Below are positions 1 to 64,000 of a stretch of 64,000 nucleotides of DNA, piece after piece. Within the stretch, counting starts at the first letter, position 1; each line of letters opens with the position of its first letter. Made by a program: the position numbers and the translations under genes. Location: NCBI GenBank assembly GCA_903832055.1, contig CAILAC010000016.1, positions 372,001 to 436,000 on the forward strand. The letters are read 5' to 3'. The notes beneath the pieces are model-generated. The model was not told where the DNA came from and did no database searches. It was given only the letters and a program-made list of their open reading frames with translations. This stretch comes from an uncultured Acidobacteriota bacterium. GTDB taxonomy: Bacteria; Acidobacteriota; Terriglobia; Terriglobales; Acidobacteriaceae.

Positions 1-2127
1 GCGCAGTTCCTTGAGTCCGCGCATCTTTGCCATCAGCTGCGGGGCCCATTGGTTCAACTCGTCAAGATTTTCGTCTGAAAGCGTGTACTGGTACTGCGCA
101 TCCGCGCCCCTGCCACCCAGTTGAAACTCCTGCTGCGTCTGCAGGAAAAGCGCTGCACCCGGTACGCTCGTCAGCTTGCGCCGCAACCGGTTCACCACGT
201 CATCGGCGGCCACGCGCCCCGGCCGCTGGTCCAGCGGCTTGAGCCCGATGAACATGCGCCCCACATTGCTGCTGCCGCCGCCGGGGCCATTGCCGCCCAC
301 AAAAGCCGTCGTGGTCTGCACCGCCGGATCATCCAGCACCATCTGCGCCAGCGTCTCCTGCTTGATCTTCATTGCGTCAAACGAAATATCCTGCGCCGCC
401 CGCGTTGCCCCGCCCAGCCGCCCCGTATCCTGCTGCGGAAAGAACCCCTTCGGCACCAGCATGAAAAGCACAACATTCAAAACAAATGTCCCAAACGTCA
501 CCCCCAGCATCAGCCACTGGTGGCGCAGAACCCAGCGCAATCCAATCAGGTACTCGTCCAGCAACCACTGGAAAGCCCGCTCCGTCGCCTGATACACGCG
601 TCCATGCCGGCTCGGGTCATGCGCCTTCAGAAACTTCGCGCACATCATCGGCGTCGTGGTCAGCGAAACCAACAGCGAAACCGAAATCGCCACACTCAGT
701 GTCACCGCAAACTCCCGAAACAGCTTGCCGATGATCCCGCCCATCAGCAAAATCGGGATAAACACCGCAATCAACGACAGGCTCATCGACAGCACCGTGA
801 AGCCGATTTCCTTCGAGCCCTTCATCGCCGCCTCGTACGGCGAATACCCCTGCTCCAGGTAGCGCGTGATGTTTTCGATGACCACAATCGCGTCGTCCAC
901 CACAAAGCCGGTCGAGATGGTCAGCGCCATCAGAGACAGGTTGTCCAGCGTGTAGCCCAGCATGTACATCACGCCAAACGTCCCCACCAGCGAGAGCGGC
1001 ACAGCAATCGACGGGATAATCGTCGCCCATACTTCGCGCAGAAACACAAAAACTACCAGCACAACCAGCGCCACACTGATCAGCAGCGATCGCTCCACAT
1101 CGCGAACGCTGGCGCGGATCGTCGTCGTCCGATCGACCGCAACACTAATATGAATCGTCGGAGGAATCTCTGCCTGCAGGCGCGGCAACTCAGCCAGCAC
1201 ATTGTCCACAGCCTGAATGACGTTGGCTCCCGGCACCTTGGAGATGATGATCAGAATCGCCGGCTTCATCACTGACCCCGGCCCGGTATTCACACCCGCC
1301 ATGCCCGCCGTGCGGATGTCGGCGACACTATCCGACACCGTGCCCAGGTCAGAAACCCTTACCGGCGCGCCCGTTGTCTTGTTGTAGCCAAAGATGAGCG
1401 GCGCGTAGTCCCCTGCCTTGTAAATCTGGTCATTGTCGTTGATCAGCCAGCGATGCTGATCGTCGTGAAAGGCACCCTTGGGCCGGTTCGCATTGGCGTT
1501 GGCCAGCGTCGTCCGCACCGCTTCCAGACCCACCCCATACGCGCTCAACTGCAAGGGATTCAGCTCGACTCGCACTGCCGGACTTGCGCTGCCGCCCACA
1601 AACACCTGACCCACACCCTGAATCTGCGCAATCTTCTGCGCCAGAATCGAGTCGGCAATATCGTAAATCTGTGGCTTCGGCACCACGTCTGAGGTCAGCG
1701 TCAAGATCAGAATCGGCGCATCCGCCGGATTCGTCTTCCGGTACCCCGGATTCTGCGGCATGTACGCCGGCAGGTTGCTCCGTGCCGCATTGATGGCCGC
1801 CTGCGTATCCCGCGCCGCTGCATTCAGGTCGCGGTCCATGTCAAACTGCAAGGTCACCGACGCCGACCCCATCGAACTCGATGAAGTCATCTGCGTAATC
1901 CCCGCGATGCGGCCAAACTGACGCTCCAGCGGTGCCGCCACATTCGAGGCCATCGTCTCAGGACTACCACCCGGCAAGCCCGCATTCACCGAAATCGTCG
2001 GCAGATCAATCTCCGGCAGCGAGGCCACCGGCAGCAGCGAATACGCCACCGCCCCCGCCATCAGCAATGCCAGGCTGAGCAGCGAAGTCGCCACCGGTCG
2101 TCGAATAAAGGGTGCCGCTAAATGCAT
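1..2127 (-). CDS. RND multidrug efflux permease (MdtB/MdtC type), C-terminus beyond window edge
   Basis: Proton-driven inner-membrane permease of the HAE-1 RND family, which exports drugs or other amphiphiles through an adaptor and an outer-membrane channel. The frame opens with ATG at 2127 and stays open to base 1, giving 709 residues of an expected ~1030. The N-terminus ([20 protein letters not shown]) is the first transmembrane helix typical of the family, and the TM4 motif [13 protein letters not shown] near residues 407-419 carries the proton-relay Asp pair. It lies 116 bp downstream of a second RND gene, on the same strand and behind a single adaptor gene, as in mdtABC operons where two permeases form a hetero-oligomer. 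The spacer between the two permeases holds a hairpin repeat (2186-2231). Substrate cannot be deduced. Family assignment is firm; the exact subfamily is inferred. Confidence 0.93.
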   Translation of the reverse strand, partial: MHLAAPFIRRPVATSLLSLALLMAGAVAYSLLPVASLPEIDLPTISVNAGLPGGSPETMASNVAAPLERQFGRIAGITQMTSSSSMGSASVTLQFDMDRDLNAAARDTQAAINAARSNLPAYMPQNPGYRKTNPADAPILILTLTSDVVPKPQIYDIADSILAQKIAQIQGVGQVFVGGSASPAVRVELNPLQLSAYGVGLEAVRTTLANANANRPKGAFHDDQHRWLINDNDQIYKAGDYAPLIFGYNKTTGAPVRVSDLGTVSDSVADIRTAGMAGVNTGPGSVMKPAILIIISKVPGANVIQAVDNVLAELPRLQAEIPPTIHISVAVDRTTTIRASVRDVERSLLISVALVVLVVFVFLREVWATIIPSIAVPLSLVGTFGVMYMLGYTLDNLSLMALTISTGFVVDDAIVVIENITRYLEQGYSPYEAAMKGSKEIGFTVLSMSLSLIAVFIPILLMGGIIGKLFREFAVTLSVAISVSLLVSLTTTPMMCAKFLKAHDPSRHGRVYQATERAFQWLLDEYLIGLRWVLRHQWLMLGVTFGTFVLNVVLFMLVPKGFFPQQDTGRLGGATRAAQDISFDAMKIKQETLAQMVLDDPAVQTTTAFVGGNGPGGGSSNVGRMFIGLKPLDQRPGRVAADDVVNRLRRKLTSVPGAALFLQTQQEFQLGGRGADAQYQYTLSDENLDELNQWAPQLMAKMRGLKELR

Positions 2128-2185
2128 TTCGTCCCTATGTTTTCAATGCAAAATCAACCAGCCAAAATTCACGGCCATAAAATCA

Positions 2186-2231
2186 GGGTGCCCCATCCTC
2201 GCCCGGTTCTTGTCTTTCCGGCCAGGGTGGG
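2186..2231. repeat. Intergenic hairpin repeat, GGGTGCCCCAT type
   Basis: The element begins GGGTGCCCCATCCT and ends AGGGTGGG. CCCATCCT (2192-2199) can pair with AGGGTGGG (2224-2231) with one G-T pair. The same opening occurs at 13132 and at 19568, where the stem sequence differs but is still complementary. It sits between the two RND genes of one operon and has no obvious T tract. Confidence 0.6.
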
Positions 2232-2243
2232 TCTAACTCATCC

Positions 2244-5200
2244 CTAAGCCAGCTCACTTGCAGGAAGAGCCTGGCTAGCCCCGCTAGCTCCGCTGACACC
2301 GCTAGCCCCGCTCACAACGCTCGTCTTCTTCCCCATCCGGCTCGCCAGCCGGTCAAAGTACAGATACACCACCGGCGTCGTATACAGCGTCAGCAGTTGC
2401 GAAACCAGCAATCCGCCTACAATCGTGATGCCCAGCGGCTTGCGCAGCTCCGAACCCACGCCCGACCCCAGCGCCAGCGGCAACCCGCCCAGCAGCGCCG
2501 CCATCGTCGTCATCATGATCGGCCTGAATCGCAGCAGGCACGCCTGAAAAATCGCCTCATGCGGAGCCTTGCCCTCATCGCGCTCCGCCGCAAGCGCAAA
2601 GTCGATCATCATGATCGCGTTCTTCTTCACAATGCCAATCAGCAGAATCACCCCAATCAGCGCAATCACACTGAAATCAGTCTTCGTAATCAGCAGCGCC
2701 AGAATCGCCCCTACTCCAGCCGAGGGCAGCGTGGAAATAATCGTAATTGGGTGGATGAAGCTCTCGTAGAGCACCCCCAGCACGATGTACACCGTAATCA
2801 GCGCGGCCAGAATCAGCAGCGGCTCATTCACCAGCGACGCCTGAAATGCCGCCGCCGTCCCCTGGAAAGTCCCGTTGATGCTCGCCGGCAACTGGATCGC
2901 TGCTTCCACCCGCTGGGTAGCGGCCACCGCGTCGCCCAGGCTCCGGCCCGGCGCAACGTTGAAGCTCACCACCGTCGCCGGAAACTGCCCCTGGTGCCCA
3001 ATCGCCAACTGCGTCCGCGCCTGCTCCCAGTGCGCCAGGTTGCCCAGCGGCACCTGCGTCCCATTGGCTGACTTCACGTACAGGTGCTCCAGCACGGATG
3101 GGTCGGTCTGGAAGTCCGGCCCAACCTCCATCACCACGTGGTACTGGTTCAACTGCGTAAAGATGGTCGAAACCTGCCGCTGTCCAAACGCGTCATAGAG
3201 CGTGTTATCGATGTCTGCCACCGCGATTCCCAGCCGCGACGCCGTGTCACGGTCAATCACCAGTTGCGCGCTCAAACCCTGGTCCTGCAAATCGCTGGCC
3301 ACATCGCGTAGCTCCGGCTGCTTGCTCAGCTCGGCAACCATCTTGCGCGTGTAGGTCGCCAGCTCCTGCTGGTTCGGGTCTTCCAGCGAATACTGAAACT
3401 GCGTCCGGCTCACCCGGTCTTCGACTGTGAGATCCTGCAGCGGCTGCAGGAAAAGCTGTATATCCTCAATCGCCGCGAACTGCGGCTGCAAGCGCGCAAT
3501 CACGTCGGAGGCCGAGATTTTTCGCTGGTCGAGCGGTTTCAAATTGATCTGGATGCGCCCGCTGTTCAACGTTGTATTTGCCCCGTCCACCCCAATAAAC
3601 GATGAAATGCTCTCGACCGCCGGGTCCTTCAGCAGGATGTCCACCAGCTTCTGCTGACGCGCCGCCATGCTGGTAAACGAGACTGTCTGCGGTGCCTCTG
3701 AAATCCCCAGGATCACGCCCGTATCCTGGACCGGAAAGAATCCCTTGGGCACGATAAGAAACAGCACAATCGTCGCCACCAGCGTGCCAAACGTCACCAC
3801 CAGCGTCAGCAACTGATGACGCAAAATCACCTCAAGCGTGCGCCCGTAAAACGCAATCACCGACTCAAAAACCTTTTCAGAATTGCGGAAGAACCAGCCC
3901 TGCTCTGACTCCGGCTTATGCTTCAGCAGCCGCGCGCACATCATCGGCGTCAGCGTCAGCGAAACCACCGCCGACACCAGAATCGTAATCGCCAGCGTCA
4001 CTGCAAACTCGCGGAACAACCGCCCCACCACATCGCCCATGAACAGCAGCGGAATCAGCACCGCAATAAGCGACACCGTCAACGAAACAATCGTGAAGCC
4101 AATCTGCTCTGAACCCTTGAGAGCCGCCTGCAGGGGGTCTTCGCCAGCCTCGATGTAGCGGGCAATGTTCTCGATCATCACGATGGCGTCGTCCACCACA
4201 AAGCCCGTCGAGATTGTCAGCGCCATCAGCGTCAGGTTGTTCAGGCTGTACCCCAGCAGGTACATCACTGCAAATGTGCCCACCAGCGACAGAGGCACTG
4301 CCACCGAAGGAATAATCGTCGCCGCCAGGTTCCTCAAAAAGAGGAAAATCACCATCACCACCAGCCCGATGGTCAGCATCAGCGAAAACTGCACGTCCGC
4401 CACCGACGCCCGAATGACGGAAGTCCGGTCCGTCAGCACCTTGACCTGCACCGAGCCCGGCAGGCTTGCCCGCAGCTGCGGCAAAAGCGCCGTGATCCGG
4501 TCCACAACATCGATGATGTTCGCCCCCGGTTGTCGTTGAATGTTCAGAATGACTGCCGGCTTCTGCGTCCCGCCCTGCACGCCCATCCACGCGGCCTGTT
4601 GCGAATTCTCCGCCGCATCGACAATCGTCGCCACATCCGAAGCCCTAACCGCAGCCCCATTGCGGTAAGCCACAATCACCGGCCTGTATTCAGCGCTCGA
4701 CAGCAGTTGGTCGTTCGCACCCACCGTGTACGACTGCCGCGAGCCGTTCAACGTTCCCTTCGCCTGGTCCACATTTGCCGTCGACAGCGCCGCCCGCAGG
4801 TCTTCAAGGCTCAGGTTGTAGCTGGCCAGTTGCGCCGGGTTTGCCTGAATCCGCACCGACGGCTTCTGCCCGCCCGCAATCGAAACCAGCCCTACCCCTT
4901 TCACCTGAGAAATCTTCTGCGCCATGTTCGTGTCCGCAGCATCCTCGATTTTTTGCAAAGGCAGCGAGTCGGATGTCAGCGCCAACGTCAGAATGGGCGC
5001 ATCAGCCGGATTCACCTTGCTGTACACCGGCGGATTCGGCAAATCCGTAGGCAAAAAGCTGTTGCCTGCGTTGATCGCAGCCTGCACTTCCTGCTCGGCC
5101 ACGTCGATGTTTTCATCCAGATTGAACTCCAGCGTGATCACCGACCCGCCGCCCGAACTCACCGAGGTCATCTGCTTCAACCCCGGCATCTGCCCAAACT

Positions 5201-5408
5201 GCCGCTCCAGGGGCGCCGTCACCGAAGACGCCATCACCTCTGGCCCCGCGCCCGGATAGAACGTCAGCACCTGGATAATCGGGTAATCCACCTCTGGCAG
5301 CGCTGAAATCGGCAACTGCTGGTAGCCAACCAGTCCCGCCAGCACAATCGCCACCATCAGGAGCGATGTTGCTACCGGGCGAACAATAAATGGGCGCGAC
5401 GGGTTCAA
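2244..5408 (-). CDS. RND multidrug efflux permease (MdtB/MdtC type)
   Basis: Inner-membrane RND permease of 1054 residues, the usual length for HAE-1 pumps. Residues 1-30 form TM1, two large periplasmic loops follow TM1 and TM7, and the proton-relay Asp pair is at 406-407 in [13 protein letters not shown]. The start is a TTG at 5408 that overlaps the TGA of the upstream adaptor gene (shared TTGA), which implies translational coupling; no ATG fits the conserved N-terminus [16 protein letters not shown]. With the adaptor upstream and another permease downstream this forms an mdtABC-like tripartite pump; no outer-membrane factor is visible in the operon. The last ~20 residues are an unusual Ser/Gly/Ala tail encoded by a 9-bp tandem repeat (2275-2323) also found around the pheS-pheT insertion. 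Substrate unknown. Confidence 0.95.
2275..2323. repeat. 9-bp tandem repeat (CTAGCNCCG units) inside the end of the RND gene
   Basis: On the plus strand about five imperfect 9-bp units, consensus CTAGCNCCG, run through the 3-prime end of the permease gene. Read on the minus strand they encode repeated Ser-Gly-Ala/Val triplets near the C-terminus. The same unit makes up the inverted repeats at 23058-23098 and 23488-23527. Confidence 0.75.
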
Positions 5409-6733
5409 GGCTGGTTCCCCTTGGGCGGAGCACCTGGGCCCCCGCTTCCACTTCGCTGCTGCCGCGCCGCACTCACAATCACCTGCGCATTCTGCCGCAG
5501 CCGGTCCGCGCCATCCACCACAATCTTCGTTCCCGCCTCTGGCCCGGAGTCCAGAATCGTCACCTGCCCCTCGGCCAGCGCAATCTTCACCGGCTCCATT
5601 TTCACCGTGTTATCCGCCTGCACCGCCCACACAAACGTCCCTTGCAGCCCCGTCTGAATCGCTGCCGAAGAAACCACCAGCGCCGCAGGTCTCTGCTCCA
5701 GCACCAGGTGAATATTCACAAACTGGTTCGGAAACAGCTTCTCATCCGTGTTGCTGAAGACGGCTTTCAACTTCGCCGTGCCCGTCGTCGTATCAATCTG
5801 GTTATCCGCCGTCATCAGCTCCCCGGTCGCGAGAAGCGTCGTATCGCCGCGGTCAAAAGCCTGCGCCACCAGGCGTTGGCCACCGTGCAATTTGCCCAGC
5901 ACCTGCGGCAACTGGTTCTCAGGCAGCGTAAAGTACACCGCAATCGGCTGGAACTGATTCACAATCACCAGGTTGGTCGTATTCGCCGTCACGATGTTCC
6001 CAGGGTCCACCAGCCGCAGCCCGATCTTGCCGGAAATCGGTGACTGAATCGAGCACCAGTCCAGCGAAAGCTGCGCCGTCTCAATCGCAGCCTTGTCCGA
6101 TGCGATCGCACCCTCATATTGCCCAAAGTTCGATTGCTGCTGGTCAACCTGCTCCTTTGAAACCACGCCTGCCTCGTACAGTGCCTTGTAGCGGTTGTAC
6201 TCCGCCTGCGCATTCTTGAGCAGCGCCTGATCATGCGCCAGCGTGCCTTTCGCCTGGTCCAATGCCGCCTGGTAGGGCTTGGGATCGATCGCCATGATCG
6301 TCTGCCCCGCCTTCACCTGCTGGCCCTCGACAAAATTCACCTTGTCGAGCTGGCCATTGACCCGCGCCTTGACCGTCACGCTGTAATACGGAGTCACCGT
6401 GCCCAGAGCCGTCAGATAAATAGGCATCGGGCGCTGCTCCATCGGAGCAGCCTGCACCGGCACTGGCCGGCTCATCAACGCGTTCGCCTGGTTGGCCGTC
6501 TGCTGGGCTGCCAACTGGCGGTTGGTGTACACACGCCATGCGACATAGCCCCCCAGCGCCACCAGGAACAGGTAGAGCAGCGGACGCACCCAGCCCATCT
6601 TCTTTTGCCCAGGGGGCACGACCATCTGAGAATTTTCACTACCCGGCAGGCCCGCGCCGGGCGAATTTGAGACAGAAGACGAAGGCATACTTTCCATTCC
6701 TGAGGTCTTTCCTGGGTGAGATCCCGAGTGCAA
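5405..6733 (-). CDS. RND periplasmic adaptor (membrane fusion protein, MdtA type)
   Basis: Periplasmic adaptor that bridges RND permease and outer-membrane channel. The product is 442 residues from a TTG at 6733, or 430 from an ATG at 6697, which has an AGGAAAG upstream and is perhaps the better start. A proline/glycine-rich cytoplasmic segment precedes one transmembrane anchor (about residues 48-66, [15 protein letters not shown]). Next come the lipoyl/barrel-sandwich half ([20 protein letters not shown]), an alpha-helical hairpin (about 155-220), the second lipoyl half ([18 protein letters not shown]) and beta-barrel and membrane-proximal domains. It is the first gene of the operon with the two permeases and overlaps the first of them by TTGA. 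The 205-bp region upstream is shared with the divergent HAD-UbiA gene and should hold both promoters. Confidence 0.93.
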
Positions 6734-6938
6734 ATAAATCTTTAGCTAAAAGGAGAATTGAGACGTTACGGATGAACTCTGACGCTTCTACCTTCGGACG
6801 GTCAAGCCGCTCATTTTGTTTCGCCAGCGCGAACGTCAGTGCTGCCCTGCAACGCTCAAGGGTATACCCACAGCAACACAGATATACTGACAGAATCCGA
6901 CAGCCGCTCGGGAAGACCGCAAAAGAAGGGTAAATCCA

Positions 6939-8399
6939 CTGAAATCAGCCGCGCAACCCGCGCTCGGCATCCTCGACGAAGACGCGAGCATTCCACTTTG
7001 CGTCGATCTCGACGGCACGCTGGTCAAGTCCGACACTTTCCACGATTCCCTGTGCGTCCTGCTTCGGACCCACCCTTCCCATGTGCTGAGCACCCCAGGC
7101 TGGCTTCTCTCCGGGGGCAAAGCGCGCCTCAAGGCTGAGGTAGCCGCTCTCGCTCATCTCGACGCAACTCATCTGCCGTATAACCAGGCCGTTTTGCACT
7201 TTCTGCAAGACCAGCACCGTCTCGGCCGCCCCGTCTACCTCGTCACCGGTGCTGACGCTTCCCTCGCCCGCCGCGTCGCTACCCATCTCGGCATCTTTGC
7301 CGGCGTCCTCGCCTCCGACGGCACCACCAACCTCACCGGCAGTCATAAGCTCGCAGAACTTCAGCAGCACTTCCCGTCCTACGACTACATCGGCAACGCC
7401 ACCCCTGACCTGCCTGCGCTTGCCCACGCCCGCCGCGCCTACATCGCCAACCCCTCCGCCGGCCTGCGCGTAGGCATCAAAGCCCGCGCCATCCCCGTCG
7501 TTCACTGCTTTGAAGACCACAAACCCGCGCTCCCCACCATCTTCAAGGCAATCCGCGTCCATCAGTGGGCCAAGAATGTCCTCCTCTTTCTGCCCCTGCT
7601 GCTCTCGCACCGGGTCAGCTGGCATAACGGCCTTCTCGCCTATGCGGCCTTCTTCTGCTTCAGCTTTATCGCCTCAGCCAACTACCTGGTCAACGATCTC
7701 CTCGATATCGAGAATGACCGCCGCCATCTCAAGAAGCGCTTGCGTCCCTTTGCTGCCGGCGACCTCTCCATCTTCACTGGCATGGCAATCGCCCTGCTGC
7801 TGGTTGCAGGTTGCTGCGCCATGCTTCCCTGGCTTCCCGGCAAATTTGCACTCTGGCTGCTGCTCTACGCCGCCGTCACCTCCGCCTACTCCTTCTATTT
7901 CAAGCGCGTCCCGCTCGTCGACGTTCTCGTACTCTCCGGCCTCTACACCCTGCGCATGCTGGCTGGCGGAGCAGCAACCGGCACCCTCATCTCCCCCTGG
8001 CTCTCCAGCTTCGCCGTCTTCCTCTTCCTCTCCCTCGCCATGGTCAAGCGGTTCAGCGAACTCGCCAACCTCCGCGAACGTGGCATCGCCAACTCCCATG
8101 GACGCGGTTACCTCGTCACTGACCTTGAACAAATCCGCGCCTTCGGCACCTCCAGCGCCTACGCTGCCGTCGTTGTCTTTTCTCTCTACATCTCCCGGCC
8201 CGACGTCGACGCGCTCTATCGCCACTCAGGCCGGCTCTGGCTCATCGTCCCCTTCATGCTCTACTGGCTCAATCGGGTCTGGCTGCTCGCCTCACGCGGC
8301 GACCTTGACGAAGACCCTGTCATCTTCGCCATCCGCGACCGCGTCAGCCTGGCCATCGCCGCAGCCGTCGCCATCCTCGCCATCTTTGCTACCATCTAA
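6939..8399 (+). CDS. HAD-like hydrolase / UbiA-family prenyltransferase fusion, probable CTG start
   Basis: Two-domain membrane protein. The N-terminal ~190 residues are HAD-like (motif I DLDGTLVKSD, later LVTGAD). The rest is a UbiA-type polyprenyl transferase with seven or more membrane helices and the first Asp-rich motif NDLLDIENDRRHLKKRLRP. The second Asp-rich motif is reduced to YSFYFKRVPLVDVLVLSGLY, as in decaprenyl-phosphate phosphoribosyltransferases (Rv3806c type), its closest recognisable relatives. No ATG, GTG or TTG lies between the in-frame stop at 6888 and motif I. The next GTG, at 7083, would delete the HAD motif. A CTG at 6939 preceded by GAAGGG (6925-6930) is the best start and gives 486 residues. 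It is divergent from the efflux operon and probably a single gene. A role in polyprenyl-linked sugar or lipid synthesis is inferred. Confidence 0.82.
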   Translation: MKSAAQPALGILDEDASIPLCVDLDGTLVKSDTFHDSLCVLLRTHPSHVLSTPGWLLSGGKARLKAEVAALAHLDATHLPYNQAVLHFLQDQHRLGRPVYLVTGADASLARRVATHLGIFAGVLASDGTTNLTGSHKLAELQQHFPSYDYIGNATPDLPALAHARRAYIANPSAGLRVGIKARAIPVVHCFEDHKPALPTIFKAIRVHQWAKNVLLFLPLLLSHRVSWHNGLLAYAAFFCFSFIASANYLVNDLLDIENDRRHLKKRLRPFAAGDLSIFTGMAIALLLVAGCCAMLPWLPGKFALWLLLYAAVTSAYSFYFKRVPLVDVLVLSGLYTLRMLAGGAATGTLISPWLSSFAVFLFLSLAMVKRFSELANLRERGIANSHGRGYLVTDLEQIRAFGTSSAYAAVVVFSLYISRPDVDALYRHSGRLWLIVPFMLYWLNRVWLLASRGDLDEDPVIFAIRDRVSLAIAAAVAILAIFATI

Positions 8400-8564
8400 A
8401 ACAAATTGTGCCGTTTGAATCTCTGGCGACCGTTGCTCCGTCTCAAGGAATGTCGATGAATTCCCTCGCTCATTCTGCATTCTTTCGCCGAATCCTTTAT
8501 CTGCCCTTAGACTGAACACAACAGCGACTGCTTTTCGGGTCTCCGGGAGCGAAAAAAGAAACCT

Positions 8565-11500
8565 ATGTGGATTGTCCGGCTCGCGCTACGGCGGCCCTAT
8601 ACCTTTGCCGTGTTTGCGCTTTTATTGCTTCTGGTTGGCGCCTTCAGCATCCTCACGATGCCGACGGATATTTTTCCGAATATCAATATCCCCGTCGTCT
8701 CCGTCGTCTGGCAGTATGCAGGTCTTTCCGCACAGGAACTCTCAAACCGCATCGTCACCAACAGCGAGCGCAACCTCACCACCACCGTCAACGACATCGA
8801 ACACATCGAGTCGCAGTCGCTCAACGGCATCGCCGTCATCAAGATCTACTTTCAGCCCCACGTCAACATCGGCTCCGCGATCGCCCAGGTCACCGCCGTC
8901 AGCCAGAGCACCGTCCGCCAGCTGCCCGCTGGAACCCAACCGCCCTTCATCATCCAGTACAACGCCTCCAGCGTGCCCGTGCTCCAACTCGGACTTTCCG
9001 GGCAAGGCCTGAGCGAACAGCAGCTCGGCGATTACGGCATGAACCAGATTCGCACTCAGCTGGCCACCGTCGAGGGCGCATCGATTCCCTGGCCCTACGG
9101 CGGCAAGCAACGCCAGGTGCAGGTCGACATCGACATCCATGCCCTCCAGGCCCGGGGACTTTCCCCCACCGATGTTGTCAACGCCATCTCTGCGCAGAAC
9201 ATCATCGCCCCCTCCGGCACCATGAAGGTAGGCAGCCTCGAATACGCAATCGAGACCAACTCCGCACCTACCTCCATCCCCGACCTCAACAATCTGCCCA
9301 TTCGCAGCGTCAATGGCACCATCATTTACATCCGCGATGTCGCCCATGTCCGCGACGGCAACCCACCTCAGACCAACATCGTCCGCGTTGACGGTCAGCG
9401 AGCCGCACTGCTCACGATCATGAAAACCGGCTCCTCCTCCACCCTCGACATCATCGCCAGCATCAAGGCCAGGCTCCCCTCCATCCAGGACCGGCTTCCT
9501 CGCTCGCTGCGCATAAACCCCCTCAACGATCAATCCATCTTCGTCCGCTCCGCCATCAACGGCGTTGTCCGCGAAGCCATCATCGCCGCCTGTCTCACCG
9601 GCATGATGATCCTCATCTTCCTCGGCAGTTGGCGCTCCACCATCATCATCGCCGTCTCCATCCCGCTCTCCATCCTCAGCTCGCTCATCATGCTCTCCGT
9701 GCTCGGCGAAACCATCAACATCATGACCCTCGGCGGCCTCGCCCTCGCCGTCGGCATCCTCGTCGATGACGCCACCGTCGAAATTGAAAACATCAACCGC
9801 AACCTCGAGGCCGGTAAGGAAATCGAACAGGCCATCCTCGACGGCGCAGCCCAAATCGCGATTCCCGCCCTCGTTTCGACGCTCGCCATCTGCATCGTCT
9901 TCGTACCCATGTTCTTCCTCAGCGGCGTCTCGCGCTACCTCTTCGTGCCCCTCGCCGAGGCCGTCGTCTTTGCCATGCTGGCCAGCTACCTGCTCTCGCG
10001 CACCGTGGTCCCCACCATGGCCAAGTACCTCCTCAAGGAACACAGCGACGAAGACGCGGTCAAGCGGGCTCGCAGCCGCAACCCCTTCGTCGTCTTCCAG
10101 CGCGGCTTTGAATTCACCTTTGAGAAAATCCGCGGCGGCTACATCCGCATCCTCACCTTCTGCGTTGACCACGCAACGCCCGTCGTTGTCGGTTTCCTGC
10201 TAGTCTGCGTCGTCTCCGTCGCCGCTATCTCTCCCTGGCTCGGGCAGGATTTCTTCCCCTCCGTTGACTCTGGCGCTTTCAAAATCCACGTCCGCGCCCA
10301 CACCGGCATGCGCATTGAAGAAACCGCCGCCCTTTGCGACCACATCGACGGCGCTATCCGCCAGCAGATTCCGCAAAAAGAAGTCACCACCATCATCGAC
10401 AACATCGGCCTGCCCTACTCCGGCTATAACCTCTCTTACTCAACCTCAGCCCCCATCGGCTCCGCCGACGCCGATATCCTCGTCCAGCTCACCCCCGACC
10501 ACCAACCCACCGGCGAGTACGTCAACCGCCTCCGCGAAGTACTCGCACGCCAGTTTCCCGGCGTTACCTTCTACGTGCTGCCCGTCGACATCGTCACCCA
10601 GATCCTCAACTTCGGCCTTTCCTCGCCCATCGACATCCAGATCATCGGCCCCGATCTCGAACACAACCACACCTACGCCGAACACCTGCTCAATGACGTC
10701 AAATACGTCGACGGCACCGCTGACACCCGCATCCAGCAGCCCTTTGACGAACCCAAGTTCACCGTCAACGTTGACCGCACACGCGCCTCAGAAGTAGGTC
10801 TTACCCAGCGCGATGTAGCCGGCGGACTGCTCGTCGCTCTCAGCGGCAGCTTCCAGACCAGCCCCAACTTCTACCTCGACCCCCGCAACAACGTCTCCTA
10901 CAGCATTGCCATCCAGTCGCCCCAATACAATCTGGATTCCGTCCCCTCACTCCAGAGCCTGCCCATCACCTCTGCCTCCGGCGTCAGCCAGCCCGGAATG
11001 GCGGGTCAGGCAGCATCGCCGCAGGTCCTCGGCAACCTCTCCACCATCGTCCCCGGCACTGAACTCGGCACCGTCAGCCATTACGACATCCAGCCAGTCC
11101 TCGATATCTATGCCAATGTCGATGGCACTGACCTCGGCTCCGTCACCCGCAAAATCGACGCCATCATCGAAAAGCACAAAGGCGAATTGCCCAAAGGCAC
11201 CCAGGTCGTCCTCCGCGGCCAAAGCGAAACCATGATCAAGTCCTACATCGGACTTCTCGCCGGCCTCGCCTTTTCGATCCTCCTTGTCTACCTGCTCATT
11301 GTGGTCAATTTCCAATCCTGGCTTGATCCCTTCCTCATCATCTCGGCCCTGCCCGCCGCCATCACCGGTATCGTCTGGTTCCTCTTTCTCACCAACACCC
11401 GGCTCAGCGTGCCCGCACTCACCGGCACCATCATGTGCATGGGCGTTGCCACAGCGAACTCCATCCTCATCGTCAGCTTTGCCCGGGAACAGCTCGAAAT

Positions 11501-11819
11501 CCTTGTCGGCGACGCCCGCAAGGCAGCCCTCAATGCAGGATTCGTCCGCTTCCGCCCTGTCCTCATGACGGCCCTCGCCATGATCATCGGCATGGTGCCC
11601 ATGGCCCTCGGCCTCGGCGACGGCGGCGAGCAGAATGCTCCCCTCGGCCGCGCCGTCATCGGCGGCCTGCTGCTGGCCACCTTCGCCACCCTCTTTTTCG
11701 TACCCACGTTCTTCTCCGCGCTCCACGGCCGCCTTGAAAAAATCGCCCGCCGCAAGCGCGCACTCGCCTTCGCCGGCACCACCATCGATGAACAATTTCC
11801 CGAGTATCCCTCCGAATAA
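8565..11819 (+). CDS. RND efflux permease (HAE-1-like)
   Basis: RND-superfamily inner-membrane permease, 1084 residues. The N-terminus MWIVRLALRRPYTFAVFALL is TM1, the Asp pair of TM4 is at residues 401-402 (GILVDDATVEIENINRN), and the second half repeats the fold. Periplasmic loops are large, and an insertion-like segment around residues 800-830 is rich in Ser, Gly and Pro. It is the first gene of an operon with an adaptor (50 bp downstream) and an outer-membrane lipoprotein. It is only distantly similar to the two permeases at 1-5408, so this is a separate system, not a recent duplicate. The TM4 motif fits drug/solvent-type pumps better than heavy-metal (CusA) pumps. Substrate unknown. Confidence 0.93.
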   Translation: MWIVRLALRRPYTFAVFALLLLLVGAFSILTMPTDIFPNINIPVVSVVWQYAGLSAQELSNRIVTNSERNLTTTVNDIEHIESQSLNGIAVIKIYFQPHVNIGSAIAQVTAVSQSTVRQLPAGTQPPFIIQYNASSVPVLQLGLSGQGLSEQQLGDYGMNQIRTQLATVEGASIPWPYGGKQRQVQVDIDIHALQARGLSPTDVVNAISAQNIIAPSGTMKVGSLEYAIETNSAPTSIPDLNNLPIRSVNGTIIYIRDVAHVRDGNPPQTNIVRVDGQRAALLTIMKTGSSSTLDIIASIKARLPSIQDRLPRSLRINPLNDQSIFVRSAINGVVREAIIAACLTGMMILIFLGSWRSTIIIAVSIPLSILSSLIMLSVLGETINIMTLGGLALAVGILVDDATVEIENINRNLEAGKEIEQAILDGAAQIAIPALVSTLAICIVFVPMFFLSGVSRYLFVPLAEAVVFAMLASYLLSRTVVPTMAKYLLKEHSDEDAVKRARSRNPFVVFQRGFEFTFEKIRGGYIRILTFCVDHATPVVVGFLLVCVVSVAAISPWLGQDFFPSVDSGAFKIHVRAHTGMRIEETAALCDHIDGAIRQQIPQKEVTTIIDNIGLPYSGYNLSYSTSAPIGSADADILVQLTPDHQPTGEYVNRLREVLARQFPGVTFYVLPVDIVTQILNFGLSSPIDIQIIGPDLEHNHTYAEHLLNDVKYVDGTADTRIQQPFDEPKFTVNVDRTRASEVGLTQRDVAGGLLVALSGSFQTSPNFYLDPRNNVSYSIAIQSPQYNLDSVPSLQSLPITSASGVSQPGMAGQAASPQVLGNLSTIVPGTELGTVSHYDIQPVLDIYANVDGTDLGSVTRKIDAIIEKHKGELPKGTQVVLRGQSETMIKSYIGLLAGLAFSILLVYLLIVVNFQSWLDPFLIISALPAAITGIVWFLFLTNTRLSVPALTGTIMCMGVATANSILIVSFAREQLEILVGDARKAALNAGFVRFRPVLMTALAMIIGMVPMALGLGDGGEQNAPLGRAVIGGLLLATFATLFFVPTFFSALHGRLEKIARRKRALAFAGTTIDEQFPEYPSE

Positions 11820-11868
11820 CCGCGGAGCTTCTGCCGGAGTCCACCCCGGAGTTCAAGAGAGAAACGCT

Positions 11869-13107
11869 ATGAGCACTGACAACCAACATTTCGACCCCCA
11901 AGGCGGCCTCGTTACCCCGCCCAGCCACGAATCCGCCCCGGAACAGAAGCCCATCCGCACCGGCCACGCGCTCACCGCTGTCGGAATCGTTCTGCTCACG
12001 CTCGTCCTGCTCGCCGTCATCGGCATCCTGCCCCGCCAGCGTGCCCAGGCTGCTCTTGCCGAACGCACCAACGACCTCGCCGCACCCTCGGTCATCGCAG
12101 TGGAGCCAAAGCCCGGCGAACCCATCCAGGAACTCGTCCTCCCCGGCAACGTCACCGCCTACACTGACGCCCCCATCTACGCCCGCACCGCCGGATACCT
12201 CACCCACTGGTACTTTGACATCGGCGCAAAAGTCAAAAAAGACGCCCTTCTGGCAGAAATCTCCAGCCCCGAAATCGACCAGCAACTCGCCCAGGCACAG
12301 GCTGAACTCGCCACCTTCCAGGCCACCGCCAACAACGCCCGCATCCAGGCCGAACGCTACAAAGGCCTCGTCGCCTCCAACGCAGTCTCCCAGCAGGACA
12401 CCGACACCTTCATCAACCAGGCCGCCTCCACCGCAGCCCAGGTCCACTCCGCCGAAGCCAACGTACAGCGCCTCAAAGAGTTGCAGTCTTTTGAAAAGGT
12501 CTACGCTCCCTTCGACGGCGTCATCACCGCGCGCAACGTCGACACCGGCCAGCTCATTGACTCAGGCGCCGCAGGGGCAGGTAAGGAGCTCTTCCGCCTT
12601 CAGGCCGTCCAGACCCTGCGCGTCTACACCAACCTGCCCGGTGCCTACTCCGCCTCGGTGAAAAAAGGCGCCACCATCGACATGACCTTCGTCGAACACC
12701 CCGGCCAGGTCACCCGCGGCAAGCTCGTCCGCACCGCAGACTCCATCGACCCCGCCACGCGCACCCTGCTCGTCGAAATCGACGTCGACAACCGCAAAGG
12801 CGAGCTCCTCGCCGGAACCCTCGCCCAGGTCCACTTCAAAGTCGCGCCCATCTCATCCGCTTTCGTGCTGCCGGTTTCAGCCCTCATCTTCCGCAACGAA
12901 GGCCTCCGTGTCGCTACCGTGAAAGACTCCGTCGCCCACCTCAATCCCGTCACCATCGGCCAGGACGACGGCCGCACCGTACAGATCATCACCGGCCTCA
13001 GCAAAGACGACAAAGTCATCCAGTCCCCGCCCGACTCCCTCATCGAGGGTGAAATCGTCCACGTCCTTTCTCCCGACGAGGTCAAAGCAGCCCAGGGAGG
13101 CAACTAG
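11869..13107 (+). CDS. RND periplasmic adaptor (membrane fusion protein)
   Basis: Adaptor subunit of the second efflux system, 412 residues from the ATG at 11869, which is preceded by AGAGAG. An earlier in-frame opening lies inside the permease gene and is not needed. Residues ~25-50 are the single transmembrane anchor (ALTAVGIVLLTLVLLAVIGI), followed by a barrel-sandwich half (GNVTAYTDAPIYARTAGYL), a helical hairpin rich in Ala and Gln, the second half (VYAPFDGVITARNVDTGQL), and beta-barrel domains. The spacing to the outer-membrane factor gene is 2 bp, so the operon is co-translated: permease, adaptor, channel. Confidence 0.92.
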   Translation: MSTDNQHFDPQGGLVTPPSHESAPEQKPIRTGHALTAVGIVLLTLVLLAVIGILPRQRAQAALAERTNDLAAPSVIAVEPKPGEPIQELVLPGNVTAYTDAPIYARTAGYLTHWYFDIGAKVKKDALLAEISSPEIDQQLAQAQAELATFQATANNARIQAERYKGLVASNAVSQQDTDTFINQAASTAAQVHSAEANVQRLKELQSFEKVYAPFDGVITARNVDTGQLIDSGAAGAGKELFRLQAVQTLRVYTNLPGAYSASVKKGATIDMTFVEHPGQVTRGKLVRTADSIDPATRTLLVEIDVDNRKGELLAGTLAQVHFKVAPISSAFVLPVSALIFRNEGLRVATVKDSVAHLNPVTIGQDDGRTVQIITGLSKDDKVIQSPPDSLIEGEIVHVLSPDEVKAAQGGN

Positions 13108-13109
13108 CG

Positions 13110-14672
13110 ATGCCCGCTGAGCCAAAATTCCGGGTGCCCCATCCTTCGCGCCGGGTGCCCCCGGTCTCGCTCTTGAGACCGGGGATAGCGATCCTCACAC
13201 TCACACTCACACTCACACTCGCCGGCTGCAAACCCGTCGGTCCGAACTACCAGCGCCCCGGCTACGCCGCTCCCCCCGCTTACAAAGAAACCGGCGCAAC
13301 CGCCGTCACCTTTCCTCCACCGCCGCCACCCGCTGGAGGAGGCTGGCAACCCGCTTCGCCCTCCGACGGCATGCTCCGCGGCAAATGGTGGGAAATCTAC
13401 AACGACCCCAAACTCAACGAGCTCGAAGATCGCGTCACCACCTACAACCAGACCATCCGCGCCGGCCTCTTCACCTACAAGGCAGCCATCGAACAGGTCC
13501 ACGCCGATCGCGCTGATTTCTCCCCGACCCTCTCCGCGGGCCCGTCCTTCACCCACGAAAAGGTCTCCGCACACCGCCCCTTCTCCTCAGATTTCTCCCA
13601 CTCAGCTAGCAATTACAACGACATCCAGCTCGCCGGTCAGGCCTCCTGGGAACCCGACTTCTGGGGCCGCATCCGCCGCACCGTCGAGGCCGCCAACGCC
13701 GCCGCCCAGGCTACCAACGCCGACATGGCCAGCGTTGACCTCAGCCTCCACGCCCAGTTGGCAGAGGCCTACTTTGAACTCCGCGGCCACGATACCCAGG
13801 CCCAACTCCTCCAGGCCAACATCGACAAGCTCTCTGCCCAACTCGACCTCACCCGGCGTCGTCTCGCCGGAGGCGTAGGTAACGAGGCCGACGTCGCCCA
13901 GGCCCAGACCCTGCTCGACTCGACCCGCGCCCAGCTCATCGAGGTCAATGTCACCCGCACAGAACTCGAACACATGGTCGGCTCCATCGCCATCATCAAG
14001 GTGCCCTTCTTCAGCCTGCCACCCAGCCCCTATGTTCTCGATTCACCCGCCGGTCCAGGCACCACCCTGCCCAAAATCCCCATCGGCATCCCCTCGCAGC
14101 TCCTCGAGCGCCGCCCAGATATCGCCGCTGCCGAGCGCCGCGCCGCTCAGGCCAACGCCCAGATCGGCATTGCCGTCAGCGCCTTCTACCCCACAATTTC
14201 CCTCTCCGGCACCGGAGGCTTCCAGAGCACCCACGGCGGCACATGGATTCAGGGCCCCAGCGCAATCTGGTCCCTCGGCGCACAGGCCGCAGCGCTGCTC
14301 CTCGACGGTGGCCGCCGCAAAGCCTACACCAATCAGGCACGCGACCTCTGGGAAGCCAGCGCCTCCACCTACAAGGGCACCGTCTTCCTTGCTTTCAATG
14401 AAGTGGAAAACAAGCTCAGCGACCTGCGCATCCTTGAGCAGGAAGAAACCGCTCAGCGCGCCGCCGTCCAGTCTGCGCAGCACTCGCTCGACGTAGCCAA
14501 CACCCGCTACAAAGGCGGCGTCACCAGCTATTTAGAAGTCCTGACCGCTGAAAACGCACTCATCCAGGCCCAGCGCACCCTAGCCGAGTTGCGCAGCCGC
14601 CAATTCACGGCCAGCGTCGAACTCATCCGCGCCCTCGGCGGCGGCTGGGACAGCTCCCAAATCCCCAAATAA
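13110..14672 (+). CDS. Outer-membrane efflux lipoprotein (NodT/OprM family)
   Basis: TolC-like trimeric channel subunit completing the second tripartite pump, 520 residues. The ATG at 13110 follows GGGAGG (13095-13100). The precursor has a lipobox LAGC with Cys40, then the typical start PVGPNYQRP and two OEP repeats (about 80-290 and 310-510; for example ASWEPDFWGRIRR and LDLTRRRLAGGVGNEADVAQ). The signal peptide is odd. Residues ~8-25 are encoded by the GGGTGCCCC hairpin repeat (13132-13184), and the hydrophobic core LTLTLTLTL is encoded by four CTCACA hexamers (13194-13217). The repeat therefore appears to have become part of the coding sequence. A downstream GTG or TTG start would shorten only the signal n-region. 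Confidence 0.92.
   Translation: MPAEPKFRVPHPSRRVPPVSLLRPGIAILTLTLTLTLAGCKPVGPNYQRPGYAAPPAYKETGATAVTFPPPPPPAGGGWQPASPSDGMLRGKWWEIYNDPKLNELEDRVTTYNQTIRAGLFTYKAAIEQVHADRADFSPTLSAGPSFTHEKVSAHRPFSSDFSHSASNYNDIQLAGQASWEPDFWGRIRRTVEAANAAAQATNADMASVDLSLHAQLAEAYFELRGHDTQAQLLQANIDKLSAQLDLTRRRLAGGVGNEADVAQAQTLLDSTRAQLIEVNVTRTELEHMVGSIAIIKVPFFSLPPSPYVLDSPAGPGTTLPKIPIGIPSQLLERRPDIAAAERRAAQANAQIGIAVSAFYPTISLSGTGGFQSTHGGTWIQGPSAIWSLGAQAAALLLDGGRRKAYTNQARDLWEASASTYKGTVFLAFNEVENKLSDLRILEQEETAQRAAVQSAQHSLDVANTRYKGGVTSYLEVLTAENALIQAQRTLAELRSRQFTASVELIRALGGGWDSSQIPK
13132..13184. repeat. Hairpin repeat (GGGTGCCCC family) inside a coding region
   Basis: Two GGGTGCCCC openings lie at 13132 and 13153. The second leads into a perfect 10-bp stem, CCCCGGTCTC (13159-13168) with GAGACCGGGG (13175-13184), around a 6-nt loop. 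It matches the hairpins at 19472 and 21570 except that the innermost base pair is C-G here and G-C there, so pairing is kept. It lies in the N-terminal coding part of the efflux lipoprotein. Confidence 0.8.
13194..13217. repeat. Hexamer microsatellite (CTCACA)x4 coding a signal-peptide core
   Basis: Four perfect CTCACA units in frame encode alternating Leu-Thr in the hydrophobic core of the efflux lipoprotein signal peptide. Gain or loss of a unit would change the core by two residues without a frameshift. Confidence 0.85.
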
Positions 14673-14706
14673 CCGCGCAGCAATAGCCCAAACCCTGGCC
14701 GTTGCC

Positions 14707-14744
14707 CTTGCTTTTCTGTCTGTCATTCCTGAAGGGAATCTGCT
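14707..14744. repeat. Intergenic repeat, ATTCCC-GAA-GGGAAT family (copy 1)
   Basis: The element resembles CTTGCCTTTCTGGCTGTC followed by ATTCCT-GAA-GGGAATCTGCT. Three more copies lie at 19353-19393, 19415-19456 and 19640-19680. It sits between the convergent ends of the efflux lipoprotein gene and the CBM9/DUF5916 gene. Confidence 0.7.
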
Positions 14745-14787
14745 GGAGAACCGATTTCGTCATTCTAAGCGAAGGACCTGCAGTTGC

Positions 14788-14826
14788 ACTTCACACTCAC
14801 ACTTCACACTCACACTTCACACTCAC
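14788..14826. repeat. Three perfect 13-bp tandem repeats (ACTTCACACTCAC)
   Basis: Three identical 13-bp units end 17 bp beyond the stop codon of the minus-strand CBM9/DUF5916 gene. The core ACACTCAC resembles the CTCACA microsatellite at 13194. No function is evident. Confidence 0.85.
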
Positions 14827-14843
14827 ACTAGCCCTGGCCGGCA

Positions 14844-17162
14844 TCAAAGCCGGAACGTCCACCGGATCTTCGCCGTCAACCCCTCCGCTGAGGGGTCCAG
14901 GTTCAGCCCTGGCCGCGCCACATTCCGCGTCCATGTCCGGTCCCAGATCACAAAAAAATCGTCCCCCGGCCTGAACGTCCAGCGCAGCCGCGTATTGCTG
15001 CTCAGACCCTGCGAAATGTTGTCATACTGCACCAGCGTGCTCATCGAAAGGTCCGGGCTCCACGACAGCGCGCCCTTGAACTGCCACAACCGCTCCACAA
15101 AACGTCCGTTCGGCGCGTGCCCAAAGTACTGGTCCGCTGTCACCCCCGCCTGCACCTTGCCATGCAGCGCAGCAACATTCAGCATATTCATCGTGTGAAA
15201 CAAATGCCCCTGGTAGTACCCGCCAAAATACGTCATGTTCATGAACTGCACCGGCCTCTGCAGGCTTGACGTAAATTGCCATCCATATCGCTGAAAGTCA
15301 TACGACCCTGGGTCATACGACACCGTCGGCACAATCGCAAACGGATGCGTCAACGTCTCATGGCGCACATACGCATACAGAACGAACGTATCGCCCGAAT
15401 TGAAAATCAGATGCAGCGGATTCATCAGAAACTCCTGCGTCTGCAGGTTCCCCTTCGTATCCGTCACACGGTTGAACATCAGGTCATGCCCCGACTGGCG
15501 AATCGCGCGAAACCGCCCTTTTTGATCAGGACGCGGCTTGTAGGAGCACCAGACATTTGTCTGATGTGTCGCCGGACGCGGCAGGTACCCCAGCAGCGGC
15601 GCAAAACCATCGCCGAAGTGATTCACATCCGCCGAGCAGTTCACCAGGTCGTTCGGATACTCGGCCTTCAAACCCCAGGCCTCCCGCTCTCCTTTCGGAA
15701 CATCACCCTGCGTCGTCGCCGCCCAGCCGCCAAACTCCAGACTATGCTTGCCCATGAAATTCGGCGTGTTCCACAGCGCGTCCACTCCGGCCAGCGTGTT
15801 CGATGTCAGCGCCTCCGGGTCGCCATGCGTCACAACCGTCCCCACCCGCAGATGTTTGTCAAAGTCATACGCCACGCGGCTCGCCAGCAGGTTCGTCCCC
15901 TGCACCTTGGCCGATGGCAATCCAAGCGCATCCACCACCGTCTGCGGCACCGTCGTCGTCCGCGTCTCCACGTCCAGCAGCGCCAGGCTCCACGGCCCCA
16001 CATGTCCGTTCAGCTTCACGCCCCCATCCAAAGGAATGTTGTACCCATCCAGCAAACCAACGTTCCTGCTGAAAAACGGGATGAATGTCGAAGTCGTATC
16101 CAGATCCAGCCCAAACACGTACTGATTTGCACCCTCCAGAAAGAACGATCGCTTCTCTGGAAACAGCAGCGGAAACGGCGTCACATTCAGTTGCCGCGAA
16201 TCCACCTCCGTCTCCGCAAAATCCGTGTTCACCGTCAGAATCCCCGCCAGCTGCGGCGTAATCCTCCACGTAAACTCGCCCCCGCCTGTCCCCAGCCAGT
16301 TTGAAGCAGGCCGCGTAAAGTCCCTCACCTTCTTCCCACCCAGGTAAGGCGCAAGCTCAAATCCCCGCCCCTGCTTCAGCGGCACGGTAATCTCCAGATC
16401 CCCCGCCCGGCTCATATCAAACAGGCTCGCATCCAGCGACGGCGAAGCCCACCGCAGCTCCGTCTGGTCCCGAACCACCGAGCGGTCCAACTCCAGCCCC
16501 CAATGACCGTTCCTCCCCACAAAGTTCAGCGTCTGCGCCGGAATCCAAATCTCCGCCGTCCACCCATCCGCCGTCCTGGCGGTGCGCGCATTCCAGATGC
16601 CATCCCAGTCATTCGAAACGCTCAGCGCCCCCGCCACAAGCCCATCCAGCCGCGCCCCCGCCGAATTCGTCTGAAAGTAATACCCCGTCCGCTTGTCCCC
16701 AAACGTATCCAGCAGTATCGAAACCGTGTCGTCCCCATCCTGCAATCCGTCCCGCTGCAACGTATGCGTCTCAATCCGCGCCGGATTCGGGTCGTGGCAC
16801 GTAAATCCAAACACCAGAGCGTCGCCTACAATCAGCACCCGCACCTCGGTCGCATACGGCGTCGGCTCACCCGGATGCGGCGATTGCTGCGTCAGCCGCA
16901 TCACTTCAGCCTGCTGCCAGGCCGGCTCATTCAGCTTTCCATCAATCGTGATCGCCCCGCTCGCCACCCGCGCCCTCACCGAAGGAAGGCTCCCCGCAGG
17001 CAATTCGCCACCAGCCGACACCTGCGCATCTCCGCGCCTGGCACCCACGGCGGCCACCAAAACCAGCCCCAGAGCAAGCATCACCCGCACACCAGTCCCG
17101 CGCCGCGTCACGCGGTTTTGAGTCTGCTTCCTGCTCAAACAGCTTGGCACCGGTCGATGCAT
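14844..17162 (-). CDS. CBM9-like / DUF5916 outer-membrane protein
   Basis: Predicted secreted protein of 772 residues: signal peptide, a family-9-type carbohydrate-binding module (about 65-260; GAITIDGKLNEPAWQQAE and the Asp-rich GLQDGDDTVSILLDTF), then a DUF5916 region (about 270-772) of alternating beta strands ending WTFRL. The terminal aromatic-rich strand is typical of outer-membrane beta-barrels. Members of this family are common in Acidobacteria and Bacteroidetes; a role in polysaccharide or peptide binding at the surface is supposed, not known. The signal core (VMLALGLVLVAAVGA) begins at residue 27, so an ATG at 17081 may be the true start instead of 17162. The gene is convergent with the efflux operon and ends beside a 13-bp tandem repeat. 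Confidence 0.85.
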   Translation of the reverse strand: MHRPVPSCLSRKQTQNRVTRRGTGVRVMLALGLVLVAAVGARRGDAQVSAGGELPAGSLPSVRARVASGAITIDGKLNEPAWQQAEVMRLTQQSPHPGEPTPYATEVRVLIVGDALVFGFTCHDPNPARIETHTLQRDGLQDGDDTVSILLDTFGDKRTGYYFQTNSAGARLDGLVAGALSVSNDWDGIWNARTARTADGWTAEIWIPAQTLNFVGRNGHWGLELDRSVVRDQTELRWASPSLDASLFDMSRAGDLEITVPLKQGRGFELAPYLGGKKVRDFTRPASNWLGTGGGEFTWRITPQLAGILTVNTDFAETEVDSRQLNVTPFPLLFPEKRSFFLEGANQYVFGLDLDTTSTFIPFFSRNVGLLDGYNIPLDGGVKLNGHVGPWSLALLDVETRTTTVPQTVVDALGLPSAKVQGTNLLASRVAYDFDKHLRVGTVVTHGDPEALTSNTLAGVDALWNTPNFMGKHSLEFGGWAATTQGDVPKGEREAWGLKAEYPNDLVNCSADVNHFGDGFAPLLGYLPRPATHQTNVWCSYKPRPDQKGRFRAIRQSGHDLMFNRVTDTKGNLQTQEFLMNPLHLIFNSGDTFVLYAYVRHETLTHPFAIVPTVSYDPGSYDFQRYGWQFTSSLQRPVQFMNMTYFGGYYQGHLFHTMNMLNVAALHGKVQAGVTADQYFGHAPNGRFVERLWQFKGALSWSPDLSMSTLVQYDNISQGLSSNTRLRWTFRPGDDFFVIWDRTWTRNVARPGLNLDPSAEGLTAKIRWTFRL

Positions 17163-17518
17163 CGACTTGAACGCTCTCCTCGAAGGCGCACAAGTCGCCC
17201 GGTTGTTCTCATTTGATTAGACTTCGCCGAAGGCGAATAAGCTCTCACTGTGAAGATGATGCAAGGGAGGTCAGAGAAGCTCTCCCTCATCCTAATTGCT
17301 GCCGGGGGGAACCGCGAAAAACCGCCCCTGCGAATCCCGCTTCACCCCAAGCGTCAAACCAAAGCGCACGCCAGTCGCACCCCTGACCCCATGACGATTG
17401 GTTCTATAAGAAACGATAAGTCCACCTAAGTCTATAGCTACTTTGGGCCATTCAAGTTAGGAGCTTACAACTGTCTATCTCCGCCGCCCACGCGCCTTTC
17501 CCTCCCCCTATCGCTACC
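17163..17518. other. 356-bp gene-free region upstream of the CBM9/DUF5916 gene
   Basis: No convincing gene. It should carry the promoter of the minus-strand CBM9/DUF5916 gene. A small perfect hairpin TTCGCC-GAA-GGCGAA lies at 17223-17237, and an AT-richer stretch around 17400-17460 is the likeliest promoter area, but no good -35/-10 pair was found. Confidence 0.5.
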
Positions 17519-18316
17519 TCAATCCATCCAACGTATCCTCCGCTCCCGCGGCGGCAGCGGCAGCGCAATGAACCCCTCCCGCCAGTACCCATCCACCCAC
17601 CGGGGCGGTTCTCCCACAATCCGCATGTCCGTAATCGACTCAACATCTCTGCCCCCATCACTTGCCTCTGCATCCATTGCAGCGACCCGCTGCTCAATCG
17701 CCAGCCCCGGCAGCCCGCCCACAATCGCCTGCATCTGGTTATGATTCGGTGGCTGGCTCGTCGTCAGCGGCAACAGAGCCGTCAGCGCCGCATACGCCTC
17801 CGCAAGGTCGCTCACCCGGCACCGCCGCTTCGCCGGCAGGGGCGCTATCCCCAGCGACTTCCACGCCGCCTGCGGGTAGCTCTCCACCAGAATCTTCTTC
17901 TGTATCCCCTCGCCAGCACGCGTTCGCTCCCGCGTCGCCAGCCGCTCCCAGCCCAGCCGCCCCAGCGCGTCATACAGCGCCAGGCAATACCCCACAAACC
18001 GCTCATACGTCCCCGGCAACACCGTCCCCGGCAAGCCCATCTTCGCCGAAGTGTTCACCGCCCGCTCCGCCACCCGCGAAAATGCCTGCCCATTATCCTC
18101 CGATTTCCACGCCTGCGGCCCATCCAGCATCAGCACCCCCACGCCCCGCTCCTCGCACAGCGCGTTCAGCCGCACCGCCAGCTCCACCACCGGCGGCGCA
18201 TACGGGTCCGCCCAACGAATCACGTCACAGCAAATCCGCTGCCCCTTTTGTTCAAGCAGCACCACTCCCAAATCGGACCAACTACGGCAGGCAAGGTCAA
18301 CACTCAGCACAGACAT
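17519..18316 (-). CDS. DUF429-like RNase H-fold protein
   Basis: Cytoplasmic protein of 265 residues. The opening VLSVDLACRSWSDLGVVLLE with an Asp in the first strand, an internal LMLDGPQAW, a later conserved ESYPQAAWKSLG and a C-terminal GLPGLAIEQRVAAMDA segment resemble DUF429 proteins, predicted nucleases of RNase H-like fold. The start MSVLSVDLACRSW at 18316 leaves no room for an earlier domain. It is transcribed away from the rpmI-rplT pair. The catalytic role is inferred only from the family; substrate unknown. Confidence 0.65.
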   Translation of the reverse strand: MSVLSVDLACRSWSDLGVVLLEQKGQRICCDVIRWADPYAPPVVELAVRLNALCEERGVGVLMLDGPQAWKSEDNGQAFSRVAERAVNTSAKMGLPGTVLPGTYERFVGYCLALYDALGRLGWERLATRERTRAGEGIQKKILVESYPQAAWKSLGIAPLPAKRRCRVSDLAEAYAALTALLPLTTSQPPNHNQMQAIVGGLPGLAIEQRVAAMDAEASDGGRDVESITDMRIVGEPPRWVDGYWREGFIALPLPPRERRIRWMD

Positions 18317-18506
18317 GGCCCAAATCTACCCCCACCCTTCGCAAACGGGCAAGATGAATGGAAACAAAATCCGACCTGCGCTATACTGAATTGGTCCGCT
18401 CTGAGGTCAGGCCTCGCCTGTTCCCAAAGTGGACCGCAATGCAAATGAGTTTCGGCGGACCCGCCTGCTATATCGACGATGCCCGCTGAAAAGACACGAG
18501 AAAATA

Positions 18507-18704
18507 ATGCCCAAACTCAAGACCCACAAGGGCGCGGCCAAGCGCTTCTCTAAAACTGGCACCGGCAAAATCAAACGCGGCCAGACCAAGACGCGCCACA
18601 TCCTTACGTCCAAGCTACCCAAGACGAAGCGCAAGCTGGGCAAGACCCTCATCGTCTCCGATGCTGACCACGATAAGGTCGCCCGCATGATCCCGTACGC
18701 CTGA
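18507..18704 (+). CDS. rpmI: 50S ribosomal protein L35
   Basis: L35, 65 residues, [20 protein letters not shown] to the end MIPYA. It is a small basic protein of the large subunit, and its length and Lys/Arg content are typical. The ATG at 18507 starts the conserved [10 protein letters not shown]; the frame is open further upstream to 18429 but without similarity. A TATACT at 18382 is a possible -10 element. rplT follows after 220 bp, an unusually long gap for this pair. infC, usually directly upstream, is missing here and found at 63.1-63.7 kb on the other strand. Confidence 0.97.
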
Positions 18705-18924
18705 TTCCAAACACCTCATAGGTTTTCCTTCCGCAAGGATTGAAGCAACCGGCCAGCGCAAATGCGTCGCGCAGCCCCCCGAAAGCCACACCAGCTTTCC
18801 CGGATTGAAGGTTCGAAAAGCGAGTGAAGAGGTTCCAAAGCGTCGTCCTGCCCGGTACAACCGGTAAGACAAACGCCTCCTGCCTCCAGCCGCCAACACA
18901 GCAACGCAAAAAGGAGCAAACACT

Positions 18925-19299
18925 ATGCCTCGCGTAAAACGTGGGACAAAACGGTCTGACCGCCGTAAAAAGATTCTCAAGCGCGCAAGCGGCTACTTCC
19001 TCACTAAATCCAAGCTCTACCAAGCCGCTCAGGAAGCAGTCGAGCGCGGACTCAAGTTCGCCTACACCGGCCGCCGCCAAAAGAAGCGCCAGTACCGCGC
19101 CCTCTGGATTGTCCGCATCTCGGCCGCCTGCAAGCTCAACAACTTCAGCTACTCGCAGCTCATCAACGGCCTCAAAAAGGCAGGCATCGAACTGGATCGC
19201 AAAATCCTCTCCGACATCGCCATCCAGGACGCCCCCGGCTTCACTCGCCTCGTCGAACAAGCCCAGGCCGCCCTCGCCGCCGAAAAAGCCGCAAAATAA
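18925..19299 (+). CDS. rplT: 50S ribosomal protein L20
   Basis: L20, 124 residues, binds 23S rRNA early in large-subunit assembly. The start [20 protein letters not shown] and the signature [19 protein letters not shown] are unmistakable. The ATG at 18925 follows AAAAAGGAG. A rho-independent terminator directly follows (19320-19349). In many bacteria pheS-pheT come next; here a repeat-bordered islet with dpnI-like and hicAB genes separates them. Confidence 0.98.
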
Positions 19300-19319
19300 C
19301 AATTCTTCCTGAAACAACA

Positions 19320-19349
19320 AAGGCCCGGAGCGATTGCTTCGGGCCTTTT
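19320..19349 (+). terminator. Rho-independent terminator after rplT
   Basis: Stem AAGGCCCG (19320-19327) pairs with CGGGCCTT (19340-19347), loop of 12 nt, then TT. It lies 20 bp after the rplT stop codon. Confidence 0.85.
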
Positions 19350-19352
19350 GTT

Positions 19353-19393
19353 CTTGCCTTTCTGGCTGTCATTCCCCAAGGGAATCTGCTTCA
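19353..19393. repeat. Intergenic repeat, ATTCCC-loop-GGGAAT family (copy 2)
   Basis: CTTGCCTTTCTGGCTGTC then ATTCCC-CAA-GGGAAT and CTGCTTCA. The arms are identical to copies 3 and 4 while the loop differs. Confidence 0.8.
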
Positions 19394-19414
19394 CATATTG
19401 CTTTTGCCTCTGCC

Positions 19415-19456
19415 CTTGCCTTTCTGGCTGTCATTCCCGTCAGGGAATCTGCTTCA
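19415..19456. repeat. Intergenic repeat, ATTCCC-loop-GGGAAT family (copy 3)
   Basis: Same element as copy 2, 62 bp further on in the same orientation, with loop GTCA. The run of copies between rplT and the islet looks like a tandem arrangement. Confidence 0.8.
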
Positions 19457-19465
19457 TAGATTGCC

Positions 19466-19565
19466 GGGTGCCCCCGGTCTGGATTTTCAGACCGGGGTTT
19501 CCCATATCCCCCATTTCCCACCCCAAACAAACCGCCCAATTGCCGACCATTAACCGCCTCAGGCG
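19466..19565. repeat. 100-bp direct repeat, left border of the dpnI-hicAB islet
   Basis: The element starts GGGTGCCCCCGGTCTG, forms a perfect 10-bp hairpin (19472-19497), continues through CATATCCCCCATTTCCCACC and ends near ATTAACCGCCTCAGGCG. Bases 21564-21664 repeat it in the same orientation with only a few differences. Together the two copies bracket the small ORF, the DpnI-like gene and hicAB. Confidence 0.9.
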
Positions 19566-19567
19566 CC

Positions 19568-19610
19568 GGGTGCCCCATTTCTACCGACGCCCTTTGTCGG
19601 GAGAAGTGGG
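19568..19610. repeat. Hairpin repeat, GGGTGCCCCAT type
   Basis: GGGTGCCCCATTTCT followed by a nested stem: CCCATTTCT (19574-19582) can pair with AGAAGTGGG (19602-19610) with a T-G pair, and CCGACG/TGTCGG pair inside. It is related to the element at 2186-2231 by its opening and by keeping the stem, not by the stem sequence. Confidence 0.65.
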
Positions 19611-19639
19611 AACCACAAATTTCAGGGGGAGTCGTTGCC

Positions 19640-19680
19640 CTTGCCTCTCTGGTTGTCATTCCCGAAGGGAATCTGCTTCC
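19640..19680. repeat. Intergenic repeat, ATTCCC-GAA-GGGAAT family (copy 4)
   Basis: CTTGCCTCTCTGGTTGTC then a perfect ATTCCC-GAA-GGGAAT palindrome (19658-19672) and CTGCTTCC, in the same orientation as copies 2 and 3. Confidence 0.8.
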
Positions 19681-19755
19681 CCCCCCGCACACTCACCAAA
19701 CCGGCGGGAGCCGGGCGATTCATCTCCCTGCCGCTGAATGCTGGAACCAGCTTTC

Positions 19756-19959
19756 CTATCCGACTTCGTCCGTCAAAACCAGCTCCCTGGCGTAAGTACC
19801 GTCCTCGAACTTCCGCTCCACATATGTGGCACTGGTGACAGGCAACCCATCGGAGAGAACCAGCCCGATGCCTTCCATAGTGAGCTTGCTGCCAGTGGAT
19901 TGAAGAACGTCAAACAGGTCCTTGGCTGACCCGATATTGAAGGTAAGTTTCTTCATCAA
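19756..19959 (-). CDS. Small hypothetical protein in the dpnI islet
   Basis: An open frame of 67 residues from TTG 19959, or 66 from ATG 19956, with AAAGGGA about 8-11 bases upstream. The protein is acidic with no signal peptide or membrane segment: KKLTFNIGSAKDLFDVLQ, then KFEDGTYARELVLTDEVG. It resembles no family I recognise. It lies 66 bp downstream of the DpnI-like gene on the same strand and shares its lower GC content, so the two may be co-transcribed and have arrived together. Expression is unproven. Confidence 0.5.
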   Translation of the reverse strand: MMKKLTFNIGSAKDLFDVLQSTGSKLTMEGIGLVLSDGLPVTSATYVERKFEDGTYARELVLTDEVG

Positions 19960-20025
19960 ATCGCATATCCCTTTCCCTGATTTTTCGATTTGCGATCGTC
20001 AGGATCAGCGAAGTGAAGGAATTAG

Positions 20026-20814
20026 TCAACTAAGCAGCCTGTAAGTTCCTCTCTCCTCAAACACCAACACCCCCAAATCCCTCAGCACCTGCAACTGCTG
20101 TCGAATCTTGTCCCGGATATGCAGATTTGCCGGATACACCTTCGCAAATTCAGCTTCATGCTGATAAACCTCTGCCAGAGTAAAGGAAGCTTTTCTCAAC
20201 CTTCGAACTATCCAAAGCGTTAAGAGAGTCCACCCACGCTGTTCAATAGGCTCTGTTCCAAGCCCATTGAAACGCTGAAAGCGTCTCCGCACGTCTTCTA
20301 CTTTGACAATGACGCACTTGTCAATAACCGAAATCTCCGCGTCTGGCGCAATTTGGTCGAGCCGGATAGTGCATCCCACATATCCTTTACGCTGCGCCGA
20401 GTCCGACAGCGCCTTACGTTTCACGATGACATTTGGGACCAGGAATCCTGAATGAATTGCCGACCAGGACCGAATCTGCCAATCTACGGTCCTCTCCATC
20501 AAACAAAGGGTTGGGGCTCTGAAAGCGGAGATTCCTTCCATCATCGTCTTGTATGCGCCATCATTGAGGGCTTTTCGGGGTCGCCGCTTGAATGCTTTGA
20601 GTTCATAACGATGTCCACACTTTGGGCACACGAAATCATTAGCGGGAGTGTTCCTCTTTGTTGCCTTTACTTCATCTGAATCGCAGGCAAGGCAATAAGC
20701 GTTCTTCAAGTACCAGGCTTCCGAAATAACTCGTGCCTGTTGTGAAGCACTCTTATAGCCTGCCGCGACACTCACATCGCAATTTAGGTCAATCAATAAC
20801 TCCCCCTGTTTCAC
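20026..20814 (-). CDS. DpnI-like (Dam-replacing family) methyl-directed restriction endonuclease
   Basis: Type IIM endonuclease family that cleaves GATC sites whose adenine is methylated. The 262-residue protein aligns along its length with DpnI. The opening GYKSASQQARVISEAW corresponds to the DpnI YKSNSQKARILTEDW region, and a zinc ribbon has Cys41, Cys44, Cys63 and Cys66. The PD-(D/E)xK nuclease residues are Asp60, Glu71 and Lys73 (YELKAFK), followed by LNDGAYKTMM. A C-terminal winged-helix domain that reads methylated DNA ends IRDKIRQQLQVLRDLGVLVF. The start is a GTG at 20814 without a clear ribosome site. GC content is visibly lower than in neighbours. No dam-type methylase is present in the window, so it is a stand-alone restriction gene against Dam-methylated DNA. 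It is divergent from hicAB across a 100-bp spacer. Confidence 0.92.
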   Translation of the reverse strand: MKQGELLIDLNCDVSVAAGYKSASQQARVISEAWYLKNAYCLACDSDEVKATKRNTPANDFVCPKCGHRYELKAFKRRPRKALNDGAYKTMMEGISAFRAPTLCLMERTVDWQIRSWSAIHSGFLVPNVIVKRKALSDSAQRKGYVGCTIRLDQIAPDAEISVIDKCVIVKVEDVRRRFQRFNGLGTEPIEQRGWTLLTLWIVRRLRKASFTLAEVYQHEAEFAKVYPANLHIRDKIRQQLQVLRDLGVLVFEERGTYRLLS

Positions 20815-20896
20815 TTCATGAGAGTTCGTAGCGCTTAGTCAGATTTGAATATTCGCTGTGCCGACCATTCTAATCAATTACTCAAAAGCTAGATTC

Positions 20897-20914
20897 GTGT
20901 GTATAATTACACAC
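20897..20914 (+). promoter_or_regulatory. hicAB promoter/operator palindrome
   Basis: GTGTGTA-TAAT-TACACAC is an inverted repeat with 7-bp arms and a 4-bp centre, 8-bp arms if 20896 and 20915 are counted. The -10 hexamer TATAAT (20902-20907) lies inside it. Transcription would begin at about 20914-20915, on the GTG of hicA, implying a leaderless message. HicB proteins with a DNA-binding C-terminus repress their own promoter at such palindromes, so autoregulation is inferred. Confidence 0.65.
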
Positions 20915-21106
20915 GTGGACAGCCGCGCGATTCTCAAAGCCTTTGAAGCCGACGGATGGACGCTCAAGCGCATCACCGGCAGCCATCACCACTACACCCA
21001 TCCAACCAAACCCGGCTTTAACACCGTGCCCCACCCCAAAAAAGACCTGCCGGTCGGCACAGTGAAGGCGATGGAAAGGCAAAGCGGCATCCCGCTTCTG
21101 AGGTAA
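20915..21106 (+). CDS. hicA: HicA toxin (mRNA interferase)
   Basis: Toxin of a type II toxin-antitoxin pair; it cleaves mRNA through a double-stranded-RNA-binding fold. The 63-residue product has the HicA core KAFEADGWTLKRITGSHHHY with the catalytic His of GSHHHY, then HPKKDLPVGTVKAME. Start chosen at GTG 20915: it gives the usual ~60 residues, and upstream codons overlap the promoter palindrome. hicB follows after 4 bp, in the usual toxin-first order. Members of a minor branch bind DNA poorly and depend on HicB for repression. Confidence 0.92.
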   Translation: MDSRAILKAFEADGWTLKRITGSHHHYTHPTKPGFNTVPHPKKDLPVGTVKAMERQSGIPLLR

Positions 21107-21110
21107 CCCC

Positions 21111-21497
21111 ATGGCATCCTATATCGCCTATCTCCGCAAAGAGCCCAACAGCGACTACGGCGTCGAGTTCCCTGACCTGCCCGGCTGCTTCAGCGCCGGC
21201 AGCACCCTTGAAGAAGCCAAAGCCATGGCCGCCGAGGCCCTCGCCGGGCACGTCTCCGTCCTCGAATCCGAAGGCATGCTTATCCCCGCACCCTCCACCC
21301 TCGACCAATTAGCAGGCGACCCCCACCGCGGCGACGCTCTACTGCTGCTCGTCGAACTCGACCCATCCCTGCTCAAATCCGAGCGCGTCAACATCATGAT
21401 TCCCCGCCACCTGCTCGGCCGCATCGACGCCGTCGCCGGCACCGGAAACCGCTCCCGCTTCCTCGTCGAGGCCGCCGAACAGCGCCTCGCCGGCTAA
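21111..21497 (+). CDS. hicB: HicB antitoxin
   Basis: Antitoxin of 128 residues that neutralises HicA. Residues 1-70 form the partially degraded RNase H fold of HicB (YIAYLRKEPNSDYGVEFPDLPGC, then a conserved helix EEAKAMAAEALAGHV). The C-terminus (VNIMIPRHLLGRIDAVAG...SRFLVEAAEQRL) is a ribbon-helix-helix DNA-binding domain. It overlaps no other gene, starts at ATG 21111 four bases after hicA, and should bind the palindrome at 20897-20914. The right-hand direct repeat of the islet follows. Confidence 0.93.
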   Translation: MASYIAYLRKEPNSDYGVEFPDLPGCFSAGSTLEEAKAMAAEALAGHVSVLESEGMLIPAPSTLDQLAGDPHRGDALLLLVELDPSLLKSERVNIMIPRHLLGRIDAVAGTGNRSRFLVEAAEQRLAG

Positions 21498-21563
21498 GCC
21501 AATCCTTTGCGAACAATTAACCGCCCCTCGGCTGGCTCTCGCAGCTCCAAAAATAAGAAAAAC

Positions 21564-21664
21564 GGGTGCCCCCGGTCTGGATTTTCAGACCGGGGTTTTT
21601 CATATCCCCCATTTCCCACCCCAAACAAACCATCCAATTGCCGACAATTAACCGCCTCAGGCGC
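21564..21664. repeat. 100-bp direct repeat, right border of the dpnI-hicAB islet
   Basis: Near-identical to 19466-19565 and in the same orientation: GGGTGCCCCCGGTCTG hairpin, CATATCCCCCATTTCCCACC, AATTAACCGCCTCAGGCG. Differences are a handful of single bases. Confidence 0.9.
21570..21600 (+). terminator. Terminator-like hairpin supplied by the repeat after hicB
   Basis: A perfect 10-bp stem, CCCCGGTCTG with CAGACCGGGG, around a 6-nt loop, followed directly by TTTTT (21596-21600). It lies 72 bp after hicB and would end transcription from the hicAB promoter. The sister copy at 19472-19497 is followed by only TTT. Confidence 0.6.
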
Positions 21665-21979
21665 ATACTGAGTCCAGGTGAAAATCCGGCAAGTCTCCAG
21701 CCAGCCAAAGCCCCGGCAGAAAAGCGCGCAAACCAGGAAAAGCGAAAGTCTCCCCAGCAAAAGTGGCAACCAATAGCACTAAAACAACACTAAAACACCC
21801 TAAAATCAACCACATCTCTCTTACAATCAACAACATACAACGAAAACAGAGGTACCCCCCCCTTTAAGCGAAATCGCCTATCGTTCTTCGCTTTTTATTC
21901 CATTTTTATTCGCCTACTTCGTGACGGCATTCCGCCGGTTTTTCGCCCCGCGCGCCGTGGTTTATCCTGACACTTGCGC
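21665..21979. other. Region between the islet border and pheS, with short A-rich tandem repeats
   Basis: No gene seen. At 21778-21807 there are two 11-bp units CACTAAAACAA/CACTAAAACAC and a partial third. The stretch from 21890 to 21975 is T-rich and should carry the pheS promoter; TATCCT near 21963 is a possible -10. No T-box-type leader (AGGGTGGNACCGCG) is visible. Confidence 0.5.
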
Positions 21980-23053
21980 ATGATGAACACCGATTTAGAC
22001 CAATCCTTCGCCCAGCTCGAAGCAGAAGCCCGTCAGGCCGCCTCAAGCCTCCATTCGCCGGAGGCCGTCGAGAACTTCCGCCTCGAATGGCTCGGCCGCA
22101 AGCAGGGCCGCCTCAAGCAACTCTCGGAGCAATGGCTCAAAGCCGCTCCCGCCGAGCAGAAGCGCGACCTCGGCCAGCGCTTCAACGCCCTCAAGACCCT
22201 CGTCGAATCCCTGCTCGACGAAGCCTCCAGCTCTGGTCCTTCTGACGCCTCGCTCGCCGCCGAAGCCCTCGATATCACGCTCCCCGGAACCCGCCGACTC
22301 CAGGGCGCCGAGCACCCCATCACTCGCACCATGAACGAGCTCATCGCCATCTTCGCCGGCCTCGGCTACTCCGTCGGCGTCGGCCCCGAGGTCGAGACCG
22401 ACTACTACAACTTCGAGTGCATGAACTTCCCCCCCGGCCATCCCGCCCGCGACACCCAGGACACCCTGGTCATCGCCAACCAGGATCGCCGCAGCCTCCG
22501 CGACCGCCTCCTCCTGCGCACCCACACCTCCCCCGTCCAGATGCGCACCATGGAGCAGCACCCACCCCCCATCCGCATCGTAATCCCCGGCAAAGTCCAC
22601 CGTAACGATGCCGCCGATGCCACGCATTCGCCGGTCTTCCACCAGGTCGAGGGCCTCTGCGTTGACACCAACATCACCTTCAGCGACCTCAAGGGCACGC
22701 TCGACCACGCGATGAAGGCGCTCTTCGGGTCGAGCGTCAAGACGCGCTTCTTCCCCAGCTTCTTTCCGTTTACGGAACCGAGCGCCGACGTGCAGATTTC
22801 CTGCATCTTCTGCGCCGGCAAAGGCTGTCGCAAGTGCAAGCACTCCGGCTGGATTGAGCTGCTCGGCTGCGGCATGGTTGACCCCGCAGTCTTCGCCTTT
22901 GCAGCAGAAAAGCAGCCCGCCTACGACCCCAGAAAAATCAGCGGCTTCGCCTTTGGCATGGGCGTCGAACGCATCGCCATGATGAAGTACGGCGTCAGCG
23001 ACATCGGCCAGTTCTACTCGGGAGACATGCGGTTTCTGGAGCAGTTCTCTTGA
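21980..23053 (+). CDS. pheS: Phenylalanine--tRNA ligase alpha subunit
   Basis: Catalytic subunit of the (alpha-beta)2 enzyme that charges tRNA-Phe. About 357 residues from ATG 21980 (a TTG two codons upstream is also possible). The N-terminal helical coiled-coil arm (about 1-90) binds tRNA. The class II core follows, with VETDYYNFECMNFPPGHPAR, motif 2 around HRNDAADATHSPVFHQVEGL and motif 3 FGMGVERIAMMKYGV. A CxxC...CxxC zinc knuckle (CIFCAGKGCRKCKHSGW) is inserted before motif 3. pheT follows, but 490 bp away because a four-helix-bundle gene with inverted-repeat borders is inserted. Confidence 0.97.
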   Translation: MMNTDLDQSFAQLEAEARQAASSLHSPEAVENFRLEWLGRKQGRLKQLSEQWLKAAPAEQKRDLGQRFNALKTLVESLLDEASSSGPSDASLAAEALDITLPGTRRLQGAEHPITRTMNELIAIFAGLGYSVGVGPEVETDYYNFECMNFPPGHPARDTQDTLVIANQDRRSLRDRLLLRTHTSPVQMRTMEQHPPPIRIVIPGKVHRNDAADATHSPVFHQVEGLCVDTNITFSDLKGTLDHAMKALFGSSVKTRFFPSFFPFTEPSADVQISCIFCAGKGCRKCKHSGWIELLGCGMVDPAVFAFAAEKQPAYDPRKISGFAFGMGVERIAMMKYGVSDIGQFYSGDMRFLEQFS

Positions 23054-23057
23054 AGGC

Positions 23058-23098
23058 AGCGGAGCTAGCGGTGCTGGCGGGGTCAGCGGAGCTTGGAG
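23058..23098. repeat. Left inverted repeat of the pheS-pheT insertion (9-bp units)
   Basis: Four AGCGGNGCT-type 9-bp units start 4 bp after the pheS stop. The first 36 bases match the reverse complement of 23492-23527 with two mismatches. The unit is the complement of CTAGCNCCG seen at 2275-2323. Confidence 0.9.
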
Positions 23099-23104
23099 GT
23101 TAGT

Positions 23105-23485
23105 TTGGCTCGTCCGAAAGACCATCACGAACTCGTAGTTTGGCAGAAGGCGATGGTGCTGACCCGCGAAGTCTATGCCGCGACAAACAGCTTTCCTCGC
23201 GAAGAGACCTTTGGGTTGAAGATGCAAATCAGACGGGCTGCAGTCTCCATTCCCGCAAACATCGCTGAGGGCCACGGTAGACTGACCGACTTGCAGTTCA
23301 GACACTTTCTTGGCAATGCTCGCGGTTCGTTGAGTGAGCTTCAAACAGAATTTGAACTAGCGCGTGACCTCGGCTTCATCGAGGCACAAACAAGTGAGGC
23401 CGTGATGAAGTTGTCAGGCGATGTAGCCCGATTGCTGAATGGATTGATAGCCTCAATGCCAGCAAACATCAATTCCAAGGGATAA
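23105..23485 (+). CDS. Four-helix-bundle protein (23S rRNA intervening-sequence / S23 family)
   Basis: Small cytoplasmic protein, 126 residues from TTG 23105 or 130 from TTG 23093. GGAGGT at 23095-23100 favours the later start, although the spacing is short. It belongs to the family first described from intervening sequences in 23S rRNA genes (TIGR02436-type; related to Avd of diversity-generating retroelements). Typical features: HHELVVWQKAMVLTREVY, then FGLKMQIRRAAVSIPANIAEG, then FRHFLGNARGSLSELQTEF. It lies alone between pheS and pheT, bordered on both sides by ~36-bp inverted repeats, which suggests a small mobile unit. Molecular function is unknown; some members bind nucleic acid. No reverse transcriptase or transposase is nearby. 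Confidence 0.88.
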   Translation: MARPKDHHELVVWQKAMVLTREVYAATNSFPREETFGLKMQIRRAAVSIPANIAEGHGRLTDLQFRHFLGNARGSLSELQTEFELARDLGFIEAQTSEAVMKLSGDVARLLNGLIASMPANINSKG

Positions 23486-23487
23486 GT

Positions 23488-23527
23488 CTCTAGCTCCGCT
23501 AACCCCGCTAGCACCGCTAGCTCCGCT
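23488..23527. repeat. Right inverted repeat of the pheS-pheT insertion (9-bp units)
   Basis: Four 9-bp CTAGCNCCG units start 2 bp after the stop of the four-helix-bundle gene and end 16 bp before the pheT start. Reverse-complemented, 34 of 36 bases match the left repeat. Confidence 0.9.
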
Positions 23528-23543
23528 CTACCAGGATTTCTCA

Positions 23544-25676
23544 ATGAACATACTCACCACCTGGCTCCGCGCCCTGCTTCCCGCAATCCCCGCCGACGAC
23601 CACCAGCTCGCCGAGGCCCTCACCCTGCGCGGCATCGCCGTTGAAGGCATTCACTCGCTCGGCGAGGGCAACGGCCACCTCTACGAGATGGACATCACCA
23701 CCAACCGCGTCGACGCCATGAACCACTACGGCGTGGCTCGTGAAGTGGCCGCCATTTACGGCCTCACACTCGCGCCCGGCGCAGCCCCACTGCCTGCCGC
23801 GCAACCTGCTTTGACGCCATTCTCCGTCCAGATTCAGGCACAAGACGCCTGCGGCCGCTTCACTGCCCGCGTCCTGCGCAACATCAAAGTGCAGCCCATC
23901 GCAGCCTCCAGCGGCCCCATCAGCAGCTATGCCGCGCGCATGTTCACCCTGCTCGAACAGAAGCAAATCTCGAACGCCGTCGATGCCAGCAACTTCGCCT
24001 GGCTCGCCATGGGCCAGCCCACACACGCCTTTGACCTGGACAAAATCGTTGGCGGCATTATCGTTCGGCGCGCCCATAGAGGCGAATCCCTCAAGACCCT
24101 TGATGGCGTCCTCCGCACCCTCGACCCCGAAGACCTCATCGTCGCCGACCATGCCAAGCCGCTGGCGCTCGCTGGCGTCATGGGCGGCTGGGACACGATG
24201 ATTACGCCAGAAACCAGCAACGTGCTCGTCGAAGCCGCCTGGTTTGACCCCGTCGCAGTCCGCCGAACCGCAAAGCGCCACGGCCTGCACACCGACGCCA
24301 GCCATCGCTTCGAGCGCGGAGCCGACCTCGCCGCCTGCCCCCTAGCCTCTGAAATCGTCTCCGCGATCATCCTCGAAGCCGGAGGCCACATCGAGGGAGA
24401 TTTGGTCGATATCACCGTTCCGGCCATCCTCGCGAAAACCGCTCACCGCGCGCCCGTCGCGCTGGCGCTCTCTGAAGTTCAGCGCATTCTCGGTACCACA
24501 CTCGAAGCAGAAGGCATCACCGCCCATACCGTCGAAACGGTGCTCACTGCGCTCGGCTGCCAACTAGCTGCCGAATCTGAAACCACGTGGCAGGTTACCC
24601 TCCCCAGCTGGCGTCTCGACCTCGCGCGCGAAATCGACCTCATCGAAGAAGTTGCCCGCGTCTACGGCTACAACCGCTTCGCCAACACCCTGCCCGCATT
24701 TGCCGGTGCCATTCGAGAGCTGCCCCACGCCGCCGCCGACTCGGCCCTGCGCCGGACGCTGCTCGCTGCCGGGTGGAATGAAGCGATCTCCAGCACCTTT
24801 ACCTCTGCCACCGACGCCGCCCTCACCGCGCCGCAGCCCGGCCTCGTCGTCCCGCTCGGCAACCCGCTCAGCGAAGAGGCCGGCGTCATGCGTCCCTCCC
24901 TCGTCCCCGGTATGCTCTCCATGATTGCCGCCAACCTGCACCGCGACACCGGCGATGTGCGGCTTTTCGAACTCGGAACCGTCTTTTCTGGCACTACCGA
25001 AAAGGTGGACGAGCGGCCCGCACTCGCCATCGGCCTCGCCGGAAGCGCACCCCAGACAGGAGTCCAGATCGGCCTTGGTGCGTCCACGAAGCCGCTCGAT
25101 TTCTACGACCTCAAGGGCCTCGTCGAGCAACTCCTCAGCCGCTTCAAAACCAAATCCGTTTACTTCGATAACTTTGCCTCTGTCGCAGGCATTACTCCCG
25201 AGTGGCTGCACCCTTATCGCGCCGCCCGCGTCGTCGTGGAGGGTACAACCGTCGGATGGCTCGGCCAGCTTCACCCCCGCCAGGCCACGGCACGCAAGCT
25301 CAAAGACGCCGTCCTGGTCGCCGAACTCTACCTGGACCGCCTTCACCCGCTGCCGCTCCACAAGCCCGCCGTCCGCGAACTCTCCCGCTTCCAGCCCGTC
25401 CGCCGCGACTTCTCACTGCTGGTGCCTGACAAAACCGCCTGGGCAGAACTCGATGCTTCCCTCGCCGCCCTTGCCCGCGCCTCTCTTCCCGAGCTTACGC
25501 AGTGGCAGGTTCGCGAAGTCGTCCATAATCAGGCAGCACCCCGTCAGGAATACTCGCTCCTGCTCAGTACCACTTTTCAAGCGAGCGACCGCACCCTGCG
25601 CGACGAAGAACTCCACTCCTACGCCCAGCACGTGCTTGCGGCTGTTTCCAATCTCGGCGCCAGGCTACGAACCTGA
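23544..25676 (+). CDS. pheT: Phenylalanine--tRNA ligase beta subunit, lacking the EMAP/OB-fold domain
   Basis: Beta subunit with tRNA-recognition and editing domains, 710 residues against ~790 in E. coli. The N-terminus MNILTTWLRALLPAIPADDH leads through GIAVEGIHSLGEGNGHLYEM straight into DITTNRVDAMNHYGVAREVA. The OB-fold tRNA-binding domain, usually residues ~40-150, is therefore absent. Remaining parts are B3/B4 editing (FTARVLRNIKV...; DASNFAWLAMGQPTHAFD), B5, the class II-like core with EVARVYGYNRF, and the C-terminal FDX-ACB anticodon-binding domain (PVRRDFSLLVPDKTAWAEL). ATG 23544 lies just after the right inverted repeat, so expression may be affected by the insertion upstream. Confidence 0.96.
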   Translation: MNILTTWLRALLPAIPADDHQLAEALTLRGIAVEGIHSLGEGNGHLYEMDITTNRVDAMNHYGVAREVAAIYGLTLAPGAAPLPAAQPALTPFSVQIQAQDACGRFTARVLRNIKVQPIAASSGPISSYAARMFTLLEQKQISNAVDASNFAWLAMGQPTHAFDLDKIVGGIIVRRAHRGESLKTLDGVLRTLDPEDLIVADHAKPLALAGVMGGWDTMITPETSNVLVEAAWFDPVAVRRTAKRHGLHTDASHRFERGADLAACPLASEIVSAIILEAGGHIEGDLVDITVPAILAKTAHRAPVALALSEVQRILGTTLEAEGITAHTVETVLTALGCQLAAESETTWQVTLPSWRLDLAREIDLIEEVARVYGYNRFANTLPAFAGAIRELPHAAADSALRRTLLAAGWNEAISSTFTSATDAALTAPQPGLVVPLGNPLSEEAGVMRPSLVPGMLSMIAANLHRDTGDVRLFELGTVFSGTTEKVDERPALAIGLAGSAPQTGVQIGLGASTKPLDFYDLKGLVEQLLSRFKTKSVYFDNFASVAGITPEWLHPYRAARVVVEGTTVGWLGQLHPRQATARKLKDAVLVAELYLDRLHPLPLHKPAVRELSRFQPVRRDFSLLVPDKTAWAELDASLAALARASLPELTQWQVREVVHNQAAPRQEYSLLLSTTFQASDRTLRDEELHSYAQHVLAAVSNLGARLRT

Positions 25677-25811
25677 CCCGGCAATTCAAGTGGAAATCCG
25701 GCTCACACTGCCCGGTTTTCCGCATCCAACAGGCATATACTCGCCAAAAGGCGCTGCGCGCAGCGGCTCGCCCGCCAACAGCCGCAAGTGCCGCGCGCAT
25801 CGGAGGAACTA

Positions 25812-26456
25812 ATGGCAATTCTCCCTATGGGGCCCGCTCATCACCACGACTCCATGCAGGACTCTATGTTTGACACCCGGCCTGAACCACAACAGGATTC
25901 AAGGCCCGATGACTACTCCGGGCCAACATTGCAGGCGTATTCCCATATCCAAAGTGGGCCCGGGAGCGAGGTCAAGAATGACATCCATGATGAGATTGCG
26001 GATGACATTTACGAGCCCGCCTTTGAACCCGCCTACGACCAGGCCGACACAAGCTTCAGCGAGCCCGAATTCAATCACGATTCACCGTCGCCCATGATGG
26101 CCGCTGCTGCTCCAGAGCCAGTTCCAGAGCCGCTTCCAGAGTCGGTTCACCAGGCGGCCGCCGTACCATCGCCTGCACCCAAGCCTGCAGCCCTGACTCT
26201 TATCTCCGTTGACGACTTCGCCGCCCTGGAGGACCGCATCCATCGCGCGGTCAGCCTCGTGCGCAGCGAGCGCCAGGCCCGCATCGCGGCAGAAGAACGC
26301 GCCGCGGCACTTGAAGCGCAGTTTCTCGCGACCGAGGCGCAAACCTCTACCATCGAATCACTTCACAAAGAGATCGACACATTGCGCGCGGAACGGGAAC
26401 AGGTCCGCAACCGCGTAGAACGCCTTCTCGGCCAACTCGACGCTCTGGAGCTTTGA
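25812..26456 (+). CDS. Acidic protein with C-terminal coiled coil, upstream of zapA
   Basis: A 214-residue protein from ATG 25812, chosen because GGAGGA lies at 25802-25807. Residues 1-130 are low-complexity, acidic and rich in Pro, Asp and Glu. Residues ~145-212 form a heptad-like coiled coil (AALEDRIHRAVSLVRSERQ, then ALEAQFLATEAQTSTIESL and VRNRVERLLGQLDALEL). No signal peptide or membrane helix. The stop overlaps a possible TTG start of zapA, so the two are probably co-translated. A coiled coil paired with ZapA recalls ZapB, which bridges ZapA to chromosome or divisome partners; this role is inferred from position and shape, not similarity. Confidence 0.75.
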   Translation: MAILPMGPAHHHDSMQDSMFDTRPEPQQDSRPDDYSGPTLQAYSHIQSGPGSEVKNDIHDEIADDIYEPAFEPAYDQADTSFSEPEFNHDSPSPMMAAAAPEPVPEPLPESVHQAAAVPSPAPKPAALTLISVDDFAALEDRIHRAVSLVRSERQARIAAEERAAALEAQFLATEAQTSTIESLHKEIDTLRAEREQVRNRVERLLGQLDALEL

Positions 26457-26464
26457 ACCCCGCC

Positions 26465-26839
26465 ATGACCACGCCGATCGGCACATCCCCATCAACGCGG
26501 CAAGCCACGCCGCCTGAGCAACCCTACGTCACGGTCTCAATCTATGACCAGGCGTATCACCTCTCTGGCGCTGACCACTTTCAGGTGCAGCAGCTCGCGG
26601 CGCGGGTTGACTCTCGTATGAGGGCGGTTGCCTCCCACGGGCGTACCGCAGACTCACTCCGCGTCGCAGTGCTCGCCGCCCTCAATCTGGCCGATGAACT
26701 CGCCCGCGCCGAACAGCGCCTGAGCGCTCTTGAAGGCTCCCTCGAAGTAACCGAGTCAGCCGACCTCCGCATCCGCGCCGGCAACCTGCGCGGCCTGCTC
26801 GACTCTGTCCTCGATCCAGAGGCACAGGACGATCATTGA
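26465..26839 (+). CDS. zapA: Cell division protein ZapA
   Basis: ZapA binds and bundles FtsZ filaments at mid-cell. The 124-residue product (128 from a TTG at 26453 overlapping the upstream stop) has a Pro/Thr-rich leader, then the ZapA beta-strand opening VTVSIYDQAYHLSGADHFQVQ, ARVDSRMRAVA, a helix RVAVLAALNLADELARAE and a C-terminal coiled coil. pheT-zapA proximity is common across bacteria. It is the last gene of the pheS-pheT block; no 6S RNA-like sequence follows in the 87-bp gap. Confidence 0.88.
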   Translation: MTTPIGTSPSTRQATPPEQPYVTVSIYDQAYHLSGADHFQVQQLAARVDSRMRAVASHGRTADSLRVAVLAALNLADELARAEQRLSALEGSLEVTESADLRIRAGNLRGLLDSVLDPEAQDDH

Positions 26840-26926
26840 ATTGCACCGCATGATTTCCCGGAACAGTCGCGGCACTGATCATTAGCTAAAAATTGTCACA
26901 GACGTCCTGCTGCTGCGGTCCAGCTT

Positions 26927-27157
26927 TTACTTTCCGCCCAGCATCACCGGCGAACCGCAAAACGACTCAAACCAGCGACTGATGTACACCTGCGCATGTC
27001 CTTCGCCACAAAAATGCAGCGCATGCGGCTTGTCTGCCTGTACCTGGTCCCACTTGTAGATCGCCAGCCGTGCGTCGCTGCAATGAATGACGAACCAGCG
27101 CACCGGCGCCGCGCTCTCGGTCCCGCATATTTCACATTTATAAGTAGTCCCAATCAA
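26927..27157 (-). CDS. Small Cys/His-rich protein
   Basis: Proposed 76-residue protein starting at TTG 27157 (IGTTYKCEICGTE). An AGGAGG lies 5-6 bases upstream, and this start removes a long Arg-rich upstream extension that looks non-coding. Features are a CxxC knuckle (CEIC), WFVIHCSDARLAIYKWDQ, and a second cluster HFCGEGHAQVYISRWF, together suggestive of a zinc-binding fold. No family is recognised. It is downstream of, and on the same strand as, the membrane protein gene at 27234-28343. Confidence 0.6.
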   Translation of the reverse strand: MIGTTYKCEICGTESAAPVRWFVIHCSDARLAIYKWDQVQADKPHALHFCGEGHAQVYISRWFESFCGSPVMLGGK

Positions 27158-27233
27158 GAGGCCTCCTCCAGCCGATGCAAAAGTAAGAACAGGCCAATTG
27201 TAGCGGGAATCAGGCTGCCGTGAACCGGATGGC

Positions 27234-28343
27234 CTAGCTCTTTCCTGCTCCCGCGCCCGACGCCGCCGACGCAGCCGAGCCGGTCTTGGTAAATGTCCGA
27301 ATGAGCCCCTCAAGGAACGAGAAGAAGACCTCCACCGCATACCCGACCAGAAAAGCGATTGCCAGCGGTGAGGCGGAGACCTGCGAGGTAAACCCGCCAA
27401 ACAGGCCAATCACCGTTCCCCCGATCGCCGCAATCAAAAAGCGTGCCGAATTTGCCGCCGACGGCACAAATGTACGATTGCTCATCTGGTCTTCAAAGGT
27501 CCGCAGCAAGTAGGCGCACGTTCCCAGCAGGGCATACAGAATCGGCAAAATACAGGAGTTCAGTGCCCCATAAAAGGTGCCTGTGTCGCTCATGATGTTT
27601 TGCGCGAAAAACCGCACATCCTGGTAGGTCAAGGTCAATGCGTCCCGGGCAGTAGGCAGATCCTGCAGCGGAATCTGCAACTCGAATTTTGACTTCAGAT
27701 ACTTCGCCCGATCATTTGGATTATCCCCCGGCCCCACAAGTTGCTGTGGAACCGTCACATGCGGAAACACAAACGCATTCAACCGCCGCGCTCGCGCGTA
27801 CAGCGCACGCACCGTCGCGGCGTATTCCTGCAGTTCAGCAACCTCTGTCGTCGTGCCTACATCGGTGCGGGCTGGAGGTCCCAATTCTGAAGTCAGTTTT
27901 ACTGCAAGAGCGTTCGCCGTCGTAATATCAGCCCGCATGGAATCAGAAATGGCCGACGAAATAAAGGTGCATATCGAAGCCGGGATGATCACTGCGGACA
28001 AGATAATCGCCCAAATCAGGTAAATGTGCATCGTAGGACGCGAATCGGAGTGGCACGCCTCCAGGCTCCCTGCCGTCACTGGCCTCAACTTGTCGGCCAG
28101 TTCCGTCAAGGCTGTCAGCAGTTGCGCCGCGACATCCTCGGTCCAGCCGCCGTCAAAATCAGACCGCGCCCGCAAGATCGCCGAACGCGTCTCGGGCGCA
28201 ATGGTCACGCCGGTCTCGGCAGCATACTTCATCAACCGCTCGGCATCTTGCAGTGCGTCGAGAAAGTACCGGGGAGCCTTCGCCCCCTCCGCGATCGGAT
28301 TTGCTGATTCCTCTGCCAAAGTGTCCGCGCATTCCGCCCTCAC
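27234..28343 (-). CDS. Hypothetical inner-membrane protein, four predicted helices
   Basis: A 369-residue protein from GTG 28343, not recognised as any named family. The N-terminal ~100 residues are soluble and helical. One membrane helix follows near 105-126 (YLIWAIILSAVIIPASICTF), then a ~130-residue loop outside or inside the membrane with helical segments (EVAELQEYAATVRALYARAR). Three more helices follow near 258-345 (ILPILYALLGTCAYLL; FLIAAIGGTVIGLFGGF; LAIAFLVGYAVEVFFSFLEG). The C-terminus is Gly/Ala/Ser-rich. It is divergent from the catalase-family gene across 278 bp. Confidence 0.75.
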   Translation of the reverse strand: MRAECADTLAEESANPIAEGAKAPRYFLDALQDAERLMKYAAETGVTIAPETRSAILRARSDFDGGWTEDVAAQLLTALTELADKLRPVTAGSLEACHSDSRPTMHIYLIWAIILSAVIIPASICTFISSAISDSMRADITTANALAVKLTSELGPPARTDVGTTTEVAELQEYAATVRALYARARRLNAFVFPHVTVPQQLVGPGDNPNDRAKYLKSKFELQIPLQDLPTARDALTLTYQDVRFFAQNIMSDTGTFYGALNSCILPILYALLGTCAYLLRTFEDQMSNRTFVPSAANSARFLIAAIGGTVIGLFGGFTSQVSASPLAIAFLVGYAVEVFFSFLEGLIRTFTKTGSAASAASGAGAGKS

Positions 28344-28621
28344 CAGCTCACTAACTCAGCTTGGCTATTCAGGGCTTTGGTCTTAGTGGGTCTATCCCAA
28401 AGAGTCAGAAGTCTAACGCAGTGTCGACGGGCTTTGCAATGACTGAAAAATTTGCGGCTGGCCCGCTGAAATGAGCACAATCACTCAACATGCCGAAATT
28501 TCTCCACGGTAAGATGAGGCCGGTGCTGCGGTTCAAGACATCTCCGCAATTGCCTCACGATTGCAAGTCAACTTCCAAATCGTTCTGTACAAAGTTCCAA
28601 GCATCAAGGAGACGAGCCAAC

Positions 28622-29569
28622 ATGCCCCTTCCCAGCGACGAAAAGCTCCTCGCCCTCGCCAACGACCTCATCCAACAGTTTGATCAGATCTTTGGCCTAA
28701 ACCCCGGAATGCGCCCTGCCCACGCCAAGGGCACCCTTCTCACGGGCACTTTTACGCCCACAGACTCCGCCAGCGTGCTCTCCGGTGCGCCCCATTTCAG
28801 ACGCGCTACCACGCCCGTTACCGCCCGCTTCTCAAACTCGACCGGCATTCCCATGATTCCTGACAACAATCCCAATGCTGACCCACGTGGCCTTGCAATT
28901 CGCTTTCACCTCGCAGAACGCGTCCATACCGACATCGTCAGCCACTCCACAGACGGCTTCCCCACCCGGACCGGGGCAGAATTTCTCGACTTCCTGCGCG
29001 CCGTCGCTTCCACCAAGCCCGACGCAGCTTCACCCACTCCCATCGAATCGTTCCTGGGCAGCCATCCCGCTGCTTTGGCCTTTGTTCAGACCCCCAAGCC
29101 CGCCCCATCCAGCTTTGCCCGCGAAACCTACTATGGCGTCACTGCGATGAAGTTCACCAGCGCAACCGGGGAAACCCGCTTTGGCCGCTACCGCATCATT
29201 CCTGTCGCCGGCAATGACCATCTCGACGCGGCCTCACTCGCGGTCCAGGAACCCAATTTCCTCTTCGACGAGCTGGCCAGTCGCGTCAGCGCCGGTCCTA
29301 TTCAATTCAAAATCGCCGTCCAGCTCGCAGGCCCCGACGATGAAGTCAACGATGCCACCATTCACTGGCCAGAAGACCGTACCCTGCTCGAACTGGGGAC
29401 GCTGGAACTATCCGCACCAGCCCCCGACGATGAGACTCTGCAAAAGCACCTCATCTTTGACCCCATCCCCCGCGTCGAGGGCATTGAACCCTCCGACGAC
29501 CCGCTTCTTGAACTGCGCGCCGCAATCTATCTTTTGAGTGGCCGCCGCCGCCGCGCTGCCCAGGTATAA
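28622..29569 (+). CDS. Catalase-family peroxidase (SrpA-like, small heme catalase)
   Basis: Heme peroxidase related to catalase but shorter, 315 residues. ATG 28622 is chosen for the AAGGAGA at 28606-28612; the frame is open further upstream without similarity. The distal His is in RPAHAKGTLLTG (His34), followed by FSNSTGIPMIPDNNPNADPR and GLAIRF. The C-terminal part LIFDPIPRVEGIEPSDDPLL with RAAIYLLSGRRR holds the proximal heme region. There is no signal peptide, so it is probably cytoplasmic. The role is peroxide removal; physiological substrate unknown. It is transcribed alone, divergent from a membrane protein gene. Confidence 0.88.
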   Translation: MPLPSDEKLLALANDLIQQFDQIFGLNPGMRPAHAKGTLLTGTFTPTDSASVLSGAPHFRRATTPVTARFSNSTGIPMIPDNNPNADPRGLAIRFHLAERVHTDIVSHSTDGFPTRTGAEFLDFLRAVASTKPDAASPTPIESFLGSHPAALAFVQTPKPAPSSFARETYYGVTAMKFTSATGETRFGRYRIIPVAGNDHLDAASLAVQEPNFLFDELASRVSAGPIQFKIAVQLAGPDDEVNDATIHWPEDRTLLELGTLELSAPAPDDETLQKHLIFDPIPRVEGIEPSDDPLLELRAAIYLLSGRRRRAAQV

Positions 29570-29642
29570 GTCAACCTGCTGGCGTGGTTCCCAGTTCTCG
29601 CTCCGGTGACCCGGCACTACGCCAGCATGTATCGTATTGACT

Positions 29643-31169
29643 ATGCAAACTGCTACTTTCCGCGTCCCTGCAACATCCCTGCTTCTGGCCTGCCTCGCCT
29701 TCGGTTCCTTTACTCTGAACGCTCTGGCCGAGCCGGAGAAAGACAAGCCTGCCGACAAACCTGCCGCCGCCGCTGGAGACGAGAAAGCGCCCCAGCCGCC
29801 CCTCCCCGCCGATGCTCACGTGCTTCAGAGCATGCAGTTTGCCGGCAAGCCACTGGCTTATACCGTCACTGTAGGAACCCTGCCAGTACGCGATAAAGAG
29901 GGCAAGACCAGCGGCCAGGTGGTCTTCACCGCGTACACCGTCGAGGGTGCCAGCCGCCCCGTCACGTTTGCCATGAATGGTGGCCCTGGTGCCTCTTCGG
30001 TCTACCTCAACTTCGGTGCTATCGGCCCTAAAACCCTCAAGGTCGGCAACGAAGGTGATAGCCCATCTGATCCGGCCACACTCAATGACAATCCCGGCAC
30101 CTGGCTCGACTTCACTGACCTGGTCTTCCTTGACCCTATCGGAACCGGTTTCAGCCGCTCACTGGTTTCACGCGAAGAGACTAAAAAGCAGTTCTACTCG
30201 ACCACCGCCGACATCGAATATCTCTCGCGCGCCATCTACGACTGGCTCGTCAAAAATGACCGGCTCAACTCGCGCAAGTACCTGGTCGGCGAAAGCTACG
30301 GCGGCTTCCGTGGACCGCGCATCACCCACTTCTTGCAGTCCCAGCTCGGCGTCGCGATGAATGGCGTCGTGCTCGTTTCGCCCTATCTGAATCCATCGAT
30401 TGAAGACAATGGCGAGCTTTCGCCCATCCCCTGGATGGCGACTTTGCCCTCGATTGCCGCAGCCCACCTCGAGCGCGAAAACAAGCTCACCCCGGCGGCC
30501 ATGGCAGACGTGATTGCCTACACCCGCGGCGAATATGCCACCGACCTGCTCAAGGGCCATAGCGACCCCGAAGCCACCCCGCGCCTCATCAAGAAAGTCA
30601 CCGACCTGACCGGCCTCGACCCGGCTTTTGTAAAGTACGCCGGGGGCCGCATCGAGACCGGAGCCTATCTGCGCGAGGCGCATCGCGAAGAGGGCAAACT
30701 GAGTTCGGTCTATGACTCGAATGTCACGTCATTTGACCCCTTTCCGTTTGCGCCGGAGCAGCGCGCCAATGACCCGATCCTGGCCAGCATCATCGCGCCG
30801 ACCACGACGGCCATGGTTGATTTTGTAACGCGCACCGTCGGCTGGAAGGTTGAGGCCCGCTACAACGCCCTGAGCTATGAAGTGAACAACGACTGGGATC
30901 GTGGTGACGACCTGCGCAGCGGCGCTGTACCGCAATTGCGTGCCGCCGTCGCCGCTGACCCCAAGCTGCGAGTGTTGATCGTGCACGGCTGGAACGACCT
31001 GTCGTGCCCGTTCATGGGCTCGGTACTGACGGTGGACCAGATGCCGGTCATGGGCGACGCAAGCCGCGTGGCTGTAAAGGAGTATCCCGGCGGGCACATG
31101 TTCTACACACGCCCGGCAAGCCGCGACCTGCTGCATTCAGACGTCAAGGCAATGTACGGCTTGCATTGA
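29643..31169 (+). CDS. S10-family serine carboxypeptidase, secreted
   Basis: Exported serine carboxypeptidase of 508 residues from ATG 29643 (a TTG two codons upstream is also in frame). Signal peptide to about residue 29 (LLLACLAFGSFTLNALAE), then a Lys/Pro/Ala-rich linker. The S10 signatures are NGGPGASS (112-119, oxyanion hole), GESYGG with nucleophile Ser218, a late Asp in VHGWNDLSCPF and the His of GGHMFY near residue 484. Acidobacteria often carry such peptidases for scavenging peptides. It is flanked by its own long spacers and looks monocistronic. Confidence 0.93.
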   Translation: MQTATFRVPATSLLLACLAFGSFTLNALAEPEKDKPADKPAAAAGDEKAPQPPLPADAHVLQSMQFAGKPLAYTVTVGTLPVRDKEGKTSGQVVFTAYTVEGASRPVTFAMNGGPGASSVYLNFGAIGPKTLKVGNEGDSPSDPATLNDNPGTWLDFTDLVFLDPIGTGFSRSLVSREETKKQFYSTTADIEYLSRAIYDWLVKNDRLNSRKYLVGESYGGFRGPRITHFLQSQLGVAMNGVVLVSPYLNPSIEDNGELSPIPWMATLPSIAAAHLERENKLTPAAMADVIAYTRGEYATDLLKGHSDPEATPRLIKKVTDLTGLDPAFVKYAGGRIETGAYLREAHREEGKLSSVYDSNVTSFDPFPFAPEQRANDPILASIIAPTTTAMVDFVTRTVGWKVEARYNALSYEVNNDWDRGDDLRSGAVPQLRAAVAADPKLRVLIVHGWNDLSCPFMGSVLTVDQMPVMGDASRVAVKEYPGGHMFYTRPASRDLLHSDVKAMYGLH

Positions 31170-31386
31170 GTTGAGGTGTGGCTCGCGCCGCATTGGGTGA
31201 AATTGATTTTGTTGCTGTGACCCATGCCTGGGGTCAATTTCGCAGGAATGTGCGTTGGCTGCACAGGAACCATCCTGCAAATTGGCCTCAGAATTCCGTC
31301 GATGAGAGAATCTGACTTTCCTGGTTCGCAAGATTTTCCAACAATCAAACTGCCGGTTTGACGAGCGGAGAGCTAGAATCGGTGGG

Positions 31387-32490
31387 ATGAATCGACGAAT
31401 GATTGCGGTAAGTGTAGTGGCGGCTCTGGGAGCGGTGGCGCTTGGTGCTCCCCTTGGCATGGCCCAGAGTGGAGCGGCGGGTGGCGTTACGGCTCCTCCA
31501 ACCTGGACCTTCGCCGTTTCAGGCGATAGCCGCAACTGCGGCGATTTTGTGATGCCTGCAATTGCTTCCAGGGTGAAAGCCGATGGCGATGCGTTTTACT
31601 GGCACCTCGGCGACTTTCGCTGGATGAGCCAGCCAGACGAAGACATAACCGCGATGAGCGGCGGCAATGCATTAACGCTAAGCGCCTATCCCGAAGTAGC
31701 CTGGGATGACTTTCTGGCCCACCAGATAGCTCCCTTTGGCGATTTGCCGGTCTTTCTGGGGCGGGGCAATCATGAAGCGATTCCGCCCATGACTCGTGAC
31801 CGTTACGTCGCAAAGTTCTCGGCATTTCTCAATCGCCCGGAGATTCTCGCGCAGAATAAAGCTGATAAGTATGGCGCTGCGCCAAAGTCGAGCCCCTGGT
31901 TTCACTTTGTCAAGAATGGCGTGGACTTCATCACGCTCGATAACTCGACGGTCGATGAGTTTTCGTATGCGCAACAGACATGGCTGCGCGGCGTGCTGCA
32001 GCGAGACGAGGCCGATGGCTCTGGCGTCACGACGATCATTGCCGGGATGCACGAAGCCATGCCGCACTCCTTCAGCGCGAGTCATGCGATGGATGACTCA
32101 GTCTGGGGCACAGAAAGCGGCGAAAAGGTCTACCGGTGGTTTGCCGATGCGCAGGCGGCTGGCAAACATGTGTACCTCGTTGCTAGCCATTCGCACTACT
32201 TCTCACCGGCGCTCTATGACACCCCCTACTGGCGAAAGGCAGGAGCGGTAGTGCCAGGAGTGCTGATCGGCTTGGCGGGAGCACACCGCTACCTGCTGCC
32301 AGACGCTCATCCGGCTGAGGCCGTCGAGCACCAGTATGGTTTTTTGCAAGGCACGGTGAAAGCAGACGGGTCGATTGATTTTGCCTTCAGGCAGATTGAC
32401 GAGCAGCAGATGAAGGCCCATGCATGGCCGCAGGCAACAACGGCGGCAATTGAAGATTGCGTGCAAAACAATTCAGACGTCAGAAAGTGA
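31387..32490 (+). CDS. Secreted calcineurin-like metallophosphoesterase
   Basis: Exported protein of 367 residues with signal peptide MNRRMIAVSVVAALGAVALG. The metallophosphoesterase motifs appear in order: GDSR (46-49), GDFR (75-78, in place of GDxx), GNHE (127-130), GMHE near 220, and SHSHYF near 262 with a final AGAH. All metal ligands seem present. It lacks a recognisable second domain; substrate unknown. From this gene rightwards the plus strand becomes G-rich in contrast to the left part of the window. Confidence 0.82.
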   Translation: MNRRMIAVSVVAALGAVALGAPLGMAQSGAAGGVTAPPTWTFAVSGDSRNCGDFVMPAIASRVKADGDAFYWHLGDFRWMSQPDEDITAMSGGNALTLSAYPEVAWDDFLAHQIAPFGDLPVFLGRGNHEAIPPMTRDRYVAKFSAFLNRPEILAQNKADKYGAAPKSSPWFHFVKNGVDFITLDNSTVDEFSYAQQTWLRGVLQRDEADGSGVTTIIAGMHEAMPHSFSASHAMDDSVWGTESGEKVYRWFADAQAAGKHVYLVASHSHYFSPALYDTPYWRKAGAVVPGVLIGLAGAHRYLLPDAHPAEAVEHQYGFLQGTVKADGSIDFAFRQIDEQQMKAHAWPQATTAAIEDCVQNNSDVRK

Positions 32491-32825
32491 TGGGCTGGAA
32501 AGCCAGTAGACAGCGCGCTTGCCAATTCGAGGCGTATGCCCTAGCATCCAGCATAGAGACCGGCCTGCAAAGCAGGTGAGCTGGTTAACGCTGGTTGAAC
32601 CAACATTCATAGAACAGGGACTCGACTCGAAAAATCGCTTCTGTGTGCCGTGCCCGCCAGTCCGGGATGCCTAATGAAGCGCGGAGAGTCCCGCCGTCTT
32701 AGGACGGGTTCACCAGCGCATTGGCTTACGGCCCAGTGGGTCGGTTTTCTACCTCTCCGTGGCTCTCATTGCTTCGCCTTGGTCTGTTGGAGTTTTCGAC
32801 CGGCCGCCAGGGGCCTCTTCCCAGA
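32491..32825. other. 335-bp gene-free region before the Lgt-like gene
   Basis: The frame of the Lgt-like gene is open back to 32721, but the extension has no membrane-protein character. A small hairpin CCGTC-TTAG-GACGG lies near 32693-32706. No known riboswitch, RNA gene or clear promoter is recognised. Confidence 0.4.
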
Positions 32826-33635
32826 ATGCATCCAGTCCTCTTTCAGATCGGTTCGCTGGTGGTGCCAAGCTACGGCGCACTTGCGGCCATTGGGGTGTTG
32901 CTGGCCCTTGGGCTGGCTCAACTCACCGCCCGCCGGGCTGGTTTTGACCCGCGCCACGGCTGGAACATGGTCGTGCTGGCGGCTCTGGCGGGGTTGGCGG
33001 TAGCGCGACTGTTACTCATCCTGTTGAACCTGAGTGATTTGCGTAAGCACCCTTCATGGCTCTTCGCCGTGGCGATGGTGCATCATCCGATGCTGGCTGG
33101 CGCTGGCGCGATCGGTGGTGGCGTGGCTCTGCTGATGTATGCCGGATGGGCAAAACTTTCGCTGCGGTCGGTGGGCGATTGCCTCGCGCTGCCGCTTTCC
33201 GTGGCTCTCGCAGCAGAGCAGGTGGGCTCCCTGCTGGCGGGAAGTGACTTTGGCCGGGACAGTAACGGAGGCTGGGCGGTGACCTACACCAGCGAGTTGG
33301 CGGCGCGCTGGAGCGGGACTCCTCTGGGCGTGGCGATGGTGCCGGTGCAGGCCTACGCAGCTCTGAGCTGGCTAGCGATGGCTGCGATTTGCGCGGCCTG
33401 GTTGTGGCTGCCACAGCTGTCGCGAATCCGGCGTGCGGGTGATATTGCCGGGGTTTGGCTGCTGGGTGCTGGTGCTCTGCTCGTCGTGACGGAGATGTTT
33501 CGGGACTGGGAAGGGCGAGGCGTGCTGCTGCGGGGCATGGTGGATTCTCCACAACTGGTAGGCTTGGGACTGGTGTTGTTGGGCGGGGTGGTACTCGGGG
33601 AGTGGAAGTTTCTCCCAGCGGGCCCGAAAGGTTGA
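32826..33635 (+). CDS. Lgt-like membrane protein, probably without transferase activity
   Basis: Polytopic membrane protein of 269 residues from ATG 32826 (MHPVLFQIGSLVVPSYGALA). It resembles prolipoprotein diacylglyceryl transferase over its length: IGSLVVPSYGALAAIGVLLA opens as in Lgt, and VVTEMFRDWEGRG near the end corresponds to the RFIVEFFR segment. However, the region expected to hold the essential HGG reads AGAGAIGGG, and the GRIGNFING signature reads EQVGSLLAGSDFG. The key His and Arg of E. coli Lgt are therefore missing. It is likely a paralogue with altered function, co-transcribed with the pseudouridine synthase 3 bp downstream. Confidence 0.72.
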   Translation: MHPVLFQIGSLVVPSYGALAAIGVLLALGLAQLTARRAGFDPRHGWNMVVLAALAGLAVARLLLILLNLSDLRKHPSWLFAVAMVHHPMLAGAGAIGGGVALLMYAGWAKLSLRSVGDCLALPLSVALAAEQVGSLLAGSDFGRDSNGGWAVTYTSELAARWSGTPLGVAMVPVQAYAALSWLAMAAICAAWLWLPQLSRIRRAGDIAGVWLLGAGALLVVTEMFRDWEGRGVLLRGMVDSPQLVGLGLVLLGGVVLGEWKFLPAGPKG

Positions 33636-33638
33636 CGG

Positions 33639-34700
33639 ATGTCTGATGTTGAAGAGTTGATGGTGCCGGTCGAGGCAGCGGGTTGGCGGCTGGACCAGTT
33701 TCTAACCGGTGCGCTCGATGGCGTGAGCCGGTCGCGGGTGCAGCAACTTGTGGAGCAGGGCGACGTGCTCGTCGAGGGCAAGCGGGAGAAAGCGAGCCTG
33801 AAACTGCGCGGCGGCGAGTCCGTTTCAGTCAAAGGCGATCTGAATGTGACTCCGCTGGAAGCGCGAGCCGAGGCAATTCCCCTTGAAATTGTGTACGAGG
33901 ACCAAGATCTCGCAGTGATTAACAAGCCTGCAGGCATGATGGTGCATGCAGGCTCGGGCGCGACTGACGAGGCGCGCAGCGGGGGCACGCTGGTCAACGC
34001 GTTGCTGTACCGATTCTCTGACGGGCTATCGACAATTGGCGGAGAGTTGCGACCCGGCATTGTGCACCGGCTGGACAAAGAAACAAGCGGCTTGATCCTG
34101 ATTGCCAAGAACGACACTGCCCATGAGGCGCTGGCAGAGATGTTTGCCAACCGGCAGGTCACAAAAACCTACATCGCGCTGGTGCAAGGCCGGTTGCCGG
34201 AGGACGGCGCGACAATTCTGGCGCCCATCAGCCGCGACACCGTACGTCGGACGCGGATGTCAACTCGCCGCCTCGAGGGTGCGCGGCCGGCGGTTTCGCA
34301 TTATCGGGTCGTTGAGCGCATTGAGACGCGTTTTGGTGCGTTCACACTGGCTCGGGTGCGGATTGAGACAGGGCGTACACACCAGATTCGGGTGCACATG
34401 GCTTCAATTTCGCACCCCGTCGTGGGAGACACACTCTATGGTGCTCCGGCAAAGATCATCGCTCTTCCGTTGAGCACGACACGCAAGGCTCCCCGAGAAG
34501 TGCTTGAGCTTGGGCGGAATTTCCTGCATGCGGCTGAACTGGAATTTGCGCATCCGACGACTGGCAAAGTGATTTCGCTGACCTCGCCGCTGCCGGACGA
34601 GCTGGCGGAGTTTTTGACGCGTCTAAGGGATCATGAATCAGCTGCCGGGTCGGAACAGGCTACGAGTCGCGATCCACGTGAAGATGATGTTCGAGGTTAA
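33639..34700 (+). CDS. RluA/RluD-family 23S rRNA pseudouridine synthase
   Basis: Converts specific uridines in rRNA to pseudouridine. The protein has 353 residues: S4 RNA-binding domain (about 14-65; RLDQFLTGALDGVSRSRVQQ), then the catalytic domain with HRLDKETSGLILIAKN holding catalytic Asp146, RQVTKTYIALVQG and GRTHQIRVHMA. Length and S4 domain favour RluD-type over RluA. It starts 3 bp after the Lgt-like gene, in the place where lspA-rluD pairs occur in other bacteria. A C-terminal ~25-residue charged tail is extra. Confidence 0.93.
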   Translation: MSDVEELMVPVEAAGWRLDQFLTGALDGVSRSRVQQLVEQGDVLVEGKREKASLKLRGGESVSVKGDLNVTPLEARAEAIPLEIVYEDQDLAVINKPAGMMVHAGSGATDEARSGGTLVNALLYRFSDGLSTIGGELRPGIVHRLDKETSGLILIAKNDTAHEALAEMFANRQVTKTYIALVQGRLPEDGATILAPISRDTVRRTRMSTRRLEGARPAVSHYRVVERIETRFGAFTLARVRIETGRTHQIRVHMASISHPVVGDTLYGAPAKIIALPLSTTRKAPREVLELGRNFLHAAELEFAHPTTGKVISLTSPLPDELAEFLTRLRDHESAAGSEQATSRDPREDDVRG

Positions 34701-34752
34701 GGTACGGGGTTAGCGTTCCTGGGTGGGGTGCATTGATAGAATGAAGGTTGCT

Positions 34753-35811
34753 ATGAACAAATTTGGAATTTCCGCCGCCATCATGGCTGGCATGCTCTCG
34801 GTTGGTTTTGCCTCGCTGGCGCCCCAGCTTGTGGCGCAGCAGCCTGCAACAACTCCCGCACCTTCTCCGGCAAGTACATCCGCGCCAAGCCTGTTACCAA
34901 ATCAGGCACCAAGCCAGGCAACGGACCAGAATCAGGCTCCAGCAGGCCAAGCCGGTAGCGCTGAGGAGCCGGGATTCAAGATCACGACGACGGTCAACGA
35001 AGTCAACCTGATCTTTACCGTGACTGACAAGCACGGGAGCTTCATCCCCAGCCTGAAGCAGAGCGACTTTGCCCTGCTGGACGACCGCAAAGCTCCGGCC
35101 CGCGTTTCCTCCTTTACCCAACAGACAAATCTGCCTCTGCGAGTCGGCATTGTCATCGATGCGAGTACCTCCATCCGGACGCGATTCCAGTTCGAGCAAC
35201 AGGCCGCGACGGAATTCCTGTTGCAGGTGCTGAAGTCGAAGAGTGACCGCGCGTTTGTGATGGGCTTTGACTCGACACCGACCGTCACGCAGGACTGGAC
35301 AAACAATCTCGATGGCCTGCAGACTGGCGTCAACAAGCTGCGGCCGGGTGGTGGCACGGCTATGTTTGATGCGGTGTACACAGCGTGCCGAGATAAATTG
35401 CTTGATATTTCGCGCGGACAGGAGCCGGTGCGGCGGGCGATGGTGCTGGTTTCTGACGGCAACGACAACCAGAGCCGGGCCTACATGGATGACGCAATCA
35501 AAATGTGCCAGCGGTCAGAGACCATCATCTACGCCATCAGCACCAACTGGACCCCGAGCCGCGGCAAAGGCGACGACGTACTGCAGAAGATGGCAGAAGA
35601 GACAGGTGGACGCGCGTTCTATCCGCCCTCAGTGGAAGAAATCTCGGTCGGCTTCACCAGCATTGAAGAAGAGCTGCGCAGCCAGTACGCGCTGACTTAT
35701 ACACCGGCGGACTTCAAGGCAGACGGAGCGTTTCGAACGATTTATCTCTTTGCGAATGACCGGCGATACTCCGTACGAGCACGTAAGGGATACTTTTCAC
35801 CTAAGCAGTAG
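34753..35811 (+). CDS. Secreted VWA-domain protein (acidobacterial VWFA-related family)
   Basis: Exported protein of 352 residues from ATG 34753, with AAGG 5 bases upstream; an ATG at 34741 is also in frame. Signal peptide to about residue 30 (FGISAAIMAGMLSVGFASLA), Pro/Ala/Gln-rich linker, then a strand-rich segment (FKITTTVNEVNLIFTVTDKHG) typical of the acidobacterial VWFA-related family (TIGR03436). The von Willebrand A domain follows, with MIDAS IVIDASTSIRTRF and later VLVSDGNDNQS. Function in this family is unknown; protein binding in the periplasm or at the surface is likely. It supports placement of the host in Acidobacteria. Confidence 0.9.
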   Translation: MNKFGISAAIMAGMLSVGFASLAPQLVAQQPATTPAPSPASTSAPSLLPNQAPSQATDQNQAPAGQAGSAEEPGFKITTTVNEVNLIFTVTDKHGSFIPSLKQSDFALLDDRKAPARVSSFTQQTNLPLRVGIVIDASTSIRTRFQFEQQAATEFLLQVLKSKSDRAFVMGFDSTPTVTQDWTNNLDGLQTGVNKLRPGGGTAMFDAVYTACRDKLLDISRGQEPVRRAMVLVSDGNDNQSRAYMDDAIKMCQRSETIIYAISTNWTPSRGKGDDVLQKMAEETGGRAFYPPSVEEISVGFTSIEEELRSQYALTYTPADFKADGAFRTIYLFANDRRYSVRARKGYFSPKQ

Positions 35812-35853
35812 TTGACTTTCCCATCCTGCATCTGAAAAGGGACAAATCGACTT

Positions 35854-37164
35854 ATGGACGGAGATTCAGGCAAGCCGCCGGTTCGAGGACTGGCGGCTTT
35901 TGCATCTCGGGACTTCAGACGCTACCAGATGGCGCGCATGGCGGTGATTGTGGGGGCCGAGGCGCAGACCGTGGCTGTGGCGTGGCAGGTATATTCCATT
36001 ACGCATCGGGCGCTTGACCTCGGGTACACGGGGCTGGCGCTGTTTCTTCCTGGGCTGTTTCTACTGTTGCCCGCCGGGCATGTGGCCGACCGGTACGACC
36101 GGCGAAAGATCATTCTGATTTGCTATGCGCTGCAAATTGTCTGCACCAGCGCGCTGCTGGCGATTGCCGTGCTCGGGCTGCGCAATGTCTGGCTGGTCTA
36201 TGCTGTGCTGCTGCTGATTGGAACAGGACGCTCATTCTCAGGGCCGGCGAGCTCGGCCCTCATACCGCACCTGGTGCCTGAGGGTCACTTTGTCAACGCC
36301 GTCACCTGGGGAGCGGCGATCTTTCAACTGGCCAATATCGCCGGTCCGGCCCTTGGAGGCATCCTCTTTACGCTGCCACTCGCCTGGCTCTTTGGCGGAG
36401 CGCTGGCAGGGGCCGGCATTGTGTATTGCGCAACGCTGCTGACCCTTGTGAGCTTTCTCTATCTGGTGGGCGGGCTCTCTGTCCGCCTGGGACGGATGGA
36501 GCATCGTGAACTGTCGTTGAAAGTGGTGTTGGCGGGGTTTCAGTATGTGCGCCAGTCGCCAATTTTGCTGGGGTCGTTTTCGCTGGACCTGTTTGTGGTG
36601 CTGCTGGGCGGGTCAGTGGCGCTGATGCCGATTTTTGCGCAGGAGATATTGCATACAGGTCCGCGCGGGCTGGGATTGCTTCGCGCCGCCCCTGCAATCG
36701 GAGCGCTGGCCGTCTCGCTGACATTGGCGCGCTTTCCTCTCCGCAGAAAGGCCGGGCTCCGACTCTTTGTTTGCGTGGGAATGTTTGGCGCGGCGACGAT
36801 TGTCTTTGGCTTGTCGCACAATCTGGCGCTCAGCCTGGCGGCTCTGGCCCTGAGCGGCGCGGCCGACATGGTGAGCGTGGTGATTCGCAGCTCGGTGCTG
36901 CAACTTGCCACTCCGCCGGAGATGCGCGGGCGGGTGAGTGCCGTGAATTCGTTGTTTCTCGGCGCGTCAAACGAGCTGGGTGAGTTTGAAAGCGGCCTCA
37001 CCGCGCAATGGATGGGCGCGGTGCGCGCTACGGTCGCGGGCGGCGTAGGCGCGCTGGTCGTCACCGGGCTTTGGGCGACGCTATTCCCCAGGCTGCGAAG
37101 GGCCGATGAACTGACAGCGAAGGCGCTGCGGAGCAACTGGCAGAGCCCCCCGCGAGACGCCTAG
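35854..37164 (+). CDS. MFS transporter (EntS/MFS_3 type)
   Basis: Twelve-helix major facilitator exporter, 436 residues. The N-terminal FRRYQMARMAVIVGAEAQTVAVAWQ and the motif A-like loop DRYDRRK between helices 2 and 3 fit the MFS_3 group that includes enterobactin exporter EntS. AAGGGA lies 12-18 bases before ATG 35854. It is convergent with the STAS gene, 12 bp apart. Substrate unknown. Confidence 0.88.
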   Translation: MDGDSGKPPVRGLAAFASRDFRRYQMARMAVIVGAEAQTVAVAWQVYSITHRALDLGYTGLALFLPGLFLLLPAGHVADRYDRRKIILICYALQIVCTSALLAIAVLGLRNVWLVYAVLLLIGTGRSFSGPASSALIPHLVPEGHFVNAVTWGAAIFQLANIAGPALGGILFTLPLAWLFGGALAGAGIVYCATLLTLVSFLYLVGGLSVRLGRMEHRELSLKVVLAGFQYVRQSPILLGSFSLDLFVVLLGGSVALMPIFAQEILHTGPRGLGLLRAAPAIGALAVSLTLARFPLRRKAGLRLFVCVGMFGAATIVFGLSHNLALSLAALALSGAADMVSVVIRSSVLQLATPPEMRGRVSAVNSLFLGASNELGEFESGLTAQWMGAVRATVAGGVGALVVTGLWATLFPRLRRADELTAKALRSNWQSPPRDA

Positions 37165-37176
37165 CCAGAAGATCTC

Positions 37177-37527
37177 TCAGACAAGATGCGTCGGGATATT
37201 GCCTGCAAAGAGTTCGAGCAGATTGGTGAGCAGCAGCATCTTTTCGATGCGCGGGAGCAGATTGACCAACTCGAACCGGCAATTTCCACGATTGAGGGCA
37301 GAGACTCTGAGAGAAACGAGGGTTCCAAGGCCGGAGCTGTCGAGGAACTTGAGGTCAGTGAAGTCCAGCACCACGGAGCCGCCGCGCTCAATGAGCGGCT
37401 GGACGAGGGCGCGCAGCCCGGCGGTATTTTCACTGATGATCCTGCCGTGGCAATGGATGGTCGTGACGGGCCAGCCTGCGGCATCCGTGGCTTGCTGCAT
37501 ATCGTAGTGGAAGGGCTCGAAGGGCAT
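37177..37527 (-). CDS. STAS-domain anti-sigma factor antagonist
   Basis: Single STAS domain, 116 residues from ATG 37527 (AGGAGA about 10 bases upstream; the frame is open to a TTG at 37584). The phosphorylatable Ser64 is in DFTDLKFLDSSGLGTLVSL, the hallmark of SpoIIAA/RsbV proteins. These bind an anti-sigma kinase when dephosphorylated. The two SpoIIE/PP2C phosphatases at 42.0-46.2 kb are candidate activators; no RsbW-like kinase is in the window. Confidence 0.88.
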   Translation of the reverse strand: MPFEPFHYDMQQATDAAGWPVTTIHCHGRIISENTAGLRALVQPLIERGGSVVLDFTDLKFLDSSGLGTLVSLRVSALNRGNCRFELVNLLPRIEKMLLLTNLLELFAGNIPTHLV

Positions 37528-37732
37528 GGGTGCTTTGGTCTCCTGCTGGACTGGCCATCGTGCGGAAGCTGAATTCGCGCTCAAGCATTGATGCTAAGGC
37601 ATTTTGCAGGATTATGTGGAGTTTCTGCTCGTGGTGAGCCCGGCTTTTTTCCCGCGAAGAAGCCTGCCCGCAGGGACAATTCAACTCGACAGCCTCAGAA
37701 AAATGCGGCACGGGATATTGGTAGAAGGCGCA

Positions 37733-37768
37733 AGCCCCATCTCTCAGAATCAAACGAGACATGGGGCT
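37733..37768 (-). terminator. Hairpin after the WxxGxW lipoprotein gene
   Basis: AGCCCCAT (37733-37740) pairs with ATGGGGCT (37761-37768), extended by CTC/GAG. It lies 24 bp beyond the minus-strand stop. There is no long T tract, so termination strength is uncertain. Confidence 0.5.
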
Positions 37769-37792
37769 GGTGTGGCGAGACTGTGTGATAGG

Positions 37793-39478
37793 TTACTGGG
37801 GCTTTGGATGCTCGTTTGGGCGAACGGGATTGCCCGGTTGAGGCTTTTGCGCAGGGTGCTGCGCCTCCGGTTTGGCTGCGGGATGAGCTTGAGGTGCTGG
37901 AGCTGGCCGACCCTGCGGCTGGGGTTGGGGATGCGGCTGAGGTTGATTTTGGGGACCCGGCTGGGGTTGGGGGCGCGGCGCGGGCTGAGGGCGCGGTTGG
38001 GGCGCGGCCGGCTGAGGATGAGACTGGGGTGCTGGCTGCGCGTGCTGTGGGGGTGAGCTGGGCTGGTTGGGGCGGGCGACGGGAGCGGGATGCGGTGCCG
38101 GTGCGGAACGCACGACAGGGGCCGGACTCGGGGTTGGATGTGCGTTGTTCATGATCGGGTGGTTGTTGACCGGTGGAGGCATATTGCCCTGCGGATGAGG
38201 ACCAGGCTGGGGCCGGTTGATGACCGGCTGGGGTTGATTATTCGTTTGGGGCCGGTTGATGACCGGCTGAGGCTGGTTGCCCGGCTGCGGTTGAGGGCGC
38301 GGCGCCAGAACTATGGGACGCATCACGGGGGCGGGGCGAATTCCGTGGTCGGCTGGGATCGGCCTGACTTCAACGACCTGCGCGGGGCGGCCCTTGTTGA
38401 CGGTGACGAACTGGGCGCGGTTGGTTGAGGCCGCCCGGGCCAACTGCACCTGGGCGGTCATCGGCGGCGCATGAGGAGCGCGGTAAGCGGCTACTTCAGC
38501 CGCGATGGGGCGGGCCTGGACTCCCCTGGGGCCGCCGTTGTAGCTGACCCGGGTGTTGTTGTTGATGATGGTGGTGTTGGTGATGACGGTGCGGTTGTAG
38601 ACAGTGGTAATGCGCGTATCGCTGATGTTATTGACGGCACGGTTGTAATTGAAATCGTTGCCGTGCCAGTAGCCGCCCTGGTAGCCGCGGCCGACATAGC
38701 CAAAGCCGTAGTTCACACCGCCGTAGAAGCCGACATAGCGGCCCCAGTAGCCGTGAAAGAATCCATAGCGGCCGGATGAAAAGGCCCAGTAGCCGGGAGT
38801 CCAGAGCGCTCCCTGATAGGGGGGAGCGGTCCATGCGCCGGGCACCCAGTAGTAGCCTTGCGGGCTGTAGCTCCAGTATCCGGGTGTCCAGAGATAGCCG
38901 TAGCCGGGGATGGGTGGCTGCTGATACTGGGGCAATTCGGGCGGTGGCTCGGGCGCATAGTAGGCGGGGGCAGGATTGTAGCCGGCCTCGCTGTAGTCCT
39001 GGTCGGGGTATTGGTCAGAGTTCTGGTAACCCTGGTCGTAATTCTGGCCGCCATTTTGGCCATTGCCACGGTCGTAGTTGGCCGGGGGAGGGTTGTCGCG
39101 GTAGCGCGAGTCGCGATTCTGTGAGTCGCGGTACTCGGTATCGCGGGGACGGGAAGAGCCGCGGGGCGCGTCTTGAGAATGGTCTTGAGACCCGGAATAG
39201 CCCGAGCCTGAGGGCGGGGCGGCTGCGTATTGGGTTTGAGCCTGCGACTGGGCGGGCGCAGTCGAAGCCTGGCCTGCCCCGGCGACTGGAGCGAGATTGG
39301 CATTGGCGGGGTCATTGGGGTCAGTGCCGGTAGGATTCTGCGTGGTCGAAAGCTGGTTCGGATCCTGTGAATTGGCCACGTCGGCTGCTTTCTTACATCC
39401 GGCAGCGGTGAGCAGGAAGATAAGTACCAGCAGGTAAAACGGCGAAGACATTGAGCGTAATCGAGAGTGGAAAGTCAT
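37793..39478 (-). CDS. WxxGxW (YXWGXW) repeat lipoprotein with Pro/Gln-rich tail
   Basis: Exported protein of 561 residues. The signal ends LLTAAGC with Cys28 as probable lipidation site, though the lipobox is weak. Residues 35-170 are low-complexity (Asn, Asp, Gln, Ser, Tyr). Residues ~190-290 contain the repeated aromatic motif (YLWTPGYWSY, YYWVPGAWTAPP, LWTPGYWAF, FHGYWG, GYWHGNDF) known from BcpO-type proteins. Residues 380-561 are a Pro/Gln/His tail with a duplicated QPQPVINRPQ. Low-complexity coding explains the long open frames seen on the opposite strand. Function unknown; probably surface or envelope. It is divergent from tyrS. Confidence 0.85.
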   Translation of the reverse strand: MTFHSRLRSMSSPFYLLVLIFLLTAAGCKKAADVANSQDPNQLSTTQNPTGTDPNDPANANLAPVAGAGQASTAPAQSQAQTQYAAAPPSGSGYSGSQDHSQDAPRGSSRPRDTEYRDSQNRDSRYRDNPPPANYDRGNGQNGGQNYDQGYQNSDQYPDQDYSEAGYNPAPAYYAPEPPPELPQYQQPPIPGYGYLWTPGYWSYSPQGYYWVPGAWTAPPYQGALWTPGYWAFSSGRYGFFHGYWGRYVGFYGGVNYGFGYVGRGYQGGYWHGNDFNYNRAVNNISDTRITTVYNRTVITNTTIINNNTRVSYNGGPRGVQARPIAAEVAAYRAPHAPPMTAQVQLARAASTNRAQFVTVNKGRPAQVVEVRPIPADHGIRPAPVMRPIVLAPRPQPQPGNQPQPVINRPQTNNQPQPVINRPQPGPHPQGNMPPPVNNHPIMNNAHPTPSPAPVVRSAPAPHPAPVARPNQPSSPPQHAQPAPQSHPQPAAPQPRPQPAPRPQPQPGPQNQPQPHPQPQPQGRPAPAPQAHPAAKPEAQHPAQKPQPGNPVRPNEHPKPQ

Positions 39479-39698
39479 GGGGTGGTTTCTCCGGTTTTAT
39501 GGCAGGTGAAGAGGTTCCGCGGCAATGCGCATGGGCGGGATATGAGGTTCTATCGAAGATGCGGAAGCCTCTGCCTGCCTCGCACGAACCCTGACAGGCT
39601 CTCACCGGGAGAAAAATTTTGCTGGATAGTTTTGCTCAGCGTGGGTTCATGACCGGGCCGGACGCAGACCGAACCCGCAAATCTATACTGGAAGAGAT

Positions 39699-40973
39699 AT
39701 GGCTGAATTCATGAGCGGTGCCGAAGGTTTTTTAGGTGTAGACGAGCAGATGGACCTGCTGCAAAAGGGTGCGGCGGAGATCATTCGTGTTTCTGATTTG
39801 AGAGAGCGCCTTGAGGATTCGCGCAAGACGGGGCGCCCCCTGCGCGTGAAGGCCGGCTTTGACCCGACGGCCCCCGACCTGCACCTGGGGCACACCGTGC
39901 TGATGCGCAAGCTGCGGCACTTTCAGCAACTGGGGCACCAGGTGATCTTTCTGGTGGGCGACTTCACTTCGCTGATCGGCGACCCGACCGGGCGCAACAT
40001 CACGCGCAAGCCACTCACCCGGGAACAGATTGCCGAGAACGCCGAGACGTACCAGGCGCAGGTCTTCAAGATTCTTGATCGCGAACGGACCGAGGTTAGG
40101 TTCAACTCAGAGTGGCTGGACAAGCTGGGGTTTGAGGGGACGATTCGGCTGGCTGCGCGGTTTACGGTTTCGCAGATGCTTGAGCGGGACGATTTTCACA
40201 AACGCTACGAGGCCGAGCAGCCGATTGGGCTGCACGAATTCCTGTACCCAGTGATGCAGGGCTATGACTCCGTAGCGCTGGAGTGTGACGTGGAGTTGGG
40301 CGGGACAGACCAGAAATTCAACCTCCTCTGCGGGCGCGAACTGCAGCGGCACTATGGGCAGAAGCCGCAGATTGTCCTGATGACGCCGATTCTGGAAGGG
40401 CTGGACGGCGTGCAGAAGATGTCAAAGTCGCTGGGCAATGCGATTGGCATCAACGAGACTCCGGGCGAGATGTACGGCAAGCTGATGAGCATCTCCGATG
40501 AGGTGATGTGGAAGTACTGGACTTACCTGACCGACCTCAAGCAATCGGAAGTGGACGGGCTGCGGGCTGAGGTCGGGGCTGGCACGCTGCATCCGATGGA
40601 AGCCAAGAAGCGGCTCGCGCGCACCATTGTGGCTGACTTTCATTCGCAGGAAGAAGCTCTCAAGGCCGACGAGAACTGGGCCCGCATGTTCCAGCAGAAA
40701 TCGACAAGCGAGGATCTGGAAGAGGTCGCGTTGGCCTATGCCGATCTCGTAGGGCCGTCCGGGCTGCCGGGCGCGCTTGCGATCCGGCTCCCGAAGCTGC
40801 TCGTGGCGCTGGGGTTGGCGGCTTCAGGAGCCGAGGCAAGCCGCAAGATGGCTGAAAAGGCCGTCAAGCTGGACGGAGAGACGGCAACGAATGCGGTGAT
40901 TCCGCTTGAGAAGCTGCCGACGCAGATGACGGTGCGGCTAGGCAAGCGGGCAAAGGTCGCGGTAATTTCGTAA
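39699..40973 (+). CDS. tyrS: Tyrosine--tRNA ligase
   Basis: Class I synthetase charging tRNA-Tyr, 424 residues. The HIGH-type motif is [15 protein letters not shown], the tyrosine-binding region [20 protein letters not shown], and the second signature is [11 protein letters not shown] (KMSKS, the TyrRZ type, not KFGKS). A C-terminal S4 domain ([20 protein letters not shown]) binds the tRNA arm. ATG 39699 follows GGAAGAG. No T-box leader is present in the 220-bp upstream region. Confidence 0.97.
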
Positions 40974-41027
40974 AATGGCTTGTTTTTAATAGCCAAATGG
41001 CGCACCCTAGAGTTGAGGTGAAGGGTC

Positions 41028-41462
41028 ATGGCTACGTTGGCGGTACCAGAAGTGCTTGGTGGGGACGTACTGCTCGGCAAGTCGCTGGCCAGGTCTGGTG
41101 CGCTTGCTGAACTAGTCCGGGAGGGTCTGCCGGTGAAGGCGCTGCTTTTGCTGGCCGAGCGCTTGGACCTGCGTCAGGCCGAGATTGCCGAAAAGATTGG
41201 CATTCCGCTGCGAACTCTGACGCGGCGCATGGCCTTGGATGCGCGACTGACTGCGGCTGAGTCTGACCGCACAGTCCGGCTGGCGCAGGTTTTTGCGACG
41301 GCAAGTGAAACGCTCGGAGATGCGGAAAAGGCTGCTTCATGGCTCAAGACCCCCAATCGTGCCCTGCGCGGAGTGTGCCCGCTGGATCAACTGGATACTG
41401 ACCCAGGGGTGCGCGAAGTGGAAGACCTGTTGGGGCGGATTGCTTATGGCGTTTACAGCTAA
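41028..41462 (+). CDS. Xre/MbcA/ParS-family antitoxin
   Basis: Antitoxin of 144 residues. The central helix-turn-helix (LDLRQAEIAEKIGIPLRTLTRR) binds the operon promoter. The C-terminal MbcA/ParS toxin-binding domain (ETLGDAEKAASWLKTPNRAL, GVREVEDLLGRIAYGVYS) neutralises the partner. It lies 13 bp upstream of a RES-domain toxin gene in the standard antitoxin-first order. Autoregulation of the pair is expected from the family; no operator was defined. Confidence 0.9.
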   Translation: MATLAVPEVLGGDVLLGKSLARSGALAELVREGLPVKALLLLAERLDLRQAEIAEKIGIPLRTLTRRMALDARLTAAESDRTVRLAQVFATASETLGDAEKAASWLKTPNRALRGVCPLDQLDTDPGVREVEDLLGRIAYGVYS

Positions 41463-41475
41463 GGTCTGAATTCCA

Positions 41476-41940
41476 ATGAAAATATGGCGGTTATGCCGTG
41501 AGCGCTATGCCACCGAAGCGTTTTCAGGGGATGGTGCTCGCCGGTTTGGCGGGCGCTGGAATACGCGCGGCGTGCCAATGGTTTACGCATCGAGTTCGCT
41601 GGCGCTGGCGGCGATTGAGCTCTTTGTGCATCTGGAACCAAGTCAAATGCCAGCTGACCTGGTATCAATTGAGGCGGAGTTGCCGGAAAACGAGCCAGGA
41701 ATTCGATGGCGAACGGACCAACTGCCTCCGCAGTGGTGGGGCGATGCGTTGCAACCCATGCGGAAACTTGGAGACACCTGGATCAAGCAGCAGACTTCGC
41801 TCGCCGTGATGGTACCGTCTGTGCCCATCCCGGTCGAATGGAATGTGCTGGTGAATCCGCTCCACCCTCGAATTCATGAGGTTGTGATTCAGAGCGTGGT
41901 GCCATTTGTTTTTGACGCCCGGATGTTTGGCCTGCGTTGA
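41476..41940 (+). CDS. RES-domain toxin (NAD+-degrading type)
   Basis: Toxin of 154 residues. RES domains, as in MbcT and related toxins, deplete NAD+. The conserved Arg, Glu and Ser are found in order: IWRLCRERYATEAFSGDGA with GGRWNTRG, then YASSSLALAAIELFVHL, and a late conserved segment WNVLVNPLHPRI. Length is typical. It is paired with the upstream Xre/MbcA/ParS antitoxin. The exact catalytic activity of this member is inferred. Confidence 0.9.
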   Translation: MKIWRLCRERYATEAFSGDGARRFGGRWNTRGVPMVYASSSLALAAIELFVHLEPSQMPADLVSIEAELPENEPGIRWRTDQLPPQWWGDALQPMRKLGDTWIKQQTSLAVMVPSVPIPVEWNVLVNPLHPRIHEVVIQSVVPFVFDARMFGLR

Positions 41941-41994
41941 TTCGTGAATTTGTGTGTGATGCTCCTGAAGTTCGATACGCAATCGATCCGGGAT

Positions 41995-44106
41995 TCACGC
42001 GCCAAGGTCAAGGTGGGTGAGAGTAAGCACCGTGATATCGTCGTCCTGACCAAATTCAACCGCAGCCTGGGTTGCCTGGGCAGCTCCGGGGCGTGTCGCG
42101 AAGAGGGTCTGAATGCGTTCGAAGCCGAACAGCTCGCCTTTATGGTTGCGTGCCTCCAGGAGGCCGTCGGTATAGATGGCCAGAGTATCGTGATGGCTGA
42201 GTTGGAGACTCGTCTCGTCGTAAGTGGCAATGGGTTCAATGCCGAGGGGGAATGCGCCGGCCAAGGCTATTTCTGAGCCATTCAGGAACGGGGCAGGGTG
42301 CCCGGCCGTCGCAAGAATGCAGCTGCCATCGGCAGCGACCAACAGAGCGATCGCGGTGGTGAATCCACCGGGAGAGCGGTCGTAGAGCCGGCGGTTCAGA
42401 CCTGCAAGAATCTCGGCTGGACGATTCGTTGTTTCGGCGAGAGTGCGGATTGCCCCAATGATGAGCGAGACGGCCATCGCGGCCTTGAGGCCTTTGCCGC
42501 TGACGTCGCCGAGAACAATCAACGCCTCGCCCTCTCCAATCTGCATGATCTGAAAGAAGTCTCCGCCGACCTCGTCTGCAGGGCGGTAGGCGCTGGTGAC
42601 GGCGTAGCCGGGAATGTCGGGAGGCGTCTCTGGAATCATTGCCTGCTGCATCTGCTGGGCGTGTTTGAGTTCCACCATCACTAATCGCTGGCGATGGAGA
42701 GAAATCAGGAGTCTGCGCAGCAGCAGTACAGTCAGGGCAATGACCAGCAGCAGGTCTGCAATCTGCCCGACAAAAATATCGTATCCAAATGGATGCCAGA
42801 GTACCGGCAGGTGCAGAACGATAAGTTCTGAGGTGAACATCGCAAGGCCCAGCGGTACGATGACCGTGAAGACCAACCAGCCTTCGCGGCCCTGCTTGCG
42901 GATACCCGCCGTAACAATCAGCACCGTAAAAGCGAGCAGAACCAGGCGCACAATAGCCGGAGTAAAGCGGAAGACGAGGCCAAGCGACCGCGGAACTGGC
43001 CCGTAGAAAAGGAAGTTTTCCCGCAGCAACTCTGAGGTCATGTAGGCCACAGTCAGCACAGCAATGGCCGTTGGCACCCAGGTTGGACGTTTGAGGCGAA
43101 ACCACTTCCACCAGACCATGACCCATCCGGCGAGGTAGAGGGGAATGATGAAGACTTCCCAGATGGTGAAGTAGGCGCGGCTGCTGAGGACGAACGTGAG
43201 CGCAGCCAGCACCAGGGCGATATCCGCGCAGGCGGCGATGACCAGGATTGCGGCAGCCCAAAGATAAACAGGGTCAGAGCGGTCAAAGAAGAAGAGACTC
43301 GCCAGCAGAACGGAAAGCAGCAGGAGCAACGCCGCCTCAATCGGGGGATAGGTGAGCTCGCGAAGCCTGACCTGCCATTGCAGTTCGTACTGCGCATGAA
43401 TCGCCTGGGCGTCGCCAAGCAGCGGGGCAAAGTTCAGGCCCCCGGCGTCGGGCTGATGCAGCAATCCTTCAGGCCCCATCCAGACCCGGATGGCGATGGT
43501 CTGCGATGCGGGCGTCGTACCTGCCGCGACCGCGTCTTGCAACGAAAATTCCACAGGATGTGTGAAGTAAGCGACCGGAGCCCCACTATCTGCGGGAAAG
43601 TCGCCAAAACTGCCGACAAGCTTGCCGTTCACAAAGACCTGGTAGGCATCAGTCATGCGCATCGGGCCGAGCAAGGCAAGTTTTTGGCCGGGCATGACGG
43701 CGAGCGGTACCTGCATTCGATACCACGCCCAGCCCATGTAATCGGGATGGGCGGCGACGGTCCAGCCGGGAACGAAAGCCGGGTCACCGTTGTAGGGGTC
43801 AGAGATGCCGGGCCGCGGCGTCAGGTCTACTGTTTCCCATTTGCTGTCGTCGAAGGCAGACTCGGTCCAGACCATCGTACCCTTCGACCGCGGTGAGTCG
43901 CCGAGGGTAAAGCGCCAGGGGCCATTGAGCGGGAAGTATCCCGGGCCTGAAAAGACGTTTGATTGATTTGGTGCCGAAACTGAAGCCAGAGAAGATGTCG
44001 CACTGCCTGGAGAGGTCTGCCCGGAGCAGCCCACGGTGATGCACAACCCCAGAAGGAAGCCCGCGATGGCGGAGACGATAGTGTGCGACGCTCGGGTAAC
44101 GGCCAT
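41995..44106 (-). CDS. Membrane SpoIIE/PP2C-type serine phosphatase with sensor domain (paralogue 1)
   Basis: Receptor phosphatase of 703 residues. After a signal segment (about 1-30) comes an extracytoplasmic beta-sandwich (about 55-215; YFPLNGPWRFTLGDSP, AWYRMQVPLAVMPG) of the sugar-binding jelly-roll type. About seven membrane helices follow (245-455, 7TM-DISM-like), then a short coiled coil and a SpoIIE/PP2C domain (about 490-700; VGGDFFQIMQIGEGEALIVL, GDVSGKGLKAAMAVSL, FGQDDDITVLTL) with metal-binding Asp residues. Such proteins dephosphorylate STAS antagonists to release sigma factors. Its paralogue lies 85 bp upstream on the same strand, so the pair is probably co-transcribed. Confidence 0.9.
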   Translation of the reverse strand: MAVTRASHTIVSAIAGFLLGLCITVGCSGQTSPGSATSSLASVSAPNQSNVFSGPGYFPLNGPWRFTLGDSPRSKGTMVWTESAFDDSKWETVDLTPRPGISDPYNGDPAFVPGWTVAAHPDYMGWAWYRMQVPLAVMPGQKLALLGPMRMTDAYQVFVNGKLVGSFGDFPADSGAPVAYFTHPVEFSLQDAVAAGTTPASQTIAIRVWMGPEGLLHQPDAGGLNFAPLLGDAQAIHAQYELQWQVRLRELTYPPIEAALLLLLSVLLASLFFFDRSDPVYLWAAAILVIAACADIALVLAALTFVLSSRAYFTIWEVFIIPLYLAGWVMVWWKWFRLKRPTWVPTAIAVLTVAYMTSELLRENFLFYGPVPRSLGLVFRFTPAIVRLVLLAFTVLIVTAGIRKQGREGWLVFTVIVPLGLAMFTSELIVLHLPVLWHPFGYDIFVGQIADLLLVIALTVLLLRRLLISLHRQRLVMVELKHAQQMQQAMIPETPPDIPGYAVTSAYRPADEVGGDFFQIMQIGEGEALIVLGDVSGKGLKAAMAVSLIIGAIRTLAETTNRPAEILAGLNRRLYDRSPGGFTTAIALLVAADGSCILATAGHPAPFLNGSEIALAGAFPLGIEPIATYDETSLQLSHHDTLAIYTDGLLEARNHKGELFGFERIQTLFATRPGAAQATQAAVEFGQDDDITVLTLTHLDLGA

Positions 44107-44191
44107 TTCCCTTTTTGAATCGAAGCGACTCAGTCAATAGAATATGGCAACACTATACCCATAGCGCACTGCTGATCGAAAACCGCTTGAA

Positions 44192-46237
44192 TCAGGCGAG
44201 TGCCAGCGACAAATCCACCTGGGTCATCGGGGCAAGGCGCGTGAGGGTGAGCACCGTGATGTCATCATCCTGCCCGAAAGCAACAGCGGCGGCGGTAGCT
44301 TGTTCGGCGGTAGGCCGGGTGGCGAAGAGGGCTTGCATGCGCTCGAAGCTGTAGAGTTCGCCCGAGGGGCTGCGGGCCTCAAGCAGGCCGTCAGTGTAGA
44401 GCGAGAGTTGATCTGTGGCGTTGATATGCGTGGTCAACTCATCGTAGACAATTTCCGGGGCGAGTCCGAGGGGCAGTGAACCGGGCAGGTCGAATTCGCT
44501 GCCATTGATAAACGGCGGCGTGTGGCCTGCGCTGGCCATGGTGCATCGGCCGTGGGCATCGATGAGGATGGCAATGGCGGTGGCAAACCCGCCCTGGAGG
44601 CGGCCCAGCAGTTGTTGATTGAGGGCGGTGAGCAACTCCGCCGGGCCACAGACAGACATTGTGAGGGTGCGAACGGTCCCTACGATAAGTGACACGGCCA
44701 TCGAAGCCTTGAGTCCCTTGCCGCTGACATCGCCGAGGATAATCAGGGTCTGTTCTTCGTCAACTGCGATTACCTGGAAGAAGTCGCCACCGACTTCGAG
44801 AGCTGGTTTGTAAGCGCTGGTAAGGGTGAAGCCGGGAATCGCGGGCAGGGCGTCAGGAATGAGGACGTGCTGGAGCTCGCGGGCCTGGGCAAACTCCTGC
44901 TCCAGCTGCAGACGGCGGGTGTTGGATTCCTGCTGGAAGCGGAAAACTGCGTAGATGATAGTGAGGAGAAGGAGAGCATTGGCGAGTATTTCGACGGTGA
45001 ACGAGTTGCCGTTGATGGTGAACAGGGTTGTATCGAGGCTGTTGCCAAAGCTCCAGTTGGTGAATCTCGAGCCTTGAATGCTGGCCACGCGGACAGTCTG
45101 AATCATGCCAGTAAGGAAGGCGGCAATAGCGACCGGCCAGCGCGTGGCGTCAAGGCGCCTGCGCAGGGCAAATCCGACCAGGACGAGGGGAAATATCTCA
45201 AGGGTGGTTGAAACGGTTGTAAGGATGGCATCGCCCCCTGATACCCAGGGCTTACTGCCGTCCAACGCGGTGACTACGCCGTCGAGGCTGGTCGCGACGA
45301 TCTGGACAATGGCCACAAGGCGCGTCCAGCGGGTGAGACCGCGCCGCTCATTGAGCTGGAGGAGGTAGAGCAGCAGGAACCATACAGAAATATCCTGGAG
45401 GCCGAGCAAGGGCTGCATCCACGCAAGGACGCCGTCGTACGAGATGAGCAATCGGCTTTCAGCGAGAACTTTTGCCATCACAGCGCTGAATGAGTAAACC
45501 GCCATCCAAAACGGCACCGGCTGGGTGCGATTGCGCAGCCAGGTAAGCAGGCTGAGCACCGTGACAAGGGCATAGAGCGCCTGCAATCCGTAGTTGAATT
45601 GATTACGGCGCAGCCAGTTGTAGTTCAGCTCTGCCTGACGGCTCGCAATGGCCGTGGGGCTGCCGACGACGGGCGCGTCATAGAGGCCGCCCATTTCAGA
45701 GGAGTCAAAGGAGTTGAGCGGCCCCTTCCAGACGCGGATGGCCAGCACTCCGTCGCGAATAGGCCCCAGGCCGAAAGTCTGAGGTGGCTGTGGATAGTAG
45801 AAGACCGGGTCAGGTGGGAGCTTGCCGTTTTTTCCGACGAGGATGCCGTTCCAGTAGAGTTCGTAGGCGTCATCAATGCGCAGAATCATGAGAGCCGTGT
45901 CGGGGGAGGCACCGGGAGCCTGTTCAATGTGAAGGCGGCGACGGTACCAGGCGTAGCCGGTGTAGGAGGGATGCCCCTGCATGCCCCACGGATCGGTGGC
46001 GCGGATGGCCTCCCAGCCAGCCTGGCCGGTCGTATCGTTGAGGTCGGGCGCGGCCCACCCAGGGTCGTCGCCGATGTGAAATTGCCAGGGACCGTCGAGC
46101 GGAGCCAGCCCTTTGCCGAGGCCGGCAATTGACAGCACGGGCTGCGTGACGGGTTGCGCTAGTTGCACAGCCGCAAGAGACACGCCTGCACCGACAAACC
46201 AGAGCAACACGAGCAGCCGGACCCGACGCAGAGGCAT
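44192..46237 (-). CDS. Membrane SpoIIE/PP2C-type serine phosphatase with sensor domain (paralogue 2)
   Basis: Receptor phosphatase of 681 residues with the same order of parts as the downstream paralogue: signal peptide (MPLRRVRLLVLLWFVGAGVS), beta-sandwich (GPWQFHIGDDPGWAAPDLND, WYRRRLHIEQAPG), about seven membrane helices, coiled coil (LQLEQEFAQARELQHVLIPD), then SpoIIE/PP2C (VGGDFFQVIAVDEEQTLIIL, GDVSGKGLKASMAVSL, FGQDDDITVLTL). ATG 46237 is chosen because it starts a signal peptide; the frame is open to 46372, but that extension overlaps folD on the other strand. The catalytic halves are much closer to each other than the sensor halves, as expected for duplication followed by divergence of ligand specificity. 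Confidence 0.9.
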   Translation of the reverse strand: MPLRRVRLLVLLWFVGAGVSLAAVQLAQPVTQPVLSIAGLGKGLAPLDGPWQFHIGDDPGWAAPDLNDTTGQAGWEAIRATDPWGMQGHPSYTGYAWYRRRLHIEQAPGASPDTALMILRIDDAYELYWNGILVGKNGKLPPDPVFYYPQPPQTFGLGPIRDGVLAIRVWKGPLNSFDSSEMGGLYDAPVVGSPTAIASRQAELNYNWLRRNQFNYGLQALYALVTVLSLLTWLRNRTQPVPFWMAVYSFSAVMAKVLAESRLLISYDGVLAWMQPLLGLQDISVWFLLLYLLQLNERRGLTRWTRLVAIVQIVATSLDGVVTALDGSKPWVSGGDAILTTVSTTLEIFPLVLVGFALRRRLDATRWPVAIAAFLTGMIQTVRVASIQGSRFTNWSFGNSLDTTLFTINGNSFTVEILANALLLLTIIYAVFRFQQESNTRRLQLEQEFAQARELQHVLIPDALPAIPGFTLTSAYKPALEVGGDFFQVIAVDEEQTLIILGDVSGKGLKASMAVSLIVGTVRTLTMSVCGPAELLTALNQQLLGRLQGGFATAIAILIDAHGRCTMASAGHTPPFINGSEFDLPGSLPLGLAPEIVYDELTTHINATDQLSLYTDGLLEARSPSGELYSFERMQALFATRPTAEQATAAAVAFGQDDDITVLTLTRLAPMTQVDLSLALA

Positions 46238-46328
46238 GCGGCAAGCATACCCTGCAACCAGTCGTGCCACGCAAGAGCATTCTGCCGGTGTAGTTGGTAG
46301 GATTGCTAGTTGGGAGTGGGAGATTTCG

Positions 46329-47258
46329 ATGAGCAGAGTTTTAGACGGAGTGGCCATTGCAGCCGAGATCAAGGCTGAGGTTGCCGCTGAGGTAAGTCAG
46401 CTTGCGGCGCAGGGCATTCGCCCCGGGCTGGCAGCGGTGCTGGTGGGCAATGTGGCAGCCTCAGAGATTTACGTGCGCAGCAAGGTGAAGACCTGCGCCG
46501 ACCTGGGGCTGTACAGCGAAATGATCACGCCACCTGAAACCGTGACCACCGAAGAGATGCTCACCCTGGTTGCAGATTTGAATGCCCGCGAAGACATCGA
46601 CGGCATCCTGATTCAGTTGCCGCTGCCAGGCCACGTGGATACCAAACGGCTGCTCGACGCCGTAAGTCCAGAGAAGGATGTAGATGGCTTTCATCCGGTA
46701 AACGCGGGTCGTTTGCAGGCAGGCCGTCTTTCAGGAAAAAGCTCAGCGCTGGTGCCGTGCACGCCGGCCGGGGTGATTGAGATTCTCAAGCGGAGCGGCA
46801 TCGCCATCGCCGGGCAGCATGCGGTGGTCGTTGGGCGCAGCGACATTGTCGGCAAGCCTGCGGCCATGCTGCTGCTGCACCAGAACGCGACGGTCACCAT
46901 CTGCCACTCGAAGACGCAGGACCTGCCCTCCATCACGCGGCAGGCCGACATTCTGGTGGCGGCGATTGGGCGGGCTGGGTTCATTACGCCAGAGATGGTC
47001 AAGCCGGGCGCAACGGTGATAGATGTGGGCATTAACCGGATCACCGACCGCGCGGAGTTTGAAAAATTCTTTGCCGGGGACGAGAAGCGGGCAGAGTCTT
47101 TTTCCAAGCGCGGTTCGACCCTTGTGGGCGACGTGCATCCGCAGGCTTTTGCCGTGGCTGGAGCCTATACGCCGGTTCCGGGGGGCGTGGGTCCGCTGAC
47201 GATTGCCATGCTGATGGCCAATACCGTGCGAGCTGCACGCATGCGGCGGGGGCTGTAA
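46329..47258 (+). CDS. folD: Methylenetetrahydrofolate dehydrogenase/cyclohydrolase
   Basis: Bifunctional enzyme that interconverts 5,10-methylene- and 10-formyl-tetrahydrofolate with NADP. It has 309 residues from ATG 46329 (MSRVLDGVAIAAEIKAEV); the frame is open upstream but overlaps the divergent phosphatase. Signatures: IYVRSKVKTCADLGLYSE with the catalytic Lys, GVIEILKRSGIAIAG, VVVGRSDIVGKPAAMLL for the nucleotide site, and PGGVGPLTIAMLMANT. coaE starts 4 bp after its stop. Its product feeds purN, encoded 2.6 kb downstream. Confidence 0.97.
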   Translation: MSRVLDGVAIAAEIKAEVAAEVSQLAAQGIRPGLAAVLVGNVAASEIYVRSKVKTCADLGLYSEMITPPETVTTEEMLTLVADLNAREDIDGILIQLPLPGHVDTKRLLDAVSPEKDVDGFHPVNAGRLQAGRLSGKSSALVPCTPAGVIEILKRSGIAIAGQHAVVVGRSDIVGKPAAMLLLHQNATVTICHSKTQDLPSITRQADILVAAIGRAGFITPEMVKPGATVIDVGINRITDRAEFEKFFAGDEKRAESFSKRGSTLVGDVHPQAFAVAGAYTPVPGGVGPLTIAMLMANTVRAARMRRGL

Positions 47259-47262
47259 TCAG

Positions 47263-47934
47263 ATGCTGCGCGTAGGGTTAACCGGAGGATTGGGCAGCGG
47301 CAAAAGCACGGTGGTCGCAATGCTGCGCCGTCTCGGCGCCGATGTGATTGAGGCCGACGAGCTGGGCCGCACGCTGATGGAGCCGGGCCAGCATGTCTAC
47401 GATGAGATTGTTGCGGACTTCGGGCCTGAAGTGGTGCGCCCTGACGGCACACTGGACCGCGCGCGGCTGGCGGAAATGGCCTTTCGCGGCGGGCGTCTCG
47501 ATGAGCTGAACGCGATTGTGCACCCCGCCGTGATTGCGGCGCAGGGCGACTGGATGCGGCAAATCTTTGCGCGCAACCACGAAGCGATTGCAGTGGTCGA
47601 GTCGGCTCTCATCTTTGAGGTGGAGCGGGATGCCCAGCAACGCGGCGACTCCGAGGGGCTGCTCACGTATTGGCGGCGACGGTTTGACCACGTGATTTTG
47701 GTGACTGCCCCCGATGAAGTCAAGATCGCCCGGTACGTGGAGCGGCTCTCGCCAGATGGCTGGGACGAGGCAATTGCGGCTGACGCGCGATCGCGCCTGG
47801 CGCGCCAGATGACTGACGTGGAAAAAGTTGCCCGCGCCGACTACGTCATCGAAAACACTGGCAGCCTCGCGGAGTTGCAGCAAAAAGTTGAGGCGGTCTG
47901 GGAGCAGCTGCTGACCGTAGGCAACAAATCCTGA
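47263..47934 (+). CDS. coaE: Dephospho-CoA kinase
   Basis: Last step of coenzyme A synthesis, phosphorylation of dephospho-CoA. The product has 223 residues, with P-loop GLTGGLGSGKSTV at residues 4-16, the DVIEADELGRTLMEPG region, and the lid ARYVERLSPDGWDEAIAADA. It overlaps nothing and starts 4 bp after folD, so they are translationally linked. panB and panC, from the pantothenate part of the same pathway, lie 7 kb downstream. Confidence 0.96.
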   Translation: MLRVGLTGGLGSGKSTVVAMLRRLGADVIEADELGRTLMEPGQHVYDEIVADFGPEVVRPDGTLDRARLAEMAFRGGRLDELNAIVHPAVIAAQGDWMRQIFARNHEAIAVVESALIFEVERDAQQRGDSEGLLTYWRRRFDHVILVTAPDEVKIARYVERLSPDGWDEAIAADARSRLARQMTDVEKVARADYVIENTGSLAELQQKVEAVWEQLLTVGNKS

Positions 47935-48034
47935 GCGGAAGCGTTATTACAATAGAGACAGGAGAGTTCGGTTCTTGGCGCGAACGTCGCGGCAAGGCTG
48001 AGCACGATGTTTTCTGGGAAATCAGGAAAGGTTT

Positions 48035-49195
48035 TTGAAGCGTATGCGATTTCGTCGGGTCTTGTTGATTGTTTTACTTGTCGGTGGATTCTGGTTCGTA
48101 ACAACCCATTTGCCCGAGGGTTTGAGCCGTCTGCATCTGTTCGGAGCCAACGGGGCCAAGTCGGCGCTGGATTTGACAGAGGCGCAAGCCGCTCCCGAGT
48201 ATGACGCTGAAGAGCAAAACAACATCGCCGTCTATAAAAAGGCACTGCCCTCGGTGGTCAATATCACCTCGACGGCGATGACTTTCAACTTCTTTTACGG
48301 GCAGGTGCCGCAGCAGGGGCAGGGGTCTGGTTTCATCCTCGACAAGGCGGGCCACGTCTTGACGAATTTTCACGTGATCGCCGACGCCAACCGCATCGAA
48401 GTGATGACCAGCGACAAGCATCACTACAAGGCAACGATTGTCGGTTCAGACAAGGTGCATGACCTTGCCCTTCTGCAGATCAACGCGCCCGACCTGCAGC
48501 CCGTGACGCTTTCGGATTCGACAAACCTGGTCGTCGGGCAAAGGGTATATGCGATTGGGAATCCGTTTGGTCTGAGCGGCACGATGACCCGCGGCATTAT
48601 CAGTTCCATCCGGTCGATTCGGGGGCCTGAGGGCGCGCCGATTGAGGACGCGATTCAGACCGACGCCGCGATTAACCCCGGCAACTCCGGCGGGCCGCTG
48701 TTGAACTCACGCGGCGAAGTGATCGGCATCAACACACTGATTGCTTCCAACGGCGCGGAACAAAGCTCGGGCATCGGGTTTGCAATTCCAGTCAACACAG
48801 CAAAGGCAGTGCTGGGCGACCTGACCAGATATGGGCGCGTGCGACGGCCCTCACTGGGGATTGTGTCACTGGCCATCAGCCCTGACCTCGCGGACCAGAT
48901 GGGCCTGCCAGTGGAATCTGGAGTCTTGGTGCAGAAGGTAGTGCCCGGTGGCGCGGCCGATCGGGCCGGACTTAAAGGCGGCAACCAGCAGGCCTACCTG
49001 GGCAATGTGCCGATCATGCTGGGTGGTGACCTGATCGTCAATATCGATGGCCAGGAAGTCACCGATACCTCTGACATCACTGTCATTACCGACAAGCACC
49101 AGCCGGGCGATACCGTCAGCGTGACCGTCTATCGCGGACATAAAAAGCTCACAGTGCGGCTGACCCTGGGGGATACAAAGGAAGTGAATACGTAA
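48035..49195 (+). CDS. HtrA/DegP-family serine protease with one PDZ domain
   Basis: Periplasmic or membrane-anchored protease/chaperone of 386 residues. It starts at TTG 48035 or ATG 48044, with AGGAAAGG at 48024-48031 upstream. One N-terminal membrane anchor (LLIVLLVGGFWFVTTH) is not obviously cleaved. The trypsin-like domain has triad His113 (TNFHVI), Asp143 (HDLALLQI) and Ser218 (GNSGGPLLN). A single PDZ domain follows (about 290-380; SGVLVQKVVPGGAADRAGLK). One PDZ domain and an anchor make it DegS-like in layout, but the chaperone/protease role is only inferred. Confidence 0.93.
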   Translation: MKRMRFRRVLLIVLLVGGFWFVTTHLPEGLSRLHLFGANGAKSALDLTEAQAAPEYDAEEQNNIAVYKKALPSVVNITSTAMTFNFFYGQVPQQGQGSGFILDKAGHVLTNFHVIADANRIEVMTSDKHHYKATIVGSDKVHDLALLQINAPDLQPVTLSDSTNLVVGQRVYAIGNPFGLSGTMTRGIISSIRSIRGPEGAPIEDAIQTDAAINPGNSGGPLLNSRGEVIGINTLIASNGAEQSSGIGFAIPVNTAKAVLGDLTRYGRVRRPSLGIVSLAISPDLADQMGLPVESGVLVQKVVPGGAADRAGLKGGNQQAYLGNVPIMLGGDLIVNIDGQEVTDTSDITVITDKHQPGDTVSVTVYRGHKKLTVRLTLGDTKEVNT

Positions 49196-49202
49196 ATCGC
49201 AG

Positions 49203-49238
49203 TTGCCGGGCGGCTCCTGGTTTGAAGCGGCCCGGCAA
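49203..49238. terminator. Bidirectional hairpin between convergent genes
   Basis: TTGCCGGGC (49203-49211) pairs perfectly with GCCCGGCAA (49230-49238). It lies between the end of the HtrA gene (+) and the end of the small hypothetical gene (-). There is no strong T tract. Confidence 0.6.
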
Positions 49239-49249
49239 TTCCCTGCCCC

Positions 49250-49627
49250 TTAGAACTTGACGCCGAGGGACTCAAGGAATTTTTTGACATCGGGCCAGAC
49301 GGCCTTGAGGTCGTTGGCTGTTTGAATATCAAGCGCGATATTCAGTGGATTCGTAATTACGCCCGAGAGCTCCACCAGCGGCCTCTCGGCGGCAGAGACC
49401 AGAGTAGCCAGAGCCGCAACGACTGCCGGTGCTGCATTGAGCACCCCATGGGCGTTGCCCAGCCACTTGAGCATGTCGGATGCTCCGATTTCAATTCCCT
49501 TTTCAACATTCACCAGGATGTTGGCCATTGTTATATTTGCCTCATTCTGCCGAAACCAACCCTCTTGGAGTTGTTCCAGCCTGGATTCAGCCAGAGACAG
49601 GTAGTCCCCTATCGCCTGCGTGGGCAA
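49250..49627 (-). CDS. Hypothetical small helical protein
   Basis: A 125-residue frame from TTG 49627, with no family recognised. It is predicted mostly helical: SLAESRLEQLQEGWFRQNEA, an Ala-rich segment VLNAAPAVVAALATLVSAAE that could be a weak membrane helix, and a charged end (VWPDVKKFLESLGVKF). The 210-bp region upstream is partly AT-rich (near 49760-49810) and could hold its promoter. No signal peptide. Codon use resembles neighbours. Confidence 0.55.
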   Translation of the reverse strand: MPTQAIGDYLSLAESRLEQLQEGWFRQNEANITMANILVNVEKGIEIGASDMLKWLGNAHGVLNAAPAVVAALATLVSAAERPLVELSGVITNPLNIALDIQTANDLKAVWPDVKKFLESLGVKF

Positions 49628-49837
49628 TGCCTGAAATTGCAGGCCGATGGGGCAAATTCGCCCACTTGGGGGAGGGCTGCGGATCTGCCGACACGCGGCG
49701 GGAGACCACTGTCCCTGGCCAGTTCCAAGACTAGGCTGTGAGCGGAATTAATCGGCAAAGCGATATTTAGCGCATAAATCTATTGATTTGTAATATTTAC
49801 GCGACCCATAAAGCAGCCTGAAACTTGACAGCCGCGT

Positions 49838-50482
49838 CTATGCCTCAGCAATTCGCAGGTAGCGACGGCCTTCAAAGCAATATTGGCCAGAAACGACACG
49901 GGCGATTGCTTCTGCATATGCCGTATGCTCTTCGACCAGAATGCGCTCCGCAAGCGAGTGCGCGTCATCTGTCTCCAGCACCGGAATTGCCCGCTGCAGG
50001 ATGATCACGCCGTGGTCCAGGTGCTCATCGACAAAGTGAACCGTGCAGCCGGCGACCGTGCAGCCGTATTCAAATGCCTGGGTCTGCGCGTCAAGGCCCG
50101 TAAACGCAGGCAGCAGCGAGGGGTGGATATTCAGAATCCTGTTGGGAAAAGCCGCGATGAACTCTGGCGAGAGCAGGCGCATGTAACCGGCAAGAATAAC
50201 CAGATCAACTTCGTGCTCGCTCAGGCAGGCTGCGACATCGGCGTCATGCTCAGCCCGTTTACGACCCTTGGAAACAAAAAGCGCCGTTGGCAGGCCGAGT
50301 TCGCGTGCGGCTGCCAGACCGGGGGCATCCTCAACGTTGGCGATGACGACGGCAATATCGGCCAGTCCCTTGAGGCTGCCTGATTCGATGCTTTTGGCAA
50401 TCGCCAGAAAGTTGGAGCCACGGCCAGAGAGCAGGATGCCAAGCCGGGCAACGCGATGCTGGGCGGCGCCGGGCCGGCTCAT
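49838..50482 (-). CDS. purN: Phosphoribosylglycinamide formyltransferase
   Basis: Transfers a formyl group from 10-formyl-tetrahydrofolate to GAR in purine synthesis. The product has 214 residues. The phosphate site is in LLSGRGSNFLAI. The catalytic Asn-x-His is in ILNIHPSLLPAFTGLDAQTQ, and the later Asp in VHFVDEHLDHGVIILQ. Its ATG overlaps the purM stop by ATGA (50479-50482), so translation is coupled. It is the last gene of the purM-purN operon. Confidence 0.97.
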   Translation of the reverse strand: MSRPGAAQHRVARLGILLSGRGSNFLAIAKSIESGSLKGLADIAVVIANVEDAPGLAAARELGLPTALFVSKGRKRAEHDADVAACLSEHEVDLVILAGYMRLLSPEFIAAFPNRILNIHPSLLPAFTGLDAQTQAFEYGCTVAGCTVHFVDEHLDHGVIILQRAIPVLETDDAHSLAERILVEEHTAYAEAIARVVSGQYCFEGRRYLRIAEA

Positions 50483-51582
50483 ACGAAATGGACCTTGGGA
50501 CCCGCCTTGTCGGTCTTGTCGCCCTTGACGACGCGACCGATGACGTGAAATTTCTCTTCGGCGCGGTTCAGCAGCGCCTTGGCCTTGGAAACCTTGTCGG
50601 CCGGCACAACCACGATGAGGCCGATGCCCATATTGAATGTACGCATCATCTCGTCCTGAGGAACCTGCCCGAGTACCTGAAGATGTTCAAAGAGTGGCAG
50701 AACCGGCCAGGAACCCAGTTCGACCTGCGCAGAGGTTCCCTTGGGCAGAATGCGGGGCAGATTCTCTGTAATGCCGCCGCCGGTAATGTGGGCCATACCT
50801 GCGGCGAGGCCCGCGTTCACCAGCTTTTGGGTGATCGCAAGATAGCTGCGGTGAACCTTCATCAGCGCGGTCCCTGCCTTGTCGCCGATGGGGCCAACAT
50901 AGGATGAGGCCTGGTAGCGCGCAACCTCAAAAAACAGCTTGCGGGCGAGCGAATACCCGTTGGTATGCAGCCCGGTCGAGGGCAGACCGATCAGCACGTC
51001 GCCGGGAACGATGGCCGAGCCGGTGATGAGCTTTGATTTATCGACAGCGCCAACGATGAAGCCGGCCAGGTCATATTCGCCATCCTGATAGAAGCCGGGC
51101 ATCTGCGCGGTTTCGCCGCCAATCAGGGCGCAGCCGTTGGCCTTGCAGGCTTCGGCGAGCCCGGTCACGACCTGTTCAATCACAGAAGGGTCGAGCTTGC
51201 CGGTGGCCAGGTAGTCGAGAAAGAAGAGCGGCGTCGCGCCCTGCACTGCGATGTCGTTGACGCAGTGGTTCACCAGGTCTTGCCCGACGGTGTTGTGGAC
51301 CCCAAGGTCAAAAGCCAGCTTGAGCTTGGTTCCAACCCCGTCGGCGGAGCTCACCAGAATTGGCTCCGCCCACTTCTTCAGGTCGAGCTGAAAGAGTGCG
51401 CCAAATCCGCCAATGCCTCCAAGGACGCTGCGCGTGAAGGTGCGCTTGGCAAGATACTTGATGCGGTCTTTGGTGCGGTCGCCGGAAGAGATGTCCACGC
51501 CTGCGTCTGCGTAGGTGACGGGCTTGGCGGAGACGGCTGCACTTTTGGTGGGAGAGCCGGATTTCGAGGTGGATTTAGGCAA
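50479..51582 (-). CDS. purM: Phosphoribosylformylglycinamidine cyclo-ligase (AIR synthetase)
   Basis: ATP-dependent ring closure making AIR in purine synthesis. It has 367 residues: a Ser/Lys-rich leader of about 20 residues, YADAGVDISSGDRTKDRIK, the Gly-rich SVLGGIGGFGALFQLDL, SADGVGTKLKLAFDLGVHNT, NDIAVQGATPLFFLDYLATG and the later ALIGGETAQMPGFYQDGEYD, all standard. It is coupled to purN by a 4-bp overlap. Confidence 0.97.
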   Translation of the reverse strand: MPKSTSKSGSPTKSAAVSAKPVTYADAGVDISSGDRTKDRIKYLAKRTFTRSVLGGIGGFGALFQLDLKKWAEPILVSSADGVGTKLKLAFDLGVHNTVGQDLVNHCVNDIAVQGATPLFFLDYLATGKLDPSVIEQVVTGLAEACKANGCALIGGETAQMPGFYQDGEYDLAGFIVGAVDKSKLITGSAIVPGDVLIGLPSTGLHTNGYSLARKLFFEVARYQASSYVGPIGDKAGTALMKVHRSYLAITQKLVNAGLAAGMAHITGGGITENLPRILPKGTSAQVELGSWPVLPLFEHLQVLGQVPQDEMMRTFNMGIGLIVVVPADKVSKAKALLNRAEEKFHVIGRVVKGDKTDKAGPKVHFV

Positions 51583-51689
51583 GGCGGGCCTTCAAAAATC
51601 GGAGTAAGTTGCGGCGTGGCAGAGCAGGCCGCAAACTCTGATTCTAACAGGTGCTCGAGTTGGAACGAGGTCGGGAGACAAGCGCAAAT

Positions 51690-52160
51690 TTAGAGAAAGT
51701 GCCGCCGCTCAGCCGGTGTTGGCAGCGGGCAGCTCGCGTATTTTCCCCGGATTTTGTAACGAACGCGGGCGACGAAGCGGTAGCCGAGGTCGCGCAGCGG
51801 GCGAGGAATGAGCATCAGAGCCGCACCAAAAGCTGGCCACGGCTTGGGCAACTCATGCAGCATGGCTGCAATGCCGGTAGAGCGCGTGAGCAGGCGTTCT
51901 TCAGGCATGCCCGCGTGGATCACCACGAGCAGCGTATTGGGGCTGAGAGCGCCAAAGTTGAAGCGGCCAAGCAGGGCTGCAACCTGGGGCGATTCAGAAG
52001 GGGCAAAGCGCAGCCGATTATGCGGATCGCGCTTGATAAACCAGCGAATGGAGCGGTTGCAGAAGCCGCAATAGCCGTCGTAGACGACGAGCAGGCGGTC
52101 TTCAAGGCCCGGAAACTCGGGTGGTTTGTACTGGCGCGTTGGCGGCACTGGAACCATCAC
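51690..52160 (-). CDS. DCC-family (DUF393) thiol-disulfide oxidoreductase-like protein
   Basis: Protein of 156 residues with the family signature LLVVYDGYCGFCNRSIRWF, where a DxxCxxC motif resembles a thioredoxin active site, followed by RFAPSESPQVAALL. A hydrophobic C-terminal half lacks a clear membrane helix. Redox activity is predicted for the family but not demonstrated here. It is divergent from hemL. Confidence 0.85.
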   Translation of the reverse strand: MMVPVPPTRQYKPPEFPGLEDRLLVVYDGYCGFCNRSIRWFIKRDPHNRLRFAPSESPQVAALLGRFNFGALSPNTLLVVIHAGMPEERLLTRSTGIAAMLHELPKPWPAFGAALMLIPRPLRDLGYRFVARVRYKIRGKYASCPLPTPAERRHFL

Positions 52161-52232
52161 TACATTGATGGTAGCTGAGTGGAGATGGATTCAGCACAAC
52201 CAGCTTTTATAGTGGAGACAGGTGACTTGAGA

Positions 52233-53525
52233 ATGAGCGAATTAATGCGAGAGCAGTCGCGGGCTTTGCAGGCGCGGGCAGAGGGGTTGTTTCCCGGTGG
52301 AGTGAATTCCCCGGTGCGTGGATTCAGGTCGGTCGGCGGGGAGCCACCGTTCGTGGCCCGAGCCGAGGGGGCGTACCTCTTTGACGCCGACGGCAACCGG
52401 TACATCGACTACTTTGGCTCGTGGGGACCGATGATTCTGGGCCACGCCTTTCCGCCCGTCGTTGAGGCCATTGAGCGGGCAGCGCGGCACTCCGCCAGCT
52501 TTGGAGCTTCAACCGCAGCCGAGGGCGACCTGGCAGAGCTGGTCATGGCCTGCTATCCGGCCATCGAGCGCATGCGCTTTGTCAGCTCAGGCACAGAAGC
52601 AACCATGTCGGCCATCCGTCTGGCACGGGCAGCAACAGGCCGCAAGCTGATTTTGAAATTTGAGGGCTGCTACCACGGGCATTCAGACGGCTTGCTGGTT
52701 AAGGCTGGGTCAGGCGTGGCGACCCTTGGAATTCCCGGGTCTGCGGGTGTGCCGGAAGAGATTGCGCGGCTGACGCTCGCCCTGCCTTACAACGACCTCG
52801 CGGCAGTGGAGGCGGCATTCACAGCGCATCCTGAAGAAATTGCATGCATCATTCTGGAGCCCGTCGTCGGCAACGCCGGCTGCATCCCCCCGGCTGACGG
52901 CTATCTGCAAGGTCTGCGAACGATTACCGCCAATCACGGCGCGCTGCTGATCGTCGACGAAGTGATGACCGGCTTCCGCCTTGCCTTGGGCGGCGCTCTC
53001 GAGTTGTATGGCGTGGACGCCGACCTGGTCACGCTGGGCAAGATTATCGGCGGCGGGCTACCCTGCGGCGCCTTTGGCGGCAAGCGGCAGTTCATGGAAT
53101 TGCTCGCCCCGCTGGGCCCGGTCTATCAGGCTGGAACATTGAGCGGCAATCCGCTGGCGATGGCCGCCGGGCTGGCCACGGTCGGCTATCTGCGGGCGAA
53201 TGCGACCGCAATTTATCCCCAGCTTGAGGCAGTTTCAAAGGCCGTGGCAGAGGGCGTCGCCGCCGAGGCAGCAAAGGCTGGGGTATCAGTCACGCTCAAT
53301 CGCGTGGGGTCAATGTGGACATGGTTCTTTACACCAAATCCGGTCACCAACTACGACGATGCCGCAAAGAGCGATACGGCGGTTTTTGGACGATTTCACC
53401 GGGCAATGCTTAATGCGGGCGTCTGGCTGCCGCCGTCGCAGTTTGAAGCGATGTTCCTGGGTACGGCACACGGCCCCGCCGAGGTGGAGGCGACGATCGC
53501 AGCCGCGCGGGCAGCCTTTGCCTGA
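52233..53525 (+). CDS. hemL: Glutamate-1-semialdehyde 2,1-aminomutase
   Basis: PLP enzyme giving 5-aminolevulinate in the C5 route to heme. It has 430 residues from ATG 52233 ([20 protein letters not shown]); in-frame starts upstream at 52179 and 52185 are possible. Signatures: [59 protein letters not shown] and the PLP Lys in [19 protein letters not shown]. It implies tRNA-dependent heme synthesis, in keeping with the cytochrome and heme peroxidase genes in the window. Confidence 0.97.
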
Positions 53526-53529
53526 GGGG

Positions 53530-54273
53530 TCAGTTCGATTCCCAGGCATCCAGCCGCACAAACCGGTGTGAGGCGCGAAATTGCCCGATGAGCTGCTCCG
53601 CAGCAGCGATGGAGGCAGCTCGGTTCACGTCGAGCGACAGGTGGCCGCCGTCATGCAGCACCAGGTTCGTGGCCAGGCCCTGCCGCTGATGGCTCTCCAT
53701 CAGGCGCGTAAACTGCGGCACCAGTTGCGCTGGATCAGTCGCAGTCCAGTCTGAAGTAATGGCGTTCCACAGGACGGGCGTCATGCCCAGCTCGCGGGAA
53801 ATGTGTAACGTCGCCGGACGCCTCGCGCCAAACGGCGGGCGAAAGTAGCGGACAGGCGCGCCGGTAATCTGCTCCAACTCTAGATTGGTGCGGACGAGTT
53901 CTTCGCGTGTCTTTTCCGCGCCGGAAAACGCGAGATTGGGGTGATTCCAAGTGTGGTTGCCGATCAAGTGCCCTTCATCGTGGATGCGCTGCACCAGGGG
54001 GTGCTGGGTCGCGGCGTATCGGCCGACCAGGAAGAACGTAGCCTTGACGCCGTGACGCCCGAGGATGTCGAGCAGCTCCGGTGTCCAGCGAGGATTGGGG
54101 CCGTCGTCAAACGTAAGCGCAATCTCGCCGGGCCGTTTGGGTGCCCGCATTGCTGGTCCAAAGAGCCGGGCCGGTGGCCACATGGCCTGGTACATGTATG
54201 CGCCAAAGCCAAGGCCGGTGGCAAGTGCAGCGCCGAGGCCAGCTTCCACGATTTGGGACGGAGTCAACATCAT
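53530..54273 (-). CDS. Polysaccharide deacetylase (NodB homology, CE4)
   Basis: Deacetylase of 247 residues from ATG 54273; the frame is open to 54492, but the extension overlaps panB and lacks sense. An N-terminal hydrophobic segment (IVEAGLGAALATGLGFGAYM) may anchor it. CE4 motifs are all present: ALTFDDGPN with the catalytic and metal Asp pair, GHLIGNHTWNHPN with the two metal His residues, YFRPPFGARR, and LVLHDGGH. The substrate could be peptidoglycan, chitin-like or capsular GlcNAc. It is convergent with hemL, 4 bp apart. Confidence 0.9.
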   Translation of the reverse strand: MMLTPSQIVEAGLGAALATGLGFGAYMYQAMWPPARLFGPAMRAPKRPGEIALTFDDGPNPRWTPELLDILGRHGVKATFFLVGRYAATQHPLVQRIHDEGHLIGNHTWNHPNLAFSGAEKTREELVRTNLELEQITGAPVRYFRPPFGARRPATLHISRELGMTPVLWNAITSDWTATDPAQLVPQFTRLMESHQRQGLATNLVLHDGGHLSLDVNRAASIAAAEQLIGQFRASHRFVRLDAWESN

Positions 54274-54379
54274 CTGCTCTATTGTCGCCTGTAGCCTTTG
54301 CATTGCGGAAGTGACCGGGCGTAAACTCGTGATTGTACGGGCCGCATTCTGAGCAAACGAAGCGGCACTGGAGACAACC

Positions 54380-55282
54380 ATGAGCCTCACCCTACCCCCC
54401 GAAGGCCGCCAGGCGGCTGCACCCACCTCCCAACTCAGAACCAAGGTCACCATGCCCGCGCTCGCAGGAATGAAGCGCGAGGGCAAGCCCATTACTGCGC
54501 TTACCGCATATGACTACGCCACCTCGCGCCTGGTGGATGAGGCAGGGATTGACCTGATTCTGGTGGGCGATTCGCTGGCCATGGTCGTCCTCGGGCACGA
54601 CAACACGCTGGCCGTCACAGTGGACGAAATGCTGCATCACACCCGCGCTGTTCGCCGGGCCGTGCGCCGCTCACTCGTCGTGGCCGATATGCCCTTTGGC
54701 AGCTATCACGGCAAAATCTCTGAGGGCGTCGCCAACGCCGTGCGCTTCGTAAAGGAAGCCGGAGCCGAAGCCGTCAAGATTGAAGGGCCTCGCGTTGAGC
54801 TGGTGCGCGCCCTGGTCGACGCCGAAATTCCCGTCGTCGGCCATCTCGGTCTGACGCCGCAGAGCGTGCATCGCATGGGCGGCTACCGCGTTCAGGCCAA
54901 GACCATTGAAGCCGCAACGCAGCTGCGTTTGGATGCGGCGGCGCTAGCCGAGGCCGGAGCAGGAGCGCTGGTGCTTGAGGGGGTTCCGCGCGAGGTAGCT
55001 GCGGCAATTACCGCCGAGCTCGAAATTCCCGTCATCGGCATCGGGGCCGGCCCAGACTGCGACGGACAGATTCTGGTATTCCACGACATTCTCAATATGA
55101 CCTTCGCACCGCACGCCAAGTTTGTTCGGCAATATGCGGATGTTTCGGCCGTCATTCGCACAGCGGTAGAGCAGTACCGCGAAGACGTGGAGCAGCGTGC
55201 CTTCCCTACCGACGAAGAGAGCTACCACCTGCCCGCATCCAAGCGTGCGAATGCCGAGGCAGCTCTGGTCTCAAAAGCCTGA
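54380..55282 (+). CDS. panB: 3-methyl-2-oxobutanoate hydroxymethyltransferase
   Basis: First committed step of pantothenate synthesis, making ketopantoate with 5,10-methylene-tetrahydrofolate. It has 300 residues including a ~20-residue leader. Motifs: ITALTAYDYATSRLVDEAGI, LVGDSLAMVVLGHDNTL with a metal Asp, VKIEGPRVELVRALVDAEIP, GHLGLTPQSVH and IGIGAGPDCDGQILVFHD. panC begins 1 bp after its stop. The source of its cofactor includes FolD, also encoded in the window. Confidence 0.97.
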   Translation: MSLTLPPEGRQAAAPTSQLRTKVTMPALAGMKREGKPITALTAYDYATSRLVDEAGIDLILVGDSLAMVVLGHDNTLAVTVDEMLHHTRAVRRAVRRSLVVADMPFGSYHGKISEGVANAVRFVKEAGAEAVKIEGPRVELVRALVDAEIPVVGHLGLTPQSVHRMGGYRVQAKTIEAATQLRLDAAALAEAGAGALVLEGVPREVAAAITAELEIPVIGIGAGPDCDGQILVFHDILNMTFAPHAKFVRQYADVSAVIRTAVEQYREDVEQRAFPTDEESYHLPASKRANAEAALVSKA

Positions 55283-55283
55283 G

Positions 55284-56147
55284 ATGCGCGTCATTCAGAC
55301 AATTTCGGAGCTACGTCAGTGGTCCCGGCTCGCCCGCCAACAAGGCAATGTCGTCGGCCTGGTTCCGACGATGGGAGCCCTGCATGCCGGCCACATCTCA
55401 CTGGTGCGCGAGGCTAAAACCGGTTGTGATGCCGTCGCGGTAAGCATTTTCGTGAACCCGACCCAGTTTGGACCGAACGAGGATCTGGCGAAGTATCCGC
55501 GCACCTGGGATGCCGACTGCGCACTGCTTGAAGCTGAGGGCGTCGATGTCGTCTTTGCCCCGATGGTGGAAGAGGTGTACCCGCCCGGCGCGGCAACTTT
55601 CGTTGAAGTTGAGGGGCTAAGCAGTCGCCTCGATGGCCAGTCCCGGCCGGGGCATTTCCGCGGCGTGGCCACCGTTGTTGCCAAGCTGTTCATCGCCGCA
55701 GAACCCGACCGCGCTTACTTTGGCCAGAAAGACGCAGCGCAAGTGGCTGTGCTGCGGCGCATGGTCGCCGACCTGGGGCTACCGGTTCAATTGGAAATTT
55801 GCCCCATTGTCCGCGAGCCGGATGGCCTGGCGATGAGTTCGCGCAACCGGTATCTGAGCGCAGAAGAAAGGCAGCGGGCGCTGGTGCTGAAGCGGGCTCT
55901 CGACGCCGTAGCAGCTGCTATCGCGGCCGGCGAGCGGGATGCCGAAGCACTGCAGGCGGTGGCAAGAGCCAGTTTTGCAGACCAGCCCTTGGTCAAGATC
56001 GACTACATTGCCGCAGTAAATTGGGCAACGCTGGAGCCGGTCGAGCAAGTACGCGCCGGAGACCTGTTCGCCGTAGCAGCATGGGTGGGAACGACAAGGC
56101 TCCTGGACAACTTCATCGTGTCAAACGAAAGCCCACAACTCGGCTGA
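55284..56147 (+). CDS. panC: Pantothenate synthetase
   Basis: Condenses pantoate with beta-alanine using ATP. It has 287 residues from ATG 55284, one base after panB; the frame is open into panB. The HIGH-type motif is PTMGALHAGHISLV, then IFVNPTQFGPNEDLAKYPRT, FGQKDAAQVAVLRRM and MSSRNRYLSAEER (KMSKS-like). The stop lies inside a hairpin at 56131-56156. Confidence 0.97.
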   Translation: MRVIQTISELRQWSRLARQQGNVVGLVPTMGALHAGHISLVREAKTGCDAVAVSIFVNPTQFGPNEDLAKYPRTWDADCALLEAEGVDVVFAPMVEEVYPPGAATFVEVEGLSSRLDGQSRPGHFRGVATVVAKLFIAAEPDRAYFGQKDAAQVAVLRRMVADLGLPVQLEICPIVREPDGLAMSSRNRYLSAEERQRALVLKRALDAVAAAIAAGERDAEALQAVARASFADQPLVKIDYIAAVNWATLEPVEQVRAGDLFAVAAWVGTTRLLDNFIVSNESPQLG

Positions 56148-56156
56148 GCTGTGGGC
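56131..56156. terminator. Hairpin between panC and the cytochrome gene
   Basis: GCCCACA (56131-56137) pairs with TGTGGGC (56150-56156), with an inner CTC/GAG stem. It includes the panC stop codon and separates the convergent panC and cytochrome genes. There is no T tract, so it is only a candidate terminator. Confidence 0.5.
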
Positions 56157-56211
56157 CTTCATCATCTGCACATGATTCAAACCAAACGTTCCCTGGAATC
56201 AGGTTGTTTCA

Positions 56212-56778
56212 CTAAGGCGCAGCCGGGTGCTCATGATCGTCTTTCCTGGGCTTGGGGACAAAGGGCTCCGGGCCAAGGTGCCCGCGATGGCAGGTGCCGC
56301 AGGTGACCGGGTCGCCAGAGCTGTCGATTTTGGCGATGTAGTTGGCATTGATGCTGTCCACCATCTCCACCATCTTGCGCGCCGTCTGCTTCTCTTCCTT
56401 GGAGTCATCAGCAAAGTTGAGGCCCGGCTTGCCGTCGGGTCCGATATTTTTGCGATCAACCGTGTGGCAGGTCTTGCAGCCGGTGCCGAGTTCGCCCTCC
56501 CACTTTTCCATGATTTCGTGCACCTGCTCGCCGGTAAGATTGCGGGGCAAAACTTTAAGGTTGGTCGGCGCGGGCGGCTTGAATCCCGGCGGCGGTCCAC
56601 CCGGTCCGCCCGGTCCGCTGGGAGACGGAGACGGCGGTGGTGGTGGTTCTTGAGAAGCCGCTGCCGAAGTTGCAGGAGCATGGGCAGCAGCAAATACGGC
56701 TGTACGCCCAGCAAACAAAGCAACAGTCGCAACCGAGAGCACAAAAACGGCGGCAAGCGTGAGGCGAGAAAATCTCAT
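56212..56778 (-). CDS. Secreted diheme c-type cytochrome (reaction-centre cytochrome-like)
   Basis: Periplasmic electron carrier of 188 residues. Signal peptide to about residue 31 (LTLAAVFVLSVATVALFAG), a Pro/Gly-rich linker (45-70), then a compact domain NLKVLPRNLTGEQVHEIMEK with heme motif CKTCH. This is followed by NFADDSKEEKQTARKMVEMV and a second heme motif CGTCH near residue 163. The order resembles half of the photosynthetic reaction-centre cytochrome subunit fold, which is widespread as free cytochromes in Acidobacteria. A Met in the MVEMV helix could be a heme ligand. No partner gene is adjacent. Confidence 0.88.
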   Translation of the reverse strand: MRFSRLTLAAVFVLSVATVALFAGRTAVFAAAHAPATSAAASQEPPPPPSPSPSGPGGPGGPPPGFKPPAPTNLKVLPRNLTGEQVHEIMEKWEGELGTGCKTCHTVDRKNIGPDGKPGLNFADDSKEEKQTARKMVEMVDSINANYIAKIDSSGDPVTCGTCHRGHLGPEPFVPKPRKDDHEHPAAP

Positions 56779-56854
56779 GCGCAGGAATTCCTTTCAGAAT
56801 GTGGGTAAAAATAGGGGCAATTGCACAAGTAGACGGCAACGTATGAGGTCAAGT

Positions 56855-57496
56855 TTACATAGTCGTCTTTTTTGTTCTGGAATGCGAAACGCAGGGATGC
56901 CTTGCCAGTGCAAAGCGAAGTGGCAATTCCGCTGCCAGACGGATGCCGATCCTGGGCGTGATCTCAATCGCACCAGTCTTGAAACCGTCATCGCGGAGTT
57001 GCAGCAGCGAGGCAGGGTCCAGCAGGTCGAGCCCATTGTGAGCCGCGCGCGTAAGGCCGAGCGCTTGGCAGAGAATTCCCGGACCAGCGGTCAGCTTTGG
57101 CCCAGGAGCATCGACAGAGAGTCCGCGGTTGGCAGCCATCGCTTCCCGTCCCAGCAGCGGCTCCAGCCCACGGATAAGGATGCATCCGGCCATTCCCTCT
57201 GGTTCGCAGGTCACGTTGACGCAGTAGTACATCCCGTAGATGAAATAGACATACGCGTGCCCCGGCGCGCCAAACATGACCCGATTGCGATCAGTCACAC
57301 CGCGAAAGCTGTGCGCGGCGGGGTCAGGCGGATCAGTCACGTGAGGGCCGAAATATGCCTCCACCTCGACGATGCGCCCGGCAAGCCAGCCTGACTCGGT
57401 GCGACTCGCAAGGATCTTGCCCAGCAGTTGCGGCGCAACCTTTTCAGGCGGCTCGGCTAGGAACCGCCTTGGCACGCGCCGCCAACCTGCGGGCAT
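56855..57496 (-). CDS. DNA-3-methyladenine glycosylase (AAG/MPG family)
   Basis: Base-excision repair enzyme of the AAG (MPG) type. It has 213 residues from ATG 57496; the longer frame to 57550 would overlap bcp. Motifs: LLGKILASRTESGWLAGRIV, VEVEAYFGPHVTDPPDPAAH with the catalytic Glu in VEAY, FGAPGHAYVYFIYGMYYCVN, and GPKLTAGPGILCQALGLTRA. It is downstream of bcp on the same strand after a 10-bp gap, so peroxide defence and DNA repair may be co-expressed. Confidence 0.93.
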   Translation of the reverse strand: MPAGWRRVPRRFLAEPPEKVAPQLLGKILASRTESGWLAGRIVEVEAYFGPHVTDPPDPAAHSFRGVTDRNRVMFGAPGHAYVYFIYGMYYCVNVTCEPEGMAGCILIRGLEPLLGREAMAANRGLSVDAPGPKLTAGPGILCQALGLTRAAHNGLDLLDPASLLQLRDDGFKTGAIEITPRIGIRLAAELPLRFALARHPCVSHSRTKKTTM

Positions 57497-57506
57497 CCTG
57501 AGCACG

Positions 57507-57971
57507 CTAGCCCTTATGAGCCTGAATCGCCGCGAGAACCTCTTCAGCATGGCCCTCAGGCTTCACCTTGGGGAATACCTGCAAAAGCGTCTGGTCGCCG
57601 CCGATCACAAACGTGGTGCGCTCAATACCAATCACTTTCTTCCCATACATGTTCTTTTCCTTGAGCACGCCAAACTGATTGCAGACTACTTCGTCTACAT
57701 CTGCGAGGAGCGGATAAGGCAGGTTGTATTTTTCCCGGAACTTGCGCTGCGCCCTGGGTGTGTCACGGGAGATGCCGAGGACGATCGCGCCGGCAGATTG
57801 CAGCTTCTCAAACGTGTCGCGAAAACCGCAGGCCTCAATGGTGCAGCCTGGAGTGTCGGCCTTGGGGTAAAAGAAGAGTACAACGGGTTTTCCGGCAAAG
57901 TCGGTAAGGTTTACGGTATTTTCCTGATCGTCCTGGAGGGTGAAGTTGGCTACTTTTTCGTTCAGTTCCAT
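57507..57971 (-). CDS. bcp: Thioredoxin-dependent peroxiredoxin (Bcp/PrxQ)
   Basis: Reduces peroxides using thioredoxin. It has 154 residues: MELNEKVANFTLQDDQENTV, then the PrxQ active site FYPKADTPGCTIEACGFRD with peroxidatic Cys43 and resolving Cys48, and ISRDTPRAQRKFREKYNLPY. Length and Cys spacing are typical of atypical 2-Cys PrxQ. It is the first gene of a pair with the glycosylase. Confidence 0.96.
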   Translation of the reverse strand: MELNEKVANFTLQDDQENTVNLTDFAGKPVVLFFYPKADTPGCTIEACGFRDTFEKLQSAGAIVLGISRDTPRAQRKFREKYNLPYPLLADVDEVVCNQFGVLKEKNMYGKKVIGIERTTFVIGGDQTLLQVFPKVKPEGHAEEVLAAIQAHKG

Positions 57972-58158
57972 GCGAAGTTCCTCTCGGGGTTCTGTGTGGG
58001 CTGCTGAGCCGGATGATTTACCTGGTGATGTACCGGGTGATGAATCGCGTACTTTGGTTCAGGCGTGGAGTGAGGCTTCGGGAACCGAAGCGGGCAACAC
58101 TCTGGATTATTCCCGACCAGGGGGTGCTGTGTCATGGTGGAAACAGCGAGAGGTTTTG

Positions 58159-59676
58159 ATGGGCTGGAGAATTTTGACGTTTGTGCTGGGACTGGCGGTC
58201 TGCAATGTCTCCTGGGCCCAGTATCCGGGGCGCGTGGCAAAGAAGGGCGATGTAGACCCGGTCTTGCGTGCGGTCTCGGTGCTGGAGTGGGTGGGCGAAC
58301 CAGGAAAACCCTCTGCCAGCCGGTTGGTGCCGGTAGCCGTTTTTGACGGCGAGCAGTTGAACGACGGAACCATCTACATGAAGCGCCCTGAGCCGTTGGC
58401 CGTAACCAGCGGAGTTGAATATGAGTTGCAAAAGGCAGGCAAAGCCACCGGCGTCTACGACGTCTTCGGCTCCGACCAGGTCGATGGGGCCTGGCGCGGC
58501 TTTGGCGTCTGGAAACCGATTTCGTCCTCGTCAGCCGCAGCTTCAAAAAGCGCGGTGAATTCAAGCTCGCTCTATGCCCAGGTAGATATCAACGATGACG
58601 ACACGCCTACCCTGAAGCGGAAGCACCCCAAGGGCACCGATCTCGATGACGATGACCCGGCAAAGCCCAAAAGCAAGGCTGGAGAGTCGGCGGAGGCAGA
58701 CACGAAAAAGGCTCCTGTGGATGACGCGGATTCAGAACGGCCAACGCTTAGGCGGAAAAAGTCCGCTGATTCGGCAAGCGCAGAGCCCGGCGCACCTCAG
58801 AAAACTGAGTCGGCCCCAAGTCGCGACACAGATCCTGACCGGCCCACAATTCGCCGCAGCCGGAAAGCAGCAGAAGCGGGCATGCTGGAGACCTCTTCGG
58901 CTGCGCCTGACCCGGATCGGCCCCGCCTGAAGCATGGCAAACCAGCCGAATTGGAAGAAACCACCCCCACCCGTCTTGCTGGCTCGCCGCCTTCGATGCA
59001 ACAGGCCGTCGCCGTTTCCGACATGCGGAATCGCCCGGAACATCCGTGGAGATACACCTGGGCTAACCCTGCCGATGAAGAAAAGATGAAAGCTGCGCTC
59101 GAAGGGATTGCGCGCACCGCCCTCGGGCTTGATTTGCCGCCCGTTCCCGCAAAGCCCGTCCGGAAGACAGCCGCAAAACGCAAGATCACGCAAATCGAAG
59201 AGCCTCCGGAGCCCGTTGAACTTGCGGAGGAACAGTTTCGCGTCTACGAGCTGGCCTACGGCTCCACGGCAACGCTGGTACTCACGGCCGCTACTCCAAA
59301 GCCGGAACAAGTCACCACAAGCGAGCCTGCAAAGGACGAGACTCCCCTGATCAGGCGCGGCAAGCCAACCGCGAAAGTCACCAGGCCAGAGGCAGAGACG
59401 AAGCTGCCACCGAAGCCGGCCCCGCAGAAGTTCGTAACCCTGGTCGCTCAGCCTGATCTCTATGGCGGTGTTCTCGTTCTCTTCAAGAGCGTTACCGACA
59501 GCGCCCATCTTGATGAGACCCCACGCTTCCGGCTGGTCGACGCCGTGGACGCAATGGGCGATAACCGAGGAGAGTTACTGTTTGAGATGCGCGGCGACCA
59601 GCAGCGGCAGTTTGCGCTGTATCGCGTGCTGCGCGGCTCAGCCGAGCGAATGTTTGCGACGGTGGCGGTGCCCTGA
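58159..59676 (+). CDS. Secreted hypothetical protein with repeated D-x-x-x-P-x-(L/I)-(R/K)-(R/H) motifs
   Basis: Exported protein of 505 residues from ATG 58159 (CGAGAGG upstream); the frame is open to 57940 but without sense. Signal peptide MGWRILTFVLGLAVCNVSWA. A folded N-terminal domain (about 25-140; YPGRVAKKGDVDPVLRAVSV) and a folded C-terminal domain (about 350-505; VYELAYGSTATLVLTA, QKFVTLVAQPDLYGGVLVLF) flank a charged disordered middle. The middle carries DDDTPTLKRK (146-155), DSERPTLRRK (191-200), DPDRPTIRRS (225-234) and DPDRPRLKH (251-259), and a fifth DETPLIRRG (393-401). No known family is recognised. It is convergent with the S9 peptidase gene. Confidence 0.8.
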   Translation: MGWRILTFVLGLAVCNVSWAQYPGRVAKKGDVDPVLRAVSVLEWVGEPGKPSASRLVPVAVFDGEQLNDGTIYMKRPEPLAVTSGVEYELQKAGKATGVYDVFGSDQVDGAWRGFGVWKPISSSSAAASKSAVNSSSLYAQVDINDDDTPTLKRKHPKGTDLDDDDPAKPKSKAGESAEADTKKAPVDDADSERPTLRRKKSADSASAEPGAPQKTESAPSRDTDPDRPTIRRSRKAAEAGMLETSSAAPDPDRPRLKHGKPAELEETTPTRLAGSPPSMQQAVAVSDMRNRPEHPWRYTWANPADEEKMKAALEGIARTALGLDLPPVPAKPVRKTAAKRKITQIEEPPEPVELAEEQFRVYELAYGSTATLVLTAATPKPEQVTTSEPAKDETPLIRRGKPTAKVTRPEAETKLPPKPAPQKFVTLVAQPDLYGGVLVLFKSVTDSAHLDETPRFRLVDAVDAMGDNRGELLFEMRGDQQRQFALYRVLRGSAERMFATVAVP

Positions 59677-59746
59677 ATCTTGTGGGTGAGATGCAGTGGG
59701 TGAAATGCAGTGCCCTAGCCAGACCCGCGGCACCCCATTCTCTGAG

Positions 59747-61906
59747 CTATTTCGCCTCTTCTCCAAAGGCTTTCTGCAGAAATTGAACAATACGCTGGCG
59801 AGCATCAAAGCCATGCCACGGTTCAGGGCTGGGATAGCCGAAGATTCCCCGAGCGAGGGGTCCGTGGTCTTCGCGCGGATAGGTGACAAGATCGACCGGC
59901 ACTCCGGCCTGACGCAGCGCCCGGTACATTTCGAGCGATTGACCCAGCGGGTCAGTCTTGTCGGATTCGCCCTGCAACAGCATGAAGGGCGTCTTCGCTT
60001 TTCCAACACCCGCCAGCGGACTCTGCCTCCAGGCATCCTGTACATGCTCCCAGGGCTTGCCAAAGTACCAGCGGTCGTACCACGACTGACTCTCGGTGCC
60101 GTATTCGCTGAACTGGTCAATGACCGGAGCACCGCTGATGATGGCTTTGAAGCGGTCAGTTTTACCCTCGGCAAAGCCAGCCATTTCGCCGCCATAGCTG
60201 TATCCCATCAGGGCGAGTTTTTCACCGTCGATTGGATAGCTCTTGAGAACGAAATCCACCCCGGCCATGATGTCGCGGAAGTCGCCGCCACCGAGGTCAT
60301 TCTTGTTGGCTGCGGCAAAAGATACCCCATAGCCGCTTGAACCACGAGGGTTGGGACGAAGGATCGCCCAGCCCTGGCTGAGCAGAAAATCAGCCCACGG
60401 CTCATATCGGTCTTCCCAGCCACCAAGCGGGCCTCCATGAATATCCAGCAGCAGTGGAACCTTTTTCGCCCCAGCAGCCCCGGGCAGGTAGAGCAGCCCC
60501 TCGATGGTCTGCCCATCGCATTTCCATTGCACAACCTGCGCCTTGATGCTGCGCAGGCCCTGCGGCGCCAATGCGGGAACAGGCAACGCCGTGCACGCAG
60601 CGCCAAGGGTCGCCGAGTAGCAGAGTGAGAGTGGTGTGCCACTGCCCTCGGCGAGCCAGACCCAGCCCGTCTGCTGTCGATTGCTGTTCAGGCTGGCAAC
60701 GATGGGGGTGGACTGAGGCAGCACTTCTGGAGCGGACTGCGCATCCGCATCAAGCTTTACCTGAGAGATACGAGTGCCGATCGAGGCCTGGACGACGAGC
60801 TTCCCCCCAGGCAGAAAAATCGGCTCTTCAAAACCAAGTGTGCCCTTGAAGCCCTGCAGGAGGCGCTTAGCCCCCGCTTTCTGAGCAGAACCTGAAACAG
60901 CCAACGACTGGACGAAAACCTCAGAGTAGCCAGGGGGCGCATCCTCAGGTGTCTGCGCTCCGTAAGCGACTTCAGTTCCTTCTGCATTCCATGCGATGTT
61001 TCCACCCACCGTCGGCGGAATTTCTGCAAGAGCGGCTGCCTTGTCAAGGCTGGCCGTCGAGACGAGCCACGCGGTCGCAGCCGGGCCGAGGTCACCGGCA
61101 TCATTCGGCTTTTCAGTCACTGCGACAAGGCGGTCGCTCTGTGGAGACCACCAGACCCCGCGAACGTCTGGCTCAACGCCAACCGCCTTCAACGCGCCAT
61201 CCACAGCGCCATCTGCCTTGAGCGCAGCGACATAGAGGCGGTCGCCGTGGCGCTCGTGATTCACCCAGACAGCATCGGCCTTGGCGTCTTTGGCCTTTTT
61301 CTCGCCGGGCGTCTCCGGATCGCCAGCCCACACCGCCAGCCAGTGGCCGTCTGGCGAAACGGCATAGCCACCCACATCGATGGCAAGCGGTTCCGGCTTT
61401 TCCGGCGACTTGGCCGCATCTTCGGCCTTGGCCGGCGGTATTGCGCCCTTTTCTTGGGAATCGTCAACGACGGGCAGCACTTTCAGTTCATACGGGCTTG
61501 CCTCGCCCCCAGCCATCGGCAGGCGGAAAAGTTGCGTATTTTCGCCGCGTTTGGCCAGGAAGAGCAGTGCGCTGCCGTCCGGCGCCCAGGTCGCGCTGCG
61601 TTCACCGCGCTTGTCCGCCTCCGGCGAGAAGCTAATCTGCCGCGCCGGGCCGCCGCTCGTCGGTACCATCCAAAGATGCGTTTTGGCCCCGTCGGCGGTC
61701 GTGTCGGTTACCGTGAAAGCGACCAGCTTGCCATCGGGAGAAAGTCGCGGCGCGCCCACAGACCGCAGGTGGCGCAGGTCTTCACTGCTGGGAAAGTGCG
61801 TCTCCGCTGCCGGAGTGGAGGTTCCGCCCGCTTGGCCGGAGGCAGGTAAAAAGCAGGTTGCACAGACCACGAAGACGAGCAAAAAGAGACGGAGCGATGT
61901 CGGCAT
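59747..61906 (-). CDS. S9-family prolyl oligopeptidase-like peptidase, secreted
   Basis: Serine peptidase of 719 residues from ATG 61906, which begins a signal peptide (LRLFLLVFVVCATCFLPASG); an upstream start at 61945 adds 13 residues. The N-terminal half is a beta-propeller with repeated LSPDGKLVAF, WAPDGSALLF and VSPDGHWLAVW blades. The C-terminal alpha/beta hydrolase has GGPLGGWEDRYEPWAD, nucleophile Ser in MGYSYGGEM (about residue 569), the Asp of QGESDKTDP (about 650) and the His of REDHGP (about 681). It probably acts on oligopeptides in the periplasm, or is an acylaminoacyl peptidase. Confidence 0.93.
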   Translation of the reverse strand: MPTSLRLFLLVFVVCATCFLPASGQAGGTSTPAAETHFPSSEDLRHLRSVGAPRLSPDGKLVAFTVTDTTADGAKTHLWMVPTSGGPARQISFSPEADKRGERSATWAPDGSALLFLAKRGENTQLFRLPMAGGEASPYELKVLPVVDDSQEKGAIPPAKAEDAAKSPEKPEPLAIDVGGYAVSPDGHWLAVWAGDPETPGEKKAKDAKADAVWVNHERHGDRLYVAALKADGAVDGALKAVGVEPDVRGVWWSPQSDRLVAVTEKPNDAGDLGPAATAWLVSTASLDKAAALAEIPPTVGGNIAWNAEGTEVAYGAQTPEDAPPGYSEVFVQSLAVSGSAQKAGAKRLLQGFKGTLGFEEPIFLPGGKLVVQASIGTRISQVKLDADAQSAPEVLPQSTPIVASLNSNRQQTGWVWLAEGSGTPLSLCYSATLGAACTALPVPALAPQGLRSIKAQVVQWKCDGQTIEGLLYLPGAAGAKKVPLLLDIHGGPLGGWEDRYEPWADFLLSQGWAILRPNPRGSSGYGVSFAAANKNDLGGGDFRDIMAGVDFVLKSYPIDGEKLALMGYSYGGEMAGFAEGKTDRFKAIISGAPVIDQFSEYGTESQSWYDRWYFGKPWEHVQDAWRQSPLAGVGKAKTPFMLLQGESDKTDPLGQSLEMYRALRQAGVPVDLVTYPREDHGPLARGIFGYPSPEPWHGFDARQRIVQFLQKAFGEEAK

Positions 61907-61973
61907 GGAGTCAGCATATATCAAGACCGCCACGACTTTGCTCAAGTTGTGAGCGCGCCGGGTGATCCAGAGT

Positions 61974-62987
61974 CTAGGGGACTTTGGACCACGTGCCCGC
62001 AGCGGAATTGATAGCCCACTTGTCGTACCAAGCCAGCGTGGCAGACTTGCCAGAGATCGTCAGCGGCAGCCAGATATAAGAGGAAGTTGACAGATTATTT
62101 GGAACCCAGCGGTCGCCCATATAGATGTAGCTGGTTCCTCCCGAGCCGGAGACCGGCAGCACATAGGTCGTCTGCGAGTTGAACGTGTTCGATCCGGCTG
62201 GAGCAAAGTTGGCCAATGATGACCACGGACCCGCGAGCGAGACAGCCGTGGCGTATTGGTTATCGTTGGTATTCCAGCCCGAGAGATGCGAGCTGAAGAG
62301 GAAATAGTATCCGCCGGAATGGATCAGGGCAGGAGCCTCCATGTCAGGGAGCAATGCAACTGCGCGGGTTACGCTGAGGTAGTCCGCTGAAAGGGCATCA
62401 ATCCGGAGCCCGTTGACGCGATCTTCACTGAGCAGGTACGCGGAGCCATCAGAGTCCTGGAAAAGGCCGATGTCCCGGCTTTGAAAGCCAAGCGGCCTGA
62501 AGCTCCCCACATAGCTGTAGTTCCCGCAGACCGTGGCGCTGGTGGCTACACCCACCTTGGCCTCCGCATAGGTGGGGTCGTCGATGTGCATGTACATGAC
62601 GTACATGTGAGTCGTGGAGTTGTAGAGAATCTTGGGCCGCTCGACAACGCGGTTAGGCCCCAGGTCGCCAGATGCCTGCAGCGTAAGCGTGTTATTGACA
62701 AAGGTCCAATGAGCAAGATCTGTCGAGCTGTAACAGGAATTGGCATAGAACGACCCGCCATTGGTCTTGTTTTCGCCAATCCAGTACCACGTGTTCCCCG
62801 ACTGGATGATGCCGCCTCCGTGGGCCTGCAAGCTGGAACCACCCGCAGACCACGGCACACCGGGGATGATCACCGAAGAAGGCGTTGGGGGCGTGGGCCC
62901 CGTGGCCGCTGCGCTTCCGCCACAGGCGCTCATGACAGCGAGTGCCAGCAAGACAATACCGGATTGGATGAGAGAACCAGTTCGCAT
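61974..62987 (-). CDS. Glycoside hydrolase family 43-like lipoprotein
   Basis: Exported protein of 337 residues. The signal peptide ends AVMSACGG with Cys22 as probable lipid site. The remainder is a five-bladed beta-propeller of GH43 type, closest in feel to galactan beta-1,3-galactosidase-like members: LQAHGGGIIQSGNTWYWIGE, CYSSTDLAHWTFVNN, VVERPKILYNSTTHMYVMYM, RDIGLFQDSDGSAYLLSED and APALIHSGGYYFLFSS. A separate carbohydrate-binding domain is absent. Substrate unproven. It is co-directional with the S9 peptidase, 67 bp apart. Confidence 0.85.
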   Translation of the reverse strand: MRTGSLIQSGIVLLALAVMSACGGSAAATGPTPPTPSSVIIPGVPWSAGGSSLQAHGGGIIQSGNTWYWIGENKTNGGSFYANSCYSSTDLAHWTFVNNTLTLQASGDLGPNRVVERPKILYNSTTHMYVMYMHIDDPTYAEAKVGVATSATVCGNYSYVGSFRPLGFQSRDIGLFQDSDGSAYLLSEDRVNGLRIDALSADYLSVTRAVALLPDMEAPALIHSGGYYFLFSSHLSGWNTNDNQYATAVSLAGPWSSLANFAPAGSNTFNSQTTYVLPVSGSGGTSYIYMGDRWVPNNLSTSSYIWLPLTISGKSATLAWYDKWAINSAAGTWSKVP

Positions 62988-63044
62988 AGGTGTGCACAGC
63001 TACCGCTTCGGGCAACGACCAAAGATTACCACGAAGAAGTCAAC

Positions 63045-63070
63045 AAAAAGGCCGCCCGACCTGGGCGACC
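63045..63070 (-). terminator. Rho-independent terminator after infC
   Basis: On the minus strand GGTCGCCC-AGGTC-GGGCGGCC is followed by TTTTTG. The 8-bp stem includes one T-G pair. It lies 27 bp after the infC stop codon. Confidence 0.85.
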
Positions 63071-63096
63071 CTTGAGTGATTCCATAAGCTGGCAGT

Positions 63097-63708
63097 TTAC
63101 TGCGGTTGGCTAACCGGCACCTTGGGCGCAGCGGCCTGCGGCGGCGGAGCGGCGGGCTTGGGCTTTGGCGCTTCCTGCTTCTTTGACGGGGCAACAATGG
63201 CGTGAAGAATAGTGCCTTCCATCCGCGGCATGAATTCAACCACACCTGCCTCGCCAATATCCTGGATCAGCCGGTTGATGATGGCGTAACCAAGCTCGCG
63301 GTGCGCCATCTGGCGGCCACGGAAGCGCAGACTCGCCTTGACCTTGTCGCCGTCGTTGAGGAAGCGAACGGCCTGATTCTTCTTGGTCTGGTAGTCGTGT
63401 TCGTCAACGGTGACAGAGAACTTGACTTCCTTGACGACGATAACCTTCTGCTTCTTGCGGGCAGCGCTTTCACTCTTGTCCTTCTCGTAGAGAAAGCGGC
63501 CGTAATCCTGAATGCGGCAGACCGGCGGGATGGCGTTGGGTGATACCTCAACCAGATCGAGGCCACGCTCGCGAGCAATCTTCAACGCCTCAAACGGCGG
63601 AAGAATGCCCATCTGCTCCCCATTTTCGTCAATGACGCGGATTTCGCGTGCGCGGATTCTTTCGTTGATGCGGATAAATGATTTAGCTGAACGCTTGTCG
63701 AGTGCGAT
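63097..63708 (-). CDS. infC: Translation initiation factor IF-3, probable ATC start
   Basis: IF-3 monitors start-codon choice on the 30S subunit. The core FIRINERIRAREIRVIDENG, PPVCRIQDYGRFLYEKDKSE, VKFSVTVDEHDYQTKKNQA and the C-domain KASLRFRGRQMAHRELG are clear. A Lys/Pro/Ala-rich tail of about 25 residues is extra. The best start is ATC at 63708: a perfect GGAGGAG (63719-63713) lies 4 bases upstream, and the protein would have 203 residues. A GTG or ATG further up would add 13-31 residues without similarity. Near-cognate starts of this kind allow IF-3 to repress its own synthesis in other bacteria. Unusually, it stands far from rpmI-rplT. Confidence 0.93.
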   Translation of the reverse strand: MALDKRSAKSFIRINERIRAREIRVIDENGEQMGILPPFEALKIARERGLDLVEVSPNAIPPVCRIQDYGRFLYEKDKSESAARKKQKVIVVKEVKFSVTVDEHDYQTKKNQAVRFLNDGDKVKASLRFRGRQMAHRELGYAIINRLIQDIGEAGVVEFMPRMEGTILHAIVAPSKKQEAPKPKPAAPPPQAAAPKVPVSQPQ

Positions 63709-63821
63709 GGTTCTCCTCCGTGTTGCAGCGGCGTCCTGTCTGAACGCAGGCTTGCGCTCCGAGTATACCATTGCTGCGATGCTGCCTGCTTGCGCCGGCA
63801 TGCGCGAATTGTCTCTCTGAA

Positions 63822-64000
63822 TCAGCGAATGGCAATCGTTGGGTCCATTTTGAGCACGGAGTCCAGAATGGTCGCAACTGAAATTTCAGCCAGTTCCCTG
63901 TCCATCGCCGCATCCGCCCGGGTATACACCCCCATCAGTACCCCGCGCACCCCCCGCCCTACTGGGCAATCCGGGTGAGGCGCGTTCCGATGCAGCTTTG
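63822..64000 (-). CDS. Possible C-terminal end of a gene running off the right edge
   Basis: A frame open from the window edge to TGA at 63822-63824, at least 58 codons, ending ELAEISVATILDSVLKMDPT and IAIR. Amino-acid content from GVLMGVYTRADAAMDRELAE onward looks protein-like, but the upstream part is ambiguous. No family is recognised. It lies ~110 bp upstream of infC on the same strand. Confidence 0.35.
   Translation of the reverse strand, partial: KLHRNAPHPDCPVGRGVRGVLMGVYTRADAAMDRELAEISVATILDSVLKMDPTIAIR

Follow-up and report, generated by a model that had tools for sequence, protein, structure and literature searches.

Why a small gene of a family first met inside ribosomal RNA should lie between pheS and pheT, framed on both sides by long inverted repeats, is the question raised by one segment of the window, that is, the whole 64,000-nucleotide stretch of DNA analyzed here. 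The initial annotation had assigned this gene to the family first found in 23S rRNA intervening sequences, had described its borders as 36-base arms that match at 34 positions and are each built of four 9-bp units, and had placed the end of pheS 4 bp before and the start of pheT 16 bp after them; the assignment, the arms, the spacings, and the coordinates of gene and arms were all reproduced (Table 1). The gene, 381 bp long with GGAGG 6–10 bases upstream of its TTG start, matches PF05635 (23S_rRNA_IVP; E = 3.5e-35, 120.9 bits, curated cut-off 33.8) and TIGR02436 (four helix bundle protein; 1e-33, 115.8 bits, cut-off 24), its product thereby exceeding both curated cut-offs for membership of the IVP family. 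The arms, 36 nt each, are 94% complementary and 398 nt apart, and the IVP gene is the sole open frame of at least 80 aa between them. Inverted pairs up to 1.5 kb apart number three in the 64 kb; the other two, a palindrome of 25 nt (72%) and a pair of 20-nt sequences (85%), are not comparable. The arm-pairing score is 31.0, against a median of 8.5 for randomly paired flanks of IVP loci from the family of the window genome, and chance is therefore no explanation for the arms.

Table 1. The IVP cassette, its neighbours, and a gene-less array in the window
Feature	Positions	Strand	Evidence
pheS, upstream neighbour (start approximate)	21980..23053	+	Pfam PF01409 2.3e-93, PF02912 8.2e-10; stop read in sequence
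Left arm, four 9-bp units AGCGGNGCT (AGCGGAGCT AGCGGTGCT GGCGGGGTC AGCGGAGCT)	23058..23093	+	inverted-pair search
GGAGG, likely ribosome-binding site of the IVP gene	23095..23099	+	read in sequence
IVP gene, 126 aa four-helix-bundle protein, TTG start	23105..23485	+	PF05635, TIGR02436
Right arm	23492..23527	-	reverse complement of left arm, 34/36 positions
pheT, downstream neighbour	23544..25676	+	Pfam PF03483, PF17759, PF03484, PF03147
IVP-less array of the AGCGGNGCT 9-bp unit, 36 nt, single arm (L010)	2277..2312	-	sequence

The segment shares with the intervening sequences of 23S rRNA (S23/IVP) a PF05635 gene, a size of about 0.4–0.5 kb, complementary, stem-forming ends around that one gene, and sporadic presence at fixed sites, but it lies between protein genes rather than in an rRNA gene, and its ends are tandem arrays of short repeats that also occur dispersed in the genome. 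An rRNA context for IVP loci was ruled out by the lack of any Rfam match in the window and in 19 other IVP loci scanned, mostly ones with weak arms or none. Since rRNA intervening sequences that encode this protein and have complementary ends are already known, the cassette is a variant of them, and a connection with heptamer arrays, should it prove true, would make it more than that; the IVP protein family itself is ordinary, and it is as a system that it is remarkable. A gene framed by inverted repeats, accompanied by many dispersed gene-less copies, is also familiar from REP/RAYT elements (REPtrons) and MITEs, and terminal inverted repeats like those of IS elements and MITEs are present here, but Pfam found no Y1 tyrosine transposase gene in the cassette. 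No transposase of any other kind was found within it either, and no parent element was seen, the search covering, by name, Y1_Tnp. The proposal that this locus is a compact unit which has terminal inverted repeats but lacks a transposase was borne out, and such units are far more general than had been guessed.

A second IVP match in the window genome (G000, 4.57 Mb in size) also has inverted ends, made of a different, AGTGTGA-like repeat, which widened the question from a single insertion to a class; its two neighbours, which by eye we take to be pilC- and pilB-like, resemble one operon. IVP loci were drawn from the genus and the family of G000 and from other phyla, "family" and "phylum" meaning here those of G000 and the family set taking in the genus. 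IVP genes are present in 8/15 genus genomes and 92/120 family genomes. For each locus, the left flank was aligned to the reverse complement of the right flank, with mismatched flank pairs serving as the null. The family loci, a non-random draw from among the best-scoring PF05635 matches, numbered 82, of which 80 were used after dropping L034 (internal stop) and L035 (short frame), the fragments L028–L030 having been left out. Their median inverted-arm score is 21.25 against 8.5 for the null, with 74/80 above the 95% null and 31/80 above the 99% null, which is high (22.9) because unrelated loci share units; in direct orientation, 3/80 exceed the former and 0 the latter. The named set consists of 80 loci kept from at least 576 confirmed across phyla, with Planctomycetes, Bacteroidota, Clostridia, Chloroflexi, Proteobacteria, candidate phyla, and Methanophagales among others, and 75 of them were usable, five having too little flank. 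Here, the median is 17.0 against 8.0, and 54/75 and 44/75 loci exceed the 95% and 99% nulls, compared with 17/75 and 12/75 in direct orientation. From arm to arm, the unit has a median length of 477 nt (range 418–752; 68 elements). Outside rRNA, IVP genes are as a rule flanked by inverted arms built of short tandem units, and this holds in many phyla; the window copy is a variant of this class with 9-nt units, four per arm.

Plasmids also carry the gene, in 28 records of which 26 are, by name, from cyanobacterial genera. Eight plasmid loci chosen from these records, all cyanobacterial, have inverted arms without exception, with scores of 19.0–31.5 when set against the null of the named set rather than one made from plasmids. 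In Nostoc, for instance, arms with five units of the TAGGGAG type occur between the genes for the two ribonucleotide reductase subunits (L235), where the IVP gene is antisense; this is again a junction of partner subunits. In plasmids of Pseudanabaena and Anabaena (L239, L240), an IVP gene with arms is placed between cas6 and cas4, a position that may explain why the family is named in a figure legend of PMC10910872; at L239 the direct score (66.0) is higher than the inverted one (30.5) because arrays of both orientations crowd there. Phages were excluded as carriers, as tblastn at E 1e-5 gave no IVP match in 50,697 phage records. Where the neighbouring genes, taken as the longest open frames, are co-directional (93 pairs), the IVP gene is sense to them in 82 and antisense in 11, a bias that suits expression by read-through. 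The protein is basic (median pI 9.10; 69/80 above 7.5), and of 11 pairs compared, three fall under a dS of 1.4 and have dN/dS values of 0.05, 0.06, and 0.24, the other eight being near or beyond saturation; these ratios indicate purifying selection on the protein where it is measurable.

Activity at the RNA level had been suggested from the start, and it leads to one possible explanation of the whole structure, in which the arms pair in the pheS–IVP–pheT transcript and RNase III excises the segment, harmlessly so between genes. The transcript can indeed form the stem (−211.4 kcal/mol; z −6.79), 82 of the 93 co-directional copies are in sense orientation, and in rRNA, where the family is known, the intervening sequences have complementary ends and are cleaved by RNase III (PMC4990558). 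Over 115 arm pairs, however, the sense-strand mismatches are unbiased, with 112 G.U against 132 A.C (p = 0.22), and in the absence of a preference for G.U, selection for an RNA stem is unsupported. Moreover, the fixed AG of the repeats, the dispersed single arrays, and the link between array and IVP numbers, all described below, are left unexplained by excision. The arms are able to pair in the transcript, and we regard excision by RNase III as an unlikely explanation of the cassette.

The units of the arms have a common grammar. Arms scoring under 14.5 were dropped from the analyses of period and similarity (12/80 in the family; in the named set, 30/80 for period and 31/80 for similarity, for which at least 100 aa was also required). 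A period of 7 or 14 is found in 55/68 family arms and 38/50 named arms, so that most of the class consists of tandem heptamers, as in STRR and LSSR repeats, while the window copy has 9-nt units and the other pheST copies have, by eye, units of ~8–9 nt. The repeats are polar. Of the 61 family left arms whose period is clear, 24 repeat CAG and none repeats CTG, while AGT recurs in 26 and ACT in 5, with weaker skews for TAG (14 to 9) and AGC (17 to 11), and in 45 named arms the motif outnumbers its complement for AGG (16 to 1), TAG (14 to 3), AGT (12 to 3), and CAG (10 to 3). The constant feature is an AG every seven bases, on the strand that runs into the gene from either end. When AG/GG at 7-nt spacing is counted, four or more units are present in 49/80 left and 49/80 right family arms, against 17/400 shuffles, and in 41/75 left and 34/75 right named arms, against 9/375 shuffles. 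Exactly five are present in 26/80 left and 25/80 right family arms; named left arms have four units in 14 cases and five in 14, and named right arms in 5 and 14. On the wrong strand, 16/80 family left flanks reach four or more units, and three have exactly five. The excess at 8-nt spacing is small (four or more in 7/80 family and 8/75 named left arms), and spacings of 5, 6, 9, and 10 show essentially none in either set.

Five is also the number of chains per entry in the solved relatives 2gsc and 2rld, and the Xanthomonas protein is reported to be a homopentamer of four-helix bundles that forms a torus (Lin 2006, as told in PMC4990558). Arms of five units beside relatives of five chains make it a natural idea that each IVP subunit may read one AG heptamer, much as TRAP, a protein of 11 subunits, binds 11 (G/U)AG repeats (PMC4027176). 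Taken together, polar AG heptamers kept equally at both ends in the family, the preferred count of five there, relatives with five chains, a basic protein, and array numbers that depend genome-wide on IVP suggest a ring that holds arrays. We think it probable, with ample room for doubt, that the structure is a selfish cassette encoding a ring of IVP, which would recognize the repeats at either end and help them to spread. The pentameric ring would bind the arrays with one AG heptamer per subunit, comparable to the 11-subunit TRAP ring, and, by holding two ends, or one end and a distant array, it would promote the copying of arrays and cassette; such copying would take place at the DNA level through host replication or recombination enzymes, and dispersed arrays would represent non-autonomous offshoots or scars of the cassette. 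By the same token, positions 23058–23527 are likelier than otherwise to be an IVP cassette settled in a gene-pair junction and read from the host operon, of a class present in many phyla. The anatomy of the cassette is directly observed; excision, transposition, and binding are inferred, and it counts against the selfish cassette that a helical bundle of 120 residues offers no obvious chemistry. One unit per subunit does not suit all copies, given the tie between four and five units in named left arms and the four 9-nt units of the window copy, and the wrong-strand runs in 16/80 family left flanks also weigh against the selfish cassette.

Arm similarity rises with protein identity in both the family and the named set (Mantel p = 5e-4). 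Between genera, it is 0.11 at less than 50% protein identity and 0.13 at 50–60%, then 0.44 at 60–70% (69 pairs) and 0.67 above 70% (five pairs), and different IVP genes in the same genome have arms no more alike than those of strangers (0.116; 27 pairs). Clustered by homologous flanking genes on both sides, a procedure by which neighbouring junctions can chain together, the 80 family loci represent 48 sites, with 10 at pheS|pheT and 6 at another. Others, which we name by eye only, are presumably trpE|trpG, sucC|sucD, ilvB|ilvN, and dprA|topA, and the junction so named trpE|trpG houses more than one IVP lineage. Some related proteins have similar arms yet occupy different sites (for example L040/L050, L038/L189, and L184/L185), which suggests, as far as sequences can tell, that the cassette has moved. 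The link between protein and arm is partly due to descent at the same site, a point against the selfish cassette, and partly not, some cassettes turning up at new sites and others staying at old ones.

The pheS|pheT junction itself offers a view of gain and loss. PheT was found in 13 of the 15 genus genomes, and the junction is filled by an IVP gene in five of them (G000, G003, G006, G013, and G014), empty in six (G001, G002, G004, G009, G010, and G012), and a plain short spacer in G008. In G011, the nearest relative of G000 by PheT fragment (88%), there is no gene but a hairpin of the 9-bp units of the window cassette, which has the appearance of a repeat scar. Filled sites keep a separate stop and start, whereas at empty sites the two overlap as ATGA. 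The edges of the insertion vary: the end of pheS falls inside the arm in G006, whereas G003 shows no left arm and has an IVP start that overlaps the stop of pheS; no constant target-site duplication was found across the pheST sites. The five IVP proteins of this junction in the genus form one clade (support 100/97), and together with the 10/80 family loci at pheS|pheT this means that the lineage has mostly been kept or lost in place. Such site stability is easier to square with gradual gain and loss than with frequent movement, and it tells to some degree against the selfish cassette. The initial annotation had held that the presence of the gene at pheS–pheT in all relatives, without repeats, would speak against a mobile unit; it is absent from some of them. 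The mobility proposed there is favoured, indirectly, by like arms with related proteins at other sites and disfavoured by the history of the pheST lineage within the genus.

The same stability has been weighed in favour of a different role. IVP rings might bind AG-heptamer arrays in messages, their own leader included, and so tune operons in the manner of TRAP, the arrays spreading because they are useful. A ring of this kind, every subunit of which recognizes a single AG-type unit among the tandem repeats, has its precedent in the 11 subunits of TRAP on 11 (G/U)AG repeats (PMC4027176), set against five subunits and a proposed binding in IVP. Sites that are stable across genera, purifying selection on the protein, and five AG heptamers upstream, the commonest count in the family, matching the five chains of the solved relatives, would all be expected of such a regulator. 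It is harder to reconcile with repeats that are equal on both arms (49/80 each), where a regulator acting on the leader needs one, with the six of 13 genus genomes in which pheS and pheT overlap and no cassette separates them, and with unit letters that vary by lineage, even inside one genome. The fold of TRAP is, we assume, unrelated to that of IVP. We hold a TRAP-like regulator to be rather unlikely, and with that small share of probability it is a real rival to the selfish cassette.

Arrays without an IVP gene are scattered through the genomes. In G000, the 9-bp unit is found at many places, namely gene junctions, a prophage-like cluster, hairpins, and single 36-nt arms; one of the latter, listed in Table 1, seems by eye to be in frame, close to the 3' end of what we take to be an efflux-pump-like gene on the minus strand. 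At about 1005–1018 kb of contig C16 there is a cluster of 9-bp arrays (L011–L013), including a short-looped hairpin, amid genes that look prophage-like by eye. A solo array in alaS of G000 is ambiguous and was not accepted as a clean insertion, since in relatives the same permissive loop holds different inserts, AlaS of G000 is only 3 aa longer than in nine relatives, and part of the repeat encodes conserved residues. The in-frame inserts of this loop (L263, L264, L274, and L275) are 9-bp units in G000 and of the AGCGAGTT type in G013, while those of G011 and G014 look by eye like REP palindromes. Matches to two 9-bp units number 55 in G000, 106 in G014, 19 in G013, and 17 in G011, all of which have IVP, and 0–3 in the other 11 genus genomes (four with IVP and seven without); the backwards pattern gives 1–8 matches per genus genome.

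For a broader view, heptamer arrays were counted with an AGTNNNN x5 pattern as overlapping matches, so that a long array counts several times and IVP arms are themselves included, which weakens the use of these counts for the selfish cassette; IVP counts are likewise matches, with fragments included. In the family (120 genomes), the 92 genomes with IVP have a mean of 21.3 arrays (18 with zero) and the 28 without IVP a mean of 0.7 (23 with zero). Array number correlates with IVP number (Spearman 0.66, or 0.69 with the reversed pattern added), also within genera when the reversed pattern is included (r = 0.52, permutation p = 2e-4); as the reversed pattern alone also tracks IVP (0.63), it is not a neutral control in the family set. 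Across the rest of the phylum (218 genomes), arrays are present in 77/102 genomes with IVP and 12/116 without, with means of 72.8 and 1.2, the Spearman coefficient being 0.74 and the correlation within families 0.63 (p = 3e-4). Genome-wide array number thus follows IVP number, as a correlation only, and the other outcome that had been named as fatal to a mobile unit, repeats occurring at random without the gene, is contradicted. Exceptions count against the selfish cassette: in the phylum sample, arrays are present in 14/129 IVP-free genomes and absent from 29/118 with IVP, and G333 (family f69) has 91 AGT-heptamer matches and zero PF05635 match, a diverged or missing IVP being in question.

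Dispersed arrays also resemble the arms of their own genome. Among the matches listed, their similarity to the resident IVP arms that were fetched is 0.471, against 0.138 to others, and with seven genomes pooled, 0/2000 draws were as high. Individually, p is below 0.05 in only three of the seven (G009, G000, and G099), a weakness for the selfish cassette; it is 0.056 in G037 and 0.10 in G121, and no resemblance is present in G107 (0.22) and G014 (0.77). In G053, a 20-kb stretch placed at random contains four inverted pairs that enclose no IVP gene; they are made of five to seven units, and their loops reach 67 nt. In random 200-kb samples, heptamer arrays number 10 in G053 and 2 in G108, both with IVP, and 0 in both G086 and G028, which lack it, whereas in these four genomes in the same order period 8 gives 5, 6, 1, and 0 and period 9 gives 3, 3, 7, and 0, so that only period 7 separates the two kinds of genome, in small numbers. 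In random samples, the AG runs of G108, which has one IVP gene, do not differ from those of IVP-free genomes, which is again unfavourable to the selfish cassette.

Such arrays could in principle be ordinary repeats prone to slippage, with IVP genes in or near them by accident. Slippage would leave unexplained the mirrored copy across the gene (74/80 family loci), the fixed strand polarity, and the preferred count, and the letters of the arms follow the protein. In addition, when 20 Y1_Tnp loci of the same genomes were compared, inverted ends exceeded their own 95% null in 15, and an AG-heptamer run of at least five was present in one; the ends of these loci are other palindromes, 19/20 having no run of five. 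Heptamers are therefore no general trait of inverted-repeat elements in these genomes. Slippage is, on this evidence, highly improbable. The same comparison disposes of the RAYT-like Y1_Tnp loci as a second owner of heptamer arms.

An enzyme acting in trans is another matter, and a helper of this sort had been envisaged for the window cassette. A transposase or reverse transcriptase would then move cassette and arrays, with IVP as an accessory like Avd, the related four-helix bundle of diversity-generating retroelements. The likeness to Avd is weak, scores falling below the curated cut-offs for both bAvd (PF22296; 1.4e-4, 22.7 bits, cut-off 40) and DivGenRetAVD (NF033474; 2.2e-5, 24.7 bits, cut-off 80), and with zero RVT_1 match in G000 the locus does not qualify as such a retroelement. 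IVP number and Y1_Tnp number are correlated over the 120 family genomes (r = 0.56). With Y1_Tnp held constant, nevertheless, the partial correlation of arrays with IVP is 0.63, while with IVP held constant that of arrays is −0.03 with Y1_Tnp and 0.05 with RVT_1. Among the three factors compared, it is IVP on which genome-wide arrays depend. Furthermore, G009 and G116 have 92 and 118 array matches in either pattern direction and zero Y1_Tnp match, and RVT_1 is missing from G009 as it is from G000. Neither reverse transcriptases nor Y1 transposases explain the repeat counts, so the suggested helper found no backing in either, and we consider an enzyme in trans very unlikely.

Heptamer repeats themselves have been described under other names, STRR being that of the cyanobacterial short tandem repeats. 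TAACTGA of Beggiatoaceae, LSSR, and STRR are alike in being 7-nt tandem intergenic units, often near start codons, and the reverse complement of TAACTGA, TCAGTTA, is an AG heptamer as found in arms, for example those of L063. Unlike the cassette, these repeats have been described without an owner protein, and the main text of PMC4679880 contains none of five IVP terms. No literature linking the IVP family with tandem repeats was found in a search of mainly open-access papers, and an earlier description is possible. As IVP-carrying genomes tend to be littered with these repeats, the cassette class may explain the origin of a common and puzzling bacterial repeat, and on the boldest reading, somewhat less likely than not, rRNA intervening sequences would be a special case of insertion into rRNA. 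The link joins two unknowns that are both testable, a small protein and a 31-nt array, and predicts a cause for lineage-specific bursts of repeats, for which IVP-free genomes are natural controls.

The neighbourhood of the window cassette holds a further repeat of its own. Minus-strand open frames at 19369–19692 and 21494–21769 share a near-identical stretch (PEAVN.RQL.GLFGVGNGGY.KPRSENPDRGHP), probably reflecting a dispersed DNA repeat near the cassette site.
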